Shown piece after piece: positions 1 to 56,017 of a stretch of 56,017 nt of DNA (its first letter is position 1; the number at the start of each line of letters is the position of its first letter). The notes under the pieces were generated by a model. It saw only the letters and a program-made list of their open reading frames with translations. It searched no databases and was not told the origin of the DNA. The position numbers were made by a program, and so were the translations under genes. This DNA is from Plectonema cf. radiosum LEGE 06105 (lineage in GTDB: Bacteria; Cyanobacteriota; Cyanobacteriia; Cyanobacteriales; Nostocaceae). The DNA lies in assembly GCF_015207665.1 (NCBI RefSeq), contig NZ_JADEWL010000029.1, positions 1 to 56,017 of the forward strand. Reading direction: 5' to 3'.

Positions 1-20
1 TCTCCCCATCTCCCCATCCT

Positions 21-2186
21 TTAATTCCGATGCACTCCTGTTGAATACTCTTCCGGATTTAAAACTTCTGAGTCTTCTTGTTCAATATCTGAAATTGGTT
101 CTTCAAAGGTGAAATTGACATCAGCACCGTTGATAACTACTCCTAATAAACCCATGTCAGATTCGACTAATTCATCAACGGCTTCACCCAATACATTTTC
201 TTGAGTGTAATTCGGTCGAGTTACCATAATCATACCGTCGCTATAAGGATGAATTAGTAACGCATCGTTTGATAAACCCAAGGGTGTTGTATCTAAAATT
301 ACTAAGTCAAATCTTTCTCTGGCATCCTCAATTAATCGCCGTAATTCGCTTGATTCTAAGACTGCGGCTGATTGGCGTAATGGTCCAGGACTTGGTACTA
401 TGTATAAATTTTCTACATCGGGAACAAGGCGAATGCATTCGCTGTTGGCATAATAGCGTAGGGGTTCAATATTGGCATTGGAATCGGGATTTACCTTCAA
501 CGATTCACAACGAGATGGCGATCGCAAATCTGTTTCGATAATAATGGTGCGTTTTCCGGCGCGAGCGGAGGCAATACCCAAGTTATAAGCGCTTGTTGTT
601 TTACCTTCTAAACTACCAGTACTAGTAATTAACACTACTTTTACTTTTTTACCACCGATGCGACGCAAATTAGAACGGAATTTTTCTAAGAATTCCATGT
701 AGGGAGAATCGGCAGAAATTACTACGGGAACAAGTTTTTGGTCGCTGTCTTCAATGGGCATTATAGGTAATTCTGCAAGTAGCAAAACTTCTCGCTGCTT
801 GAGAGCGTTGCGAATATCTTCTTTGGTTTTGAAAGTACCTTCAAGGGAACCTAACAAGAAGATTACACCACCACCAATTAATAATCCTAAGAAACCACCT
901 ATACCTAAAGTTATCGGTATACTCTTAGCAGTTGATTCCTCTGGTATAACCACTGGTGGTTGAGCGATTGCTAAAGTACTTACAGTTTCTGCTTCTGCGG
1001 TTTTGGCATCGACTAATTTGGCCTGCATCTGATCATAGACAGCTTTTTTTAAACCAACCTGCTGTAATAATCGCGATCGCTCTAGTTGCTTATTCGGTAT
1101 AAGAGCATAATCTCGCTGTAGTTTGGCTTTTTCTTGTACTAAATCAATTGATTGCCTTTGTAAAGTTTCTCGTTGAGTTTGTAAAGCAACCAGTTGATTT
1201 GCTAACTGCTGTCTGGCTGGATCTAAATTACTTTGAGCGCGAACACCGGAAACATTAGGTAAAGGAGCAAGGGCACCACCACCACCAACTACCTCGTTGG
1301 CACGTTCTTGCAACAGTCGTTCATAAGCATCTTTTTGACGCTGCAACTGAATCATATTAGGATGAGTAGGACGCAAGTCTTTTCTGAAAACCTCCATCTG
1401 GGATTCAACTTGATAAATTTGACTGCGTAAATTGGCAATAATTGGATCTGCGCTCAACGCCGAAGAAGTATATGCTTGCTGAGGACTCAATCCCAATCTT
1501 TGCTGCAAGCTACGAATTTGAGCATCAATACCAGAAATAGTCAATTTAATTAGTCTTTCCTGATTTTGGCTACCTGTAATTGCGTTGAGCAAACTACCAT
1601 CTTCAGCAGCTAGTATTGCGGGACGTTCTATTCTGTCGTATTGTTCGAGTTTTTTCTCAGCCTCTTGTAATTCTTTGTTAACAAAAGGTAGTCTTTCCTC
1701 AATTTTGTCGATAATTGCTTGTAATCGTCCGGTGTTAATCTCGGCGCTTAATTGCACCATTGCTTCCATTAAACCAAGTACTGTTTGTTGCGCTCTTTTA
1801 CCGTCGGTATCTTGGTATTTAATGCTAATAATTGCACCATTTAACTGCCCGTCAGCGGCTATTTCGGGTATGCTAACTGCAACATTGCTACCAATTTTTT
1901 TTGGCTTTACATTAACTTTGGTTGCAACAGCTTCAATGACTTTATCTTGTAGTAAGACTTCTTTCGATAACGCCAAACCTCTTTGCTGAATTTCAGTACC
2001 CGTTGCGGAAAAACTCACTGGTGGACGGGTATAGGTTAAAGCACCAGCGGCTGTAAATTTGGGTGCTGGTTCTGGTTGTACGGCTAATATGGTTGACCCT
2101 GCGACAACCAAACCAAAACTTGCCAATCCAATCCATTTGTATTTATCGAAAGCAATTAAATAGCGTTTAACAATCGGTGGAGTCAT
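21..2186 (-). CDS. Polysaccharide chain-length / tyrosine autokinase-like protein (Wzz-BY-kinase type)
   Basis: This 721-residue inner-membrane protein probably controls chain length and export of an exopolysaccharide. It has an N-terminal membrane helix near residues 19-36, a long periplasmic coiled-coil region (about 140-410), a second helix near 427-449 (IGGFLGLLIGGGVIFLLG) and a cytoplasmic P-loop ATPase domain. Visible nucleotide-binding motifs are Walker A (TSTGSLEGKTT), Walker A' (IIIETDLRSPS) and Walker B (DLVILDTTPLG). This is the Wzz plus CpsD/CapB architecture of bacterial tyrosine kinases. The usual C-terminal tyrosine cluster is missing: the tail has a single Tyr (EEYSTGVHRN). 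It lies 66 bp downstream of the Wza-like gene and is probably co-transcribed with it. Family assignment is firm; autokinase activity is uncertain. Confidence 0.9.
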   Translation of the reverse strand: MTPPIVKRYLIAFDKYKWIGLASFGLVVAGSTILAVQPEPAPKFTAAGALTYTRPPVSFSATGTEIQQRGLALSKEVLLQDKVIEAVATKVNVKPKKIGSNVAVSIPEIAADGQLNGAIISIKYQDTDGKRAQQTVLGLMEAMVQLSAEINTGRLQAIIDKIEERLPFVNKELQEAEKKLEQYDRIERPAILAAEDGSLLNAITGSQNQERLIKLTISGIDAQIRSLQQRLGLSPQQAYTSSALSADPIIANLRSQIYQVESQMEVFRKDLRPTHPNMIQLQRQKDAYERLLQERANEVVGGGGALAPLPNVSGVRAQSNLDPARQQLANQLVALQTQRETLQRQSIDLVQEKAKLQRDYALIPNKQLERSRLLQQVGLKKAVYDQMQAKLVDAKTAEAETVSTLAIAQPPVVIPEESTAKSIPITLGIGGFLGLLIGGGVIFLLGSLEGTFKTKEDIRNALKQREVLLLAELPIMPIEDSDQKLVPVVISADSPYMEFLEKFRSNLRRIGGKKVKVVLITSTGSLEGKTTSAYNLGIASARAGKRTIIIETDLRSPSRCESLKVNPDSNANIEPLRYYANSECIRLVPDVENLYIVPSPGPLRQSAAVLESSELRRLIEDARERFDLVILDTTPLGLSNDALLIHPYSDGMIMVTRPNYTQENVLGEAVDELVESDMGLLGVVINGADVNFTFEEPISDIEQEDSEVLNPEEYSTGVHRN

Positions 2187-2252
2187 GGTAAAAGTAGATA
2201 CAAACAGAATTGACGGCAGATCGGAACTATATCAGTTGATTTATATTGAGAT

Positions 2253-3632
2253 TTAAAAACTAAAGGTTTCAAAAAAGCGCACAAAAGATTGAATATCAAA
2301 GAAAGGTCTAGTAGCATTTGAAAGAACATTGGTAATTTTACCAATCAAATTTCGACCGACAATAATCACATCGTTATCTTGCAATGGTACATTTTGGGAA
2401 GCATCTCCTCTAAGTACTCTTCTTCCGTTTAGTTTCTGGGTAATGGCTCTACCTTGTTCTGGATCAAAGCGGACTAAAGCAATGTTCGTTAAGTCGGAAC
2501 GACCAATACTTACACTTCCCAAAGCATCAATAAAGCTGCTACCGCTAGGTAAATTTTGGGTAATGATTGCGCCATTCGCATAATTGAGTACGCGGACTCT
2601 AATTACAGGTTGTGCTAAAGATGAACGTGCAACTATATTACGGTCATAACCATCATCTGTACCGATTTCGCGACGGGGAATAATTATGGAATCACCATCT
2701 TGTAAGCGTAATGAAGCGAAAGTACCACCATTCAATAAAGGACTGTACAAATCAATATTTTGTGAGACGGTGGAACCATCAATCAATTTGCGACGTACTT
2801 GCACTTGTCGTAAATCCGCTGCTATCGTTGAACCTCCAGCTATCCGTAGAACATCAAGAACACTCGGTTGTGGAGTCCCTACGGGATAAACTCCTGGTCT
2901 GGTGATTTCTCCGGCAACATTTACTTGGACAAGTCGCGGCGATATCAAGGAAACTGTGACTACCGGGTCTACTTGAATTCGCTCTAAACTCAACCGAATT
3001 TTTTCTTGGGCTTCTTCTAAAGTTAAACCTTGTACCGAGACTTTCCCCAGTCGTGGAACTGTGATGTTACCTTCTAAATCAACTTGCGTCTGAAAATTTA
3101 TTGGAGGACGTTGTGCAGCTAATGATACAGTAACACTGGGTTCGACTACAAAACGATTCAAGCCAGCCCGAATCTTTGCTTGTGCTTGTTCTAAGGTTAA
3201 ACCTTGCAGCGATACAGTTCCTACCAAGGGTACTACAACAGTTCCCTGTCGATTAATCGATGCTTGAAAGCTCAAATCTGGAAAACGCTGCACTATTACA
3301 GTAATTCCATCTCCTTCTCCTAAACGGTAAGCTCCTTGGGGTGATTCCACAAATATAGCTACCCCATCACCCGCTCCTAATAGATATCGAGTAAATACAG
3401 GCGAAATTTCTCCATCGTCATTTGCAGGTAGCGGAGCTAAAAACTCCGGGTCGCTTGGAGGTGCGGGAATTGATTGGATAGAGTTGTTTTCTGGGGGTAT
3501 TTGAGCAAAAGCAGGTTGAGAAGCTGTTACAAAAAAAACACTTACTTGAAGACTAGCGACGCAAAAAGCGTTGAATCCACGCATATAACCTAATCGAGTT
3601 CTAAATATCTGTGCTTTATCAGCTTGAAGCAA
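2253..3632 (-). CDS. Polysaccharide export protein, Wza/SLBB family
   Basis: This 459-residue secreted or outer-membrane protein likely forms the export channel for the polymer handled by the adjacent Wzz/kinase protein. A signal peptide is visible (FNAFCVASLQVSVFFV then ASQPAFAQ). A second Met at residue 17 (about 3584) gives a more typical signal peptide and may be the true start. Two tandem poly-export units follow, each ending in a LxGLTLEQAQAKI-like segment (GTVSLQGLTLEQAQAKI and GKVSVQGLTLEEAQEKI), then SLBB-type beta-grasp regions (VNVAGEITRPGVYPVG). It is the upstream partner of the chain-length gene in the same orientation. Confidence 0.9.
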   Translation of the reverse strand: MLQADKAQIFRTRLGYMRGFNAFCVASLQVSVFFVTASQPAFAQIPPENNSIQSIPAPPSDPEFLAPLPANDDGEISPVFTRYLLGAGDGVAIFVESPQGAYRLGEGDGITVIVQRFPDLSFQASINRQGTVVVPLVGTVSLQGLTLEQAQAKIRAGLNRFVVEPSVTVSLAAQRPPINFQTQVDLEGNITVPRLGKVSVQGLTLEEAQEKIRLSLERIQVDPVVTVSLISPRLVQVNVAGEITRPGVYPVGTPQPSVLDVLRIAGGSTIAADLRQVQVRRKLIDGSTVSQNIDLYSPLLNGGTFASLRLQDGDSIIIPRREIGTDDGYDRNIVARSSLAQPVIRVRVLNYANGAIITQNLPSGSSFIDALGSVSIGRSDLTNIALVRFDPEQGRAITQKLNGRRVLRGDASQNVPLQDNDVIIVGRNLIGKITNVLSNATRPFFDIQSFVRFFETFSF

Positions 3633-3816
3633 TAAAAATAGCGTTAAGCGGTCTATTAAAAAAAACTAAAGACTTAAAAAATATTTTTTATATTTTCTTT
3701 TTTTACATATTATTTATACTTCTCCTAGTAAAATTACCGTTAGTAATCTCATGTAAATTTTCTACTCCCTACTCCCTACTCCCTTAACTCAACAGACAAA
3801 TTCAAAAATCTGCGAA

Positions 3817-4530
3817 TCAAGAATTAAAATCAAATAATTTAGTTTGCACGGTTTGAGCAATAGACTTTACTTGTTGCCAAGTTGTTTCTACTTGCCCAAA
3901 AGGCTCCATTGGAATAAATAAACTAACAGCAACCCACGGAACACGCTGCTTGTGCCACTGTGCTAACTGGTCTGCCCAAAACCAGTTTAAAGGTGAAAAA
4001 TGTCCGCTGTTAGGCATAGCGTACCATTGCAATACAGCAAAACTTTGATTTTTGGTGGATGCACGGAAAAATTTCGCTTTTACCTTAGTTTCGTCTTTTA
4101 GTTGTGACTGTTTAACCGTAAATTCCCCTTGCCGAGATTGAGCAACCTGCCACTCTCCCCATTGCATTCTTCCCCAACTATCAATTTCACTCCACTCTAC
4201 CTGTGGTTGCTCTTTTGGTCCATTTTGAGGCAACAACAACAATATAGCTGTTTGCTTGCCATTCTCTTTTTCCATAACTTGTAAAGACCATTTACCTGAA
4301 CCCAATTTCTGTTCTTGTTGTTGAGTAATTTTCCAACCAGGTAATATCAAGCCGGTTTTACGCAATTCTTTCAATTCCCGGAGGTTAGTAATGGGTGGTG
4401 GTTGTTTCCATCGCCAATTGCCTTGGAGATATCCAGGTAATGCCCCTATCCCCAGTAGCAGCAATAATAGGATAAGGGCTGCTATCTGCAAAAATTGACG
4501 TTCCTTAAAAAATCGGGAAAGGGAAATCAT
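3817..4530 (-). CDS. Cyanoexosortase system-associated protein
   Basis: This 237-residue protein has one N-terminal membrane helix (FLQIAALILLLLLLGIGALP, about residues 13-32) and a soluble domain rich in Trp and Gln. It begins about 195 bp downstream of the exosortase gene on the same strand. In cyanobacteria a single-pass protein of this size typically accompanies the exosortase and is named after it. The motif LPGWKITQQQEQKLGSGKW and the later QWYAMP fit my recollection of that family, which is recognition by eye and not a profile search. Its biochemical role is not established. Most likely it assists sorting or anchoring of exosortase substrates at the cytoplasmic membrane. Confidence 0.7.
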   Translation of the reverse strand: MISLSRFFKERQFLQIAALILLLLLLGIGALPGYLQGNWRWKQPPPITNLRELKELRKTGLILPGWKITQQQEQKLGSGKWSLQVMEKENGKQTAILLLLPQNGPKEQPQVEWSEIDSWGRMQWGEWQVAQSRQGEFTVKQSQLKDETKVKAKFFRASTKNQSFAVLQWYAMPNSGHFSPLNWFWADQLAQWHKQRVPWVAVSLFIPMEPFGQVETTWQQVKSIAQTVQTKLFDFNS

Positions 4531-4724
4531 TAGTCAAACAATTTTGGATTTTAGATTTGGGATTTGGGATTGACCTCGTGAATCAATCCGGAGACTTTTA
4601 CCATCAAGGAATGATTGGTCAAGTGTTAACTGCAAAAAACAAAATTGTACTTTTTATCCTGACGCTTTGAGTTCAGTAATTTCAACAGTACTTTATTTAT
4701 TATGCAGTATTGACAACAGAAATT

Positions 4725-5618
4725 TTACTGAATTTCATCTTGTAAATCCATTGAATTTTCGGAAAAATAACTATCGATCCAATTAATTACTGGTATTAAC
4801 GTCAGTAGCATCAAAGCGGAATACAAATCCCCGCCCCAACTGTCGTGCAACCAATGAAAAGCACCATCTTGTCCCGTAGCATGAAAAAAGGTTAGTAAAG
4901 TATTGCGAATGATATTTGCGGTAACGCTGATTATCGCTGCTGTTGATAAAAACCAAATGCTTTTGCGTCGAGATGATAAAGTCTCAGTCCAATAAAGCAG
5001 GATTAAACCAACGTACATCGTAGTAAACAGCATTTTTAACCCTGCACAGTAAGGTGCAACTTCTACGATGCGTCCGTTTGCGTATATGTTAATTCCATCT
5101 ACAACTATAGGTAGACCAAGCTGATTAAGTATAAAGCCAGCAGTACCAGCAATAAAGCTTTGCAAAGGCAAAGTAAAAGGTGCTATTAAGTATGGTACTG
5201 AGTTAGGTGTTGCCAGCAGAATTAGTACTAAAGGAAAACCCTGTAATTTAAAACCTGCAATTCCTTTTAACCACAAACACAATCCAGCCAATATTACAGG
5301 AAAAGAAAGGTTTACCCATTCACCAACTCCGCTCAGATAAAAAACTCCTCCGATTACTAACAATATGCCACCCAAGATATGACTTCTATTCGCTAATCTT
5401 TGCCATTTTTTCCGATTCATCCAAACTAGATAAGCCGCAAATGGAAAACCAATCATGCCGTGACTAAAATATTCGTGTTCTATACTAATATTCTTGTTTA
5501 GCCAACCGTCGAACCAATAATATATTAAGGGAGCATAAAGCAATATCAAGATAGCTAATATTGCGAAATCAAATAATTTTGGTGCAATTGAATATTTTGC
5601 TTGGCGCTGAGTTAACAT
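4725..5618 (-). CDS. Cyanoexosortase (EpsH family transpeptidase), probably B type
   Basis: This 297-residue polytopic membrane protein has about eight hydrophobic segments. The three exosortase catalytic residues are visible in the right order: Cys191 in EVAPYCAGLKM, Arg238 in TANIIRNTLLTFFHA and His258 in FHWLHDSWGG. Exosortases are predicted to cleave PEP-CTERM-type sorting tails and couple the protein to an extracellular polymer. The N-terminal stretch WLNKNISIEHEYFSHG resembles the B subtype from memory, so the subtype is tentative. The neighbours (associated protein downstream, EPS export genes beyond) are typical for exosortase loci. No protein in the window carries an obvious PEP-CTERM tail, so the substrate is encoded elsewhere. 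Confidence 0.85.
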   Translation of the reverse strand: MLTQRQAKYSIAPKLFDFAILAILILLYAPLIYYWFDGWLNKNISIEHEYFSHGMIGFPFAAYLVWMNRKKWQRLANRSHILGGILLVIGGVFYLSGVGEWVNLSFPVILAGLCLWLKGIAGFKLQGFPLVLILLATPNSVPYLIAPFTLPLQSFIAGTAGFILNQLGLPIVVDGINIYANGRIVEVAPYCAGLKMLFTTMYVGLILLYWTETLSSRRKSIWFLSTAAIISVTANIIRNTLLTFFHATGQDGAFHWLHDSWGGDLYSALMLLTLIPVINWIDSYFSENSMDLQDEIQ

Positions 5619-5884
5619 AATTTGAGTTGATTTAATTAAATTGTAAAATTAAATAAAAACGCCAACTGTTAAAGATTTTAGATTTTATATCTAGATTTTG
5701 GCTTTTATGATGTCTGTATTTAATGAGAAATCACAATGTTCAAAAAGTTCCATTTTGAAGCCAAATATCAGTAAAATCTCAAATCTCAAGCTGGCTCCTG
5801 GGAAAAAATACCTACTCCTAAAATCCTAAACAGATTACCGATAAATTTCTTGTTTTCCTATTCCCTATTTTCTCAAATCAGCTT

Positions 5885-7051
5885 TTAAATATGAAGCAAT
5901 TTCTCTTGTCTTTCACTTACTGCTGATGCAATAACTGCTGCTACTTCTTTAATTTGGCTGCTGGTTAATCCGGGATACATTGGTAAGGATAATATTTGTT
6001 TGGCTAGCTTTTCAGAATGAGGAAAGTCTCCGATTTCATAGCCTAAATCGCTGAAAGCAGGCTGGAGATGACAAGGAATCGGGTAATGAATTCCTGTTTG
6101 AATTCCCACATCGGCAAGTTTTTCTTGAATTTGTTCTCTTTCTAGAGAACATTCAGCTTCCGCTTTGATTACATAAAGGTGATAAACGTGTCCGTCAGCA
6201 CTTTTATTTTCTATGGGAGTAATTCCCCAAGATTGTAAAGGTGCTAATTCGCGATCATACTCCTGAGCTATCCTCAAACGATCGGCATTCCACTCTTTTA
6301 AATGAGGTAACTTTTGATGCAGTACTGCTGCTTGTAAAGTGTCTAAACGACTGTTTGTACCTGATTCTACATGAAAATATTTTTGAGATGCTCCATAATT
6401 CCGTAACCGCACCATTTTTTGGGCTACTTCCTTATCTTTGGTCACTAGCATTCCACCATCACCAAATGCACCCAAGTTTTTACTAGGATAAAAACTATAT
6501 GCTGCTGCTATTCCTAAAGAACCTGCTTGATATCCATCTCTTTGAGCCAAATGTGCCTGTGCTGCATCTTCAAAAATCAATAGATTATGCTTTTCGGCAA
6601 AGTCTAATAATTCTTTCGGAGATACCATTTGACCGTACAAATGTACCGGAATAATTGCTTGAGTTTGTGATGTAATCGCATTTTCTGCTGCCCCCAGATC
6701 TATTAAAGCAGTGTTTGGGTCGCAATCAACAAAAACTGGTTTTGCACCGGCACGCAATACTCCAATTAAGGTTGCAACAAATGTATTTGCAGGCAGAATC
6801 ACCTCGGCACCAGCACCGATATTACAAGCTTGTAAACCAAGAGCGATCGCATCGGTTCCACAAGCAACCCCAACCCCGTATTCTGCACCGCAAGCAAAAG
6901 CAAATGCTGCTTCAAAATCCCGCAATGCTTTACCTAATATAAAATCTCCCCGTTCTAATACATCTTCAATCGCTTGCCGCATTTCTATTTCAATCGATTG
7001 GTGCTGTAATTTTAGGTCTACAAAGGGAATTCTGACATTTATCTGATTCAT
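5885..7051 (-). CDS. DegT/DnrJ/EryC1/StrS family PLP aminotransferase
   Basis: This is a 388-residue, full-length sugar aminotransferase of the fold-type I DegT family, which makes amino sugars on nucleotide-activated keto-sugars for surface glycans. The PLP-binding Lys is K191 in SFYPSKNLGAFGDGG. Other family motifs are the N-terminal PFVDLKLQH, the GTDAI substrate loop (CGTDAIALGL) and the EDAAQAHLA stretch that contacts the cofactor. It lies upstream of the exosortase and EPS genes on the same strand, which suggests a role in building that polymer. The exact sugar substrate cannot be read from the sequence. Confidence 0.9.
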   Translation of the reverse strand: MNQINVRIPFVDLKLQHQSIEIEMRQAIEDVLERGDFILGKALRDFEAAFAFACGAEYGVGVACGTDAIALGLQACNIGAGAEVILPANTFVATLIGVLRAGAKPVFVDCDPNTALIDLGAAENAITSQTQAIIPVHLYGQMVSPKELLDFAEKHNLLIFEDAAQAHLAQRDGYQAGSLGIAAAYSFYPSKNLGAFGDGGMLVTKDKEVAQKMVRLRNYGASQKYFHVESGTNSRLDTLQAAVLHQKLPHLKEWNADRLRIAQEYDRELAPLQSWGITPIENKSADGHVYHLYVIKAEAECSLEREQIQEKLADVGIQTGIHYPIPCHLQPAFSDLGYEIGDFPHSEKLAKQILSLPMYPGLTSSQIKEVAAVIASAVSERQEKLLHI

Positions 7052-7611
7052 CTAATCCGCAACCTCTTTAAATGAATATTAAAACTTTTTGACAACAGCC
7101 TGTTCTATTTATGACTAAATACTGAGAAATTAGCAAATAAAATATATAAAGTTTTTGTAAATATTACATGAAAACAATTTTATCTTAAGCTGCATTCACT
7201 ATTTAAGTTGTGCTTGGCTATTTTTTATCTAATTTTGTCTTATTTTTATGATGTTTAATTATTTGATGATTTCCTCAAAAATTAAACAATTCATTGGTAT
7301 ACAATATTTCCAAATTATTGCAATTTGGCTTGTATAAGTATTTAATTTGATAATTGACTGTTATTTTGATTTGGGATGAGTGATATTTTTAAATCATTAA
7401 AATAAAAATTGATTAATAATTATAAGTGAATTTACTCAAAATATTTGAATTTCTTTGGATTTAACTGATGATTTTTCAGTTGCATTTAATTATCATTCAT
7501 AGCCTTTTCAAAAAGAATGACAACAGTGTATTTACAAAGATAAATATCATCATCATCAAATTAAGTAGACTCACGGTAATCATTTAATAAATAAAAAAAT
7601 CCCCGTTGACT

Positions 7612-7682
7612 ACTTGTTTTATGGCAATTATTTGAGCCTAGATAAAATTGGCAACCAAAGTCATTTTATCTATAAAACGGGT
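7612..7682 (+). other. Candidate structured 5' leader in a 778-bp gap
   Basis: The gap 7052-7829 is AT-rich and carries no convincing gene. Within it, 7612-7624 (acttgttttatgg) can pair with 7670-7682 (ctataaaacgggt) over 13 positions, three of them G-U if transcribed from the plus strand. A smaller inner stem pairs 7641-7648 (gataaaat) with 7663-7670 (attttatc). The structure ends about 150 bp before the GAF sensor gene and could be part of its leader, or a terminator-like fold. No known riboswitch class was recognised. Confidence 0.3.
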
Positions 7683-7835
7683 ACTTACAGGTAAGATAAA
7701 TTTCCCGGTTGATAAAAAAAAAATTCAAACCTGTTTGTCTGAGGTGAATTTGGGGAATGCTTAAGAATAGTAAAGACCTCGAAATAACGGTTAGATGAAA
7801 TACAGTTTCCAAGAAATATCAAGGTAGCAGTGGTA

Positions 7836-9386
7836 ATGGTAGAGCCTCAAAATAAAATGTTTGCCCCGAAAGATGGTTGGTCAACCCCTGAAAATGAAGA
7901 GCAGCAACGTCTTCAAGCTTTATTGAAGCTAGGTTTGCGGCAGCCAGAAACAATCCCGGTTTTTGAAGAAGCCACTCAAACTGCTGCTCACTTTATCGAA
8001 GCACCTATTTCGATTCTGGGATTTGTGGATCATGAACGTCATTGGTTCAAGTCAGCAGTGGGTTTATCCCGATTGGGACTGATGAATCAATTAGCACAAA
8101 CTCGTCAATTATCACGTCAAGAATCTTTCTGCACCCAGGTAGTAGAAAACGCGCAAATGGTAGTGATTCAAGATACTCGCAAGTTGGATAAAGCGGAACT
8201 AGTATCTAGTAAGTTAGTGCAAGACTATGGGATTCGTGCTTATTTAGGAGTACCACTGATTGACGCAGAAGGTAATTGTTTGGGTGCGTTGGCTGTGATG
8301 GATTTAATTCCACGCAATTTCACAACTCGCGACATCGAGTTTTTACAAATCATTGCTCGTTGGAGCATGAGTGAATTTGAACGCAATCGATTACTGCAAG
8401 CACCTCCACTCAGAAATAGTTCTTCTAGAACAAATCACAAATTCCAAGAGTCCAATACCTCGGAAATCAAAATCACTACACCAGCTTTTCAAGACTCGGT
8501 TTTTACCAGTCAATTGAAATTGCAGCTTTTAGGACAGTTAACCATGGAACTACGTACCCCCTTAACATCAGTGCTGGGTATGGCTAGTGTTTTAGGACGA
8601 GAAATTTATGGTCCTTTAACAACTAAGCAAAGAGAATATCTAGAGATTATTCAACATAGTGGTAGATATTTGCTTTCTTTGGTAAATGAGATTTCTGAGT
8701 TGGGAGCAATGGATGATACAAATACCGAACTAAATCTCACACCCGTAGATATTGAAATGCTCTGTCAACAAGCTATCAATACTTTAGAAGAAGCAGCAGC
8801 CCGTCGCGAGCAAGATATTCGTCTATCTATAGAACCCGGACGAAATCGTATTTTGCCATTAGATAAAGATAAAGTGCGGCAAATTTTGTATCACCTGATT
8901 TTTAGCGTGATTCAGCTTTCTGCAACAGGTAGTGTGGTGAGGATTCATGTTTCTTACAAAGAAGATGCCCTAAACCTGACGATTTGGGTTTCTCATCCTT
9001 GGTTGGGAGAAGGAATAACTGAAGTAGATCCTTATTTCCGTCTTGCTGAGATATCTTCGATGGAACTCGCATCCGATATCACCTCAGCTTTCAAAACTAA
9101 TTTAGGAAATCCAGAAAAAGTCATCAGTTTACCGAGGCGCAGCGATATTTTTCCCGCAACCGAGAATATTTCTTCGGGTGGAACTGCTGTTGATTCATCC
9201 GAAGTTGAAAGTCGATCGCAATCTGGTGGGGTGTCTCGCGAAACCCTAGGCTTATTACTTAGCTGTCAGTTAGCAGAGTTACACGGTGGTGAAATCACAA
9301 TTCAAGGTTCAACAGAATCGGGATACCGCTATGTACTTTGTTTACCGATAGAGGCGGACAGTGCTGAAACTGTAGCAGATGTATAA
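7836..9386 (+). CDS. GAF-domain sensor with degenerate histidine kinase module
   Basis: The ATG at 7836 is preferred over the GTG at 7830 two codons upstream; an AAGG lies 11 bp before it. The protein (about 516 residues) has an N-terminal GAF domain (about 35-185; FVDHERHWFKSAVG and YGIRAYLGVPLI) and a C-terminal HisKA/HATPase-like region. The dimerisation helix reads LGQLTMELRTPLTSVLGMA. The position normally held by the phosphoacceptor His (SHELRTPL) is Met (TMELRTPL). The ATPase N-box is also altered: LYHLIFSVIQLSATG replaces the usual LLNLLSNAIKFT and lacks the Mg-binding Asn. It is therefore probably a signalling pseudokinase, or it acts through a partner. The likely ligand of the GAF domain is unknown. 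Confidence 0.85.
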   Translation: MVEPQNKMFAPKDGWSTPENEEQQRLQALLKLGLRQPETIPVFEEATQTAAHFIEAPISILGFVDHERHWFKSAVGLSRLGLMNQLAQTRQLSRQESFCTQVVENAQMVVIQDTRKLDKAELVSSKLVQDYGIRAYLGVPLIDAEGNCLGALAVMDLIPRNFTTRDIEFLQIIARWSMSEFERNRLLQAPPLRNSSSRTNHKFQESNTSEIKITTPAFQDSVFTSQLKLQLLGQLTMELRTPLTSVLGMASVLGREIYGPLTTKQREYLEIIQHSGRYLLSLVNEISELGAMDDTNTELNLTPVDIEMLCQQAINTLEEAAARREQDIRLSIEPGRNRILPLDKDKVRQILYHLIFSVIQLSATGSVVRIHVSYKEDALNLTIWVSHPWLGEGITEVDPYFRLAEISSMELASDITSAFKTNLGNPEKVISLPRRSDIFPATENISSGGTAVDSSEVESRSQSGGVSRETLGLLLSCQLAELHGGEITIQGSTESGYRYVLCLPIEADSAETVADV

Positions 9387-9677
9387 ATTTGACTATACAT
9401 TCTGGAATTTAATTTTTGGCATTGGTTGCTTTCTCAACAATTTCTAATTAGTATCGGCGGGGAAATTTTCGGATTATGGGTAATTTGTAATGAGTGATGG
9501 GTAAGCGGTAATAGTTAAGCAAAAAAACTATATAAAACTATTACCCCATCAGCAATATTGGGAAGATTGACAATTAATTTTCTCAAATGCAATCTACCTT
9601 GTTACCTTTTTTGGACTAAGCACATTATTATTAGTCCAGGTTTTCGCTCGATGCTAATTAAATAAGGCTTTCCTTGT

Positions 9678-11105
9678 ATGGATTTCTTTTGGCAACAATT
9701 AACTTTATCTTCCCTTCCCCTAAAACAATACATTACTACTAGCTATCTACATCGTCTTGTAGTAGGGCTTTTAAGCGAATGGCGACAAACTAGTATTTTA
9801 CTCAAATGGGGTGACGCGATCGCAGTTGTGCTATTAAGCCTTGTATATATTCTGGCTCCTTTTGTTTCTAACGGATTAATTGGTTTACTACTTGTAGCTT
9901 GTGTCGGATTTTGGTTGCTGCTAACTTTAGCTGATCAACCCGCATCTGCTAACGCTACGGGAATTACACCGATACATTTGCTGATTCTCCTTTACTGGGG
10001 AATTGCGACTGTCGCAACATCATTATCCCCAGTAAAAAAAGCCGCATTTACAGGCTGGACAAAACTAACTTTATATTTACTGTTGTTTGCTCTTTGTGCG
10101 AGATTGCTCAAATCTGCTCGCGTTCGTTCTTGGTTAATTACCGTTTACCTACATATATCTTTAATTGTCAGCGTCAACGGTTTACGACAATGGTTTTTTG
10201 GTGCTAAAGCACTGGCAACTTGGGTAGATCCAGAATCATCTTTATCTAAAACTACGAGGGTATATAGCTATTTAGGTAATCCTAATTTACTTGCTGGGTA
10301 TCTTCTTCCTGCGGTAATTTTGAGTTTCATTGCCATTTTCGCATGGCGTAGCGGGTTTACTAAAGCCTTAGCACTTACCATGTTTATTGTCAATGGTGCT
10401 TGTTTAGTTCTTACTTTTAGTCGTGGCGGTTGGATTGGTTTAGTAATATCATTTTTAGTATTATTCGTATTACTACTGTATTGGTGGAGTATCGATATGC
10501 CTCCTTTTTGGCGTACTTGGTCGATGCCAATTCTTCTAGGAAGTTTAGGAACAGTATTTATTCTCGCCATATTATTTGTTCCACCAGTACGGGAAAGAGT
10601 TTTAAGTATTTTTGCTGGTAGAGGTGATAGCAGTAATAACTTCCGCATTAATGTTTGGATGGCTGTGATTGAAATGATTAAAGACCATCCACTCATCGGT
10701 ATTGGTCCAGGTAACAACGCATTTAATCAAGTTTATCCCCTTTACCAACGTCCTAATTTTACTGCTTTAAGTGCTTATTCAATTTTTCTAGAAGTTGCCG
10801 TTGAAACTGGTTTAATCGGTTTTGTTTGTTTTATTTGGCTGTTAATTGTGACGTTTAACTCTGGTTTCATACAGCTACGACGGTTGATGTTGGAACGTAA
10901 TGCACAAGGTTTGTGGTTAATTGCAGGAATTGCCGCTTTAGTGGGTATGCTCGGTCAGGGTTTTGTTGATACTGTATGGTATCGTCCCCAGATAAATACT
11001 TTATGGTGGTTAATGGTTGGTTTAATTGCTAGCTACTGGAAACCATTACCTCAAAATCAAACAAATCACCTCAATTCATCCTCTCCTCAAGCAAGCGCAA
11101 ATTAA
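9678..11105 (+). CDS. ictB: IctB-family membrane protein (O-antigen ligase superfamily)
   Basis: This 475-residue polytopic protein has about 10-12 hydrophobic helices. It contains the conserved cyanobacterial stretch YSYLGNPNLLAGYLLPA, the polymerase/ligase-type segment LTFSRGGWIGLV and the loop HPLIGIGPGNNAFNQVYP. Cyanobacterial homologues are called IctB and were first proposed as bicarbonate-accumulation proteins. The fold (Wzy_C/O-antigen ligase) suggests an alternative role in glycan or peptidoglycan metabolism, so the transport function is not proven. The gene starts 291 bp after the GAF sensor; the gap has no gene. A palindromic repeat begins 10 bp after the stop. Confidence 0.88.
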   Translation: MDFFWQQLTLSSLPLKQYITTSYLHRLVVGLLSEWRQTSILLKWGDAIAVVLLSLVYILAPFVSNGLIGLLLVACVGFWLLLTLADQPASANATGITPIHLLILLYWGIATVATSLSPVKKAAFTGWTKLTLYLLLFALCARLLKSARVRSWLITVYLHISLIVSVNGLRQWFFGAKALATWVDPESSLSKTTRVYSYLGNPNLLAGYLLPAVILSFIAIFAWRSGFTKALALTMFIVNGACLVLTFSRGGWIGLVISFLVLFVLLLYWWSIDMPPFWRTWSMPILLGSLGTVFILAILFVPPVRERVLSIFAGRGDSSNNFRINVWMAVIEMIKDHPLIGIGPGNNAFNQVYPLYQRPNFTALSAYSIFLEVAVETGLIGFVCFIWLLIVTFNSGFIQLRRLMLERNAQGLWLIAGIAALVGMLGQGFVDTVWYRPQINTLWWLMVGLIASYWKPLPQNQTNHLNSSSPQASAN

Positions 11106-11115
11106 CAATAATCAG

Positions 11116-11176
11116 AAGTCGGGTTTTGAGGTTAAATATCTCCAAATAACAGACAATCATCCTCAAAACCCAACTT
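11116..11176. repeat. Interspersed palindrome, copy A (about 64-bp family)
   Basis: The arms 11116-11131 (aagtcgggttttgagg) and 11161-11176 (cctcaaaacccaactt) pair with one mismatch across a 29-nt centre containing aaatatct. It begins 10 bp after ictB and lies between convergent genes, so it may act as a bidirectional terminator. Related copies are at 12186, 32649, 42300 and 50178. Confidence 0.75.
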
Positions 11177-11263
11177 GTTACCCTACAGAAGAAAGCGCTC
11201 CCATTAACCGCTCTACACCGACTAACCACCATCAACCACCAACCATCAATCATCAACTATCTA

Positions 11264-11932
11264 TTACTCCACCAAATCATGCTCCATTGCAAAACGTACC
11301 AATTCAGCTCGGTTACTAGTATCGGTTTTTCTTAACAAGCTACTAACGTATTTTTCCACAGTTCGAGGACTCAGATGAAGGCGATCGCCAATTTCAGCAT
11401 TAGAAAGTCCATGCGTTAAAAGTTCTAATACTTCTTGTTCCCTATTTGTCAGAGATTCATATAATTTAGTTGTTTCACCATCGGAAAAACCTATTTCACT
11501 GCTACGCCCTGCTTTTTTGAGATTTTCTTGTAAGGATAATTGATACTCAGATTGAATAATTCGACTTCGTTGTAAAAGATTATTAATCGCAGCTGCTAAC
11601 TCTTCAAGTTCAAAAGGCTTGGGTAAATACAAATCGCACCCAGATTGATAACCCAAAATTCTTTCTTGTGTCTGGGTTCTTGCTGTTAACAAAATTACGG
11701 GTAACAAACGAAATTCCACTTTTTGCCGCACGCGACGCACTAGTTCATACCCGTTCATTTGCGGCATAATAATATCGGTAACAATCAAGTCAGGATGATG
11801 CTTATCCACCATCATCAAACCTTCTTGACCATCGTTTGCTGTTATTACTTTATAGCCAGATAATTCGAGATAATCACTAATAGACAAACGAGTACCCAGG
11901 TCATCATCCACTACAAGGATTTTAAAGGGCAT
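11264..11932 (-). CDS. LuxR/NarL-type response regulator
   Basis: An N-terminal receiver domain (about residues 1-120) carries the acidic pocket (LVVDDDLGTR), phosphoacceptor Asp in VTDIIMPQMNG, Thr in LLTARTQ and Lys in YLPKPFE. A C-terminal LuxR helix-turn-helix follows (LTNREQEVLELLTHGLSNAE and LSPRTVEKYVSSLLRKT). The length is about 222 residues from the Met at 11932, where MPFKILVVDDD begins as is normal for receivers; an in-frame ATG six codons upstream (11950) is possible. This is a DNA-binding transcription regulator of the type seen in cyanobacteria and in plastid Ycf29, but orthology to Ycf29 is not established. The neighbouring GAF sensor cannot be its canonical phosphodonor because it lacks the His. 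Confidence 0.9.
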   Translation of the reverse strand: MPFKILVVDDDLGTRLSISDYLELSGYKVITANDGQEGLMMVDKHHPDLIVTDIIMPQMNGYELVRRVRQKVEFRLLPVILLTARTQTQERILGYQSGCDLYLPKPFELEELAAAINNLLQRSRIIQSEYQLSLQENLKKAGRSSEIGFSDGETTKLYESLTNREQEVLELLTHGLSNAEIGDRLHLSPRTVEKYVSSLLRKTDTSNRAELVRFAMEHDLVE

Positions 11933-12558
11933 AGACCTTACACCCCACAAACATTTTTTAACTTTATTTCTTGATTTAATTGAGTACTATCGATAAATAT
12001 TACCTCCGCGAGCAGTACTCTCTTACGTTCCATACTATGACAGCATTATCTCAGATTCATTTTCTTAAGACTGAATTTATTAAAAAAATATTAAATCATT
12101 TGAATAAATTTTATATTAATTTTACATGAAGAAATATTACTTTTATTCGCAAAAAAAATCATACCTTCGCTTCGTAAACTTAATAAAGTGTGGTTTTTGG
12201 ACTTAAATATCTGTAAAACAAGATAACCGTTGTCAAAACCCGACTTCTCAGCGAACATATCCCGCATTTGTCACAAACAAGAAGGAAGTAGTAGTGGGTA
12301 GTGGGTAGTGAGTAGTGGGAAAATCAATCCGTCACTCAACGCTTACCACTTAACTTGTGAGAAATCCAGGATATTCCCAGACAAAAGTGATTTAGACATC
12401 TACACAAAAAAACACATTACCTCAAAGTCACTCCAGGCAACATAAACGTTCGTATTTGTTCACCGAGCAATGTTTAATCGGCAGTTATTTAAAGTCTTTT
12501 TATCGTAACCTAATATTTATGTCGCCCCTTTTAAAAAAGTTTAGAACGGTCACGATTC
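11933..12558. other. Intergenic region between response regulator and hemJ
   Basis: This 626-bp gap lies between divergent genes and must hold both promoters. It contains a degenerate copy of the interspersed palindrome (12186-12251) and a short G/T-rich tandem tract (about 12291-12320, gtagtgggtagtggg). No further ORF or RNA gene was seen. Confidence 0.6.
12186..12251. repeat. Interspersed palindrome, copy B (degenerate)
   Basis: The left arm aagtgtggtttttgga is imperfect; the right arm tgtcaaaacccgactt is close to the family consensus. The centre holds taaatatctgtaaaaca, which matches the centres of copies A and D. The size is the same as the other copies (about 64 bp). Confidence 0.55.
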
Positions 12559-13143
12559 ATGGCTTATTCCTGGTTTAAAGCATTTCATCTTGTCGGTATT
12601 GTAGTTTGGTTCGCTGGGTTGTTTTACCTAGTACGTTTGTTTATCTATCACGTAGAAGCCGAACAGGAACCGGAACCCGCACGCACGATATTGAAAAATC
12701 AGTATCAAATTATGGAGAAACGCCTCTACAGTATTATTACCACACCAGGAATGTTAGTAACTATCGCAATGGCGATCGGTTTATTATCAACGGAACCGGA
12801 AGTACTAAAACAGCCTTGGTTGCACGTCAAACTTGCTTTTGTGGTGTTGTTAATTGGCTATCATCACTACTGCAAGCGTTTAATGAAACAACTAGCAGCA
12901 AACGAATGTAAATGGGGTAGTCAGCAGCTACGAGCTTTGAATGAAGCACCTACAATCATGTTAATTCTAATTGTGTTGTTAGCAGTATTTAAAAATAATC
13001 TTCCTACCGATATTACGGCTTGGGGGATTTTTGGGTTAATTATTGCAACGGCTATAACTATTCAGCTTTACGCTAAAAAACGTCGTCAAGATAAGGAAAA
13101 GTTGTCGGCAGAAATTTCTCAAGTTCCTCAACAGCAAACCTAG
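12559..13143 (+). CDS. hemJ: Protoporphyrinogen IX oxidase HemJ
   Basis: This 194-residue membrane protein oxidises protoporphyrinogen IX to protoporphyrin IX in the heme and chlorophyll pathway. It is the oxygen-independent-type enzyme used by most cyanobacteria. Four to five hydrophobic helices are visible, with the conserved histidine-containing segments FHLVGIVVWFAGLFYLVRLF and WLHVKLAFVVLLIGYHHYC; the His in the first helix is the known heme-ligand candidate in this family. The motif MEKRLYSIITTPGM is typical. The C-terminal tail is charged (KKRRQDKEK). It is a single gene with an IS607-type insertion starting about 90 bp downstream. Confidence 0.92.
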   Translation: MAYSWFKAFHLVGIVVWFAGLFYLVRLFIYHVEAEQEPEPARTILKNQYQIMEKRLYSIITTPGMLVTIAMAIGLLSTEPEVLKQPWLHVKLAFVVLLIGYHHYCKRLMKQLAANECKWGSQQLRALNEAPTIMLILIVLLAVFKNNLPTDITAWGIFGLIIATAITIQLYAKKRRQDKEKLSAEISQVPQQQT

Positions 13144-13300
13144 ACAATTTGGGATTTTAGATTACTCTTGCTATGAAGAGCAGTTGACTTGTAAGTTAAT
13201 AGGGAGTAGGGTGATGAACTGTAACTATATCTTTGGACAAAGCTTGACACCTTTTCCGAAATGGGTAACTATTGAGATATAGCCTATATCATCAACTGAT

Positions 13301-13942
13301 ATGGAAAATATTTCAGAAGTGACTCTAAGTATTGGAGATGCGGCTAAAGAACTTGGCATCTCAACAAAGACATTACGGAGGTGGGCTGATTCAGGAAAGA
13401 TTCGTTCAGAGCGTTCACCTTCAGGACAAAGAAGATTTTTTCTAGCTGATATTAAACGCATCACACCACGAGAGCTAAACCAGCTAGATGACCGCATAAC
13501 CATTAATTACGCTCGTGTTTCAAGCTATGACCACAAAGAAGATTTAGTGCGTCAAGTGCAGGTGCTAGAAGCATTCAGCACTACTAATGGATGGCAGTTT
13601 GAAACTATCCAAGATTTAGGAAGTGGCTTGAACTATCAGAAAAAAGGACTCCAGAAACTTCTCAAACGCATCATGCAAGGCGATGTTAGCAGACTTGTTT
13701 TGACTCATAAAGACAGGTTGCTAAGATTCGGTGCAGAGTTAGTATTTGCAATGTGTGAGGAATTTGAGACAGAAGTGGTAATCATTAACAAGTCAAGCGA
13801 GGAAGTGACGTTTGAACAAGAACTGGTACAAGACATGATTGAACTCATAACAGTTTTTTCAGCACGTTTGTATGGCTCTAGAAGCAAGAAAAACAAGAAA
13901 TTAATTGATGGTATGACTCAAGTTGTTAAGGAGGTACAGTGA
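13301..13942 (+). CDS. tnpA: IS607-family serine recombinase (TnpA)
   Basis: This 213-residue transposase has a MerR-like helix-turn-helix at residues 5-50 (SIGDAAKELGISTKTLRRW, then SGQRRFF) and a small serine-recombinase catalytic domain after it. The catalytic Ser lies in INYARVSSYDHKEDLVRQV. Later motifs include LGSGLNYQKKGLQKLL and LTHKDRLLRFGAELV, typical of IS607 TnpA. No stop or frameshift is visible, so the enzyme may be active. It is followed directly by tnpB with overlapping stop and start. Confidence 0.93.
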   Translation: MENISEVTLSIGDAAKELGISTKTLRRWADSGKIRSERSPSGQRRFFLADIKRITPRELNQLDDRITINYARVSSYDHKEDLVRQVQVLEAFSTTNGWQFETIQDLGSGLNYQKKGLQKLLKRIMQGDVSRLVLTHKDRLLRFGAELVFAMCEEFETEVVIINKSSEEVTFEQELVQDMIELITVFSARLYGSRSKKNKKLIDGMTQVVKEVQ

Positions 13943-15033
13943 TGCTTTTAGGCTTCAAAACAGAATTGAAGCTTAACAACTTGCAACGCACAGCATTGAT
14001 CAAACATTGTGGGGTGGCTCGCCATGCCTGGAATTGGGGACTGGCTCTGACAAAACAAATCCTTGACCATAACAAAATTAATCCCGATTCCAAAATTAAA
14101 TTTCCTACTGCTATCGACCTACATAAATGGCTCGTAGCATTAGTGAAGTCTGAGAATGCATGGTATTACGAGTGCAGCAAATCTACTCCACAACAAGCGT
14201 TAATGGCGTTACGTGAATCCTGGAAACGCTGCTTTAACAAAACAGCAGGAGTTCCAAAATTCAAGAAAAAAGGCAAGCGTGATTCTTTCACTCTTGAAGG
14301 CACAGTTAAAATATTGAGCAACAACAAGATTCAAGTACCTGTGATTGGTGTTCTCAAAACTTATGAACGTCTAGCACAGGTCAAACCTAAGTCAGTCATA
14401 ATTAATCGTCAAGCTGATAGATGGTTTATCAGCTTTCGGTTCGAGGTAGAAACACAAAGCTCAGAACACACAGACGTTGTAGGCGTTGACCTTGGTGTTA
14501 AAAACCTTGCCATTATATCTACTGGTGAGGTCATCGCAGGTGCAAAGTCATACAAAAAGTACGAAACAAAGCTGTCTAGAATGCAGTGGTTGAACCGCCA
14601 TAAAATAATTGGTTCAGCTAACTGGAAGAAAGCACAATTGCAGATAGCTAGGTTACATAGAAAAATAGCCAATATCCGGAAAGATACCTTGCATAAGCTT
14701 ACAACGCTATTAGCCAATAACCACGGCACAGTAGTCATTGAAGACCTCAATGTATCTGGAATGATGGCTAATCATAAGCTAGCTAAAGCAATCGCTGACA
14801 TGGGATTTTACGAGTTTCGTAGACAGTTGACCTATAAATGCGAACTGTATAGTTCCAAATTGGTTGTAGTTGACCGATGGTTCCCGTCCACTAAGACTTG
14901 CTCTAATTGCGGAACCAAAAAAGAAACACTCACCTTGAATGAGCGAGTGTTTGAGTGTAGTCATTGCGGCTTTGTCATTGACCGTGATTTGAACGCTGCA
15001 ATCAATCTTAGTTTGTACGCATCCGGCAGTTAG
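13942..15033 (+). CDS. tnpB: TnpB RNA-guided nuclease of the IS607-type element
   Basis: TnpB is the omega-RNA-guided DNA endonuclease ancestral to Cas12. The ATG at 13942 overlaps the tnpA stop (TGATG) and has a strong AAGGAGG eight bases upstream; an in-frame GTG at 13939 is less likely. The 363-residue protein keeps all three RuvC acidic residues: D183 (VVGVDLGVK), E267 (VVIEDLNVS) and D349 (DRDLNAAINL). It also keeps the zinc finger C320-x2-C323 ... C339-x2-C342. No disruption is visible. It is closely related to the frameshifted copy at 22418 but differs at many codons, so the two are not recent duplicates. Confidence 0.92.
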   Translation: MLLGFKTELKLNNLQRTALIKHCGVARHAWNWGLALTKQILDHNKINPDSKIKFPTAIDLHKWLVALVKSENAWYYECSKSTPQQALMALRESWKRCFNKTAGVPKFKKKGKRDSFTLEGTVKILSNNKIQVPVIGVLKTYERLAQVKPKSVIINRQADRWFISFRFEVETQSSEHTDVVGVDLGVKNLAIISTGEVIAGAKSYKKYETKLSRMQWLNRHKIIGSANWKKAQLQIARLHRKIANIRKDTLHKLTTLLANNHGTVVIEDLNVSGMMANHKLAKAIADMGFYEFRRQLTYKCELYSSKLVVVDRWFPSTKTCSNCGTKKETLTLNERVFECSHCGFVIDRDLNAAINLSLYASGS

Positions 15034-15150
15034 TCGGTGAGAGCCTGTGGACTGGTTAAAGCCGACTTCTCCAGAATGAAGCAGGAATTAAACACCCGCA
15101 TTCCAAGGATGTATATCAGTGGATAGCTTTGGGTAAGTTTTATATAACGG
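15034..15150 (+). ncRNA. Predicted omega RNA scaffold / element right end
   Basis: The 117 bp after the tnpB stop stay similar to the same interval of the second element: gcctgtggactgg versus gcctatgcactgg, atgaagcaggaa versus gtgaagcaggaa, then a shared end agctttgg(g/a)taagtttta. Conservation of non-coding sequence to the border is expected for the TnpB guide RNA scaffold. The guide would be the host sequence from about 15151 onward. Ends of the RNA are not determined. Confidence 0.55.
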
Positions 15151-15331
15151 AGTAGTCAGAAAAATGCTTACATTCATGGCTCGGAAAAAAATTTTCATGT
15201 TGAGTGCCTTCAATCTAATAAGTATCATGGAACCGAAAACGCATTTATCAATTCTCAGTCAATAATTATTAATTGTGCATCGATAAAAAATCCCGGTGTA
15301 TCATATTGATTTGTAGTTGACTTAATAAACT

Positions 15332-16201
15332 GTGTTTATGGATAGTCATACATTATTTCGTAATAGAGTTGCGGTACTAGCTACCATGCATCGCAAGGAG
15401 AGAGTTATCGCTCCAATTTTAGAGAGAGAGTTGGGCATTCAGGTAACAGTACCGCAAAACTTTAATACTGATAGATTTGGTTCTTTTACAAGAGAAATAA
15501 AGCGTTCTGGTAGTCAAATAGAAGCAGCAAGATTGAAAGTAGAAAAAGTGCTTTTGTTAACTGGTGAAAGTTTGGGAATTGCTAGCGAAGGTAGTTTTGC
15601 TCCTCACCCTCATTTTCCTTATATTTCATGCAATCGAGAAGTGATTATTTTTATTGATCGAGAAAATAATTTAGAAATTATCGGGGAAGAATTATCTACA
15701 GATACTAATTACAATCATGCAAAAATTACAGACATCAAACAAGCATTTGAGTTTGGCGAAAAAGTCGGTTTCCCTGAGCATGGTTTGATTGTCATGTTGA
15801 ATCAAAATCCCAAAAATACTGAGGAGATAATCAAAGGAATCACTACAGAAAAAGCATTAGTTGAAGCCGTAAATCATAGTTTGACAAAATCATTCAATAA
15901 TACAGTATATCTAGAAACTGATATGCGAGCGATGTGCAATCCCACACGAATGAAAAATATTGAGAAAGCAACTTATAACCTTTTAGAAAAAATTAATAGT
16001 TTGTGTCCGAAATGTTCAACACCAGGTTTTGATATTATTAAACGTATCCCTGGATTACCTTGTGAATGGTGTAATACTCCAACTACTTTAACTAAAACTG
16101 CAATTTATAAATGCAAAAAATGTGGGTTTGTTAAAGAAAAATTATTTCCTGATGCTAAACAGTTTGCAGATCCGTCTCAATGTATCTACTGCAATCCTTA
16201 A
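15332..16201 (+). CDS. DUF6671-like protein with C-terminal zinc-ribbon motifs
   Basis: This 289-residue soluble protein starts at the ATG in MFMDSHTLF or two codons later. The N-terminal domain contains AVLATMHRKERVIAPILERE and SEGSFAPHPHFPYI. The middle holds TDMRAMCNPTRMKNIEKA, and the C-terminus has several Cys pairs (LCPKCSTPG, PCEWCNTP, YKCKKCGF, CIYCNP) that probably bind zinc. From memory this layout matches proteins annotated as DUF6671. The function is unknown. It sits alone after the IS607 element, and its gene context gives no pathway hint. Confidence 0.65.
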   Translation: MFMDSHTLFRNRVAVLATMHRKERVIAPILERELGIQVTVPQNFNTDRFGSFTREIKRSGSQIEAARLKVEKVLLLTGESLGIASEGSFAPHPHFPYISCNREVIIFIDRENNLEIIGEELSTDTNYNHAKITDIKQAFEFGEKVGFPEHGLIVMLNQNPKNTEEIIKGITTEKALVEAVNHSLTKSFNNTVYLETDMRAMCNPTRMKNIEKATYNLLEKINSLCPKCSTPGFDIIKRIPGLPCEWCNTPTTLTKTAIYKCKKCGFVKEKLFPDAKQFADPSQCIYCNP

Positions 16202-16540
16202 TTAGGAAGGAATGAGCAGTGAGGAGTTAGGAGTTAGCAGAGGTTGCGCTATAGTTACCCATGTCCTTACAGATGCCCCCGGCGTGAACGCCCTCCAGAC
16301 GCTTATTCTGGGGAACCAACAAGCAAAGCCCACCGGATGTGGTTAAGTACATATTCATACATAAATGGGATTAAAAGTAAAATATTCCTACTTTACCAAT
16401 TACCAATTACCCATTACCCATTAGCAAAGTATATTTACTTACAATTGCCCAAAGTACCCGTTGGTGTAACCGCTTCATCTACGGAATCTTTAACTATCAT
16501 CTTGATGTCTATGACAGAAAAGAATGATATGGAGAGATTC
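16202..16540. other. Intergenic region with small palindromes
   Basis: This gap holds tandem gaggagttaggagtta-type repeats (about 16219-16235), a hairpin ggcgtgaacgcc (about 16281-16292) and TTACCCATTA-type tracts. An ORF can be read upstream of the next gene from 16244, but its first 85 residues come from this repeat material and are not credible as protein. Confidence 0.5.
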
Positions 16541-17053
16541 ATGCTTCAAAGTTCAGTTCAAATTAAACAACCTACCTTAAAATTTGGTGCGACTGGAGAT
16601 TCAGTCAAACAATTGCAAAAATTCTTAATCAAGAGAGTTCCCGACGTTGAAAGTCTGGTAATTGATGGTGTATTCGGCGAAATTACTTTATTAGCAGTTG
16701 AAATATTTCAGTATCGCACGTTTTTAAAGCAAGATGGTATTGTTGGAGTCGTTACCTGGGAAGCACTTTACATCGGTCAGCGTCCCGATTTACCTTTGTT
16801 ATATCGCGGTAGTCACTGCGATGATGTTGCTAAAGTTCAAAGTGTTCTCAAATTTTCTCCGTTTGTTCAAGAAATTTTAGGCTTTGACGGTTACTACTTT
16901 GACAAAATTGATGGTGTATTTGGATATCAAACTCAAGCAGCAGTTAAGTCTTTTCAAAACGATAAAGAATTAATAGTAGATGGAGTGATTGGCTCTCAAA
17001 CCTGGGATTATCTAATGGAACTTGCAGCTTTGATTAGTCACTTTGGTTTATAG
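16541..17053 (+). CDS. Peptidoglycan-binding domain protein (two PGB_1 repeats)
   Basis: This protein of about 170 residues is made of two peptidoglycan-binding type 1 repeats. The first includes GATGDSVKQLQKFLIK and DGVFGEITLLAVEIFQ; the second includes SHCDDVAKVQSVLKF and DGVFGYQTQAAVKSFQ, ending in DGVIGSQTWDYL. The start at 16541 is chosen because GGAGAG stands 5 bases before the ATG; in-frame ATGs at 16505, 16511 and 16529 are alternatives. No clear signal peptide or catalytic domain is seen. It may bind the cell wall as a stand-alone module, or act inside the cell if not exported. Confidence 0.75.
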   Translation: MLQSSVQIKQPTLKFGATGDSVKQLQKFLIKRVPDVESLVIDGVFGEITLLAVEIFQYRTFLKQDGIVGVVTWEALYIGQRPDLPLLYRGSHCDDVAKVQSVLKFSPFVQEILGFDGYYFDKIDGVFGYQTQAAVKSFQNDKELIVDGVIGSQTWDYLMELAALISHFGL

Positions 17054-17190
17054 TTTTTGGCTTTACCACAACAAAGAAAAGCAAACGGGGAGATGTTTCT
17101 TTTCCTGGTAAGCTTGCTTAGCTAAGCAGCAAAATGCTCTAATACCATTTTTATATGAAGCTGCAAAAAAAATACACCCCGTCAGGGTTA

Positions 17191-17223
17191 AGAAGTCGGG
17201 TTTCTTTTAGAAACCCGACTTCT
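17191..17223. terminator. Perfect 15-bp hairpin, short form of the interspersed palindrome
   Basis: agaagtcgggtttct (17191-17205) and agaaacccgacttct (17209-17223) pair perfectly around a 3-nt loop. The arms match those of the 64-bp palindrome family but the centre is missing. It lies between the peptidoglycan-binding gene and tilS and could terminate the former, although no long T-run follows. Confidence 0.55.
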
Positions 17224-17290
17224 ATTTAAACAATTAATTAATATATAATTCAAAATATAATTCAAAAGGCTTTGTTGCATAATTAGTTCG

Positions 17291-17328
17291 ATCTAAAATC
17301 CAAAATCCAAAATCTAAAATCTAAAATT
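17291..17328. repeat. Tandem heptanucleotide repeat (atctaaa/atccaaa)
   Basis: About five copies of a 7-bp unit end 4 bp before the tilS GTG start. Related aaatctc and ttttaga heptad tracts are at 20444-20470 and 36838-36867. Such short tandem repeats are common in Nostocales genomes. Confidence 0.8.
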
Positions 17329-17331
17329 CCT

Positions 17332-18321
17332 GTGTGGACTTCCCTACACGCAAGCGTACATCATACGATACGTTCGCGACATCTCTTGAAGCGTAATCAA
17401 AGATTATTAATTGCAGTTTCTGGCGGACAAGATTCTCTGTGCTTAACTCAGCTAATGTTAGATTTACAACCTAAATGGGGTTGGTATCTTGGTATTGTTC
17501 ATTGCGACCACAAATGGCGCGACGACTCGCAAGCAAACGCTAAGTATGTCGAACAACTTGCCGAGAAATGGGGTATACCTTTTTACTTAGAGACAGCTTC
17601 CCAACCGTTGAAAAGTGAAGCAGCAGCACGAAATTGGCGGTATCAAGTTTTTAGCGCGATCGCCTTTACAAATAATTATCAATGCATAATAACAGGGCAT
17701 ACTGCAACCGATAGAGCGGAAACTTTGCTTTATAATTTAATTCGCGGTAGCGGTGCAGATGGTTTACAGGCTTTAACTTGGCAGCGTCCGCTATTAAATC
17801 AGATTATGCTGGTACGTCCGCTTTTAGAAGTAACTCGTAGCCAAACGGGTAAATTTTGTCAAGATTTTCAATTACAAATTTGGTTAGATTCCACAAACCT
17901 TGATTTGAAATATGCTCGCAATCGTATTCGTCAGGAATTATTACCATATTTACAAGAAAAATTCAACCCAAAAGTAGAGTCAAATTTAGCTCAAACAGCA
18001 GAACTTTTACAAGCCGAAGTAGAATATTTAGAGCAAGCTGCCGATGAATTGCGTCAAAAAGCTGAAGTTCAAACTGACGAGCCAGAGAATTCTTTCACCC
18101 TTTTACGCTTGAATCGTCAAGTATTGCAAAAAGCGCCATTAGCCTTGCAACGTCGAGCGATACGCCAAATTTTACAACAAATAATGTCCAACGCTCCGAA
18201 CTTCGAGCATATTGAAAAATTAGTCGCTTTAATTGCAGCACCAAACCGCTCCCAAACTGATCCATTTCCCGGAGGTGTTATAGCTGTAGTAGAGGACGAA
18301 TGGATTTGTTTGATATGCTAG
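17332..18321 (+). CDS. tilS: tRNA(Ile)-lysidine synthase TilS
   Basis: TilS attaches lysine to the wobble cytidine of tRNA-Ile(CAU) so it reads AUA; it is essential in bacteria. The 329-residue protein shows the PP-loop ATP pyrophosphatase signature LLIAVSGGQDSLCLTQL near residues 24-40, the HCDHKWRDDS loop, the TGHTATDRAETLLYNLIRG block and the RNRIRQELLPYL stretch. The start codon is GTG with repeat DNA immediately upstream, and no clear Shine-Dalgarno is visible. The length fits the short cyanobacterial TilS form with only a small C-terminal domain. Confidence 0.95.
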   Translation: MWTSLHASVHHTIRSRHLLKRNQRLLIAVSGGQDSLCLTQLMLDLQPKWGWYLGIVHCDHKWRDDSQANAKYVEQLAEKWGIPFYLETASQPLKSEAAARNWRYQVFSAIAFTNNYQCIITGHTATDRAETLLYNLIRGSGADGLQALTWQRPLLNQIMLVRPLLEVTRSQTGKFCQDFQLQIWLDSTNLDLKYARNRIRQELLPYLQEKFNPKVESNLAQTAELLQAEVEYLEQAADELRQKAEVQTDEPENSFTLLRLNRQVLQKAPLALQRRAIRQILQQIMSNAPNFEHIEKLVALIAAPNRSQTDPFPGGVIAVVEDEWICLIC

Positions 18322-18370
18322 CTATCCGATCTCCCACTATACACCGTTGTTGAGGACTGGTAACTGATAA

Positions 18371-20113
18371 CTAAGCCATTAAATTATCGATAAAAGAACG
18401 CATCTGGGTAACCGCTTGGTGTTGGGAATCACCACTTTCCTCTAATTGTGTCAAAGCTTCACTAATAGCTTGTAATTTGTGTCGCAAACCATCCAAGGAA
18501 TCCTGTATTGGTTGAAGAGTTTCTTGATAAAGATTAACTCTAGCCCAAATTTGAGCATTTGCAGTTTGCAGGGCGGACAAGTTTTCCTCCATTGTTTGCA
18601 ATTCTTGACGTTTAATATCTTGTTCTTCAGTTTGAGTGTCAATTATTTCCCGTGCCGCTTGAATGCTATGACGCATTTGCTCGATTTCAGCTTGTAATTG
18701 TTCCAGTTGTTGGGAATACTTTTGTCGCTCTCGTTCAATTTGATTTACTATTGGACTTAAATCTAATTGTTGACTTTTTTGGTTTGCTTGATTTCCTTCT
18801 CTGTGAGAGAGTAATGTTTGGTGCTGTGTGAGTAATTCCTGACGCTCTACCAAACTACGACGCTGACCGACTAAAGTTTCGTTGAGCATCTGATAACTGT
18901 CTTTTTCATCAGAAAGTTCTTCTTCTAGTGCAGAACGTTCAGCTTGAGAAACTGAGTTGATCTTTTCTTGCAATTCATCTATTGTTTGTTGCTTGTAGTT
19001 GAGTTCTTGTTCCTGTTCTTCAACAAAGCTGGAGTCAATATTTAATTTATGCTGCAAATCTTCAACTGTTTGTTTGAGTTCTGCTGTAGATAAAGATTCT
19101 ACAATTTCTACATCAAAATTAAGAGTTAAATTAGACTGGGTAGAATTACTATAATTTTCATTCAACGAGTTAAGCTGCTCGTGTAATTTTTCACGTTCGT
19201 GCAATTGCTCTTGTAGCATCTGCAAATGTTCTTGTTTGCTTTCAAGAGTCGCGGTATTTGACTTCAATTCTAATGTCTTTTCGTATAAAGAATCTTGAGT
19301 TTGCTGCAAAAAACAATTAGTTGCTTGAAGTTGCTGTGATAAACGCTCAACTTCTGCCAGATGTTCGTTAGCTTCGGCTTTTTGGTTTTCGAGTTGTTGA
19401 AAATGAGGATTCAGGATAGATTGCTGAGTTTCTATCATCTCGAATGCATGATTGAGATGTTCGCGAACCTTTGAGGGTTGAGTAATATTACTAGAGAGTT
19501 TTTCTAATAAATCACTGATTAACCGAGCTTTTTCCTCATCTAAAACCGCTCCTTGGTTAACTTCAGCACTAACTTCTTCCAAGCGACGCTGTTCACCGCG
19601 CAAATGCTCCCAAGCACCCGCAAGTTCTTGACGATTGCGCTCGATTTCTTCTTGTAATCGTTGAATTTCCTGACGAGAAGTTTCAACTTCTTGAAGTTTT
19701 GCATCTACCTGCTGCGCTTCTTGTTCGATTTGTTGCACTTGTTCTTCTCGTGCTTCCAAATCCATTTCACGGCGGCTTAATTCCTGTCCTTGAAATGTTA
19801 GCGATTCTTTCCACTGGTCTATTTCCTCTTCTTTGACTTTGAATTTTTCCAATTGACGGGAAAAATTCTGCAAAATGGTTACTAGTGGACGACCAGCTTC
19901 TTGCAATCGCTGTACCTGACGAGTTGCATTCAGTTCAGCTAGCACAAGTGCGCCATCATTTAGTTTGCTGGCTTCTTCAGCCGCAATTACTTCCTCGTTT
20001 ACCGTACTCCAATTCTGGTCTTTTCGTTGACAAGCCAGCAGTTTTAGTTCGGTTTTGGCACCACCACCGAGTAACCCACCCTTTTGTTTTTGTACTTCCG
20101 CTAAATACAGCAC
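18371..20113 (-). CDS. hmpF: Pilus motility taxis protein HmpF
   Basis: This 580-residue cyanobacterial coiled-coil protein is required for type IV pilus-driven motility in Nostoc. The diagnostic N-terminus MLYLAEVQKQKGGLLGGG is followed by a small globular part (to about residue 75) and then almost continuous heptad-patterned helix rich in Gln and Glu (about 80-560). No membrane segment or signal peptide is visible, so it is cytoplasmic. It is transcribed divergently from hmpA with a 744-bp shared upstream region, which supports the assignment. Confidence 0.9.
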   Translation of the reverse strand: MLYLAEVQKQKGGLLGGGAKTELKLLACQRKDQNWSTVNEEVIAAEEASKLNDGALVLAELNATRQVQRLQEAGRPLVTILQNFSRQLEKFKVKEEEIDQWKESLTFQGQELSRREMDLEAREEQVQQIEQEAQQVDAKLQEVETSRQEIQRLQEEIERNRQELAGAWEHLRGEQRRLEEVSAEVNQGAVLDEEKARLISDLLEKLSSNITQPSKVREHLNHAFEMIETQQSILNPHFQQLENQKAEANEHLAEVERLSQQLQATNCFLQQTQDSLYEKTLELKSNTATLESKQEHLQMLQEQLHEREKLHEQLNSLNENYSNSTQSNLTLNFDVEIVESLSTAELKQTVEDLQHKLNIDSSFVEEQEQELNYKQQTIDELQEKINSVSQAERSALEEELSDEKDSYQMLNETLVGQRRSLVERQELLTQHQTLLSHREGNQANQKSQQLDLSPIVNQIERERQKYSQQLEQLQAEIEQMRHSIQAAREIIDTQTEEQDIKRQELQTMEENLSALQTANAQIWARVNLYQETLQPIQDSLDGLRHKLQAISEALTQLEESGDSQHQAVTQMRSFIDNLMA

Positions 20114-20857
20114 ACCGCAAATCCTTATTGATGTACTTGAATGATGTTTCTTAAAACGATAGATAACGACATTACTGGTTTATTTCACTTCAAATCGGCG
20201 AAATAATACAACTGTAAATGTCAATCAATTTTGGATTTTGGATTGACGATTTTAGATTGTCCCCGTAAATCAATTCAGGGGCTTGAGAATTTTGGATTAA
20301 CTTTCATTCCGTCCGTAAGACATAAATCGATTTGTGACCTAGTGGAAACTAGGCGCTTGAAATCTTTGATAGTTGATAGTTTAATCCAAAATCCCTCTTC
20401 AAAAGTTTGCTCAGATCCAATTTGACATCAGAAACTTTCCGCAAAATCTCAAATCTCAAATCTCAAATTTTTTCGGTCATATGCGTTGTTAATCATTGCA
20501 TATTGATTTTTATATAATCGACTTCCATCGTATCTGTACATTTTCTACTTATGAAGTGGTCAATGGCTACCGTATTATTACCAACTATCAACAGGATTAT
20601 TAAGGAATATTTCGTTTCACTTGAATAAAAACACGAACAAATCAGAAACTTGTCTAGGTTGATGCTAATCTTTTTTGCAAATCCTCAATTTTGATTGTTG
20701 CTGAGTTATAAATAAAAATCATCTAGTTGGTAAAATTTTTGTCTGAGTGTTTTGAGCTTTTTTGCTAATTATTCAAATATTTCTGTTAACTCTGGAAAAA
20801 ATTGGACACAATGAACAAAGAATGTAAACTGGATAACAAGGAGTGCCTAGTTGCTAA
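20114..20857. promoter_or_regulatory. Shared upstream region of hmpF and hmpA
   Basis: This 744-bp non-coding gap between divergent motility genes should hold both promoters. It contains tandem aaatctc repeats (20444-20470) and AT-rich DNA. An AAGGAG at 20838-20843 stands 14 bases before the hmpA ATG. No confident sigma-factor box was identified. Confidence 0.5.
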
Positions 20858-22078
20858 ATGCAGGGAAATTTAAGTGAGATTGATGTACACAGTATCCTGC
20901 AATTGATTGAGTTGGGACAGCGAACTGGGTCACTGTTTATTGAAGCTGATGATTCGTGTAACACTAGTAAGTTTGGTTACGGTTATACTGAAGCATCTTT
21001 GCCCCGGACTTGGTTTGTTTTTTTTCTCAACGGTCAAATAATTTACTCTCAAGAAGGTAATAGTACTGTATTCCGTCTTCGCGATTACTTACGGTACTAC
21101 CGAATTAAACTGCAAGGAGAAGAAACACTTTCAAAAAAGGATTCTGATAAGTCATTGTCTGCACCCGAATACAGCTATTTATGGAGGCTATTAGAGCAAG
21201 ATATTATTAATCCGATTCAGGCTCGTAGCATTGTATATGGGTTGGTACATGAAACTCTTTTTGATTTATTGAGTTTGCGTCAAGGCAATTTTATTTTTGA
21301 GTCGGATCAACCTTTAGCCCCGCAACTGACTAGTTTGGAAATTGCGCCTCTTGTGAGCAAAATTTTCAAGCAGTTACAGGAGTGGAAGCAGCTATATCCC
21401 TATATTCAGTCTCCAGATCAATGTCCTTTTTTGACTGACATTCACCGTCTACGTTCCTCTTTGGCTTCTTCTACTGTCGAAAAATTACAACATTGGACAG
21501 ATGGTAAAACTTCCCTGCGTCAACTCGCTCGCTACCTAAATCGAGATGTTTTGACATTAGCAAAAGCAATATATCCTTACGTACAACAGGGTTTAATACA
21601 TATAGTATCCCAAGATACCGTGCTATCTTTAACCCATGAACCAGAAACCGTGCAGCACTCGCAGAAAAACCAACAAGCCATAGTATGTATTGACGATACA
21701 GCCGCGATTTGCGAAAGTGTGAAGTCTATTTTACAACTACAAGGCTATAATGCAATCGCCTTTACTAATTCTTTGGAGGCGCTCAATTGCGTTTTTCAAC
21801 TACAGCCGCATTTGATTTTATGCGATATTGTCATGCCCGGTTTGGATGGTTACGAACTTTGTGCAATGCTGCGACACTCTAGCGCATTCCGACTCGTTCC
21901 GATTATCATGCTTAGCGGCACAAGTAGCTATATCGATAGAGTTCGAGCAAAGATGGTGGGGGCTACAGACTATTTGACAAAGCCCTTCGAGCAAACCGAA
22001 TTGCTATTGTTAATTAGAAAATATCTTGTTCGAGCCTCCAGTGCGATCGCCAACGTCGGAGAAAGCAGCACTTGTTGA
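20858..22078 (+). CDS. hmpA: PATAN-domain response regulator HmpA (PatA family)
   Basis: This 406-residue protein has an N-terminal DUF4388/PATAN region (MQGNLSEIDVHSILQLIELG, RTGSLFIEA) extending to about residue 250 and a C-terminal CheY-like receiver (about 272-395). The receiver keeps the acidic pair (CIDDTAAIC), phosphoacceptor Asp in LCDIVMPGLDG, Ser/Thr switch (IIMLSGTSS) and Lys in YLTKPFEQ. In hmp-type loci this PatA-family protein is the first gene of a pilus-chemotaxis operon. Here a TnpB element of about 1.4 kb follows within about 120 bp and separates it from hmpB. Confidence 0.85.
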   Translation: MQGNLSEIDVHSILQLIELGQRTGSLFIEADDSCNTSKFGYGYTEASLPRTWFVFFLNGQIIYSQEGNSTVFRLRDYLRYYRIKLQGEETLSKKDSDKSLSAPEYSYLWRLLEQDIINPIQARSIVYGLVHETLFDLLSLRQGNFIFESDQPLAPQLTSLEIAPLVSKIFKQLQEWKQLYPYIQSPDQCPFLTDIHRLRSSLASSTVEKLQHWTDGKTSLRQLARYLNRDVLTLAKAIYPYVQQGLIHIVSQDTVLSLTHEPETVQHSQKNQQAIVCIDDTAAICESVKSILQLQGYNAIAFTNSLEALNCVFQLQPHLILCDIVMPGLDGYELCAMLRHSSAFRLVPIIMLSGTSSYIDRVRAKMVGATDYLTKPFEQTELLLLIRKYLVRASSAIANVGESSTC

Positions 22079-22417
22079 TTCAAGCAAAGTATCACGAACT
22101 GGAAATTAAGCTAATTATCAAAATACTTACTAGAACCGTGAATAAATAATTTTTTTAATCGAGCAAAATTCGGGGTTTGAAGCTGCAAGTTAATTTTTGG
22201 ACAAAGCTACCCACGGCTACCTTTATATTAAGTAAGCAGCTTTTATATGATTACGGTAATATTACTTGTTAATTGGTCTAAATTTGGTCATATTAAGTCC
22301 AGGAAGTAGTGATTGAGTGAAATGCTTAAAAGAAAGAAATGATTCAAAATGTTACTTACCCAACAATAACTGGATAAGCTGCAAGTTTTTCGGGAATAGC
22401 TTTTCGGAGTTACCATC

Positions 22418-23507
22418 ATGCTGTTAGGTTTTAAAACCCAATTGAAACTTAATAATCACTTTACTCGCACATCGTTGATCAAACATTGTGGAGTAGCACG
22501 TCATAGTTGGAACTGGGGACTGACTTTAACCAAGCAAATTATTGACCACAATAAACGATTACCCGATGCCAAAATAAAATTTCCCACTGCTATTGACTTG
22601 TACAAGTGGTTAGTGGCATTCGTGAAGTCTGAAAACCAATGGTATTACCAATGCTCTAAATCCACACCTCAGCAAGCTTTAATGGCTTTAAGGGAATCTT
22701 GGAAACGTTGTTTCAATAAGACTGCTGGTGTTGCCAAATTTAGGAAAAAAGGTAAACGTGACTCTTTCACCCTTGAAGGTACAGTCAAAATTTTAGGCCA
22801 TAACAAGATTCAACTGCCTGTTATTGGTGTCCTCAAAACTTACGAACGACTACCACAGGTGTTAATCAAGTCCTGTACAATATCTCGTCAAGCTGATAGA
22901 TGGTTTATTAGTTTTCGATTTGACGTAGAACAACAGGATAATGGTAATACAAGTGTTGTAGGTGTTGACCTTGGCGTGAAAACCCTTGCGACGTTATCGA
23001 CTGGTGAAATAATCACAGGTGCTAAATCTTACAATAAATATGAAGCAAAGTTGTCCAGGATGCAGTGGTTAAACCGCCATAAAATTATCGGTTCAGCTAA
23101 CTGGAAAAAAGCCCAAATTCAAATTGGTAGACTGCACAGAAAGATTGCCAACATTCCTAAAGAGACGCTTCACAAGTTAACAACATCACTTGCCAAAAAC
23201 CACGGCATAGTAGTGATTGAAAACCTGAATGTATCTTCGATGTTAGCTAATCATAAACTGGCTTCATCGATTGCTGATATGGGATTTTACGAGTTTCGTA
23301 GACAGTTGACCTACCATTTGTGAACTGTATGGCTCAAACCTGGTTGTGGTTGACCGTTGGTTCCCGTCTAGCAAGACCTGTTCTAGTTGTGGAATCAAAA
23401 AAGAAATACTCATTTTGGCTGAACGAGTGTTTGAATGTGACCATTGCGGTTTTACTTTAGACGGCGATTTGAACGCTGCAATCAATTTGAGTAAAGCTGT
23501 CAGTTAG
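22418..23507 (+). pseudogene. tnpB: Frameshifted tnpB
   Basis: The frame starting MLLGFKTQLKLNN is similar along its whole length to the intact TnpB at 13942. It stops at 23323 (QLTYHL then TGA). One extra T in the run 23317-23319 explains this: removing it restores TYHCELYGSNLVVVDRWFPS and a complete zinc finger (CSSCG ... CDHCG), then DGDLNAAINLSKAVS and a stop at 23505-23507. RuvC residues D (GVDLGVK) and E (VIENLNVS) precede the shift; the third Asp (DGDLNAA) lies after it, so the truncated product lacks it and should be inactive. Confidence 0.9.
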
Positions 23508-23625
23508 ACAGTGTTAGCCTATGCACTGGATAACGCCGACGTTCCCAGAGTGAAGCAGGAAGTAAACGCCTTCATTCCTTTCGATATATATTGATGGGTA
23601 GCTTTGGATAAGTTTTATTTAACGG
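23508..23625 (+). ncRNA. Predicted omega RNA scaffold of the decayed element
   Basis: This tail is similar in sequence and length to 15034-15150 despite divergence of the coding parts (shared gcctatgcactgg, tgaagcaggaa, gctttggataagtttta). If still transcribed it would carry a guide from the sequence just before hmpB (from about 23626). Confidence 0.45.
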
Positions 23626-23655
23626 ACATCTACATCGGGAGGTAATGAGACATTT

Positions 23656-24021
23656 ATGAGTACAGTTCTGATTGTGGAAGATAGTATTGCACAAAGGGAG
23701 ATGATTACAGACCTGCTGAGGGCGAGTGGTTTGTCAGTCACTCACGCTTCGGACGGACTAGAGGCACTACAGACAATTCAAAATATTTGTCCCGATTTAG
23801 TAGTGTTAGATATCGTCATGCCCCGGATGAATGGTTATGAAGTTTGTCGCCGGTTAAAGTCCGATCCGAAAACTCAAAATGTGCCGGTTGTCATGTGTTC
23901 CTCTAAAGGCGAAGAATTCGACCGTTACTGGGGAATGAAACAAGGGGCGGATGCTTATATTGCCAAACCTTTTCAACCAACGGAATTGGTCGGAACAGTC
24001 AAACAACTGCTGCGAGGATAA
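23656..24021 (+). CDS. hmpB: CheY/PilH-like response regulator HmpB
   Basis: This 121-residue single-domain receiver includes VLIVEDSIAQRE, phosphoacceptor Asp in VLDIVMPRMNGYEV, switch Ser in VMCSSKGEE and Lys in YIAKPFQP. It is second in the pilus-chemotaxis set and would be phosphorylated by HmpE. GGAGGT at 23638-23643 lies 12 bases before the ATG. Because the TnpB element ends about 30 bp upstream, transcription of hmpB and the genes after it must read through the element, start inside it, or start in this short leader. Confidence 0.88.
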   Translation: MSTVLIVEDSIAQREMITDLLRASGLSVTHASDGLEALQTIQNICPDLVVLDIVMPRMNGYEVCRRLKSDPKTQNVPVVMCSSKGEEFDRYWGMKQGADAYIAKPFQPTELVGTVKQLLRG

Positions 24022-24034
24022 GGAGCAAAGTAAT

Positions 24035-24565
24035 ATGGATCACAAACCGGATTTTTTAGGAGGTGTCGGACAAGATCAACTCCGTCCTGAATTAAATGTC
24101 GAAAGTAAGGACGGGGAATTACATTTACGATTTTTCATTCCCTCGCATCAGGAGTTTGCATTACCAGCAACTGGTATCCGGGAGGTAATTCAATTAAGTC
24201 CTGACAGAATGACTCCGATTCCTAATGTTTCACCTTTACTTTTGGGTACTCTAAATTTAAGAGGTCGTGTGATTTGGGTAGCTGACTTGGGTCAGTTTCT
24301 TGGAGAAACAACTCAATTAAATACCGATAGGGCAGAAATTTCAGTGATTGCGATCGAAGAACAAGACACGATAGTAGGTTTGGCCGTTGAAGAAATCGGA
24401 GGTATGGACTGGCTTGATGTACAGCATCTAAGAGTGCCTACCAACGTGCCGGATACCATGGCTCCTTTTCTAAAAGGAGAATGGTTCATAGATACCGAAA
24501 TCTCTCGGTGTCTGCGGTTGCTCGACCAAATGGCAATTTTACGGAGTGCCCGGTGGGCCCGATGA
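24035..24565 (+). CDS. hmpC: CheW-like adaptor HmpC
   Basis: This 176-residue CheW-domain protein links receptor HmpD to kinase HmpE. The start at 24035 (MDHKPDFLGG) is chosen because AAGGAG (24020-24025) precedes it by 9 bases. A longer in-frame ORF from 23951 would overlap hmpB and is not credible. The CheW core is visible: FALPATGIREVI, NVSPLLLGTLNLRGRVIWV, DLGQFLGE and VGLAVEEIGGM. The gap to hmpB is 13 bp and to hmpD 17 bp, so they form one operon. Confidence 0.88.
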   Translation: MDHKPDFLGGVGQDQLRPELNVESKDGELHLRFFIPSHQEFALPATGIREVIQLSPDRMTPIPNVSPLLLGTLNLRGRVIWVADLGQFLGETTQLNTDRAEISVIAIEEQDTIVGLAVEEIGGMDWLDVQHLRVPTNVPDTMAPFLKGEWFIDTEISRCLRLLDQMAILRSARWAR

Positions 24566-24582
24566 CCGAAAGGAGGCAAGAA

Positions 24583-27402
24583 ATGGCACCAAGTATAGAT
24601 TATACACAAATATATCAGCAGGCTTATAAAGCCTATGTACAGAAAGATTATCAACAGGCAGCTCAACTGATTGACCAGGTAGTACAGCATTTGACTGATG
24701 ACCCCAATACTCATTTACTCAGGGGTCATATATATTATGTTTTACAAAAGTACGATGTTGCACAAGGTGAATATGAGGCGGTATTAAATTTAACAGATAA
24801 TCCAGAAATTGTTGATTTTGCTCGTAATGGTCTGGAAAATATCAATAATTATCAAAATCAAATCCAACCAGATGTCCAAAATCACGAAGTTGATGATGTC
24901 CGTCAAGATATAAATTTATCGGATTTTTTCCCCAAGGAAGAGAAGCCTGTTGATAATTTTTTGGATGACGATACTAATAGCAATTCGGATAGCAATAACT
25001 TTGCTTTTTCTACTTTTAATGAAAATGAAGAAGTTACAGAGTTACTCAACGAACCTGCTTTAACTAGTCCATTTGATTTAGATGATCGTAGTCAGGTATT
25101 TGATGCAATACCGAATTTACAAGAAAATAATTTGAGTGATAATCCTTTTGCTCAAAATGAATTTGTAGAAGCAGATGTTAATCAAAACGATGGAGGAATT
25201 TCAAAAGCCGAACTGGAATTACCTTCTTTTTGGCAACAAGATATAAAGGAAGAGACTGCAAAAGATTTAGGTGAAGATTCTATTCTTTTACATTTAGAAC
25301 CGGAAACGAATTCCCAGCAAAATCCCTTTGTACAATCTGAATTACCACCCAGTAACAGTTTACAAGAGGAAGATTTATTTTTCGAGGATAATCCGGTTGA
25401 AGATAGTGAAAGTTTTAGCTTACCGAGCAAGTTTTTTGATGATGATTTTTCTCAAGTAGAATCAAAGCAATATCCGGAATCCCCAGAAAACTTACAACAT
25501 CAGGATGACAGTTTTGACTTAGAAGCATTTGAAGAAGTTTTTGGTACTGACGATTTTGTAACTAATAATGAAGAAACCAAGAGTGTTATCAAACCCAAGG
25601 ATAACAGCAGTAGCAATAATCGCAATAACATCGAATATTTAGATGAATTTGATGAATTTGACGATTTAGGCAATATTTCAGCTTTTGATTTATCGACGGG
25701 AAATCCGACATTTTCTGATATACTTCCTCATTCTGGTTCGCTGCAAACTAATGGCAATTTGAGCAGTAATCACTCACAAAGCTCGACTTCTAATGGAATT
25801 AGTAATGGTAGCTCCGATGATGAATTTGGAGACAGTATAGAAACCGATAATGCTCCTTTAACGCAAAGAGATGCAGAACTCTTTAGTATTTCCGGTTCCC
25901 AAGAAGCGGTTCCAGTTTTTACTCAAAACGATCGCAATAAAATAGAACCGCAAGTAAATGTTGATCAAGGAATTTTTGCGGTTTTAGAAAATGCTCCATT
26001 ACAAACAAAACAATGGTTAACTGCGGGAATGGTGGGGATTACCTCCAGTGTAGTAGTAGCAGTTGTCAGTTTCGGAGCGACAAGTTTTTCTGCTCCTAAC
26101 CAGCGGGAATCTATACGCAATACGGGTTGGGCAATGTCCTTAGCAGCTGGAATCGCCGGTTTTGTCACTGCCGGAACAATGGGACATCTGACTCTTAAAC
26201 AAGTTCGTCGTACCACCAAAGATTTACAAACTCAGTTTGATTGTGTGCGTAAGGGTAATTTGAACGCACAAGCTACGGTGTATTCTGAAGATGAATTTGG
26301 GCAATTAGCTGCTGGCTTTAATGAAATGGCGCGGGTGATTTTTACAACAACCCATGAAGCTACACGGAAAGCTCAAGAGCAGGAAGAAGCAAAAGAAAAT
26401 TTGCAGCGTCAGGTAATTCGTTTGCTTGATGATGTGGAAGGAGCAGCCAGAGGTGATTTGACGGTACAAGCGGAAGTTACAGCCGATGTACTCGGAGCAG
26501 TTGCCGATGCTTTTAACTTGACGATTCAAAATCTCCGGGATATCGTCCAACAGGTAAAAGTTGCAGCCAGAGAAGTTACCAAAGGAGCCACAAATTCGGA
26601 AACTTTTGCCAGAGCCTTATCTAGTGATGCTTTACGACAAGCGGAAGAATTGGCGGTAACGCTCAATTCTGTCCAGGTAATGACTGATTCGATTCAAAGG
26701 GTAGCCGAAGCAGCCAGAGAAGCCGAAGCAGTAGCCCGCGACGCTAGCGAAATTGCTCTTAAAGGTGGGGAAGCTGTGGAAAATACTGTAGCAGGTATTT
26801 TGGAAATTAGAGAAACTGTTGCTGAAACAACTCGAAAAGTCAAACGATTGGCGGAATCTTCCCAGGAAATTTCTAAAATTGTCGCTTTGATTTCTCAGAT
26901 TGCTTCGAGAACTAATTTATTAGCTCTCAATGCCAGTATTGAAGCCGCTCGTGCGGGAGAATCTGGACGGGGGTTTGCCATTGTTGCCGATGAAGTTCGT
27001 CAACTTGCTGATAAGTCTGCTAAATCATTGAAGGAAATCGAACAAATTGTGATGCAAATTCAGAGCGAAACCGGCTCTGTAATGACTGCAATGGAAGAAG
27101 GTACACAACAAGTAATTAAAGGTACTAAATTGGCTGAAGAAGCTAAGCGTTCCTTGGAAAATATCATCCAAGTTGCCAATCGAATTGATATATTAGTACG
27201 TTCTATTACTACAGATACTGTGGAACAAACGGAAACATCTCGTGCTGTAGCTCAAGTAATGCAATCGGTAGAATTAACCGCTCAAGAAACTTCTCAAGAA
27301 GCCCAAAGAGTTTCCGGAGCTTTACAGCATTTAGTGGGTGTATCCCGCGATTTGATTTCCTCTGTGGAACGTTTCCGAGTCGAAACTGCTGAATCAAGAT
27401 AA
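24583..27402 (+). CDS. hmpD: Methyl-accepting chemotaxis-type receptor HmpD (PilJ-like)
   Basis: The start at 24583 (MAPSIDYTQIYQQ) has a perfect AGGAGG six bases upstream; ATGs further upstream lie inside hmpC. The 939-residue receptor has an N-terminal TPR-like segment (about 10-90), then a long acidic, Asn/Asp/Ser-rich low-complexity region (about 100-460). Two membrane helices follow (about 476-500 and 514-537), then two HAMP-like segments (VRKGNLNAQATV and AARGDLTVQAEV) and an MCP signalling domain with the hairpin tip SRTNLLALNASIEAARAGE. The sensory part is cytoplasmic or disordered instead of a classical periplasmic domain. It signals through HmpC to HmpE. Confidence 0.88.
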   Translation: MAPSIDYTQIYQQAYKAYVQKDYQQAAQLIDQVVQHLTDDPNTHLLRGHIYYVLQKYDVAQGEYEAVLNLTDNPEIVDFARNGLENINNYQNQIQPDVQNHEVDDVRQDINLSDFFPKEEKPVDNFLDDDTNSNSDSNNFAFSTFNENEEVTELLNEPALTSPFDLDDRSQVFDAIPNLQENNLSDNPFAQNEFVEADVNQNDGGISKAELELPSFWQQDIKEETAKDLGEDSILLHLEPETNSQQNPFVQSELPPSNSLQEEDLFFEDNPVEDSESFSLPSKFFDDDFSQVESKQYPESPENLQHQDDSFDLEAFEEVFGTDDFVTNNEETKSVIKPKDNSSSNNRNNIEYLDEFDEFDDLGNISAFDLSTGNPTFSDILPHSGSLQTNGNLSSNHSQSSTSNGISNGSSDDEFGDSIETDNAPLTQRDAELFSISGSQEAVPVFTQNDRNKIEPQVNVDQGIFAVLENAPLQTKQWLTAGMVGITSSVVVAVVSFGATSFSAPNQRESIRNTGWAMSLAAGIAGFVTAGTMGHLTLKQVRRTTKDLQTQFDCVRKGNLNAQATVYSEDEFGQLAAGFNEMARVIFTTTHEATRKAQEQEEAKENLQRQVIRLLDDVEGAARGDLTVQAEVTADVLGAVADAFNLTIQNLRDIVQQVKVAAREVTKGATNSETFARALSSDALRQAEELAVTLNSVQVMTDSIQRVAEAAREAEAVARDASEIALKGGEAVENTVAGILEIRETVAETTRKVKRLAESSQEISKIVALISQIASRTNLLALNASIEAARAGESGRGFAIVADEVRQLADKSAKSLKEIEQIVMQIQSETGSVMTAMEEGTQQVIKGTKLAEEAKRSLENIIQVANRIDILVRSITTDTVEQTETSRAVAQVMQSVELTAQETSQEAQRVSGALQHLVGVSRDLISSVERFRVETAESR

Positions 27403-27769
27403 AAAGGTTAAAGGTTAAAGGTTAAAGGTCAAAAACACCTAACTACCAAATCCTAATTCCTAACTCTACCTCTGTTAAAGTGAAGTTTTTTCTAACCTAA
27501 TAATCAGGTTTTCAGCTTTGCACCGATTACAATTTGAAGGCAAAAATAATATTTACGCTCAATTTTTAGGTTTAAAATTTGGGTATATAACGTAAGAATA
27601 AGGCTTCCAACTAATACTAAGTTGGTACACCGTCTTCAGGGGTACTCCCAACTCCCAACTCCCAACTCCCAACTCCCAACTCCCAACTCCCAACTCCCAA
27701 CTCCCAACTCCCAACTCCTAACTCCTAACTCCTAACTCCTAACTCCTAACTTACCAAGACGGTTATATT
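27403..27769. repeat. Heptanucleotide repeat tract before hmpE
   Basis: The gap holds ggttaaa repeats (27405-27433) and a long tandem array of about 15 units of cccaact, shading into cctaact, at 27644-27750. The array ends 19 bp before the hmpE ATG. There is no obvious Shine-Dalgarno between. Copy number of such arrays is likely to vary by slippage. Confidence 0.9.
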
Positions 27770-30700
27770 ATGCTACCGGAACAACAACAACGCATTTTAG
27801 GATACTTTATTGAAGAAGCAACAGACCACCTGAATACTATTGAGCAGGGGTTGTTAAATCTCCAGAGTACTCTTAATGACCCGGATTTAATTAACGAAGT
27901 TTTCCGGGCTGCTCACTCGATTAAAGGAGGAGCAGCAATGCTTGGTTTGAGTAGCATTCAGCGTACTTCTCACCGTCTTGAAGACTGTTTCAAGGTTCTT
28001 AAGGATAGTCCGGTCAAAATCGATCAAAAGCTAGAATCTTTGTTTCTTGGGGTTTCCGATACTCTAAAAGTGCTATTAGAGCATTTGAGCGGACCTTTTG
28101 GTTTGACGGAGGAAACTGCAAATACTTTAATGGCTGAAGCTGAACCTGTATTTACTTGGCTCCACGAACATTTAGAAAAGCTGGTGCAACAGTCTACTGG
28201 TGAAAATGGGGTTGTTGCCGCCACTGAGAATAATCAATCACAACCAACCCTAGAAAATACCGCAGTATCTACTGGAAATAATTATCGCCAACTGCAAGCA
28301 GAAGTATTGAATAAACTGCGGCAGATGTTGCAATTATTTAAACAGCCAGCCACCCCTGAAAATCGGCAAAAGCTCTGGGAATGTACTGATTATTTAGCTG
28401 AGCTAGGAGATAAATTTAACTTGTCTGCTTGGAGTCATTTGTGTCGTTCGATGACAAGCGCGATCGCAACTGAAGAAAATACTTATCTAACTTTAGCCAA
28501 AATTGCGATTACTGAGATTAAACAAGCGTTGGAGCTAGTTTTAGCAAATCGGGAAAATCAAATTGTCATTAGTGAGCAATTAGAAGCATTAATTCCGGCT
28601 GCTCCAGTGGAATTGTTGGATATCAGCAATTTAGAGTTTGATGAACCCGACACGGAATTACTGGTAAACCCACCAACAGATAATTATTCAGAAGTTGCGG
28701 CTGTGGAAGCTTTGCATTTAACATCTCAAAATAATCAAGCCGATAGCATTCAAGCAGAAGACAATATTAACAGTTTGTTTGAGTTATCTGACCAATTGGA
28801 CGATAATGTTGATGATAGTGTCGATCGCGATGCACCGACAGTAATTCATGAATTAAATATTCACGGTCCAGAAGTAGGAGTATCTGAATTAAATACTCTG
28901 GCTGATTTATTTGAAGGAGAATCTTCCGAACTTGATGAAAATTGGCAACAAGAGAAAATAATTGATGCAAAAGCCGATAAATCCCAAAAACGCGATCGCG
29001 ATGTAGAAGCCAATATTGACCAAGCTAAAGATACCGATAGCGAATTTGCAGATTTTCTCTCGTTTGAACAGGAAAGTTCTCAAGATAACCCAACAACTGC
29101 TAAAGAAGAAATGACAATAATGCAGTTATTTGGTGAAGATTTTTCAGAATTAGATTTAGAAGATTTTAAAAATACTGGTAGCAAAGAGTTTGCGGGTAAT
29201 GAGTTATTCACAAATGATGGTGAACAAGAAATTAATGATTTACTCGAACTTAGTTTCGATGATAATAATGATTACAATACTGGTGAAGATGAATTAGATT
29301 CGCTTTTTGATGAACCTGTTTCTCATCGCGAACAATCTACAGAGAAAACTGTTGATTTTGACGATTTATTTCCAGAAATTGCGGTAGATGAAATAGCAGA
29401 TGTTACAGCACAAGAGGAAACATTTGATTTACCAAACTTTGAGCAAGTCGGTTTAAATACTTTATTTGGTGAATTTGAAAAACCAAGAGAAGAAAAAGAC
29501 TATAGTGATTTATTCGATGATTCTTCAGCCGAAGTAATCGAAAATTTGGGTAATATCTGGGAAAAAACGGAAATCATACCTCATGAAGATGTCGCAAAGA
29601 TATTAGAAGAAAATTTGCTTGAAGCTAGTAATGATCAAGTATCTGAATTTGTCAGCGTAGATTTTGAATTAGAAGATTTAGAGGATAATTCCAAAGATTC
29701 CACATTTTCTCCGGATGTTGTAGATGATTTATTGGAATTAACGCTGAGTGCTGAAAATGCTGATGATGATGATTTCTTTGCAACTGGGGAACAAGATAAT
29801 TTAAGTTTAATCGAAGTTGATAATCATGATGCTCAGCAATCATCTGCTGTGGAAGATTATTTCCTTGCAACTTTCTCGAAACAAGATAATTTAAATTTAC
29901 TTGAAGTCAATGATAATCATATTGAGCAATTAGCTGTAGAAGAAGATTTAATAGAAGAAGATTTATTTACAAGTTTCTCGGAACAAGATAATAATTTTAA
30001 TTTACTTGAAATCGATGATAATCATATTGAGCAATTAGCTGTAGAAGAAGATTTAATAGAAGAAGATTTATTTACAAGTTTCTCGGAACAAGATAATTTA
30101 AATTTACTTGAAATCGATAATGATATAGATAATCCTTTTGCACAACCATCTTCAGAAATAGATTACACCGAATCATCTTTTGATTTGGAAGTTATAACAG
30201 AAGTAAGTCCCCATAGAGATTCATCAGAAGATTTAGAAAATATTACAACTAATTCCGAAGCACAATTAATTGATGACTTATTTTCCCAAGATATTGCTTT
30301 TGATGACGAAATTAGTTTACAAGCAACATCAAAAGAAGAAAAAATCACCTTTTTACCTTTTAATTCCGAATCAAATGAGGAAGAAGAACTAAAATTTGAT
30401 GATTTTTCTGACTTAGAATCCTTACTCGAACAGCAAGAATTCCCAGATGCAGAATTTGCAGCCTTAGAAGATTTACTTGTCCTCGACAATCAGCAACAAT
30501 CAGCAGTCAAAGACACAGATGAATCCGTAAATACCGAAGACACCTTAACTATCAATGATGAATTCAGCGACTTAGAAAACCTACTTAAACAAGCTAATAC
30601 ATCCATACCCCGTACAAGTCAAAGCAACTCCACTTCTCCTAAAAATACTCGCAGCAGTAAAGGGGAACAATTAATGCGGGTTCCGGTGAAGCATTTGGAT

Positions 30701-32584
30701 AACTTGAGTAACCTGGTTGGGGAATTGGTAGTCAATCGCAACACATTGGAACAAGACCAAGAAAGAATGCGACAATCTCTTGATAACTTGCTCCATCAAA
30801 TACAGAATCTTTCCGATGTCGGTGCGAGAATGCAAGAACTTTACGAGCGTTCGTTATTGGAAGCATCTTTACTCGCCAGTCGTAAAGACAACAGTGGTGG
30901 TAATTATAATTTCAATACAGATAGGGGTTTCAGTGAATTAGAAATGGATCGGTTTACTCCTTTTCATACCCTATCCCAAGAAATGATTGAATTGATTGTT
31001 CGGGTGCGAGAGTCAGCCAGTGATATTGACTTTGTGGTTGAAGATAACGAAAGAGTAGCGCGTCAGTTTCGTCAAGTTACTTCACAATTGCAAGAAGGAA
31101 TAACGCGATCGCGAATGGAAGCGTTTTCTCAGGTAACAACTCGTTTGGAACGAGGAGTACGAGATAATTCGATTAAGTGCGGTAAGCAAGTGAATTTGAT
31201 TATCGAAGGTCAGGATACTTTGGTTGATAAAATGATTCTTCAGTATCTGAGCGATCCTTTGACTCATTTATTAAATAACGCCATTGTCCACGGTATTGAA
31301 ACTCCTGAAGAAAGAGAATCCAGGGGTAAACCTGCTCAAGGAACAATCAAAATTCGCGCTTTCCACCAAGGTAATCAAACGGTGATTTCCGTAAGCGATG
31401 ACGGTGCTGGGATTGATGCTGAAAAAGTGAAGAAAAAGGCAGTCAAAGTAGGTTTAATTACAGCCGAACAAGCAAAAACTATATCCCGAATGGAAGTATA
31501 CGAACTATTATTCCATTCCGGTTTCAGCACTAAAGATGAAGCTGACCAACTTGCAGGGCGTGGTGTCGGAATGGATGTAGTTAGGACTTCCATCAGTGAA
31601 ATCCGAGGAGCAATTACTACGGATTCCAGTTTGGGTAAGGGAACTAAATTTACAATTCGTTTACCGCTAACCTTGAGTATTTGTAAAGCTTTATGCTGTG
31701 TTTCTGATAAAGCTAGAATTGCTTTCCCCATGGATGGTGTGGAAGATACCATGGATATGCCGGTTAAAAACATTCGCGAAGATGCCGATGGTAAGAAATA
31801 TATACTTTGGCGCGATCGAAAACTACCGTTCCGTCCTCTCAAAGAGTTGTTAACATTTAACCGTCTCCTGAGTCGCGGTATCGTTTACGGTGGTAACAGA
31901 GATGATGATATGGTTTCTGTAATTGCAGTGCGTTCGGGGAATACGATGATTGCACTGCAAATTGACCAAGTTTTGAGCGAGCAGGAAATTGTCATTAAGC
32001 AATTTGAAGGACCCGCACCAAAACCTGTCGGTGTAGCAGGCGCTACCATCCTCGGAGATGGTCGAATTATGCCGATTGTTGATGTGCTGGAGTTAATTGA
32101 CATCTTTGAGGGTCGGACATCGAAACAAAGTAGCGTTAGTCTTTGGGAGCAAAAAGATACTCTTATACCTGTAGAACCTGCGGATGCAAAAATTGACCCC
32201 ACAGTCCTGATTGTTGATGATTCAATTACAGTGCGCGAATTACTTTCTCTTACCTTTACTAAAGCTGGTTATCGTGTAGAACAAGCCCGTGACGGACAAG
32301 AAGCCTGGGATAAATTGCGTTCCGGTTTACCTTGCGATATTGTCTTCTGTGACATCGAAATGCCCCGTTGTGACGGATTAGAATTACTATCGCGCATTCA
32401 GAAAAACCCCGATTTGAATAATTTACCCATTGCCATGTTAACTTCCCGTGGTGCCGATAAACATAGACAAATGGCAATTCAATTAGGTGCGAGCGGGTAT
32501 TTTACTAAGCCTTATTTAGAAGAAGCTTTACTGGAAGCTGCTGTGAGGATGCTCAAAGGTGAAAAGTTGGTTGTTAGTGGTTAG
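27770..32584 (+). CDS. hmpE: Hybrid CheA-type histidine kinase HmpE (PilL-like)
   Basis: This 1604-residue kinase has, in order: a Hpt domain with the phosphorylated His49 in FRAAHSIKGGAAML; a further helical segment (about 175-280); a very long acidic linker (about 290-950); a CheA dimerisation domain (about 963-1100, VPVKHLDNLSNLVGELVVNR); a HATPase with N box (THLLNNAIVHGIE), SDDGAGID and AGRGVGMDVV; a CheW-like domain (about 1290-1440); and a C-terminal receiver (about 1478-1600) with Asp in FCDIEMPRCDG and Lys in YFTKPYLE. All catalytic residues are present. The linker includes a recent tandem duplication at residues 704-783. It should phosphorylate HmpB and HmpA. Confidence 0.92.
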   Translation: MLPEQQQRILGYFIEEATDHLNTIEQGLLNLQSTLNDPDLINEVFRAAHSIKGGAAMLGLSSIQRTSHRLEDCFKVLKDSPVKIDQKLESLFLGVSDTLKVLLEHLSGPFGLTEETANTLMAEAEPVFTWLHEHLEKLVQQSTGENGVVAATENNQSQPTLENTAVSTGNNYRQLQAEVLNKLRQMLQLFKQPATPENRQKLWECTDYLAELGDKFNLSAWSHLCRSMTSAIATEENTYLTLAKIAITEIKQALELVLANRENQIVISEQLEALIPAAPVELLDISNLEFDEPDTELLVNPPTDNYSEVAAVEALHLTSQNNQADSIQAEDNINSLFELSDQLDDNVDDSVDRDAPTVIHELNIHGPEVGVSELNTLADLFEGESSELDENWQQEKIIDAKADKSQKRDRDVEANIDQAKDTDSEFADFLSFEQESSQDNPTTAKEEMTIMQLFGEDFSELDLEDFKNTGSKEFAGNELFTNDGEQEINDLLELSFDDNNDYNTGEDELDSLFDEPVSHREQSTEKTVDFDDLFPEIAVDEIADVTAQEETFDLPNFEQVGLNTLFGEFEKPREEKDYSDLFDDSSAEVIENLGNIWEKTEIIPHEDVAKILEENLLEASNDQVSEFVSVDFELEDLEDNSKDSTFSPDVVDDLLELTLSAENADDDDFFATGEQDNLSLIEVDNHDAQQSSAVEDYFLATFSKQDNLNLLEVNDNHIEQLAVEEDLIEEDLFTSFSEQDNNFNLLEIDDNHIEQLAVEEDLIEEDLFTSFSEQDNLNLLEIDNDIDNPFAQPSSEIDYTESSFDLEVITEVSPHRDSSEDLENITTNSEAQLIDDLFSQDIAFDDEISLQATSKEEKITFLPFNSESNEEEELKFDDFSDLESLLEQQEFPDAEFAALEDLLVLDNQQQSAVKDTDESVNTEDTLTINDEFSDLENLLKQANTSIPRTSQSNSTSPKNTRSSKGEQLMRVPVKHLDNLSNLVGELVVNRNTLEQDQERMRQSLDNLLHQIQNLSDVGARMQELYERSLLEASLLASRKDNSGGNYNFNTDRGFSELEMDRFTPFHTLSQEMIELIVRVRESASDIDFVVEDNERVARQFRQVTSQLQEGITRSRMEAFSQVTTRLERGVRDNSIKCGKQVNLIIEGQDTLVDKMILQYLSDPLTHLLNNAIVHGIETPEERESRGKPAQGTIKIRAFHQGNQTVISVSDDGAGIDAEKVKKKAVKVGLITAEQAKTISRMEVYELLFHSGFSTKDEADQLAGRGVGMDVVRTSISEIRGAITTDSSLGKGTKFTIRLPLTLSICKALCCVSDKARIAFPMDGVEDTMDMPVKNIREDADGKKYILWRDRKLPFRPLKELLTFNRLLSRGIVYGGNRDDDMVSVIAVRSGNTMIALQIDQVLSEQEIVIKQFEGPAPKPVGVAGATILGDGRIMPIVDVLELIDIFEGRTSKQSSVSLWEQKDTLIPVEPADAKIDPTVLIVDDSITVRELLSLTFTKAGYRVEQARDGQEAWDKLRSGLPCDIVFCDIEMPRCDGLELLSRIQKNPDLNNLPIAMLTSRGADKHRQMAIQLGASGYFTKPYLEEALLEAAVRMLKGEKLVVSG
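29881..30117 (+). repeat. In-frame tandem repeat inside hmpE (34-35 codon unit)
   Basis: Two nearly identical units (29881-29982 and 29983-30087) and a partial third (30088-30117) encode DNLNLLE ... HIEQLAVEEDLIEEDLF. The units are 102 and 105 bp, both multiples of three, so the frame is kept. Near identity of the DNA points to a recent expansion. Confidence 0.92.
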
Positions 32585-32645
32585 TTGTTGGTTGTTAGTA
32601 GTTAGTTGTTAGTGGTTAGTTGTTGGTTGTTAGTTGTTAGTAGTA
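32576..32645. repeat. Tandem gttagtt-type heptad repeat after hmpE
   Basis: Degenerate gttagtt/gttggtt/gttagta heptads begin inside the last hmpE codons and run to the palindrome at 32649. The hmpE stop lies within the tract. Confidence 0.8.
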
Positions 32646-32648
32646 TTA

Positions 32649-32712
32649 AGAAGTGGGGTTTTTAGCTGCAATATCTGTAGTATCGAACAATCATCGTAAA
32701 AACCCGACTTCT
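32649..32712. repeat. Interspersed palindrome, copy D
   Basis: agaagtggggttttta (32649-32664) pairs with taaaaacccgacttct (32697-32712) with one mismatch. The 32-nt centre contains caatatctgtagtat, similar to the centres of copies A and B. It lies 65 bp after hmpE and may serve as its terminator. Confidence 0.8.
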
Positions 32713-33234
32713 CACCCTACAAGACAGTCAATCCTCGATTCAATACCTGATATGAAGTCCGGTTACTCCTATCCCGCTAGAAAATTACCGATTTCTCTTT
32801 ATCTCTTTCCTTTGCGTTCTCTGCGCGGCAGTTGCTACAACGGAGGGAGCCTCCGCAACGCACTGCCTTGTCTCTGCGGTTTTTTTTGGCTAATCTTTTA
32901 ACGGGAAGGGAGTAATTGCTTACTATATGACGATTACGCATTTATCCAAAACCCATTACCAGCCCTCACAGAAATACCGGAGTGTTTAACCGGACATAAT
33001 ATGACTTGATTCCTGCTTCCACACTAGCTTTAAATTCATCAAACCATTCAAACATCACTCATCTCCATTCAATGGACGAATTCTATATAGCCTTAATTTA
33101 CCCAAATATTCCCAAATTTTTCTGGAATAAATCAAAAAATGCGTAAAAATTCAATTTCATATGTATATTATTGAAAAACGTTATGCACGATAACGCACTA
33201 TCTGTATATATTTGAAATTCAATACCAAGCTTGA
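32713..33234. other. Intergenic region with nested palindrome
   Basis: No gene is seen. A nested hairpin at 32828-32866 has outer arms ggcagt/actgcc and inner arms cggagg/cctccg around gag; it resembles interspersed repeats of filamentous cyanobacteria. The last 200 bp are AT-rich and should hold the oligopeptidase promoter. Confidence 0.5.
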
Positions 33235-35424
33235 ATGAAAAAATTGTTTACGCTTCTACCTAAATTTTTAGCTATCTTTTTGACAATAGTTATTATTTGT
33301 ACATTTTTGTACTATATAAAAGTATCTTCTTCCCAGAAAAACATGACTACTGTACACAATTTAAACTATCCAGCAACTAGTAAAAGCGAACAAGTTGATA
33401 ATTACCATGGTACTAAAGTTGCAGACCCCTACCGTTGGTTAGAAAATCCCGATTCTCCAGAAACTAAAGCTTGGGTGGAAGCGCAAAACAAAGTTACTTT
33501 TGGTTTTTTAGAAAAAATTCCTCAGAGAGAGGATATCAAGAAACGTTTGACGAAATTATGGGATTATGAAAAATATGGCGTTCCTTTTAAGGAGGGGAAT
33601 CGTTATTTTTATTTTAAGAATGACGGGTTACAAAATCAAAGTGTTTTATATACTTTGAAAACCCTTGACGATAAACCAATAGTTTTACTTGATCCGAATC
33701 AACTTTCAGAAGATGGTACTGTTGCTCTTTCTGGTATATCTATTAGTGAAAACGGTGAATATTTAGCTTATGGTATATCAGTTGCTGGTTCCGATTGGCA
33801 AGAATGGAAGGTGAGAAATATTGACACGGGTGAAGATTTAAAAGACCATTTACGATGGATTAAATTTTCTGGAGCTTCTTGGACTAATGATAGTAAAGGT
33901 TTTTTCTACAGCAGTTACGATGAACCAAATGCAAAAACTAAGTTAGAAGATGTTAATTACTATCAAAAGCTTTATTATCATCAGTTAGGTCAACCCCAGT
34001 CAGAAGATACTTTAATTTATCAACGTTCTGATCAAAAAGAGTGGGGTTTTAACGGTAGTGTTACCGAAGATGGACGTTATTTGATTATTTCGGTTTGGTT
34101 GGGAACTGATTCTAAAAACTTAGTTTTTTATCAGGATTTAACTAATCCTAAGAGTGAAGTTGTCGAATTAATCAATAAATTTGAATCATCTTATAGTTTT
34201 ATTGATAATGACGCAAATGTTTTTTATTTTCAAACTGATTTAAATGCATCACGAGGAAAAGTTATTGCTATTGATACGAAAAAACCGGATTCTAAAAATT
34301 GGCAAGAAATAATTTCTGAAACTACAGAAACTTTAGAAAGTGTAGGTACTCTCAACAATCAATTTGTTGCAGAATATCTTAAAGATGCTCGCAGTCAAAT
34401 CAAAATTTTTGAACTTAACGGTAATTTTGTTCGAGAAATCGAATTACCTGGCATTGGTTCTGTAGGTGGTTTTAATGGTAAAAGCAGTGACACCGAAACC
34501 TTTTATCAATTCACCAGCTTTACTGCACCGGGAACCATTTACCGTTACGATATGATAACGGGTGAAAGTAAGGTTTTTCGAGAACCAAAAGTAGATTTTA
34601 ATGCTGATAATTACGAAACCAAACAGGTTTTTTACAAAAGCAAAGATGGTACTCAAATACCAATGTTTATTACCCATAAAAAGGGAATTAAATTAGATGG
34701 AAATAATCCGACATTTCTTTACGCTTACGGCGGTTTTAACGTTTCTTTAACACCAACCTTTTCAGTTAGCAGCTTGATATGGATGGAAATGGGTGGAGTT
34801 TACGCCGTACCTAATATACGCGGTGGTGGTGAATATGGTGAAGCATGGCATCAAGCGGGAATCAAAGATAAAAAACAAAACGTCTTCGATGACTTTATTG
34901 CAGCAGCGGAATGGTTGATAGACAATGGTTATACTAAATCGGAGAAATTGGCGATCGCCGGTGGTAGTAATGGTGGATTATTGGTAGGTGGTTGTATGAC
35001 GCAGCGTCCCGATTTATTCGGTGCAGCGTTACCATCTGTAGGGGTAATGGATATGTTGCGTTTCCATAAGTTTACCATCGGTTGGGCTTGGGTTCCGGAA
35101 TACGGTTCCTCAGAAAATCCCGAAGATTTCAAAACTCTTTATGCTTATTCACCTTTGCATAATTTGAAACTGGGGACAGCTTATCCAGCGACTTTGATAA
35201 CTACAGCCGATCATGATGATCGAGTAGTACCCGCACACAGTTTCAAATTTGCCGCAGCATTACAAGCAGCTCATGATGGAGATGCACCAGTATTAATAAG
35301 AATTGAAACAAAAGCTGGACATGGTGCAGGTAAACCGACAACAAAGATTATTGAAGAAGCTGCGGATAAGTGGGCTTTTTTGGTGAAGACTTTGGGAATT
35401 GAAAAAGTACAATTTGGTTCATAG
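33235..35424 (+). CDS. Prolyl oligopeptidase (S9A family)
   Basis: This 729-residue serine peptidase cleaves short peptides after proline. An N-terminal hydrophobic segment (LAIFLTIVIICTFLYYIKV, residues 12-30) suggests membrane anchoring or export; an internal Met (MTTVHNLNYPATSKSEQVDN) could give a cytosolic form. The beta-propeller domain spans about 105-440. The alpha/beta-hydrolase domain carries the nucleophile Ser in AGGSNGGLLVGG, Asp in TTADHDDRVVPAHS and His in TKAGHGAGKPT. It appears complete. A 129-bp piece of its 3' end recurs 1.4 kb downstream. Confidence 0.93.
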   Translation: MKKLFTLLPKFLAIFLTIVIICTFLYYIKVSSSQKNMTTVHNLNYPATSKSEQVDNYHGTKVADPYRWLENPDSPETKAWVEAQNKVTFGFLEKIPQREDIKKRLTKLWDYEKYGVPFKEGNRYFYFKNDGLQNQSVLYTLKTLDDKPIVLLDPNQLSEDGTVALSGISISENGEYLAYGISVAGSDWQEWKVRNIDTGEDLKDHLRWIKFSGASWTNDSKGFFYSSYDEPNAKTKLEDVNYYQKLYYHQLGQPQSEDTLIYQRSDQKEWGFNGSVTEDGRYLIISVWLGTDSKNLVFYQDLTNPKSEVVELINKFESSYSFIDNDANVFYFQTDLNASRGKVIAIDTKKPDSKNWQEIISETTETLESVGTLNNQFVAEYLKDARSQIKIFELNGNFVREIELPGIGSVGGFNGKSSDTETFYQFTSFTAPGTIYRYDMITGESKVFREPKVDFNADNYETKQVFYKSKDGTQIPMFITHKKGIKLDGNNPTFLYAYGGFNVSLTPTFSVSSLIWMEMGGVYAVPNIRGGGEYGEAWHQAGIKDKKQNVFDDFIAAAEWLIDNGYTKSEKLAIAGGSNGGLLVGGCMTQRPDLFGAALPSVGVMDMLRFHKFTIGWAWVPEYGSSENPEDFKTLYAYSPLHNLKLGTAYPATLITTADHDDRVVPAHSFKFAAALQAAHDGDAPVLIRIETKAGHGAGKPTTKIIEEAADKWAFLVKTLGIEKVQFGS

Positions 35425-35873
35425 TTTCGCTTTAGCGCATCCGGGTGCGTTATGGAGATTTGTCCTAACGCATCGTTATTTTATTTCTTCTTGCCAAAAT
35501 ATTAAAAAACCACAGAGACGCTAAGAGCGCTGAGGAAAGAAGTAAAGAGAGATGGCTAAAACATGGTAGTTATTTTCTTATTGTTCCCTTAAAATTCATA
35601 GCTTTTAACAAACCGGAAAAATCGTAATAGCAATTTTATCTATGCTTCGTTAAAAATTTATAATTATCTCAAGAAAAATGATGATAAAAAATATCATTTA
35701 CTTCGACTTAATTCAAAGGATCTGCTTTTTATGATATTTCCTGCATCTGCATTGGTTTGCAATAATTGGGTTTCCGTGTCAACGTTCAATCTACAATATA
35801 AACTCGCTTTAAAGCAGCCACCAACTCTTTCATAAACTCAACAAAAACAATTATTTTCGGTTTCTGCCAAAAT
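35425..35873. other. Intergenic region between oligopeptidase and Uma2 gene
   Basis: These 449 bp carry a short hairpin-like pair tgcgtta ... taacgca (about 35446-35472), which recurs after the duplicated fragment at about 36889, and otherwise AT-rich DNA. No gene was recognised. Confidence 0.5.
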
Positions 35874-36485
35874 TCACTCCGAGTCATTTGCTACAAAGTC
35901 AACTTGTTCGTAAAGGTCACTTAATGTAAGTTGAAAATCAACAGTTTCTAACGAAAATAAGGCAGATTCCCCTTCAATTTCATCAAAAAGCCATTTACCA
36001 TTGGCAGTTTTCACGTAATGCATTACATGATATTGATATTGATCTATTAAAATATATTCTTTAAATTCTGGAATCGAACGATAATATAAAAACTTATTTC
36101 CTTGGTCGTAATTTTGTGTTGATTTTGATAAAACTTCTGCAATTAATGAAGGATTCATAACGGTAGTTGTGTTGTTTCCTGTGTAAACAGGTTGTCCCTC
36201 TATTAGCATCACATCAGGATAAGTATGCTGACGATATTTAGGTATCCATAAACGCACATCGGCTATATAAATCCGACAATTTTGCTTTTTGGTGGCAATT
36301 TTTAAAGAAGCAGCCAAATTTAGAGCAATTTGATTGTGATTGGTAGTCCCACCCGTCATTGGTATAATTTCTCCGTCGCGGTACTCGCTCTTAAATTCTG
36401 CTTGTTCTTCTAGTTCTAAATATTCTTCCGGAGTGTAGAAGCGTTTGACTGTTTGTACTTCTTTCGTCATAGTTTTTATTTTCAT
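35874..36485 (-). CDS. Uma2 family (DUF820) putative endonuclease
   Basis: This 203-residue protein belongs to the very large cyanobacterial Uma2/DUF820 family with a restriction-endonuclease-like fold. Visible elements are TPEEYLELEEQAEFKSEYRDG, the acidic YIADVRLWIP and TYPDVMLIEG, and LIAEVLSKSTQNYDQGNKF; the Asp-x-Glu-like spacing fits a PD-(D/E)XK active site. The start may be Met1 or Met6 (36470). The biological role of the family is unknown, but many copies per genome suggest mobile or selfish behaviour. It lies between the oligopeptidase gene and the duplicated oligopeptidase fragment. Confidence 0.85.
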   Translation of the reverse strand: MKIKTMTKEVQTVKRFYTPEEYLELEEQAEFKSEYRDGEIIPMTGGTTNHNQIALNLAASLKIATKKQNCRIYIADVRLWIPKYRQHTYPDVMLIEGQPVYTGNNTTTVMNPSLIAEVLSKSTQNYDQGNKFLYYRSIPEFKEYILIDQYQYHVMHYVKTANGKWLFDEIEGESALFSLETVDFQLTLSDLYEQVDFVANDSE

Positions 36486-36696
36486 AAAACATGATCTATT
36501 TCTCGATAATTTTCGATGCGAGGACGCTATAACGATAAATCTTCAAAAATATGATTCCTATCCCAATTTTACTGTGGAGAGCGATATTTATGTTAAACCG
36601 CTTTGTAGTGTTACGTATCAACGGGTTATTGTGACATTCACCCGGGTTAGTGCGATTCCGCGAGCGGCTATTCCTGAAATCAAAAAATTGTATCCC

Positions 36697-36846
36697 GCTC
36701 ATAATGGAGATGCACCAGTATTAATAAGAATTGAAACAAAAGCTGGACATGGTGCAGGTAAACCGACAACAAAGATTATTGAAGAAGCTGCGGATAAGTG
36801 GGCATTTTTGGTGAAGACTTTGGGAGTAGAGGATTTTAGATTTTAG
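36697..36846 (+). pseudogene. 3' fragment of prolyl oligopeptidase gene
   Basis: Positions 36697-36825 repeat 35269-35397 with only two mismatches in 129 bp and encode the end of the enzyme including the catalytic-His loop (IRIETKAGHGAGKP). The frame then ends after VEDFRF. No propeller or nucleophile region is present, so it is a remnant. An ORF running into it from 36445 has an unrelated upstream part. Confidence 0.85.
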
Positions 36847-37037
36847 ATTTTAGATTTTAGATTTTGGATTGAGGTTTGTGGATTTAGGGTGCGTTATGGA
36901 TATCTTTTTCTAACGCATCGCTGTTCTAGCTTTGTGTATCTCTAATTGGGGTTTGCTGAAAAAATCAGCCCGTCAGAGCGGTAGGTAACTTTATAATTTA
37001 TATTTAATAATTATTAGTTCATATCGGTTATCTATTT

Positions 37038-37093
37038 GTAGTGGGAGCGTCTCGCTCCCTATTAGCAACCAGGGAGCGAGACGCTCCCACTAC
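37038..37093. repeat. Perfect 23-bp inverted repeat
   Basis: gtagtgggagcgtctcgctccct (37038-37060) and its exact reverse complement (37071-37093) flank a 10-nt loop, attagcaacc. Each arm also contains its own small palindrome (gggagcg-tct-cgctccc). It sits 50 bp beyond the 3' end of the PhnD-like gene and could act as a terminator or be an interspersed repeat. Confidence 0.9.
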
Positions 37094-37142
37094 CTCTACC
37101 ACTCAAAATGAATGATTACGTGAATTCCACGACTAGGCTTGA

Positions 37143-38480
37143 TTACGGTGAGCAAATACTTTGTGCTTCTGCTTGCAATTGGCTGTTAGATGCGCCACTT
37201 TTTATTTTATTTGTAATATTATCAAAATCGCGAATTATATCCCAATTGCTACTTGATGCTTGCTCAAATCCACTCCATCCCATAATATTAAGAACTGTTT
37301 GATTTTGATAATTGTAGAAAAAATCTTGAATATTTTTCTTAATGTTTTCTGGTAAATCTTTACGATAAGCTATGGGGTCACTGGGAATAATCCGAGATTC
37401 CCACAAAACTTCGATTTTTTCATAAGCTTGGGGATGACTTTTTTGCAGACGAGCTAAAGCCTCACTGTTATTTGTCGCAATATCTACACGTTCATCCGCT
37501 ACAGCAAGTGCTGTTGCTTCATGACTGCGAAGAAAAGATGGTGGGTTAGTCAAAACTGTTTCGGGTTCGATACCATTTTTCGCAAAAACGCACAAATTTG
37601 GAATTAAAAAACCAGAAGTAGAATTTTTATCGTTGAAAGCAAATGTGAGTAATAAACCATTTTTAATTCCATCAATTATATATTTATCACTTTGGTTTTT
37701 ATCCAGGGATTTTAATTGTGAAACTATTGACTGATTTTTATTCGTAATTAAATATGAGTAATAACCTCTACTACCATCATTATTTACAGTTTGAGCAAAT
37801 GCTTCAATCTGATTTTTTTTGGCTGCTTCGATGTAGGATTGACCACCAAACCAAGCAATCTGAGCATCATTATTATTGATTGCTTCAATCACTTCTTTGT
37901 AACTTTGTACAGGCAAAATATTGACCGAAATTCCTAATTTCTTCTCCATATCTTTAATGAAGTTATTCCAATTCTCCTGCTCTGCTAAAGTTTTAAAATC
38001 CAATGTGGGAAGAATTGCAAATTTAATTACTTTAATAACTGGGAGAATCGATGTGGAGAGAGGAGTCGGAGATGCTACAGGTAAGGGAGGTATTACAGGA
38101 TTATCTAGGATTTTTTGAACAATAAATGCAGATGCAAAACCAGTAATCACCAAACTAGTACTTACAATAATTTTACGACGTGGAAATTTTCCTATTGGTT
38201 GTAAATTCGTAGTTACTGGTACAACAGTCTCGTCAGGTGGAATATCTTCTTGAGAAGTTTTATGTTCTACTTTTTGCAAGTATTTAACTAATACTAAAAC
38301 ACAACATATTATAAATAGTAGAATTAGCAGCATAAATAATGCCTGATTTACATTAATGTTTAGTTTGTTTAAATTACTAGATATTCGGGAACTAATTAAA
38401 CTGAGAATTACTCCTAAAAATATCTCAAAAAACATTAATAATAGTATTTTTATTCGTCCGTCTATTTCTCTAAACTTCAT
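37143..38480 (-). CDS. Membrane-anchored PhnD-like substrate-binding protein
   Basis: This 445-residue protein has three hydrophobic segments in its first 125 residues (ILLLMFFEIFLGVILSLISS, ALFMLLILLFIICCVLVLV, IIVSTSLVITGFASAFIV), then a periplasmic-type binding domain of the PhnD/phosphate-phosphonate family (about 150-425). Family-like stretches are KFAILPTLDFKTLAEQENW, NDAQIAWFGGQSYIEAAKK, GYYSYLITNKNQS and SRIIPSDPIAYRKDLP. No ABC permease or ATPase gene is nearby, so it may be a sensor or an orphan binding protein. Ligand unknown. Three membrane segments are unusual for a solute-binding protein. Confidence 0.8.
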   Translation of the reverse strand: MKFREIDGRIKILLLMFFEIFLGVILSLISSRISSNLNKLNINVNQALFMLLILLFIICCVLVLVKYLQKVEHKTSQEDIPPDETVVPVTTNLQPIGKFPRRKIIVSTSLVITGFASAFIVQKILDNPVIPPLPVASPTPLSTSILPVIKVIKFAILPTLDFKTLAEQENWNNFIKDMEKKLGISVNILPVQSYKEVIEAINNNDAQIAWFGGQSYIEAAKKNQIEAFAQTVNNDGSRGYYSYLITNKNQSIVSQLKSLDKNQSDKYIIDGIKNGLLLTFAFNDKNSTSGFLIPNLCVFAKNGIEPETVLTNPPSFLRSHEATALAVADERVDIATNNSEALARLQKSHPQAYEKIEVLWESRIIPSDPIAYRKDLPENIKKNIQDFFYNYQNQTVLNIMGWSGFEQASSSNWDIIRDFDNITNKIKSGASNSQLQAEAQSICSP

Positions 38481-38512
38481 GTTTAAGTTAGTAAGAGATT
38501 TTTTTAATCAAA

Positions 38513-38668
38513 TTATAATAAATAATAACTTAAAATTAAATGACTAGAAAAAGCAAAATCATGATTAACGACATCTGACATTACCTTGCTTTTAGTAATA
38601 CGATGATGGTCAGCATACTCTTTTATCCTCTCATCTAATTTTGGAGGGATTCTCATACTAAACTGCAT
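38513..38668 (-). CDS. Small ribbon-helix-helix-like protein, probably truncated
   Basis: The start at Met 38668 gives MQFSMRIPPKLDERIKEYAD then HHRITKSKVMSDVV, which looks like the N-terminal part of a CopG/RHH DNA-binding protein of the antitoxin type. The following 17 residues (NHDFAFSSHLILSYYLL) do not look like the family, so the gene is probably a decayed remnant. No toxin gene is adjacent. Confidence 0.45.
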   Translation of the reverse strand: MQFSMRIPPKLDERIKEYADHHRITKSKVMSDVVNHDFAFSSHLILSYYLL

Positions 38669-38746
38669 TGAATTCAGAAAGCGAAACCACATCACAACCG
38701 CAGTGTAGCAGCGCTTTAATCAAAATTATAGCTAAGAAGATTACAT

Positions 38747-40099
38747 CTACAAAAACCCCGCCGATTCATACAACCGTTTCACCAACGCCACAATCTTCTC
38801 TCCATATTGCAAATCTGCTTCCCATCTCCCCGATAAATCCGTTACTAACGGCGCTATACCCCGCGTCACAAACCGAAATCTCGGATCTACCACTTCCTGA
38901 GCTAAAGGTTCCAAACTAGCGTAAGCTTTTAAATGTTGAATATGAGCGCGGACTCCAATTCTCGCACTAGGAAATGATGCTGTTTCGCTTCCACCACCGA
39001 TAGTTCCTAATCCGGCAAAGTTATTTTGTTGCGGTTGTATATCATCCCCAAAACGTAAAAATCCGGTTTCCAAACACATTTGACAAAAAGCAATATCGTG
39101 ATTCACTCCCTCAATTCCAGCTTCTTCTCGATACAGTTTGGGTATGTCAGGAAACTTCACCAAAGCATCTTGATTATTGTCTCTCAAAAAGATTTGTAAC
39201 TGTACTTCTGAAGTTGCACCACGAGACATGATTTGACTAATTTGGTTAGGACAAATTGCCAAATTTGACTTTAAAATTACGGTACGACTGGCAGCATCCC
39301 AACCGATTGATATATTAAATTCTCGTAATTCTACTGCTTTGACATAAACTATTCTGCGGTAGCTCAGACGACGTACATTAGTAGCTTTTGATAAGTCAAT
39401 TTGCAAACGGTCAACTAAATCTATGGGAATATAGGCATTACCGTTAACTAATATTCCTTGCTCTGAATAATTTTGACCGTTAATTTGAATATTAATTGCT
39501 GGATAAGTTGGTTCCGGTGCCGGAGTTGAACCTGGATCAATTACGCGACTCCATGCTACAATTCCATCAGCTATCCCCACCGCAAATTCCCGACGACGGG
39601 TTTGTAATAAAGCACGGTCTTGGGCACTGGTCAGGAAAATAACTTGCATTAACAAAGACGCGATCGCAACTTGACGAGTAAATATCAACTGTCCCATCCC
39701 AGTTGCAGTATCCGGCTTCACCCCCCGACTATTTAACTGCGGAACCCGACGTAGCAGCCCCATCAACAGGGTTTCGGCATTGCTTTTACGTTCTTCGTTA
39801 TTAGCAATATAATAGACACTAGCGCCGTTTACAGCAGGACTAGAAGCAGAATCGGCATGAATTTCCACCGCTACATCATTACGATTACCACGGGAATTTA
39901 TCCACTCAATACTCGCTCTAGCACTCAAAGAATCTGGAACCGAAAGAACTTCAAACCCACGCGCCCTTAATTCCGTTAAAATTAAATCTCGTAGTAAAAT
40001 CATTTCCTTGGCTTCAGTTGTCCCACCCGCAATAAAACCTGGATCTATACCTCCTGTTTCCTTACCCCCGTGACCTGCTGAAATAAAAATACGTCCCAT
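38747..40099 (-). CDS. N-acetylmuramoyl-L-alanine amidase / glucosaminidase-type protein
   Basis: The N-terminal Amidase_3 domain (about 1-185) keeps the Zn ligands H10 (FISAGHGG), E29 (GGTTEAKEM) and H81 (VEIHADSAS). The catalytic Glu expected in a VE(V/L)GFL motif is replaced: SLLMQVIFLTS places Gln152 there. A linker with a copper-amine-oxidase-N-like segment follows (about 205-280, INGQNYSEQGILVNGNAYIP). The C-terminal glucosaminidase-like domain (about 285-445) includes CLETGFLRFG and NNFAGLGTIGG. No signal peptide is visible. The 450-residue protein may remodel the wall through its C-terminal domain even if the amidase domain is weak. Confidence 0.85.
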   Translation of the reverse strand: MGRIFISAGHGGKETGGIDPGFIAGGTTEAKEMILLRDLILTELRARGFEVLSVPDSLSARASIEWINSRGNRNDVAVEIHADSASSPAVNGASVYYIANNEERKSNAETLLMGLLRRVPQLNSRGVKPDTATGMGQLIFTRQVAIASLLMQVIFLTSAQDRALLQTRRREFAVGIADGIVAWSRVIDPGSTPAPEPTYPAINIQINGQNYSEQGILVNGNAYIPIDLVDRLQIDLSKATNVRRLSYRRIVYVKAVELREFNISIGWDAASRTVILKSNLAICPNQISQIMSRGATSEVQLQIFLRDNNQDALVKFPDIPKLYREEAGIEGVNHDIAFCQMCLETGFLRFGDDIQPQQNNFAGLGTIGGGSETASFPSARIGVRAHIQHLKAYASLEPLAQEVVDPRFRFVTRGIAPLVTDLSGRWEADLQYGEKIVALVKRLYESAGFL

Positions 40100-40170
40100 C
40101 TTCAGTATTTCCTCTGATTAAAAGTTATCGTAAAAGATTGTTTACACCATTCTGGTACTGGGGACAAGGA

Positions 40171-40317
40171 TATAAAGGTTAAAGGTCAAAGGTTAAAGGT
40201 CAAAGGTTAAAGGTTAAAGGCAAGAGGCAAGAGGCAAAAGGCAACTATCAACCATCAACCAACCACCATCAACTAACAACCAACAACTAACAACCATCAA
40301 CTAACAACCATCAAATT
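40171..40317. repeat. Tandem heptad tracts forming the dnaG leader
   Basis: aaaggtt/aaaggtc heptads (about 40171-40226) pass into ggcaaga units, then into ccatcaa/ctaacaa units that run up to the dnaG ATG. No Shine-Dalgarno can be seen in the last 30 bases. Confidence 0.85.
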
Positions 40318-42279
40318 ATGCAAATCCCCCGCTTGCACCAAGATACTATTGAAGAAGTCAAACAACGGGCTGACATTGTTGATGTCATATCAGAACGAGT
40401 TGTTTTACGCAAGCGTGGTAAGGATTTTTTAGGATTGTGTCCTTTCCACAATGAAAAAACTCCCAGTTTCAGTGTTAGTCCTAGCAAACAGATGTATTTC
40501 TGTTTTGGCTGTCAAGCTGGAGGGAATGTAATCAAATTCATGATGGAGTTGGATAAACGCTCTTTTGCTGAAGTTGTCTTAGATTTAGCACGACGCTATC
40601 AAGTACCTGTACAAACTTTAGAACCCGAACAACGACAAGAATTACAGCGTCAAATATCGGAGCGTAAACAAATATACGAAGTTCTTGAGGTGGCTTCGCG
40701 TTTTTATCAACACGCTTTATGGCAACCAAGTGGGGAAGTTGCTTTAGAATATCTTCAACAACAGCGCAAGTTAACAGATGAAACTATTAAAAAGTTTGAG
40801 TTAGGTTATGCTCCGGTTGGTTGGGATATTTTGTATCGCTATTTAGTTGAAGATAAGCGGTATCCGGTACAGTTATTAGATAAAGCAGGATTAATTAAAT
40901 CTCGTGCAGAAGGTAGAGGTTATTATGATGCTTTTCGCAACCGTTTGATGATTCCTATTCATGATATTACCGGGAAAGTAATTGCTTTTGGTGGTAGAAC
41001 TTTAGGTGATGAACAACCCAAATATTTAAATTCACCCGAAACCGAAGTTTTTCATAAAGGTAGAACTTTATTCGGATTAGATAAAGCGAAATCTGGTATT
41101 TCCCAATTTGACCAAGCTGTGGTGGTGGAAGGTTATTTTGATGTTATCGCTCTTCATGCAGTTGGAATTAATAATGTTGTTGCTTCTTTGGGTACGGCTT
41201 TAAGTATTGAACAAGTACGTTTAGCCATGCGTTACAGCGATTCTAAACAGTTAATTCTCAATTTTGATGCGGATAAAGCTGGAACTCTTGCAGCAGAAAG
41301 AGCAATCGGTGAAGTTGCGGATTTAGCTTATAAGGGTGAAGTTCAACTCAAAATTCTCAATATTCCTGATGGGAAAGATGCTGATGAATATTTGTTTAGT
41401 CATACTTCAGAAGATTATCAACAACTGTTAGTAAATGCACCTTTATGGTTAGATTGGCAGATTGAACAAATTACTACAAATTGCGATTTAAAACAAGCTA
41501 CAGATTTTCAAAAAGTCTGTCAGCAAATGGTTAAATTATTAAAGAATATAGATAATACTGATACGCGAGATTATTATGTTTCTCGTTGTGCGGAAATACT
41601 CAGTTTGGGAGACACCAGACTTACTCCATTACGAATAGAAAATTTATTAACTCAAATTTCTCCTCATCATAAACAAGGAGGAGGAAGTTATAAAAATAAA
41701 AGTTATACACCTCCATCTTCAAACCGTGAACTTAAAGATAATTCTGGGAATGCTCTCAAACCAATTCCTAAAGAATACAGTCTTTTAGAAGAAGCGGAAG
41801 GTTTATTATTACTAATTTATTTACATTCTCCAGAATACCGGAAAACGATTATTGAAAGTTTAGAAGCCAGAGATTTACAATTTAGCTTGTCTCATCACCG
41901 ATTTTTATGGCAACAAATTGTCGAAATTCAATCAGGAGATATTTCTAATCCAAATTATTCAAAAGAATTAATCTCAACTTTGCAAGATAGATATTCAGAA
42001 TTCCCCGAAGAAATGGAATTAGTGTCTCATTTATTCCACTTAAATGAAACAGCCCAACAGCAAATAATTCGCACTCCTCTGCAAATTTTAAGAGCAACTC
42101 TGAGCATGGAAAAAGGATTGCGAGAAAAACGCTTCCGTCACTTTTACGAACTTTGGGAGCAAACCAATCCAGAAACCGAACCGCAACAATATCAATCTTA
42201 TTATCAAGCTTTTATGGCTGAAAAAAAACGTTTGAAAGAATTAGATCAACAGCGATGTTTTTCTATCGGAGAATCTTAA
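40318..42279 (+). CDS. dnaG: DNA primase DnaG
   Basis: This 653-residue primase makes RNA primers for replication. It has the CHC2 zinc finger (CPFHNEKTPSF ... FCFGCQAGG, about 40-68), the primase core motif IPIHDITGKVIAFGGRTLG, the TOPRIM domain with catalytic acidic residues (VVVEGYFDVIALHA, then NFDADKAG) and a C-terminal helicase-binding region (about 490-640). The start matches the typical IPRLHQDTIEEVKQRADIV N-terminus. The leader consists of repeats, so translation signals are weak. A palindromic repeat follows 21 bp after the stop. Confidence 0.97.
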   Translation: MQIPRLHQDTIEEVKQRADIVDVISERVVLRKRGKDFLGLCPFHNEKTPSFSVSPSKQMYFCFGCQAGGNVIKFMMELDKRSFAEVVLDLARRYQVPVQTLEPEQRQELQRQISERKQIYEVLEVASRFYQHALWQPSGEVALEYLQQQRKLTDETIKKFELGYAPVGWDILYRYLVEDKRYPVQLLDKAGLIKSRAEGRGYYDAFRNRLMIPIHDITGKVIAFGGRTLGDEQPKYLNSPETEVFHKGRTLFGLDKAKSGISQFDQAVVVEGYFDVIALHAVGINNVVASLGTALSIEQVRLAMRYSDSKQLILNFDADKAGTLAAERAIGEVADLAYKGEVQLKILNIPDGKDADEYLFSHTSEDYQQLLVNAPLWLDWQIEQITTNCDLKQATDFQKVCQQMVKLLKNIDNTDTRDYYVSRCAEILSLGDTRLTPLRIENLLTQISPHHKQGGGSYKNKSYTPPSSNRELKDNSGNALKPIPKEYSLLEEAEGLLLLIYLHSPEYRKTIIESLEARDLQFSLSHHRFLWQQIVEIQSGDISNPNYSKELISTLQDRYSEFPEEMELVSHLFHLNETAQQQIIRTPLQILRATLSMEKGLREKRFRHFYELWEQTNPETEPQQYQSYYQAFMAEKKRLKELDQQRCFSIGES

Positions 42280-42299
42280 TCTAATTGATGTCCGTTTTG

Positions 42300-42392
42300 A
42301 GAAGTCGGGTTTTTATAAGTATTGTCTGCTGTTACAAATAAGTAATCTAAAAACCCGACTTCTGATATTGGTTTTGAAAAGTCGGGTTTTTA
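42300..42392. repeat. Interspersed palindrome, copy E, plus an extra half-copy
   Basis: agaagtcgggttttta (42300-42315) pairs perfectly with taaaaacccgacttct (42348-42363) over 16 bp. A third arm aaaagtcgggttttta follows at 42377-42392 and could pair with the same right arm, allowing alternative hairpins. It lies between convergent dnaG and the pentapeptide gene and is probably a bidirectional terminator. Confidence 0.85.
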
Positions 42393-42452
42393 TATATCAT
42401 CTGAGGATAATTAGTTATTATTCCCTATTCCCTGATGATTCCATATACTTAA

Positions 42453-42959
42453 TTACGAACAATATAAAGTATCGCGAGTATTGCGCCCTGTGGTAGGATT
42501 AGTACCTTTGGCTAATTGACACAATTTGTCTTGCTCGTCGTTACGTAATAGCACATCGGTAAAATCAGCACCATCGATAATCGCACCGTCGAATCTCGCG
42601 TTGGATGCAAATGCACCTTCTAACACTGCATTTCTCAAATCTGCTTTAACTAAACGTGCTGAATCTAAAGTCGCATATCTGAGGTTGGTATTGCTTAAAT
42701 TTGCTGACTCCAAATTAGTCGCAAAAAATCTCACACCCTGCAAATTAGAATTACTAAAGTTGCTATCCCGAAGATTCGCTTTGGTAAAACTAGAATCCGT
42801 TAAATCGCGATTGGAGAAATCAGCTTCGATTAAAATTTCTTTGTCGTAATCCAATGCAAAAGCCTGAGAAGTTAGATGTGACGGCAAAATACAAACTATT
42901 CCCCAAAACAATAAACTAAATATACTTACCTTAATCCAGTTGCTTTTAGTAAAAATCAT
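42453..42959 (-). CDS. Secreted pentapeptide-repeat protein
   Basis: This 168-residue protein has a signal-peptide-like N-terminus (VSIFSLLFWGIVCILPSHL then TSQAFALDYD) and about 14 pentapeptide A(D/N)LXX units (ADFSNRDLTDSSFTKANLRD, then ANLSNTNLRYATLDSARLVK), which fold as a right-handed square beta helix. The C-terminus has two Cys (LCQLAKGTN, TLYCS). It is probably thylakoid-lumenal or periplasmic. The function is unknown. Confidence 0.85.
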   Translation of the reverse strand: MIFTKSNWIKVSIFSLLFWGIVCILPSHLTSQAFALDYDKEILIEADFSNRDLTDSSFTKANLRDSNFSNSNLQGVRFFATNLESANLSNTNLRYATLDSARLVKADLRNAVLEGAFASNARFDGAIIDGADFTDVLLRNDEQDKLCQLAKGTNPTTGRNTRDTLYCS

Positions 42960-42975
42960 GATAATTTAGCTGCTC

Positions 42976-43434
42976 ATGACGAACCATTCTTCCTCTCATT
43001 ATCCCGATATTGGAGCTTTAGGTGAAGACTTTGTAACCCAATGGCTCAAATCTACGGGTTGGATAATTCTACATCGTCGCTGGCACTGTCGTTGGGGAGA
43101 AATTGATATTATTGCCGAAAGCGAAGATAATTTGGGTACCCTTACCTTAGCATTCGTCGAAGTCAAAACCCGTTCTCCGGGTAGTTGGGATGCTCAAGGA
43201 AGAATGGCGATCGCACGAAAAAAACAAGTTAAACTTTGCCGCACTGCTGCAATGTTTCTGGCAAAGTTTCCTGAAAAAGCAGACTATCTTTGTCAATTTG
43301 ATGTGGCTATTGTTTGCTGTCAGAGAAAAATAACTAGAACAAATTCTTTAGCCAGTTTATCGGTATCGGGATATTATTTAACCTTAGAAGAATACATTGC
43401 CGCAGCATTTGAGTATTCAATTGACAATGAGTAA
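42976..43434 (+). CDS. YraN family protein (UPF0102)
   Basis: This 152-residue protein has a PD-(D/E)XK-like nuclease fold. Family motifs are GALGEDFVTQWLKSTGW, RWHCRWGEIDIIAE and FVEVKTRSPGSWDAQGRMA, with the D ... ExK active-site pattern (EIDII, VEVKT). The start fits the usual length. It is divergent from the pentapeptide gene with only 16 bp between. The role is unproven; Holliday-junction-resolvase-like activity has been proposed for the family. Confidence 0.9.
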   Translation: MTNHSSSHYPDIGALGEDFVTQWLKSTGWIILHRRWHCRWGEIDIIAESEDNLGTLTLAFVEVKTRSPGSWDAQGRMAIARKKQVKLCRTAAMFLAKFPEKADYLCQFDVAIVCCQRKITRTNSLASLSVSGYYLTLEEYIAAAFEYSIDNE

Positions 43435-43518
43435 TATTCGTGATAAATACAAATAGATAAATTACCGATTATCAATTAATAACCACCTAGCGATAAGAGT
43501 TGCATACAGCAACAATTC

Positions 43519-43932
43519 TCATGCTAGGGTTTCCGGACAGTAGCCCAATCCTCTGACAAATTGTTGTCGGAATGCTTCAATTTCTTCTTTGTCGGGGCTA
43601 CCGTGAGAAACAATAGCGACTTGATAACGACGCATGACTTCAACCGGATTTTGTTGTGCTTCCAAACTCCAAAGCGCCATTTGTACTCGCATTGGAGGTT
43701 CGTAACGAATTCCTAACTCGTTCAAAAAAGACCGGATATCACCATCTAAATCAGGAGAAATCTGATAATCAAGTTTGACTCTAACCACCCAACCATCTAT
43801 CTGATGAATTACGGTGATGAAGGAAACGGGTATCCGGGGTCTAGCGTGCAAATATTGAACTACCCTTAAAGTTAAACTGGCATTTGCCAGGTAATACAAA
43901 TATTCCATCTTAGTGCTTGGGATCAAAGCCAA
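43519..43932 (-). CDS. Conserved hypothetical protein
   Basis: This 137-residue soluble protein was not recognised. The N-terminal stretch may begin at Met9 (about 43908, MEYLYYLANASLTLRVVQYL). It has a beta-rich centre (IPVSFITVIHQIDGWVVRVK) and a helical C-terminus (EEIEAFRQQFVRGLGYCPE). It has the composition of a genuine gene and lies convergent to yraN. No domain, signal peptide or membrane segment was found. Confidence 0.65.
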   Translation of the reverse strand: MALIPSTKMEYLYYLANASLTLRVVQYLHARPRIPVSFITVIHQIDGWVVRVKLDYQISPDLDGDIRSFLNELGIRYEPPMRVQMALWSLEAQQNPVEVMRRYQVAIVSHGSPDKEEIEAFRQQFVRGLGYCPETLA

Positions 43933-43983
43933 CTTTACATCTCTACATTTCTATTATTGATATATAGACCCCCAACTCCGGTA

Positions 43984-44021
43984 GGGTAAAAGCCCCCGTT
44001 TTTAGATGGGGAGGTTTACCC
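43984..44021. mobile_element. Solo IS200/IS605-type terminal hairpin
   Basis: gggtaaa (43984-43990) pairs with tttaccc (44015-44021), enclosing agcccccgtttttagatgggga. The inner part resembles the subterminal hairpin of IS200/IS605 TnpB elements (compare 45823-45843). No transposase gene is attached. Confidence 0.5.
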
Positions 44022-44159
44022 AATTTTTATCTTCTATTTTCCGTATTACTTAAATATACTCTAATTCCTCATATGCTTAATATCACTTAGGGTTAATAAT
44101 GTAGATTTCTTTTATAAACTATAATTTAGATTTTTAATCTTAAAAAACTATAAATATCA

Positions 44160-45350
44160 ATGCAGCAACCACCTTTTACGGGAAAACCCAATTCTTCTGA
44201 GTCGGAAACCTACTTATCTCAAGCTATTTACCCTTCAAGTCAAATTACTACAGACGTTAATTTAGACCGTTCCTTAGATGGATACGACTATGATTTACCT
44301 CCCCAATTAATTGCTCAAAACCCCGTTGTTCCCAGAGATAGTTCCCGCTTATTGGTCGTAGATTCACTTAATACTGGGATACAAAAATTACCTCAAAATC
44401 GCATTTTTCGCGATTTACCAGTAATTCTTCGTCCCCAGGATTTACTAGTAATGAATGATACCAAGGTCATACCAGCGAGGCTATACGGACGTAAATCTAC
44501 GGGAGCAGAAATAGAAGTGTTGCTGTTGGAGGAATTGCAGCACAATTGTTGGTTAGCATTAGTTAAACCGGGAAAGCGATTCAAACAAGGTAGCGAGATT
44601 ATTTTTGAGTCGAGGAAAGATAATTCAGAAGCTTGTCAAAAATTAGTTGCGAAAGTTTTGCAGACAGACGAAGCCACAGGAGGAAGATTGCTAGAATTTG
44701 ATTTACCTCCCCAAACATCTTTATTGCAGCTATTAGATATATTTGGAGAAATACCCTTACCGCCTTATATTACGGCGAGTAATGCCGCAAGCCAACAGTA
44801 TCAAACAGTTTACGCAGAACATCCTGGAGCAGTTGCAGCACCCACAGCGGGATTGCATTTTACTCCAGAATTATTAGAAACATTGCAACAAAGCGGAATT
44901 AATCGAGCTTTCGTCACCTTACACGTGGGAGTAGGTACATTTCGTCCCGTGGAAGTAGAAGATGTCACCACTCACGAAATGCATAAAGAATGGATTGAAG
45001 TACCAGTCGAAACAGTAGAGCAAATCCGTGCTACTAAAGCCAAAGGTGGAAGAATTATTGCAGTTGGAACAACGGTAGTACGTGCATTGGAAGCAGCAGC
45101 AAAACAAGGGGAATTACAGCCATTTTGTGGTGAAACCAATTTATTTATATATCCTGGTTATAAATGGCGAGTAGTGCAAGGTTTGATTACCAATTTTCAT
45201 TTACCACGTTCGAGTTTATTAATGTTGGTAAGCGCTTTAATTGGGAGAAAACGATTATTGAGTGTATATCAAGAAGCAATAAAAGCTCAATATCGTTTTT
45301 ATTCCTTCGGTGATGCCATGTTGATATTACCTGAAGCAGTTGACAGTTGA
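44160..45350 (+). CDS. queA: S-adenosylmethionine:tRNA ribosyltransferase-isomerase QueA
   Basis: QueA transfers the ribosyl part of SAM to preQ1-tRNA in queuosine synthesis. The 396-residue protein has a roughly 40-residue N-terminal extension before the conserved [21 protein letters not shown]; no later start codon would remove it, and such extensions occur in cyanobacteria. Conserved blocks include [58 protein letters not shown] and [16 protein letters not shown]. The stop lies inside a cagttga heptad repeat (from 45337), so the last residues (AVDS) derive from repeat DNA. Confidence 0.95.
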
Positions 45351-45437
45351 CAGTTGACAGTTGATGGTTGATAGTTGTTAGTTGTTAGTTGATAGTTAAC
45401 CTTTGACCTTTGACCTTTGACCTTTGACCTTTGACCA
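45337..45437. repeat. Heptad repeats overlapping the end of queA
   Basis: Four cagttga units (45337-45364) are followed by gttagtt-like units and then by tandem cctttga units (about 45400-45435). The first two units encode the C-terminus and stop of QueA. Confidence 0.85.
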
Positions 45438-45439
45438 AA

Positions 45440-45852
45440 GAACGAGACGCAAGCCCCTGGCTTCAGACATGGGGATAAGTCGGTAGGGATTTAAAAATCC
45501 CTCAAAACGATTGTGTGGGTTTAGCCACAGTGATATAATCGTAGTCAGAAAAAGCAAGTAAGAATAACCATCTACGTGTTGAAACATCCTAGTACGGAGC
45601 AATCCCGGCAACGGACATATCCAACTTGATTTGGAATAGTTAAAGGGCAAATAATGGCAGGATGTTGAGCGTACCTAATTGGCGTTGTGATGGACTCGGA
45701 AAGCGTAAAAAAAATAAAAAGTAAGCGCAATTGCAATACAAGAATGTGCTGGTAGTTGTTTTGAGCGTCTAGGGTGTTTTTGCCAGCACCATTGAAACTT
45801 CGTTTATGGAGTCTTCAAGAATCCCCCGGCTTTAGACGTGGGGAGTGTCAAC
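45440..45852 (+). mobile_element. Non-autonomous IS200/IS605-type remnant with omega-RNA-like end
   Basis: It has a left hairpin (45451-45479, aagcccctggcttcagacat then ggggataag) and a right hairpin (45823-45843, cccccggctttagacgtggg) followed by a TCAA end (45848-45851). Between them lies no transposase or TnpB gene. A 7-bp stem gtgctgg (45746-45752) / ccagcac (45783-45789) and the conserved-looking lead-in to the right hairpin resemble the TnpB guide-RNA scaffold. It fills most of the 45351-45947 gap. Confidence 0.55.
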
Positions 45853-45947
45853 TACTCAAAAATTATTCAAAGAACTTCAATTTTACTCTCCATCATGGGC
45901 ATTCTAACTTAAACAGCATCTAGTAATAAGTGCAGGGAAAGCCTAAA

Positions 45948-47054
45948 ATGTCTCAAAAATTTGCAAATATTCAGCGTATTATTCGCGCTGCTGTTCCTTT
46001 ACTATTTTGCTCCTGTGCTACCTTCGTGGGAATTGCGATCGCGGATTTACCGGGAAATAAGCTTTTAGCACAAACCGCTCTCACTCAAGATTTAGAAGCT
46101 GCTGGCTTGTTTCAGCAGGGAGTTATGCGTTATAATAGGGGCGATTTACAAGGGGCTGAATCAGCTTTACGGGCTGCTTTAAATCGCGATTCTAATCTTG
46201 GTGCAGCACGGAATTATTTAGGTAATATTTTTTATCGGCAAAATCGTTTGGATGCAGCGGTACAAGAGTATGGAGAAGCAATTCGTCTTAATCCCGACTT
46301 AGCAGAAGCTTATTATAATTTGGGTTTAGCGTTGCATAAACAAGAACAAAATGAAGCTGCAATTACCGCTTACCGTCAAGCATTAATAGTTGAGCCGACA
46401 ATGGCTAATGCTCAATATAATCTGGGATTGGTATTGTATCAACAAGGACAAAAAGAAGAGGCGATCGCGGCTTACGAGCAATCAATCCATCTTGACAGGA
46501 ATAATGCCAATGCTTACTTTAATTTAGGAATAGCTTTGCAGCAACAAGGAGATACAGCTAAAGCGATTTCTGCTTACCGAGAAGTGTTACTGTTAAATCC
46601 CCAGAATATTGCAGCCTATAATAATTTAGGTGGTTTATTAGCGCTTAGAGGTCAAACTCCCGAAGCGATTGAGACTTATATTCAAGCGATTCGTCGCATT
46701 CCAAATAATCCTTCTGCATATTACAATTTGGGAGTAGCTTTTTACAAGCAAGGAGAATTGAAGAAAGCTCAACAAGTTCTTAAACGCGCTCATAAAGAAT
46801 ATCGCAAACAAGGTAACATTGAACAAACAGAAGTCATTGAGCAGTTGATGCAAGAAATTGTTTCATCTCAAAATCAACAGCAACCAGCAACAGCAGTTGA
46901 AGATGCTTCTGAGTCGTCTGTTGTTATTCCTGGTAATGATCAAGGGGAACAGCCTTCAGAAACTTCAGAAAATCGTGAAATTGAATTTTCTGGAGAATCA
47001 CCTTCTGAAACGGAAATACCAATAACAACAGAAGAAGATTTTGGATTTCAGTAA
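45948..47054 (+). CDS. Secreted TPR-repeat protein
   Basis: The ATG at 45948 (MSQKFANIQRII) is preferred over GTG 45930; AGGGA precedes it by 9 bases. The 368-residue protein has a signal-like N-terminus (AAVPLLFCSCATFVGIAIA) and about six consecutive TPR units (for example LGAARNYLGNIFYRQNRLDA, AEAYYNLGLALHKQEQNEAA, ANAYFNLGIALQQQGDTAKA). An acidic Ser/Glu-rich tail follows. It likely acts as a periplasmic protein-interaction scaffold. The partner is unknown. A strong terminator follows. Confidence 0.85.
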   Translation: MSQKFANIQRIIRAAVPLLFCSCATFVGIAIADLPGNKLLAQTALTQDLEAAGLFQQGVMRYNRGDLQGAESALRAALNRDSNLGAARNYLGNIFYRQNRLDAAVQEYGEAIRLNPDLAEAYYNLGLALHKQEQNEAAITAYRQALIVEPTMANAQYNLGLVLYQQGQKEEAIAAYEQSIHLDRNNANAYFNLGIALQQQGDTAKAISAYREVLLLNPQNIAAYNNLGGLLALRGQTPEAIETYIQAIRRIPNNPSAYYNLGVAFYKQGELKKAQQVLKRAHKEYRKQGNIEQTEVIEQLMQEIVSSQNQQQPATAVEDASESSVVIPGNDQGEQPSETSENREIEFSGESPSETEIPITTEEDFGFQ

Positions 47055-47135
47055 GTTTCCAGTTTGAATATTGGATAATTATTCAGGATAATTAAACCAT
47101 AATTTTCGTAATTCTATCAGGTATATAACAATTTT

Positions 47136-47175
47136 AAAAACCCGGATGTTTTTTTGAAAAAGACCGGGTTTTTTT
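47136..47175 (+). terminator. Rho-independent terminator after the TPR gene
   Basis: aaaaacccgg (47136-47145) pairs with ccgggttttt (47164-47173) and is followed by more T residues. It stands 82 bp after the TPR stop. The stem core resembles the arms of the interspersed palindrome but the loop differs. Confidence 0.8.
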
Positions 47176-47597
47176 ATTTATGATATTTCGACTACATATA
47201 TAGCTGTAGCCATTAGGAGATTCCCCCTATTCCCTCAACAGCAAAATATGATGTCCTATATGACCATTGCGATGGTTTTTTAATATGAGATTAAATCTCA
47301 TTTAAATGAATATTATTTAAATTATGGTGAATTAATTTAATTATTAAATGTTTTTATTATTAGCGTAGTTCAAACATCAAATTATCAAAAAATACTTGTA
47401 TATAATATTTTTGGCATACTTCCTATATTTAAAGTTAATTGTTGTATTTGTAACAATTAATCATCACAAAAAATATATTTTTTATTTGAGTTAGTTATTG
47501 CATTTATCCAATTTCATCAAATTATTGTTCGATTGTAAATCGAAATACACGTATCACTATTAATTACTCGAAGCCAAAAATCATATAGGTTTCCTAA
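47176..47597. other. AT-rich intergenic region
   Basis: These 422 bp are strongly AT-rich upstream of the channel-like gene. No ORF, repeat family or RNA gene was recognised; promoter elements are probable but not assigned. Confidence 0.5.
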
Positions 47598-49622
47598 ATG
47601 TCGCTATCTGAACAACAGAATCAATTTGCTCAATCTTCACATTTTATAGTTTGTGGTTTGGGTAGTTTAGGTCAACATTGTGTCAAGCTACTCAAAAATT
47701 TTGGTGTATCTGTAATTGCAATTGATAAACAAGAAAGGATTAAATGGGAAGTTGATGGGATAGCAAATTCTATTAAAAATAATTATTTAGTTGGCGATAT
47801 TCAAGAATTAGATATTTTACAACAAGCTAATATCAAAGAATGTCGAGCGATATTGATAGTTACAGATGATGAATTAGTAAATATAAAAGTAGCCCATGAG
47901 ATAAGTAAACTTAATCTTCAAGCTCGTATAATTGTACGCTCATCCCAAAAGAATTTACATGATAAAAACGAGCTAAATATAAATAATTTAATAGTTTGTG
48001 ATGCAACAGAATTACCAGCACAAGTAATTGCAACTCGTGCTTTAGGAGATGAAAATCGCGGTTTTTTTCAATTGGAAGATGAATGGGTGGGGATATTTAA
48101 AGTTAAAATTCATCCCTATCATAAATGGCGGAGTCGTCAATTACATCAAATTAATACTAAAGATTGTCGAATACTCAGTCATATTCCCGCGAGAAAACAG
48201 CTTCCCACTTTATTTCACAAATGGAAACCTAATTTAATCTTGCATCCCAATGATGAAGTTATTTATATAGAAGTTAATAATAAGTTAGTTAATTTATATG
48301 GTGAATCTTCTTCTTTACCCTCAGAAAAAGATAGTAGTTTGAAGCATAAAATCATTGATTTTTTATCTAGAAAAAAAGGCGGGCAAAAAGCTCTGGCTTT
48401 ACAAGAATGGATTAAACAGCAAATCAATCAACCAATTATCCGCATCGTATTCTTAACTTGGTTGATTTTATTAATTATTGGTGTTGTAATTCTAACTATT
48501 ACTTTAGAATACCATCCATTCAAAGCTTTATATACCTCTGCTGTGATGCTTTTGGGGGGATATGATGCTGTTTATTTGAGAGACGATAAACAAACAATCT
48601 TACAACCAGAGATATTAGAAAGATTGATAAATTTTTTCTATATGCTCAGCGGTATCCTATTGATGGGTGTATTACAAGCTTGGTTAACTCAATGGGTATT
48701 AAACGAAAAATTTCAGCAGTTATTTATTTATCCTAAACGTAACCATATTGTGGTAATTGGTTTAAGTCAACTGGGAGAGAAAATTGCAGATTTTCTACAA
48801 AAATGGCAGCAACCAGTATTTGCAATGAATGATAAAAAGGTAAAAGGTCATGTTTTATCACAAATGCAATTATTAATTGGTAATTTTCTTGATAATTTAC
48901 AAAAAGTAAATCTTGCCAATGCTAAAAGCGTTGTTGTTGTCACCGATAATGAAGATGACAATATCAATATTAGTTTAAAAGCTTATCAAGTAAATCCTAA
49001 CTGTACCTTAATTATTCGCACTTTTGACTATCATAAAACCAACGAAATTAAGGAATATTTACCTTACGCAAAAGTAATTAATGATTATGAACTTTCAGCC
49101 GAAATATTTGTAAGTAATGCTTTTGGTAAACACATTCGTAATATGTTGCGGATGAACGAGCAAACTATTTTAGTTGCAGAATACACGATTAAACAAGGAG
49201 ATACCTTAAATGGATATTTCTTGTTTGAAATTGCTTATGGTTATGAAGTCGTACCTATTCTCTACCAAACATATAAACAATCCCATCCTAAAATCATGCC
49301 TAGTTACTGGGATAAATCGCCTTTAGAAGCTGGCGATAGAATTGTTATTCTGGGAAATTTTGATAGTTTACAAAAAATTGAAAATGGCGATCGCCAACTT
49401 CCCAATTGTAAATTAATTGTCAAAGAAGCACCATCCCAAGATGTCATACTCAAAGCGGCTGCGATTATCGCTTTTGTTTGTGGCTGTAACAAAAAAATGG
49501 CGCGAAATTTAATGAATAATTTACCCGCTACCCTTGACTATCCCATATATAAACATCAAGGACAATTGTTATTAAGAAGGCTGAAAAAGTATGGTGTTGA
49601 TGCGACTTTAGTTGAAAATTAA
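47598..49622 (+). CDS. TrkA-N/RCK-domain membrane protein, ion-channel-like
   Basis: This 674-residue protein has two NAD-binding TrkA-N domains around a membrane core. Domain 1 (about 11-150) begins HFIVCGLGSLGQHCVKLL; a TrkA-C-like part follows. Two membrane segments are clear (about 288-306 WLILLIIGVVILTITLEYH, and 350-370 FFYMLSGILLMGVLQAWL), with a pore-loop-like stretch ALYTSAVMLLGGYDAVYL between. Domain 2 (about 382-520) begins HIVVIGLSQLGEKIADFL. The layout resembles two-TM potassium channels with RCK domains, but the TVGYG filter is absent, so ion selectivity is unclear. It may be a channel for another ion. Confidence 0.8.
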   Translation: MSLSEQQNQFAQSSHFIVCGLGSLGQHCVKLLKNFGVSVIAIDKQERIKWEVDGIANSIKNNYLVGDIQELDILQQANIKECRAILIVTDDELVNIKVAHEISKLNLQARIIVRSSQKNLHDKNELNINNLIVCDATELPAQVIATRALGDENRGFFQLEDEWVGIFKVKIHPYHKWRSRQLHQINTKDCRILSHIPARKQLPTLFHKWKPNLILHPNDEVIYIEVNNKLVNLYGESSSLPSEKDSSLKHKIIDFLSRKKGGQKALALQEWIKQQINQPIIRIVFLTWLILLIIGVVILTITLEYHPFKALYTSAVMLLGGYDAVYLRDDKQTILQPEILERLINFFYMLSGILLMGVLQAWLTQWVLNEKFQQLFIYPKRNHIVVIGLSQLGEKIADFLQKWQQPVFAMNDKKVKGHVLSQMQLLIGNFLDNLQKVNLANAKSVVVVTDNEDDNINISLKAYQVNPNCTLIIRTFDYHKTNEIKEYLPYAKVINDYELSAEIFVSNAFGKHIRNMLRMNEQTILVAEYTIKQGDTLNGYFLFEIAYGYEVVPILYQTYKQSHPKIMPSYWDKSPLEAGDRIVILGNFDSLQKIENGDRQLPNCKLIVKEAPSQDVILKAAAIIAFVCGCNKKMARNLMNNLPATLDYPIYKHQGQLLLRRLKKYGVDATLVEN

Positions 49623-50104
49623 TCGAGGAATTTATAATTAGAAAACATCGCAGCTTGACCAAAATATTGATTTTCTGTGTCCAAAAGGTTTCATATCATA
49701 CCTTTTTCTATGTGAAAACGCTTACCGCTACTGGAAATACGAATCCCCGAATAACGAGTAAAACCTTTAATAGTAGTTTCAGCTAAAAGGCGATCGCGCT
49801 CTTTTTGAACTACTTCCTGTGCGGATTGACGTGAAGGCATTGAGGTAAAATCTTCCCAAAAAAGTTCCCATAGTTGTAACGCTTTGCGATTACCGTAGTT
49901 AAAAATTGGATCTGCTTCTATACCATGAGATACCAAAGCAAAATCAGCTTCAAATAATGCTTTTGTTACTTCTTCAATAGAACCTGTACAATTTAACAAA
50001 GTATGTCCAGTCCAACGCTCGAAACTCAACATCAAAATTTGACTATGATGTACTATTGTATTTTGTTGCCAAGGTTGAATATTATTAGTAGTCATTTCAA
50101 TCAT
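49619..50104 (-). pseudogene. MEKHLA-domain protein interrupted by a nonsense codon
   Basis: The first 137 codons encode a MEKHLA-domain protein (ADFALVSHGIEADPIFNYGN, RKALQLWELFWEDFTSMPSR, YSGIRISSSGKRFHIEKGMI) and then TGA at 49693-49691. Reading on in the same frame gives NLLDTENQYFGQAAMFSNYK and FLD before a TAA at 49619. That is exactly the expected domain end, where relatives have Trp after the (A/V)(V/I) pair. TGG to TGA is therefore the simplest explanation. The truncated product lacks the last strands of the domain. Confidence 0.82.
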
Positions 50105-50699
50105 GTTTGTGTTTAAGTTTCACATTAATCAAATAATCATAGCTGTAAATTATGTAGAGACTAGGATGACAATCACAGAAATCGGGTTTTGATCAGATTT
50201 ATCTTATTTTACAAATATTTATCCTAAAAACCTGACAAATCACACCACTTTTCTTTTCAAGATGGCTATTTAACTAAGTATATTTGGTAATAGTTTCAGA
50301 GGATGTTTTAAAATGTCTAATTTCATACTTTATCTTTCAAAACATCTTCTCAGATTTAAGTTCAAGAATTAATCGAATTTACGAAAAAAAGGTGAGTAAC
50401 ACCCACCTTAAAATGTATTCGCCAAATCTACTTGTTTATAGAATCAATTTTAAATAGATTTATTTCGGAAAATTATCCTTATTTTGTTGCCGTAAAAACA
50501 ATAGTTATTTCAATAATAGCTGTAGGCGTTTTTATTCGGACATTTACAGCATTTTGCAGATAAATGAGGTACACTTTTATGCTATGAAGCTCTTGTCGGA
50601 TGGGCATCCCTGCCTGTCCGAATTTGCCTTATAAAGATGAAATATGCTGTATATGTTCCCCCCAACCCTATTCCCTGTTGCCTTTATGACAAATAGTAA
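50105..50699. other. Intergenic region with two imperfect palindromes
   Basis: No gene is seen. A degenerate copy of the interspersed palindrome is at 50178-50242. A second pair, gaggatgtttt (about 50299-50309) with aaaacatcttctc (about 50339-50351), forms another hairpin. A short hairpin with ggtg/cacc arms is near 50391-50410. A GC-rich hairpin, tcgga ... tccga, is at about 50596-50621. Confidence 0.5.
50178..50242. repeat. Interspersed palindrome, copy G (degenerate)
   Basis: Arms agaaatcgggttttga and ctaaaaacctgacaaatc with an AT-rich centre; same overall size as the other copies but with several mismatches. Confidence 0.5.
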
Positions 50700-50990
50700 G
50701 TCGTGACGACTCCACACACCTCCCCTTCGGGGTAGGTGTGGGCTTCTGAAGAAGAAGCGCGTCATTAGCTTGAGTAGCCCGATATGCAAGGGTTACTACG
50801 TTTCCCAAGAATGTATAGGCACTCCGGGACATAGGGCTAGCAACCCGTTTCCTAGTCCCGTGACACTGCGGTTAGTGATTAAACATTTCTACTGGTAGAG
50901 GGAAAGTGTTACTAGCGTGAAACCTTGGAAAAACATTGGCAAAGGAAACCACCTGCAAGGGTCGAACTCATTATTAGTTCAAACAAAAAA
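50700..50990 (+). ncRNA. HEARO / IscB omega RNA region
   Basis: About 290 bp of GC-richer, strongly structured sequence directly upstream of iscB. It includes the hairpin ctccccttcggggta (about 50719-50734) and segments such as gggctagcaacccg and ctagtcccgtgac. IscB genes are known to be preceded by the HEARO RNA (HNH endonuclease-associated RNA and ORF), now called omega RNA, whose 5' end carries the guide. The guide would be about 16 nt flanking the left end. Precise ends are not assigned. Confidence 0.7.
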
Positions 50991-50991
50991 A

Positions 50992-52326
50992 ATGAAAGCA
51001 TTAGTTATCAACAAACACGGACAACCGTTAATGCCCACAACCCCAAGAAAAGCGCGAATTCTTTTACAATCTGGCAAAGCCAAAATTGTAGGAAGAGATC
51101 CGTTTACGATTCAGTTGATTTATGGCAGCAGTGGTTACAAGCAACCTATCTCGTTAGGGATTGACGCTGGATATAAACACGTTGGGTTTAGCGCCGTCAA
51201 TGAGAAAGAAGAATTGATGGGTGGAGAAATAGAACTTTTAGATGGGGTGTCAGAGCGCATCACTGAAAAGCAGAAATACCGCAGAACTCGCCGCAATAGA
51301 TTGCGTCATCGTGCAAAACGGTTTGATAATCGCAAATGTAAAAAAGGCTGGTTAGCTCGATCAATTCAGCACAAGCTAGATGCTCATTTGCGGTTCGTAG
51401 AGCGTGTTAAATCTAGGCTACCCATTACCAAAATAACGGTGGAGACAGCTAAATTTGACATTCAGAAAATTAAAAACCCAGACATTCAAGGTGAAGAATA
51501 CCAGCAAGGAGAACAGCTAGGATACAGAAACTTAACAAACTATATTCGTCATAGGGACGGGTACAAGTGTCAAAATCCTGATTGTAAAAATAAGAGTGCT
51601 GATAAAGTTCTTCAAGTTCACCACATCGGGTACTGGCAAAATCCGCCAGATAGAAGCAATCGACCCAGTAACTTGATTACTCTTTGTGATAAGTGCCATA
51701 GTTCACCCAATCACAAAAAAGGAAAGATTTTGCACGGATGGCAACCAAAAGTTAAGTCATTCAAAGCAGAAACTTTCATGTCTACTATATACAAACGAAT
51801 ATTAGAAGAACTGGGTGCAGAACAAGCTTTTGGCTATGAAACGGACTTGAAGCGGTTAGTATTGAAGCTCGAAAAAACTCACCACAATGATGCTTTCATT
51901 ATTGCTGGAGGTGAGACTCAGCGCATTATAGAACCTTTAATGATTGAGCAAATTCGTCGTCACAAAAGGTCGATGGAACAGTTTTATGATGCCAAATACA
52001 TCGATAAACGTACAGGAGAAAAAGTCAGTGGTTCTATCTTGAATTCTGGTAGACGTACCCGCAATAAAAACTTAAACGGAGAAAACCTGAGAGTTTATCG
52101 TGGGTTAAAAGTTTCTCGCGGACAACGACGCATTAAGAGGCAACGTTATCGTTACAACCCCAACGATTACGTGATGTTTGAAAACAGTGTTTATCGAGTT
52201 GTTGGAATGCAAAACTTAGGAACTGGAGTCAAGTTAGCCAACTATCCTGGTGTTGCAAACAAGGTTGTTAATGTCAACAAAGTCCATCCCATTAGAAAGA
52301 GAAGTGGTCTATGTGTCCGCGCATAG
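50992..52326 (+). CDS. iscB: IscB RNA-guided nuclease
   Basis: IscB is the omega-RNA-guided DNA nuclease ancestral to Cas9. The start at 50992 (MKALVINKHGQPLMP) is chosen because the PLMP domain begins there; the in-frame extension from GTG 50917 reads through the RNA region. The 444-residue protein shows the PLMP motif, RuvC-I D58 (SLGIDAGYKHVG), an Arg-rich bridge helix (about 97-115, RRTRRNRLRHRAKRF), RuvC-II E151 (ITVETAKFD), and an HNH domain with H210-H211, N227 and H236 plus Cys pairs C193/C198 and C232/C235. RuvC-III has D300 (THHNDAFIIAGG). All catalytic residues are present. Confidence 0.93.
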   Translation: MKALVINKHGQPLMPTTPRKARILLQSGKAKIVGRDPFTIQLIYGSSGYKQPISLGIDAGYKHVGFSAVNEKEELMGGEIELLDGVSERITEKQKYRRTRRNRLRHRAKRFDNRKCKKGWLARSIQHKLDAHLRFVERVKSRLPITKITVETAKFDIQKIKNPDIQGEEYQQGEQLGYRNLTNYIRHRDGYKCQNPDCKNKSADKVLQVHHIGYWQNPPDRSNRPSNLITLCDKCHSSPNHKKGKILHGWQPKVKSFKAETFMSTIYKRILEELGAEQAFGYETDLKRLVLKLEKTHHNDAFIIAGGETQRIIEPLMIEQIRRHKRSMEQFYDAKYIDKRTGEKVSGSILNSGRRTRNKNLNGENLRVYRGLKVSRGQRRIKRQRYRYNPNDYVMFENSVYRVVGMQNLGTGVKLANYPGVANKVVNVNKVHPIRKRSGLCVRA

Positions 52327-52502
52327 TTTGGCGATTCCTCAACCATCTCACTTCCTGGTTGAGTTGCAGTCAACTTTGGTCGGAGATGGTTTCGTCACCG
52401 CCCCGTCTTCATCCCACACTGATCCGGAGTACCGGATTCAGTTGTGGGGCTTCTGACGGGCTAGCTAACCGAGATGTCCACTGCTATAAACTAAATTAAA
52501 CT

Positions 52503-53720
52503 TTAAAGCATTGCGATACATTCAATTTCAACCAAAACATCCTTTGGTAAACGAGAAACTTCAACACAAGCGCGAGCGGGAGCGGATGCTTCATCAAAGT
52601 ATTTTGCGTAAACTGCATTTACCGCCGCAAAATCACCCATATTTTTTAAAAATACAGTGGTTTTGACAACATTTTCAAATGTCGCACCAGCTTCCGTTAA
52701 AATAGCTTCCAGATTAGCCATTACTCGTTCCGTTTGCTTCGTCACATCGTCAGTGTAAACCACACTTCCCGCTCTCGGATCGATCGCAATTTGTCCCGCA
52801 ACAAAAATCATTTCACCCGATGCCATAATCGCTTGATTATAAGGTCCCACTGGTGCGGGTGCGTTATCAGTTTTAATAACTTTACGAGTCATAGATTCTA
52901 CCTGAGAATAAGATGCTGCCGATTCTTGATATATTTCCCCATCTGGCATTATCGCACCAGTTAGGTCTGTATTTTCAAATGTCGCCCCATAAATATTCGC
53001 ATTAGTTAAATCGGCTTTTCTTAGGTTGGCGTTATTTAAGTTGGCTTTGGTGAGGTTAGCGTTTTGTAAATCGGCTCCTTGAAGGTTTGCATTTTGTAAG
53101 CAAGCTTTTGTCAGGTTTGCATCTTTTAAATATACTCCTACCAAATCAGCATCAGCTAAATTTGCCCCTGATAAATCGCATTGTTTCAAATCTGCTCCCC
53201 TGAGTTTGCATTTTTGAAGATTAGTATTTTTAAGCAATGCATCGCTTAAATCTGCTTGAGTTAAATCAGTTTCAGCCAAGTTTACTTGAATAAAACTTGA
53301 ATTAAATAATTTCGCTCCTGTAAGATTCGCTTTGAATAATGATGTTTTATTGAACTCGATATCATTTAATTGAGTATTGGTAAGATTAGCATTATCCAAA
53401 TTAGCGTTTTTAAATTCCGCCTTACATAGTTCGGCTTTACTCAAATCAGCATCAGCAAGTTCTGCTAACGTAAAATTCGCATGACAACCATTTATTCCAC
53501 TTAAGTTGGCTTTCAATAGAGATGCTCTACTTAAATTTGCAGAATTGAGGTTTGCTTTACTCAGGTTCACTTGATCTAAATTGCATCCAGCCAAATCTGC
53601 TCCTTGTAAATCGATTCCGCTTAAATCAGCACCTTTTAAATCCAATCCTCTCAAATTTATATTCTTAAACTTCCGATCGCCACCTGCATATTTTGTTAAA
53701 AGTTCTTCAGCGTTCATCAT
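52503..53720 (-). CDS. Pentapeptide-repeat / RidA fusion protein
   Basis: One uninterrupted frame of 405 residues joins about 45 pentapeptide units (residues 20-260; for example ADLSGIDLQGADLAGCNL, ANLQGADLQNANLTKANL) to a complete RidA domain (about 280-405). The RidA part starts at MTRKVIKTDNAPAPVGPYNQ and ends EVSRLPKDVLVEIECIAML, with the conserved Arg in PARACVEVSR. RidA enzymes hydrolyse reactive enamine/imine intermediates. The internal Met of the RidA part has AGGTAG six bases upstream, so a free RidA could also be made. Pentapeptide helices usually mediate binding, which may position RidA. Confidence 0.88.
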   Translation of the reverse strand: MMNAEELLTKYAGGDRKFKNINLRGLDLKGADLSGIDLQGADLAGCNLDQVNLSKANLNSANLSRASLLKANLSGINGCHANFTLAELADADLSKAELCKAEFKNANLDNANLTNTQLNDIEFNKTSLFKANLTGAKLFNSSFIQVNLAETDLTQADLSDALLKNTNLQKCKLRGADLKQCDLSGANLADADLVGVYLKDANLTKACLQNANLQGADLQNANLTKANLNNANLRKADLTNANIYGATFENTDLTGAIMPDGEIYQESAASYSQVESMTRKVIKTDNAPAPVGPYNQAIMASGEMIFVAGQIAIDPRAGSVVYTDDVTKQTERVMANLEAILTEAGATFENVVKTTVFLKNMGDFAAVNAVYAKYFDEASAPARACVEVSRLPKDVLVEIECIAML

Positions 53721-53822
53721 GCACCTTTAAATACAATTTACTCAGTATAATCTCGTTTTTTTTGTATTAAAGGTGACTAAAAAATAAAATGTCGAAAATT
53801 TGCGAACAAGCCCAGCATTCTA

Positions 53823-53842
53823 CCGGGAAAGATAATTCCCGG
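53823..53842. terminator. Small hairpin after the Nudix gene
   Basis: ccgggaa (53823-53829) pairs with ttcccgg (53836-53842). It lies 33 bp after the Nudix stop on the minus strand; the T-run after the stem is missing in that direction, so this is a weak candidate. Confidence 0.35.
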
Positions 53843-53874
53843 CTAAAAAGATAATCAATCTAAAATCTAAAATT

Positions 53875-54303
53875 TTAAATCCTTGGTCGTATTCCATAAT
53901 GCCGATATCGCCAATAATCTTGCAAAATGCGATCGTGATCGAAACATAAATTATCAGGAATCCGCCAAGATTCAAAAATCGCTGCATCTTTAGCATCATC
54001 CCCAGCTTTTGGTTCACCTTTTGCGATCGCAATAAATACAATACTTATCGTATGCTTACGTGAATCCCGTTTGGGATCGGAATATACGTGAAACTGTTCG
54101 ATTAACTCTACGGATAAACCAATTTCTTCCAAAGCTTCCCTTCTGGCTGCGGTTTCCACAGCTTCCCCATAATCAACAAAACCACCAGGAATAGCCCAAC
54201 CGAGAGGTTCATGATGACGTTCAATTAATACTATTGGTCGATGTGGTTTATCAATTAATTCTATGATGATATCTACTGTTGGAGCGGGATTGCGATAATT
54301 CAT
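53875..54303 (-). CDS. Nudix hydrolase
   Basis: This 142-residue protein has a canonical Nudix box, [20 protein letters not shown] then EIGL, which binds Mg and hydrolyses nucleoside-diphosphate-linked substrates. The N-terminal strand ([20 protein letters not shown]) and [19 protein letters not shown] (loop used for substrate choice) resemble ADP-ribose or ADP-sugar pyrophosphatase types, but the substrate cannot be fixed. The start at 54303 ([12 protein letters not shown]) fits the family. It lies downstream of no obvious operon partner. Confidence 0.9.
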
Positions 54304-54492
54304 GAAATTTGGGATTTTAGATTTGAGATTTGAGATTTTATTTAGACTTCCTTAATATCCTCCGGAAATCATTCTGATGCTCTTAACTCTTAACCACCAA
54401 CAACTATCAGTTATCAACTAACCACTAACCACTAACAACTAACATTGTGATAGATTCGATTGGATAAGCTTTTTCTATAGTCAGGATTATTT
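54304..54492. repeat. Heptad-repeat-rich gap before malQ
   Basis: It contains tttagat/tttgaga units (about 54306-54340) and ccactaa/caactaa units (about 54395-54442). The divergent promoters of the Nudix gene and malQ must lie in or beside these repeats. Confidence 0.7.
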
Positions 54493-56001
54493 ATGTCTTT
54501 TCCGAGAAGCAGCGGTATTTTACTTCATCCTACTAGTTTTCCCAGTCGCTTTGGGATTGGGGATTTGGGTGATGAAGCCTACCGTTTTATTGATTTTCTT
54601 AAAGATAGTTATCAGCAGTATTGGCAAATTTTACCTTTAGGGCCAACTGGTTTTGGTAATTCTCCTTATATGTGCTATTCAGCTTTAGCGGGTAATCCAC
54701 TGTTGATTAGCCCGGAAAAATTGCGCGATCGCGATTTACTTGCGGATGATGATTTCACTAACTTACCTGAATTTCCGTTGGATAATGTAAATTACGAGCA
54801 AGTAGAATCAACTAAAATACCTTTATTGAAAAAAGCGTGTTCTAATTTTAAAGCGAATATCACCAAAGAACAGCAACAAGCATTTGAAAAATTTTCCCAT
54901 TCTAAAGCTTATTGGCTAGATGATTATACTTTATTCATGGCGCTCAAAGATAGTACAGATGGCGCAAGCTGGAATAGTTGGGATGAACAAATCGCTAAGC
55001 GTAAACCTAAAGCCATAGAAAAAGCTAAGCAAGAATTAGAAGACCGAGTTTTTTACCACAAATTTCTTCAATTTGAATTTTATAATCAATGGTCGGAATT
55101 GAGAAAATACGCCAACGAATGCGGTGTTCAGATTGTCGGCGATATTCCGATTTATGTCGCTCACGATAGCGCCGATGTTTGGGGAAATCCAGATATTTTT
55201 TGTTTGGATAAGGAGACTGGAGAAGCCGCGTTGATGGCTGGTGTACCACCAGATTACTTTAGCGCTACTGGTCAATTGTGGGGTAATCCAGTTTACGATT
55301 GGAAGCAATTAGAAAAGCAAAAATTCAAGTGGTGGGTACAGCGTTTTGAAGCGATGCTCGATTATGTTGATATTATTCGTATCGACCATTTCCGGGGATT
55401 TGAAGCTTACTGGGCTGTACCTTTAGGTGAAGAAACAGCAGTAAACGGTGAGTGGATCAAAGCACCTGGAGATAAGTTGTTTGAAACTATTAAAAAGCAA
55501 CTTGGTACTTTACCAGTATTAGCGGAAGATTTGGGAACTATCACCCCAGATGTAGAAGCATTGCGGGATAAATTTGATTTTCCCGGTATGAAGGTTTTAC
55601 AGTTTGCTTTTGGTGGAGATGCTAGCAATCCTTATTTACCCTTTAAAATCGAAGATCATAATTGTGTGATTTACACTGGTACTCACGATAACGATACTAC
55701 CGTCGGTTGGTACGAAAATGCGACCGACGATGAAAAACGCAATTTATGTTTCTATTTAGGTTCTATAAGTCCCGACGGTGTACATTGGGATATGATTCGT
55801 TTAGCCTTGGCTTCTGTTGCCAATGTAGCGATTTTTCCTTTACAAGATATTTTGGGATTAGGTTCCAATGCCAGAATGAATATTCCTAGTAAAGGAGAAG
55901 GTAACTGGGAATGGCGTTATCGACATGAAGCGATGAATTCCGAATTATCCCAACGAATGAAAAACTTTGTCGAATTTTTTGGGCGATCGCCAATTAGTTG
56001 A
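54493..56001 (+). CDS. malQ: 4-alpha-glucanotransferase MalQ (GH77)
   Basis: This 502-residue amylomaltase/disproportionating enzyme moves glucan segments between chains in glycogen and maltodextrin metabolism. Typical GH77 features are the N-terminal RSSGILLHPTSFPSRFGIGD, YWQILPLGPTG, the nucleophile region IIRIDHFRGFEAYW, the acid/base region VLAEDLGTITPDV and the late motif YTGTHDNDTTVGWY. The length and the C-terminus (FFGRSPIS) are normal, so it is complete within the window. Confidence 0.97.
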   Translation: MSFPRSSGILLHPTSFPSRFGIGDLGDEAYRFIDFLKDSYQQYWQILPLGPTGFGNSPYMCYSALAGNPLLISPEKLRDRDLLADDDFTNLPEFPLDNVNYEQVESTKIPLLKKACSNFKANITKEQQQAFEKFSHSKAYWLDDYTLFMALKDSTDGASWNSWDEQIAKRKPKAIEKAKQELEDRVFYHKFLQFEFYNQWSELRKYANECGVQIVGDIPIYVAHDSADVWGNPDIFCLDKETGEAALMAGVPPDYFSATGQLWGNPVYDWKQLEKQKFKWWVQRFEAMLDYVDIIRIDHFRGFEAYWAVPLGEETAVNGEWIKAPGDKLFETIKKQLGTLPVLAEDLGTITPDVEALRDKFDFPGMKVLQFAFGGDASNPYLPFKIEDHNCVIYTGTHDNDTTVGWYENATDDEKRNLCFYLGSISPDGVHWDMIRLALASVANVAIFPLQDILGLGSNARMNIPSKGEGNWEWRYRHEAMNSELSQRMKNFVEFFGRSPIS

Positions 56002-56017
56002 GGACAAGGAGATGGGG

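What the first reader, a model, noticed from the sequence alone, without database searches (positions are those of the whole stretch)
50700..52470. Apparently intact solo IscB with HEARO/omega RNA
All RuvC (D58, E151, D300) and HNH (H210/H211, N227, H236) residues are present, and a structured RNA region precedes the gene. No transposase is linked. The left and right ends share a gtg(t)gggcttctga-type flank next to hairpins, which gives testable element borders and thus a natural guide sequence.
Basis: partly seen in the sequence, partly recalled or inferred. Interest (0 to 1): 0.72.

Follow-up and report, generated by a model that had tools for sequence, protein, structure and literature searches.

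The report
Intact IscB nuclease in IS605-type element
A cyanobacterial genome carries an apparently intact, RNA-guided DNA-cutting enzyme (IscB, from the family Cas9 evolved from) inside a small mobile element whose ends, guide RNA and likely target motif can be read from related copies; it is a well-resolved member of a known kind rather than something new.

Summary
The finding holds. Window 50992-52326 (+) encodes a 444-aa IscB (NCBIfam guided_IscB, 311 bits). A full-length HEARO/omega RNA lies upstream at 50703-50952 (77.5 bits, E 2.7e-15; below Rfam's gathering score of 83, so the default scan misses it). Aligned with 15 relatives it shows strong covariation. Element ends come from relatives: one genome has three copies identical over 1769 bp at unrelated sites, and four insertion sites have empty counterparts in other genomes. 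The element starts at GTGA and inserts without target duplication 5' of CTAA; in the window it is 50703-52464, with CTAA at 52465-52468. The predicted guide is the 5' flank, about 50683-50702, and the predicted TAM is CTAA; both are inferences. No Y1 transposase lies in the window, and none with matching ends was found in this genome at the sensitivity used. In the relative genome a tnpA/tnpB IS605 element shares the right end (80% over 143 nt). New member of a known kind: a non-autonomous IS200/IS605-type IscB element.

The parts
50703..52464 (+). IscB-carrying IS200/IS605-type element, 1762 bp, without transposase
   Evidence: ends by homology to three identical G025 copies and four empty sites of related insertions; window letters read
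52465..52468 (+). CTAA: insertion-site motif (TTAG on the bottom strand), predicted TAM after excision
   Evidence: four bases are present at the junction of 12 of 12 empty-site orthologues examined; exact CTAA in 7 of 12
50703..50952 (+). HEARO/omega RNA scaffold
   Evidence: RF02033 model 1-211, 77.5 bits, E 2.7e-15; covariation in 16 sequences
50683..50702 (+). predicted natural guide (5' flank of element, about 16-24 nt)
   Evidence: inference from the border position and from the published 5' spacer of HEARO RNAs (PMC9755519, passages)
50992..52326 (+). iscB, 444 aa, RuvC + HNH + C-terminal domain
   Evidence: dN/dS 0.054 and 0.061 to the two closest relatives, with dS near 2
50712..50742 (+). 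left subterminal hairpin (also a helix of the omega RNA)
   Evidence: helix 3, 8 of 13 pairs with double changes
52413..52449 (+). right subterminal hairpin followed by CTTCTGA

Best explanation
A non-autonomous IS200/IS605-type element carrying an IscB RNA-guided nuclease and its omega RNA. Shown here by sequence: an intact iscB under purifying selection, a covarying HEARO RNA starting at the element's left end, recent mobility of sister elements, and insertion of sister elements 5' of CTAA without duplication. Inferred: a Y1 transposase (TnpA) acting in trans excises and inserts the element on the bottom strand at TTAG. The omega RNA begins in the flanking DNA, so its 5' guide is the left flank. 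IscB-omegaRNA therefore recognises left flank + CTAA, the donor joint left after excision, cuts it, and so promotes re-copying of the element from the sister chromosome. In the occupied site the guide-matching flank is followed by GTGA, not CTAA, so the element does not cut itself.
For: NCBIfam guided_IscB 311 bits against a cut-off of 175; Pfam RRXRR + HNH; 8 of the 10 PDB sequences matched are named IscB. HEARO full model, E 2.7e-15; 9 of 12 clade loci scanned pass the gathering score. 34 of 64 pairs with double changes, 95.9% of cells paired against 84.2% shuffled and at most 46.7% slid. Three copies identical over 1769 bp at unrelated sites in G025. Four insertion sites with 12 empty orthologues examined: a joint with CTAA scores above one with GTGA in 10 of 12 and ties in 2; a joint with neither is worst in 12 of 12. 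One empty site is an intact DUF4058 gene. dN/dS 0.054 and 0.061. Trans partner: tnpA/tnpB element in G025 sharing the right end. Priestia relative with iscB directly followed by tnpA.
Against: The window copy's own empty site was not found; congeners lack a larger stretch, about 50515-52493. Only 4 of 12 joined sites gave an empty site, and 5 of 12 empty orthologues do not read exactly CTAA. No transposase with matching ends found in this genome, so current mobility is doubtful. The partner's left end shares layout with the IscB element but no BLAST-detectable sequence. dS to the two closest relatives is near saturation and could not be computed for the other 10 of 12. Guide, TAM and cleavage untested. 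Structure prediction failed (mean pLDDT 41).
Confidence: 0.85

Rival explanations
1. A domesticated, immobile IscB kept for a host function (for example defence or regulation) with a fixed useful guide.
For: No second copy of the right end and no matching transposase found in this genome; open frame and purifying selection.
Against: Absent from the syntenic locus of the 7 congeners examined, whose best IscB hits are 5.2e-39 or weaker, 3 of 7 having none. Left flanks of relatives show no common sequence. Guide followed by CTAA has no match in the genome within 3 mismatches except the self-site, which reads GTGA; a 15-nt part of the guide followed by NTAA has no exact match in viral contigs.
Confidence: 0.08
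2. A decaying relic: the element has lost mobility and the nuclease is not expressed.
For: HEARO score below gathering; no matching transposase found; two other HEARO-linked IscB copies in the genome are broken, though one (contig C110) is open.
Against: Full-length frame, conserved catalytic residues, covarying RNA.
Confidence: 0.15
3. Insertion in the opposite polarity: GTGA (left) is the target motif and CTAA belongs to the element.
For: GTGA and CTAA are both constant at the ends, so occupied sites alone cannot decide.
Against: Empty sites carry CTAA or near variants, and CTAA outscores GTGA in 10 of 12 with 2 ties.
Confidence: 0.03

Closest known systems
IscB / OMEGA systems of IS200/IS605 elements (OgeuIscB and other solved IscBs)
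   Same: N-terminal RRXRR region, split RuvC, HNH, upstream HEARO RNA; 5' spacer position in the RNA as published (PMC9755519 passages)
   Different: A divergent clade whose cyanobacterial members are 57-83% identical to the window protein; element starts GTGA where Rfam's HEARO consensus starts GUCA; predicted TAM CTAA
IS605 tnpA-tnpB element of genome G025 (L176)
   Same: Right end 80% identical over 143 nt to the G025 IscB element, ends in AGCTAA, begins at GTGA before a hairpin and GGCTTCT
   Different: Carries TnpA and TnpB instead of IscB; left end not alignable by BLAST
Priestia megaterium plasmid IscB (L181)
   Same: 57.7% identical over the matched 93% of the protein, HEARO upstream, 126.3 bits
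   Different: tnpA directly follows iscB in the same orientation, so likely autonomous
Cyanobacterial IscB of the same genome, contig C110 (L002)
   Same: IscB with HEARO
   Different: 35% identical over residues 5-313; a different clade

Membership tests
IscB | RuvC D/E/D and HNH catalytic residues | tested here: met
   D58, E151, D300; H210/H211, N227, H236 present; all but D300 invariant in 13
IscB | match to curated IscB profile | tested here: met
   NF040563 311 bits, cut-off 175
IscB | RNA-guided DNA cleavage | not testable with these tools
   needs biochemistry
HEARO / omega RNA (RF02033) | covariance-model match over the whole model | tested here: met
   model 1-211, E 2.7e-15
HEARO / omega RNA (RF02033) | score at or above Rfam gathering threshold (83 bits) | tested here: not met
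   77.5 bits; 9 of 12 clade relatives scanned do pass
HEARO / omega RNA (RF02033) | conserved base pairing in relatives | tested here: met
   34 of 64 pairs with double changes; shuffle and slide controls
IS200/IS605 element | insertion without target duplication next to a fixed short motif | tested here: met
   four sites of relatives, 12 empty orthologues; not shown for the window copy itself
IS200/IS605 element | subterminal hairpins at both ends | tested here: met
IS200/IS605 element | own Y1 transposase | tested here: not met
   no Y1 match in the window's contig; hence non-autonomous
IS200/IS605 element | transposase in trans with matching ends | tested here: inconclusive
   right end matched in relative genome G025; none found in own genome

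The most novel reading that the evidence does not exclude
In this cyanobacterial clade a tnpA-tnpB IS605 and a transposase-free IscB element share ends and the same insertion motif, so TnpB (reading TTAG on one strand) and IscB (reading CTAA on the other) would both police the same kind of donor joint: a two-nuclease partnership in which the IscB element parasitises the TnpA/TnpB element in trans.
Probability: 0.35. Interest if true: 0.55.

Novelty: new member of a known kind. Interest (0 to 1): 0.4.

Why it matters
It gives a compact (444 aa) IscB with element borders, a candidate native guide and a specific TAM prediction (CTAA) obtained by genomics alone. It also points to a genome (G025) with three identical, hence recently moved, copies and a plausible trans-acting IS605 partner. 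That makes the idea that IscB helps its element persist at the donor joint directly testable.

Tried and rejected
Gathering-level Rfam scan of the window found nothing; the permissive scan of 2.5 kb found HEARO. An early idea that the right border was an ATAAA at about 52486 (note) was dropped when G025 copies showed the border at AGCTAA. Congeners' empty locus did not give a clean empty site: in three (L096, L098, L099) the alignment stops at 50510-50514 and resumes at 52494-52498; in the other four it stops at 50474-50478 with 36 to 133 unaligned bases. The extra bases include a MITE-like repeat (50540-50658) and unexplained bases on both sides. Own-genome transposases: 10 Y1 matches, none with matching ends within about 1.5 kb by regular expression or short BLAST. 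The nearest TnpA, L143, is 53% identical to the G025 partner TnpA, and I saw no AGCTAA-type right end after it. No further copy of the window's right end in 7 genomes, but that search also missed the diverged G025 right ends, so it is insensitive. Guide + CTAA: only the self-site, which has GTGA; no exact match of a shortened pattern in viral contigs. AlphaFold model unusable (pLDDT 41), so no fold search was run. Literature searches: IscB-cyanobacteria-TnpA-TAM, HEARO-IscB (49), IscB-target-adjacent motif (54), IscB-TnpA-excision (55), IscB-Nostoc (56), HEARO-Weinberg-cyanobacteria (57); among the listed titles and abstract starts I saw none describing this clade or a CTAA TAM. The library lacks most subscription papers.

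Circularity to note: the border profiles (19 left, 13 right ends) used ends mostly found with regular expressions that already required TGA..CTCC and AGCT[AG]A, so constancy of those letters there is partly by construction. Of the nine HEARO starts, eight coincide with a border found; the ninth, L077, took its border. The independent evidence is the G025 identity boundaries and the empty sites. Rows dropped: six loci without a right end found by the pattern or not tried (L074, L075, L077, L081, L082, L091); L077 from the protein alignment because its frame as given holds stops; L089-L091 from the RNA alignment as near-identical copies, and L081 and L086 from the protein alignment.

Full report
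Observation. The window's ORF at 50992-52326 encodes 444 aa. Pfam gives RRXRR (E 2.3e-59) and HNH, and NCBIfam gives guided_IscB at 311 bits against a cut-off of 175. Ten distinct PDB sequences match: eight named IscB (one a REC-swap construct), one IsrB fusion and one named YnpsCas9. In the 13 aligned proteins D58, E151, H210, H211, N227 and H236 are invariant and D300 departs in one. The nearest relatives are 83% and 81% identical, with dN/dS of 0.054 and 0.061 at dS near 2; for the other 10 of 12 comparisons with the window synonymous sites were saturated and no ratio could be given. Four pairs among relatives gave 0.06-0.19. In the plasmid collection 24 records match; the best is Priestia megaterium (57.7%), followed mostly by other Bacillota.

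RNA. HEARO RF02033 matches 50703-50952 over the full model, 77.5 bits, E 2.7e-15, below the gathering score of 83; the default scan therefore reports nothing. Of 12 related loci scanned, 9 pass the gathering score; in 8 of these 9 model position 1 falls on the border found separately, and for L077 the border was taken from this hit. In an alignment of 16 clade RNAs RNAalifold predicts 64 pairs, 34 with changes on both sides. Counting on that structure, 95.9% of cells pair against 84.2% in shuffles; the covariation score is 0.419 against 0.188, with 0 of 500 shuffles as high. Sliding the partner by 1-3 columns drops pairing to 36-47%. The structure was derived from the same alignment, so the slid control favours it somewhat; the shuffle control ignores relatedness.

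Borders. Genome G025 (same family) holds five copies of a 65%-identical relative. Three (L088, L089, L090) are identical over 1769 bp, positions 1705-3473 of the fetched stretches, with unrelated flanks; a fourth (L091) is identical over 1731 bp and lacks the right end; the fifth (L092) is 77% identical. The identity starts at GTGACGACTCC and ends at AGCTAA. In the window these correspond to 50703 and 52468.

Insertion motif. I joined left flank + CTAA + right flank for 12 insertion sites and searched 217 genomes of the family (the list is truncated and two candidates per genome were scored). Four of the 12 sites gave junction-spanning empty orthologues in the rows I followed, and I examined 12 such orthologues. 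At the four junction bases they read CTAA in 7, CTAG in 2, CTGG in 2, CAAA in 1. The joint with CTAA scores above a joint with GTGA in 10 of 12 and ties in 2; a joint with neither is worst in 12 of 12. So the four bases at the right edge belong to the target, there is no duplication, and by homology the element is 50703-52464 in the window. One empty site is an intact 261-aa DUF4058 gene. The window's own empty site was not recovered: the seven congeners examined lack a larger stretch, about 50515-52493.

Transposase. The own genome has 10 Y1 transposase matches, none in the window's contig and none with the element's ends found within about 1.5 kb. The right end has no second copy in own genome, five congeners or G025, but that search did not even match the diverged G025 right ends and is therefore insensitive. 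In G025, one of 24 Y1 matches has a right end 80% identical over 143 nt to the G025 IscB element. It is a tnpA/tnpB pair (Pfam Y1_Tnp; OrfB_IS605 and Cas12f1-like_TNB) whose left end begins GTGA, then a hairpin and GGCTTCT, though without detectable sequence similarity beyond that layout. In Priestia the 57.7%-identical IscB is followed directly by a Y1 transposase gene. Together these support mobilisation by an IS200/IS605 transposase in trans; it is not proven.

Mechanism. Published work on HEARO/IscB reprogrammed the 5' spacer of the RNA (PMC9755519, passages). For TnpB the transposase target motif serves as TAM and the donor joint is the proposed target (PMC8612924, passages). IsrB TAMs were read from bases downstream of the target (PMC9581776, passages). 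The original OMEGA and IscB-TnpA papers were not held and are recalled only. Combining these with the borders, the window's guide should be about 50683-50702 and the TAM CTAA. The occupied site presents GTGA after the guide match and should be spared. Guide plus CTAA has no other match within 3 mismatches in the genome.

Rank. All parts belong to a known kind. What is added is borders, an insertion motif with empty sites in relatives, a TAM prediction, and a candidate trans partner.

Noticed in passing
52503-53720 (-): A 405-aa ORF fuses pentapeptide repeats to a RidA/YjgF-type (PF01042) domain; the stretch aligns nearly end to end in five congeners.
   Followed up: partly
50540-50658: MITE-like partly palindromic repeat just left of the element; the search with 50500-50702 gave 31 matches in own genome (self included) and matches in 4 of 4 congeners searched.
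   Followed up: partly
L006, L008, L009, L011 (own genome contigs C68, C208, C292, C148): HEARO RNAs above the gathering score with no IscB gene found within the fetched stretch (L008 has only a 26-aa match): possible orphan omega RNAs served in trans by the contig C110 IscB.
   Followed up: partly
L010 (C157) and L013/L003 (C308): An internally deleted IscB and a frame-broken IscB, each beside a HEARO RNA.
   Followed up: no
27644-27751 and other places: Many heptanucleotide tandem arrays across the window, e.g. ACTCCCA x15.
   Followed up: no
29790-30115: Tandem repeat of about 105 nt, 2-3 copies.
   Followed up: no
L181 2820-3179: Priestia megaterium plasmid: tnpA start overlaps the iscB stop, suggesting an iscB-tnpA operon in one element.
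   Followed up: partly
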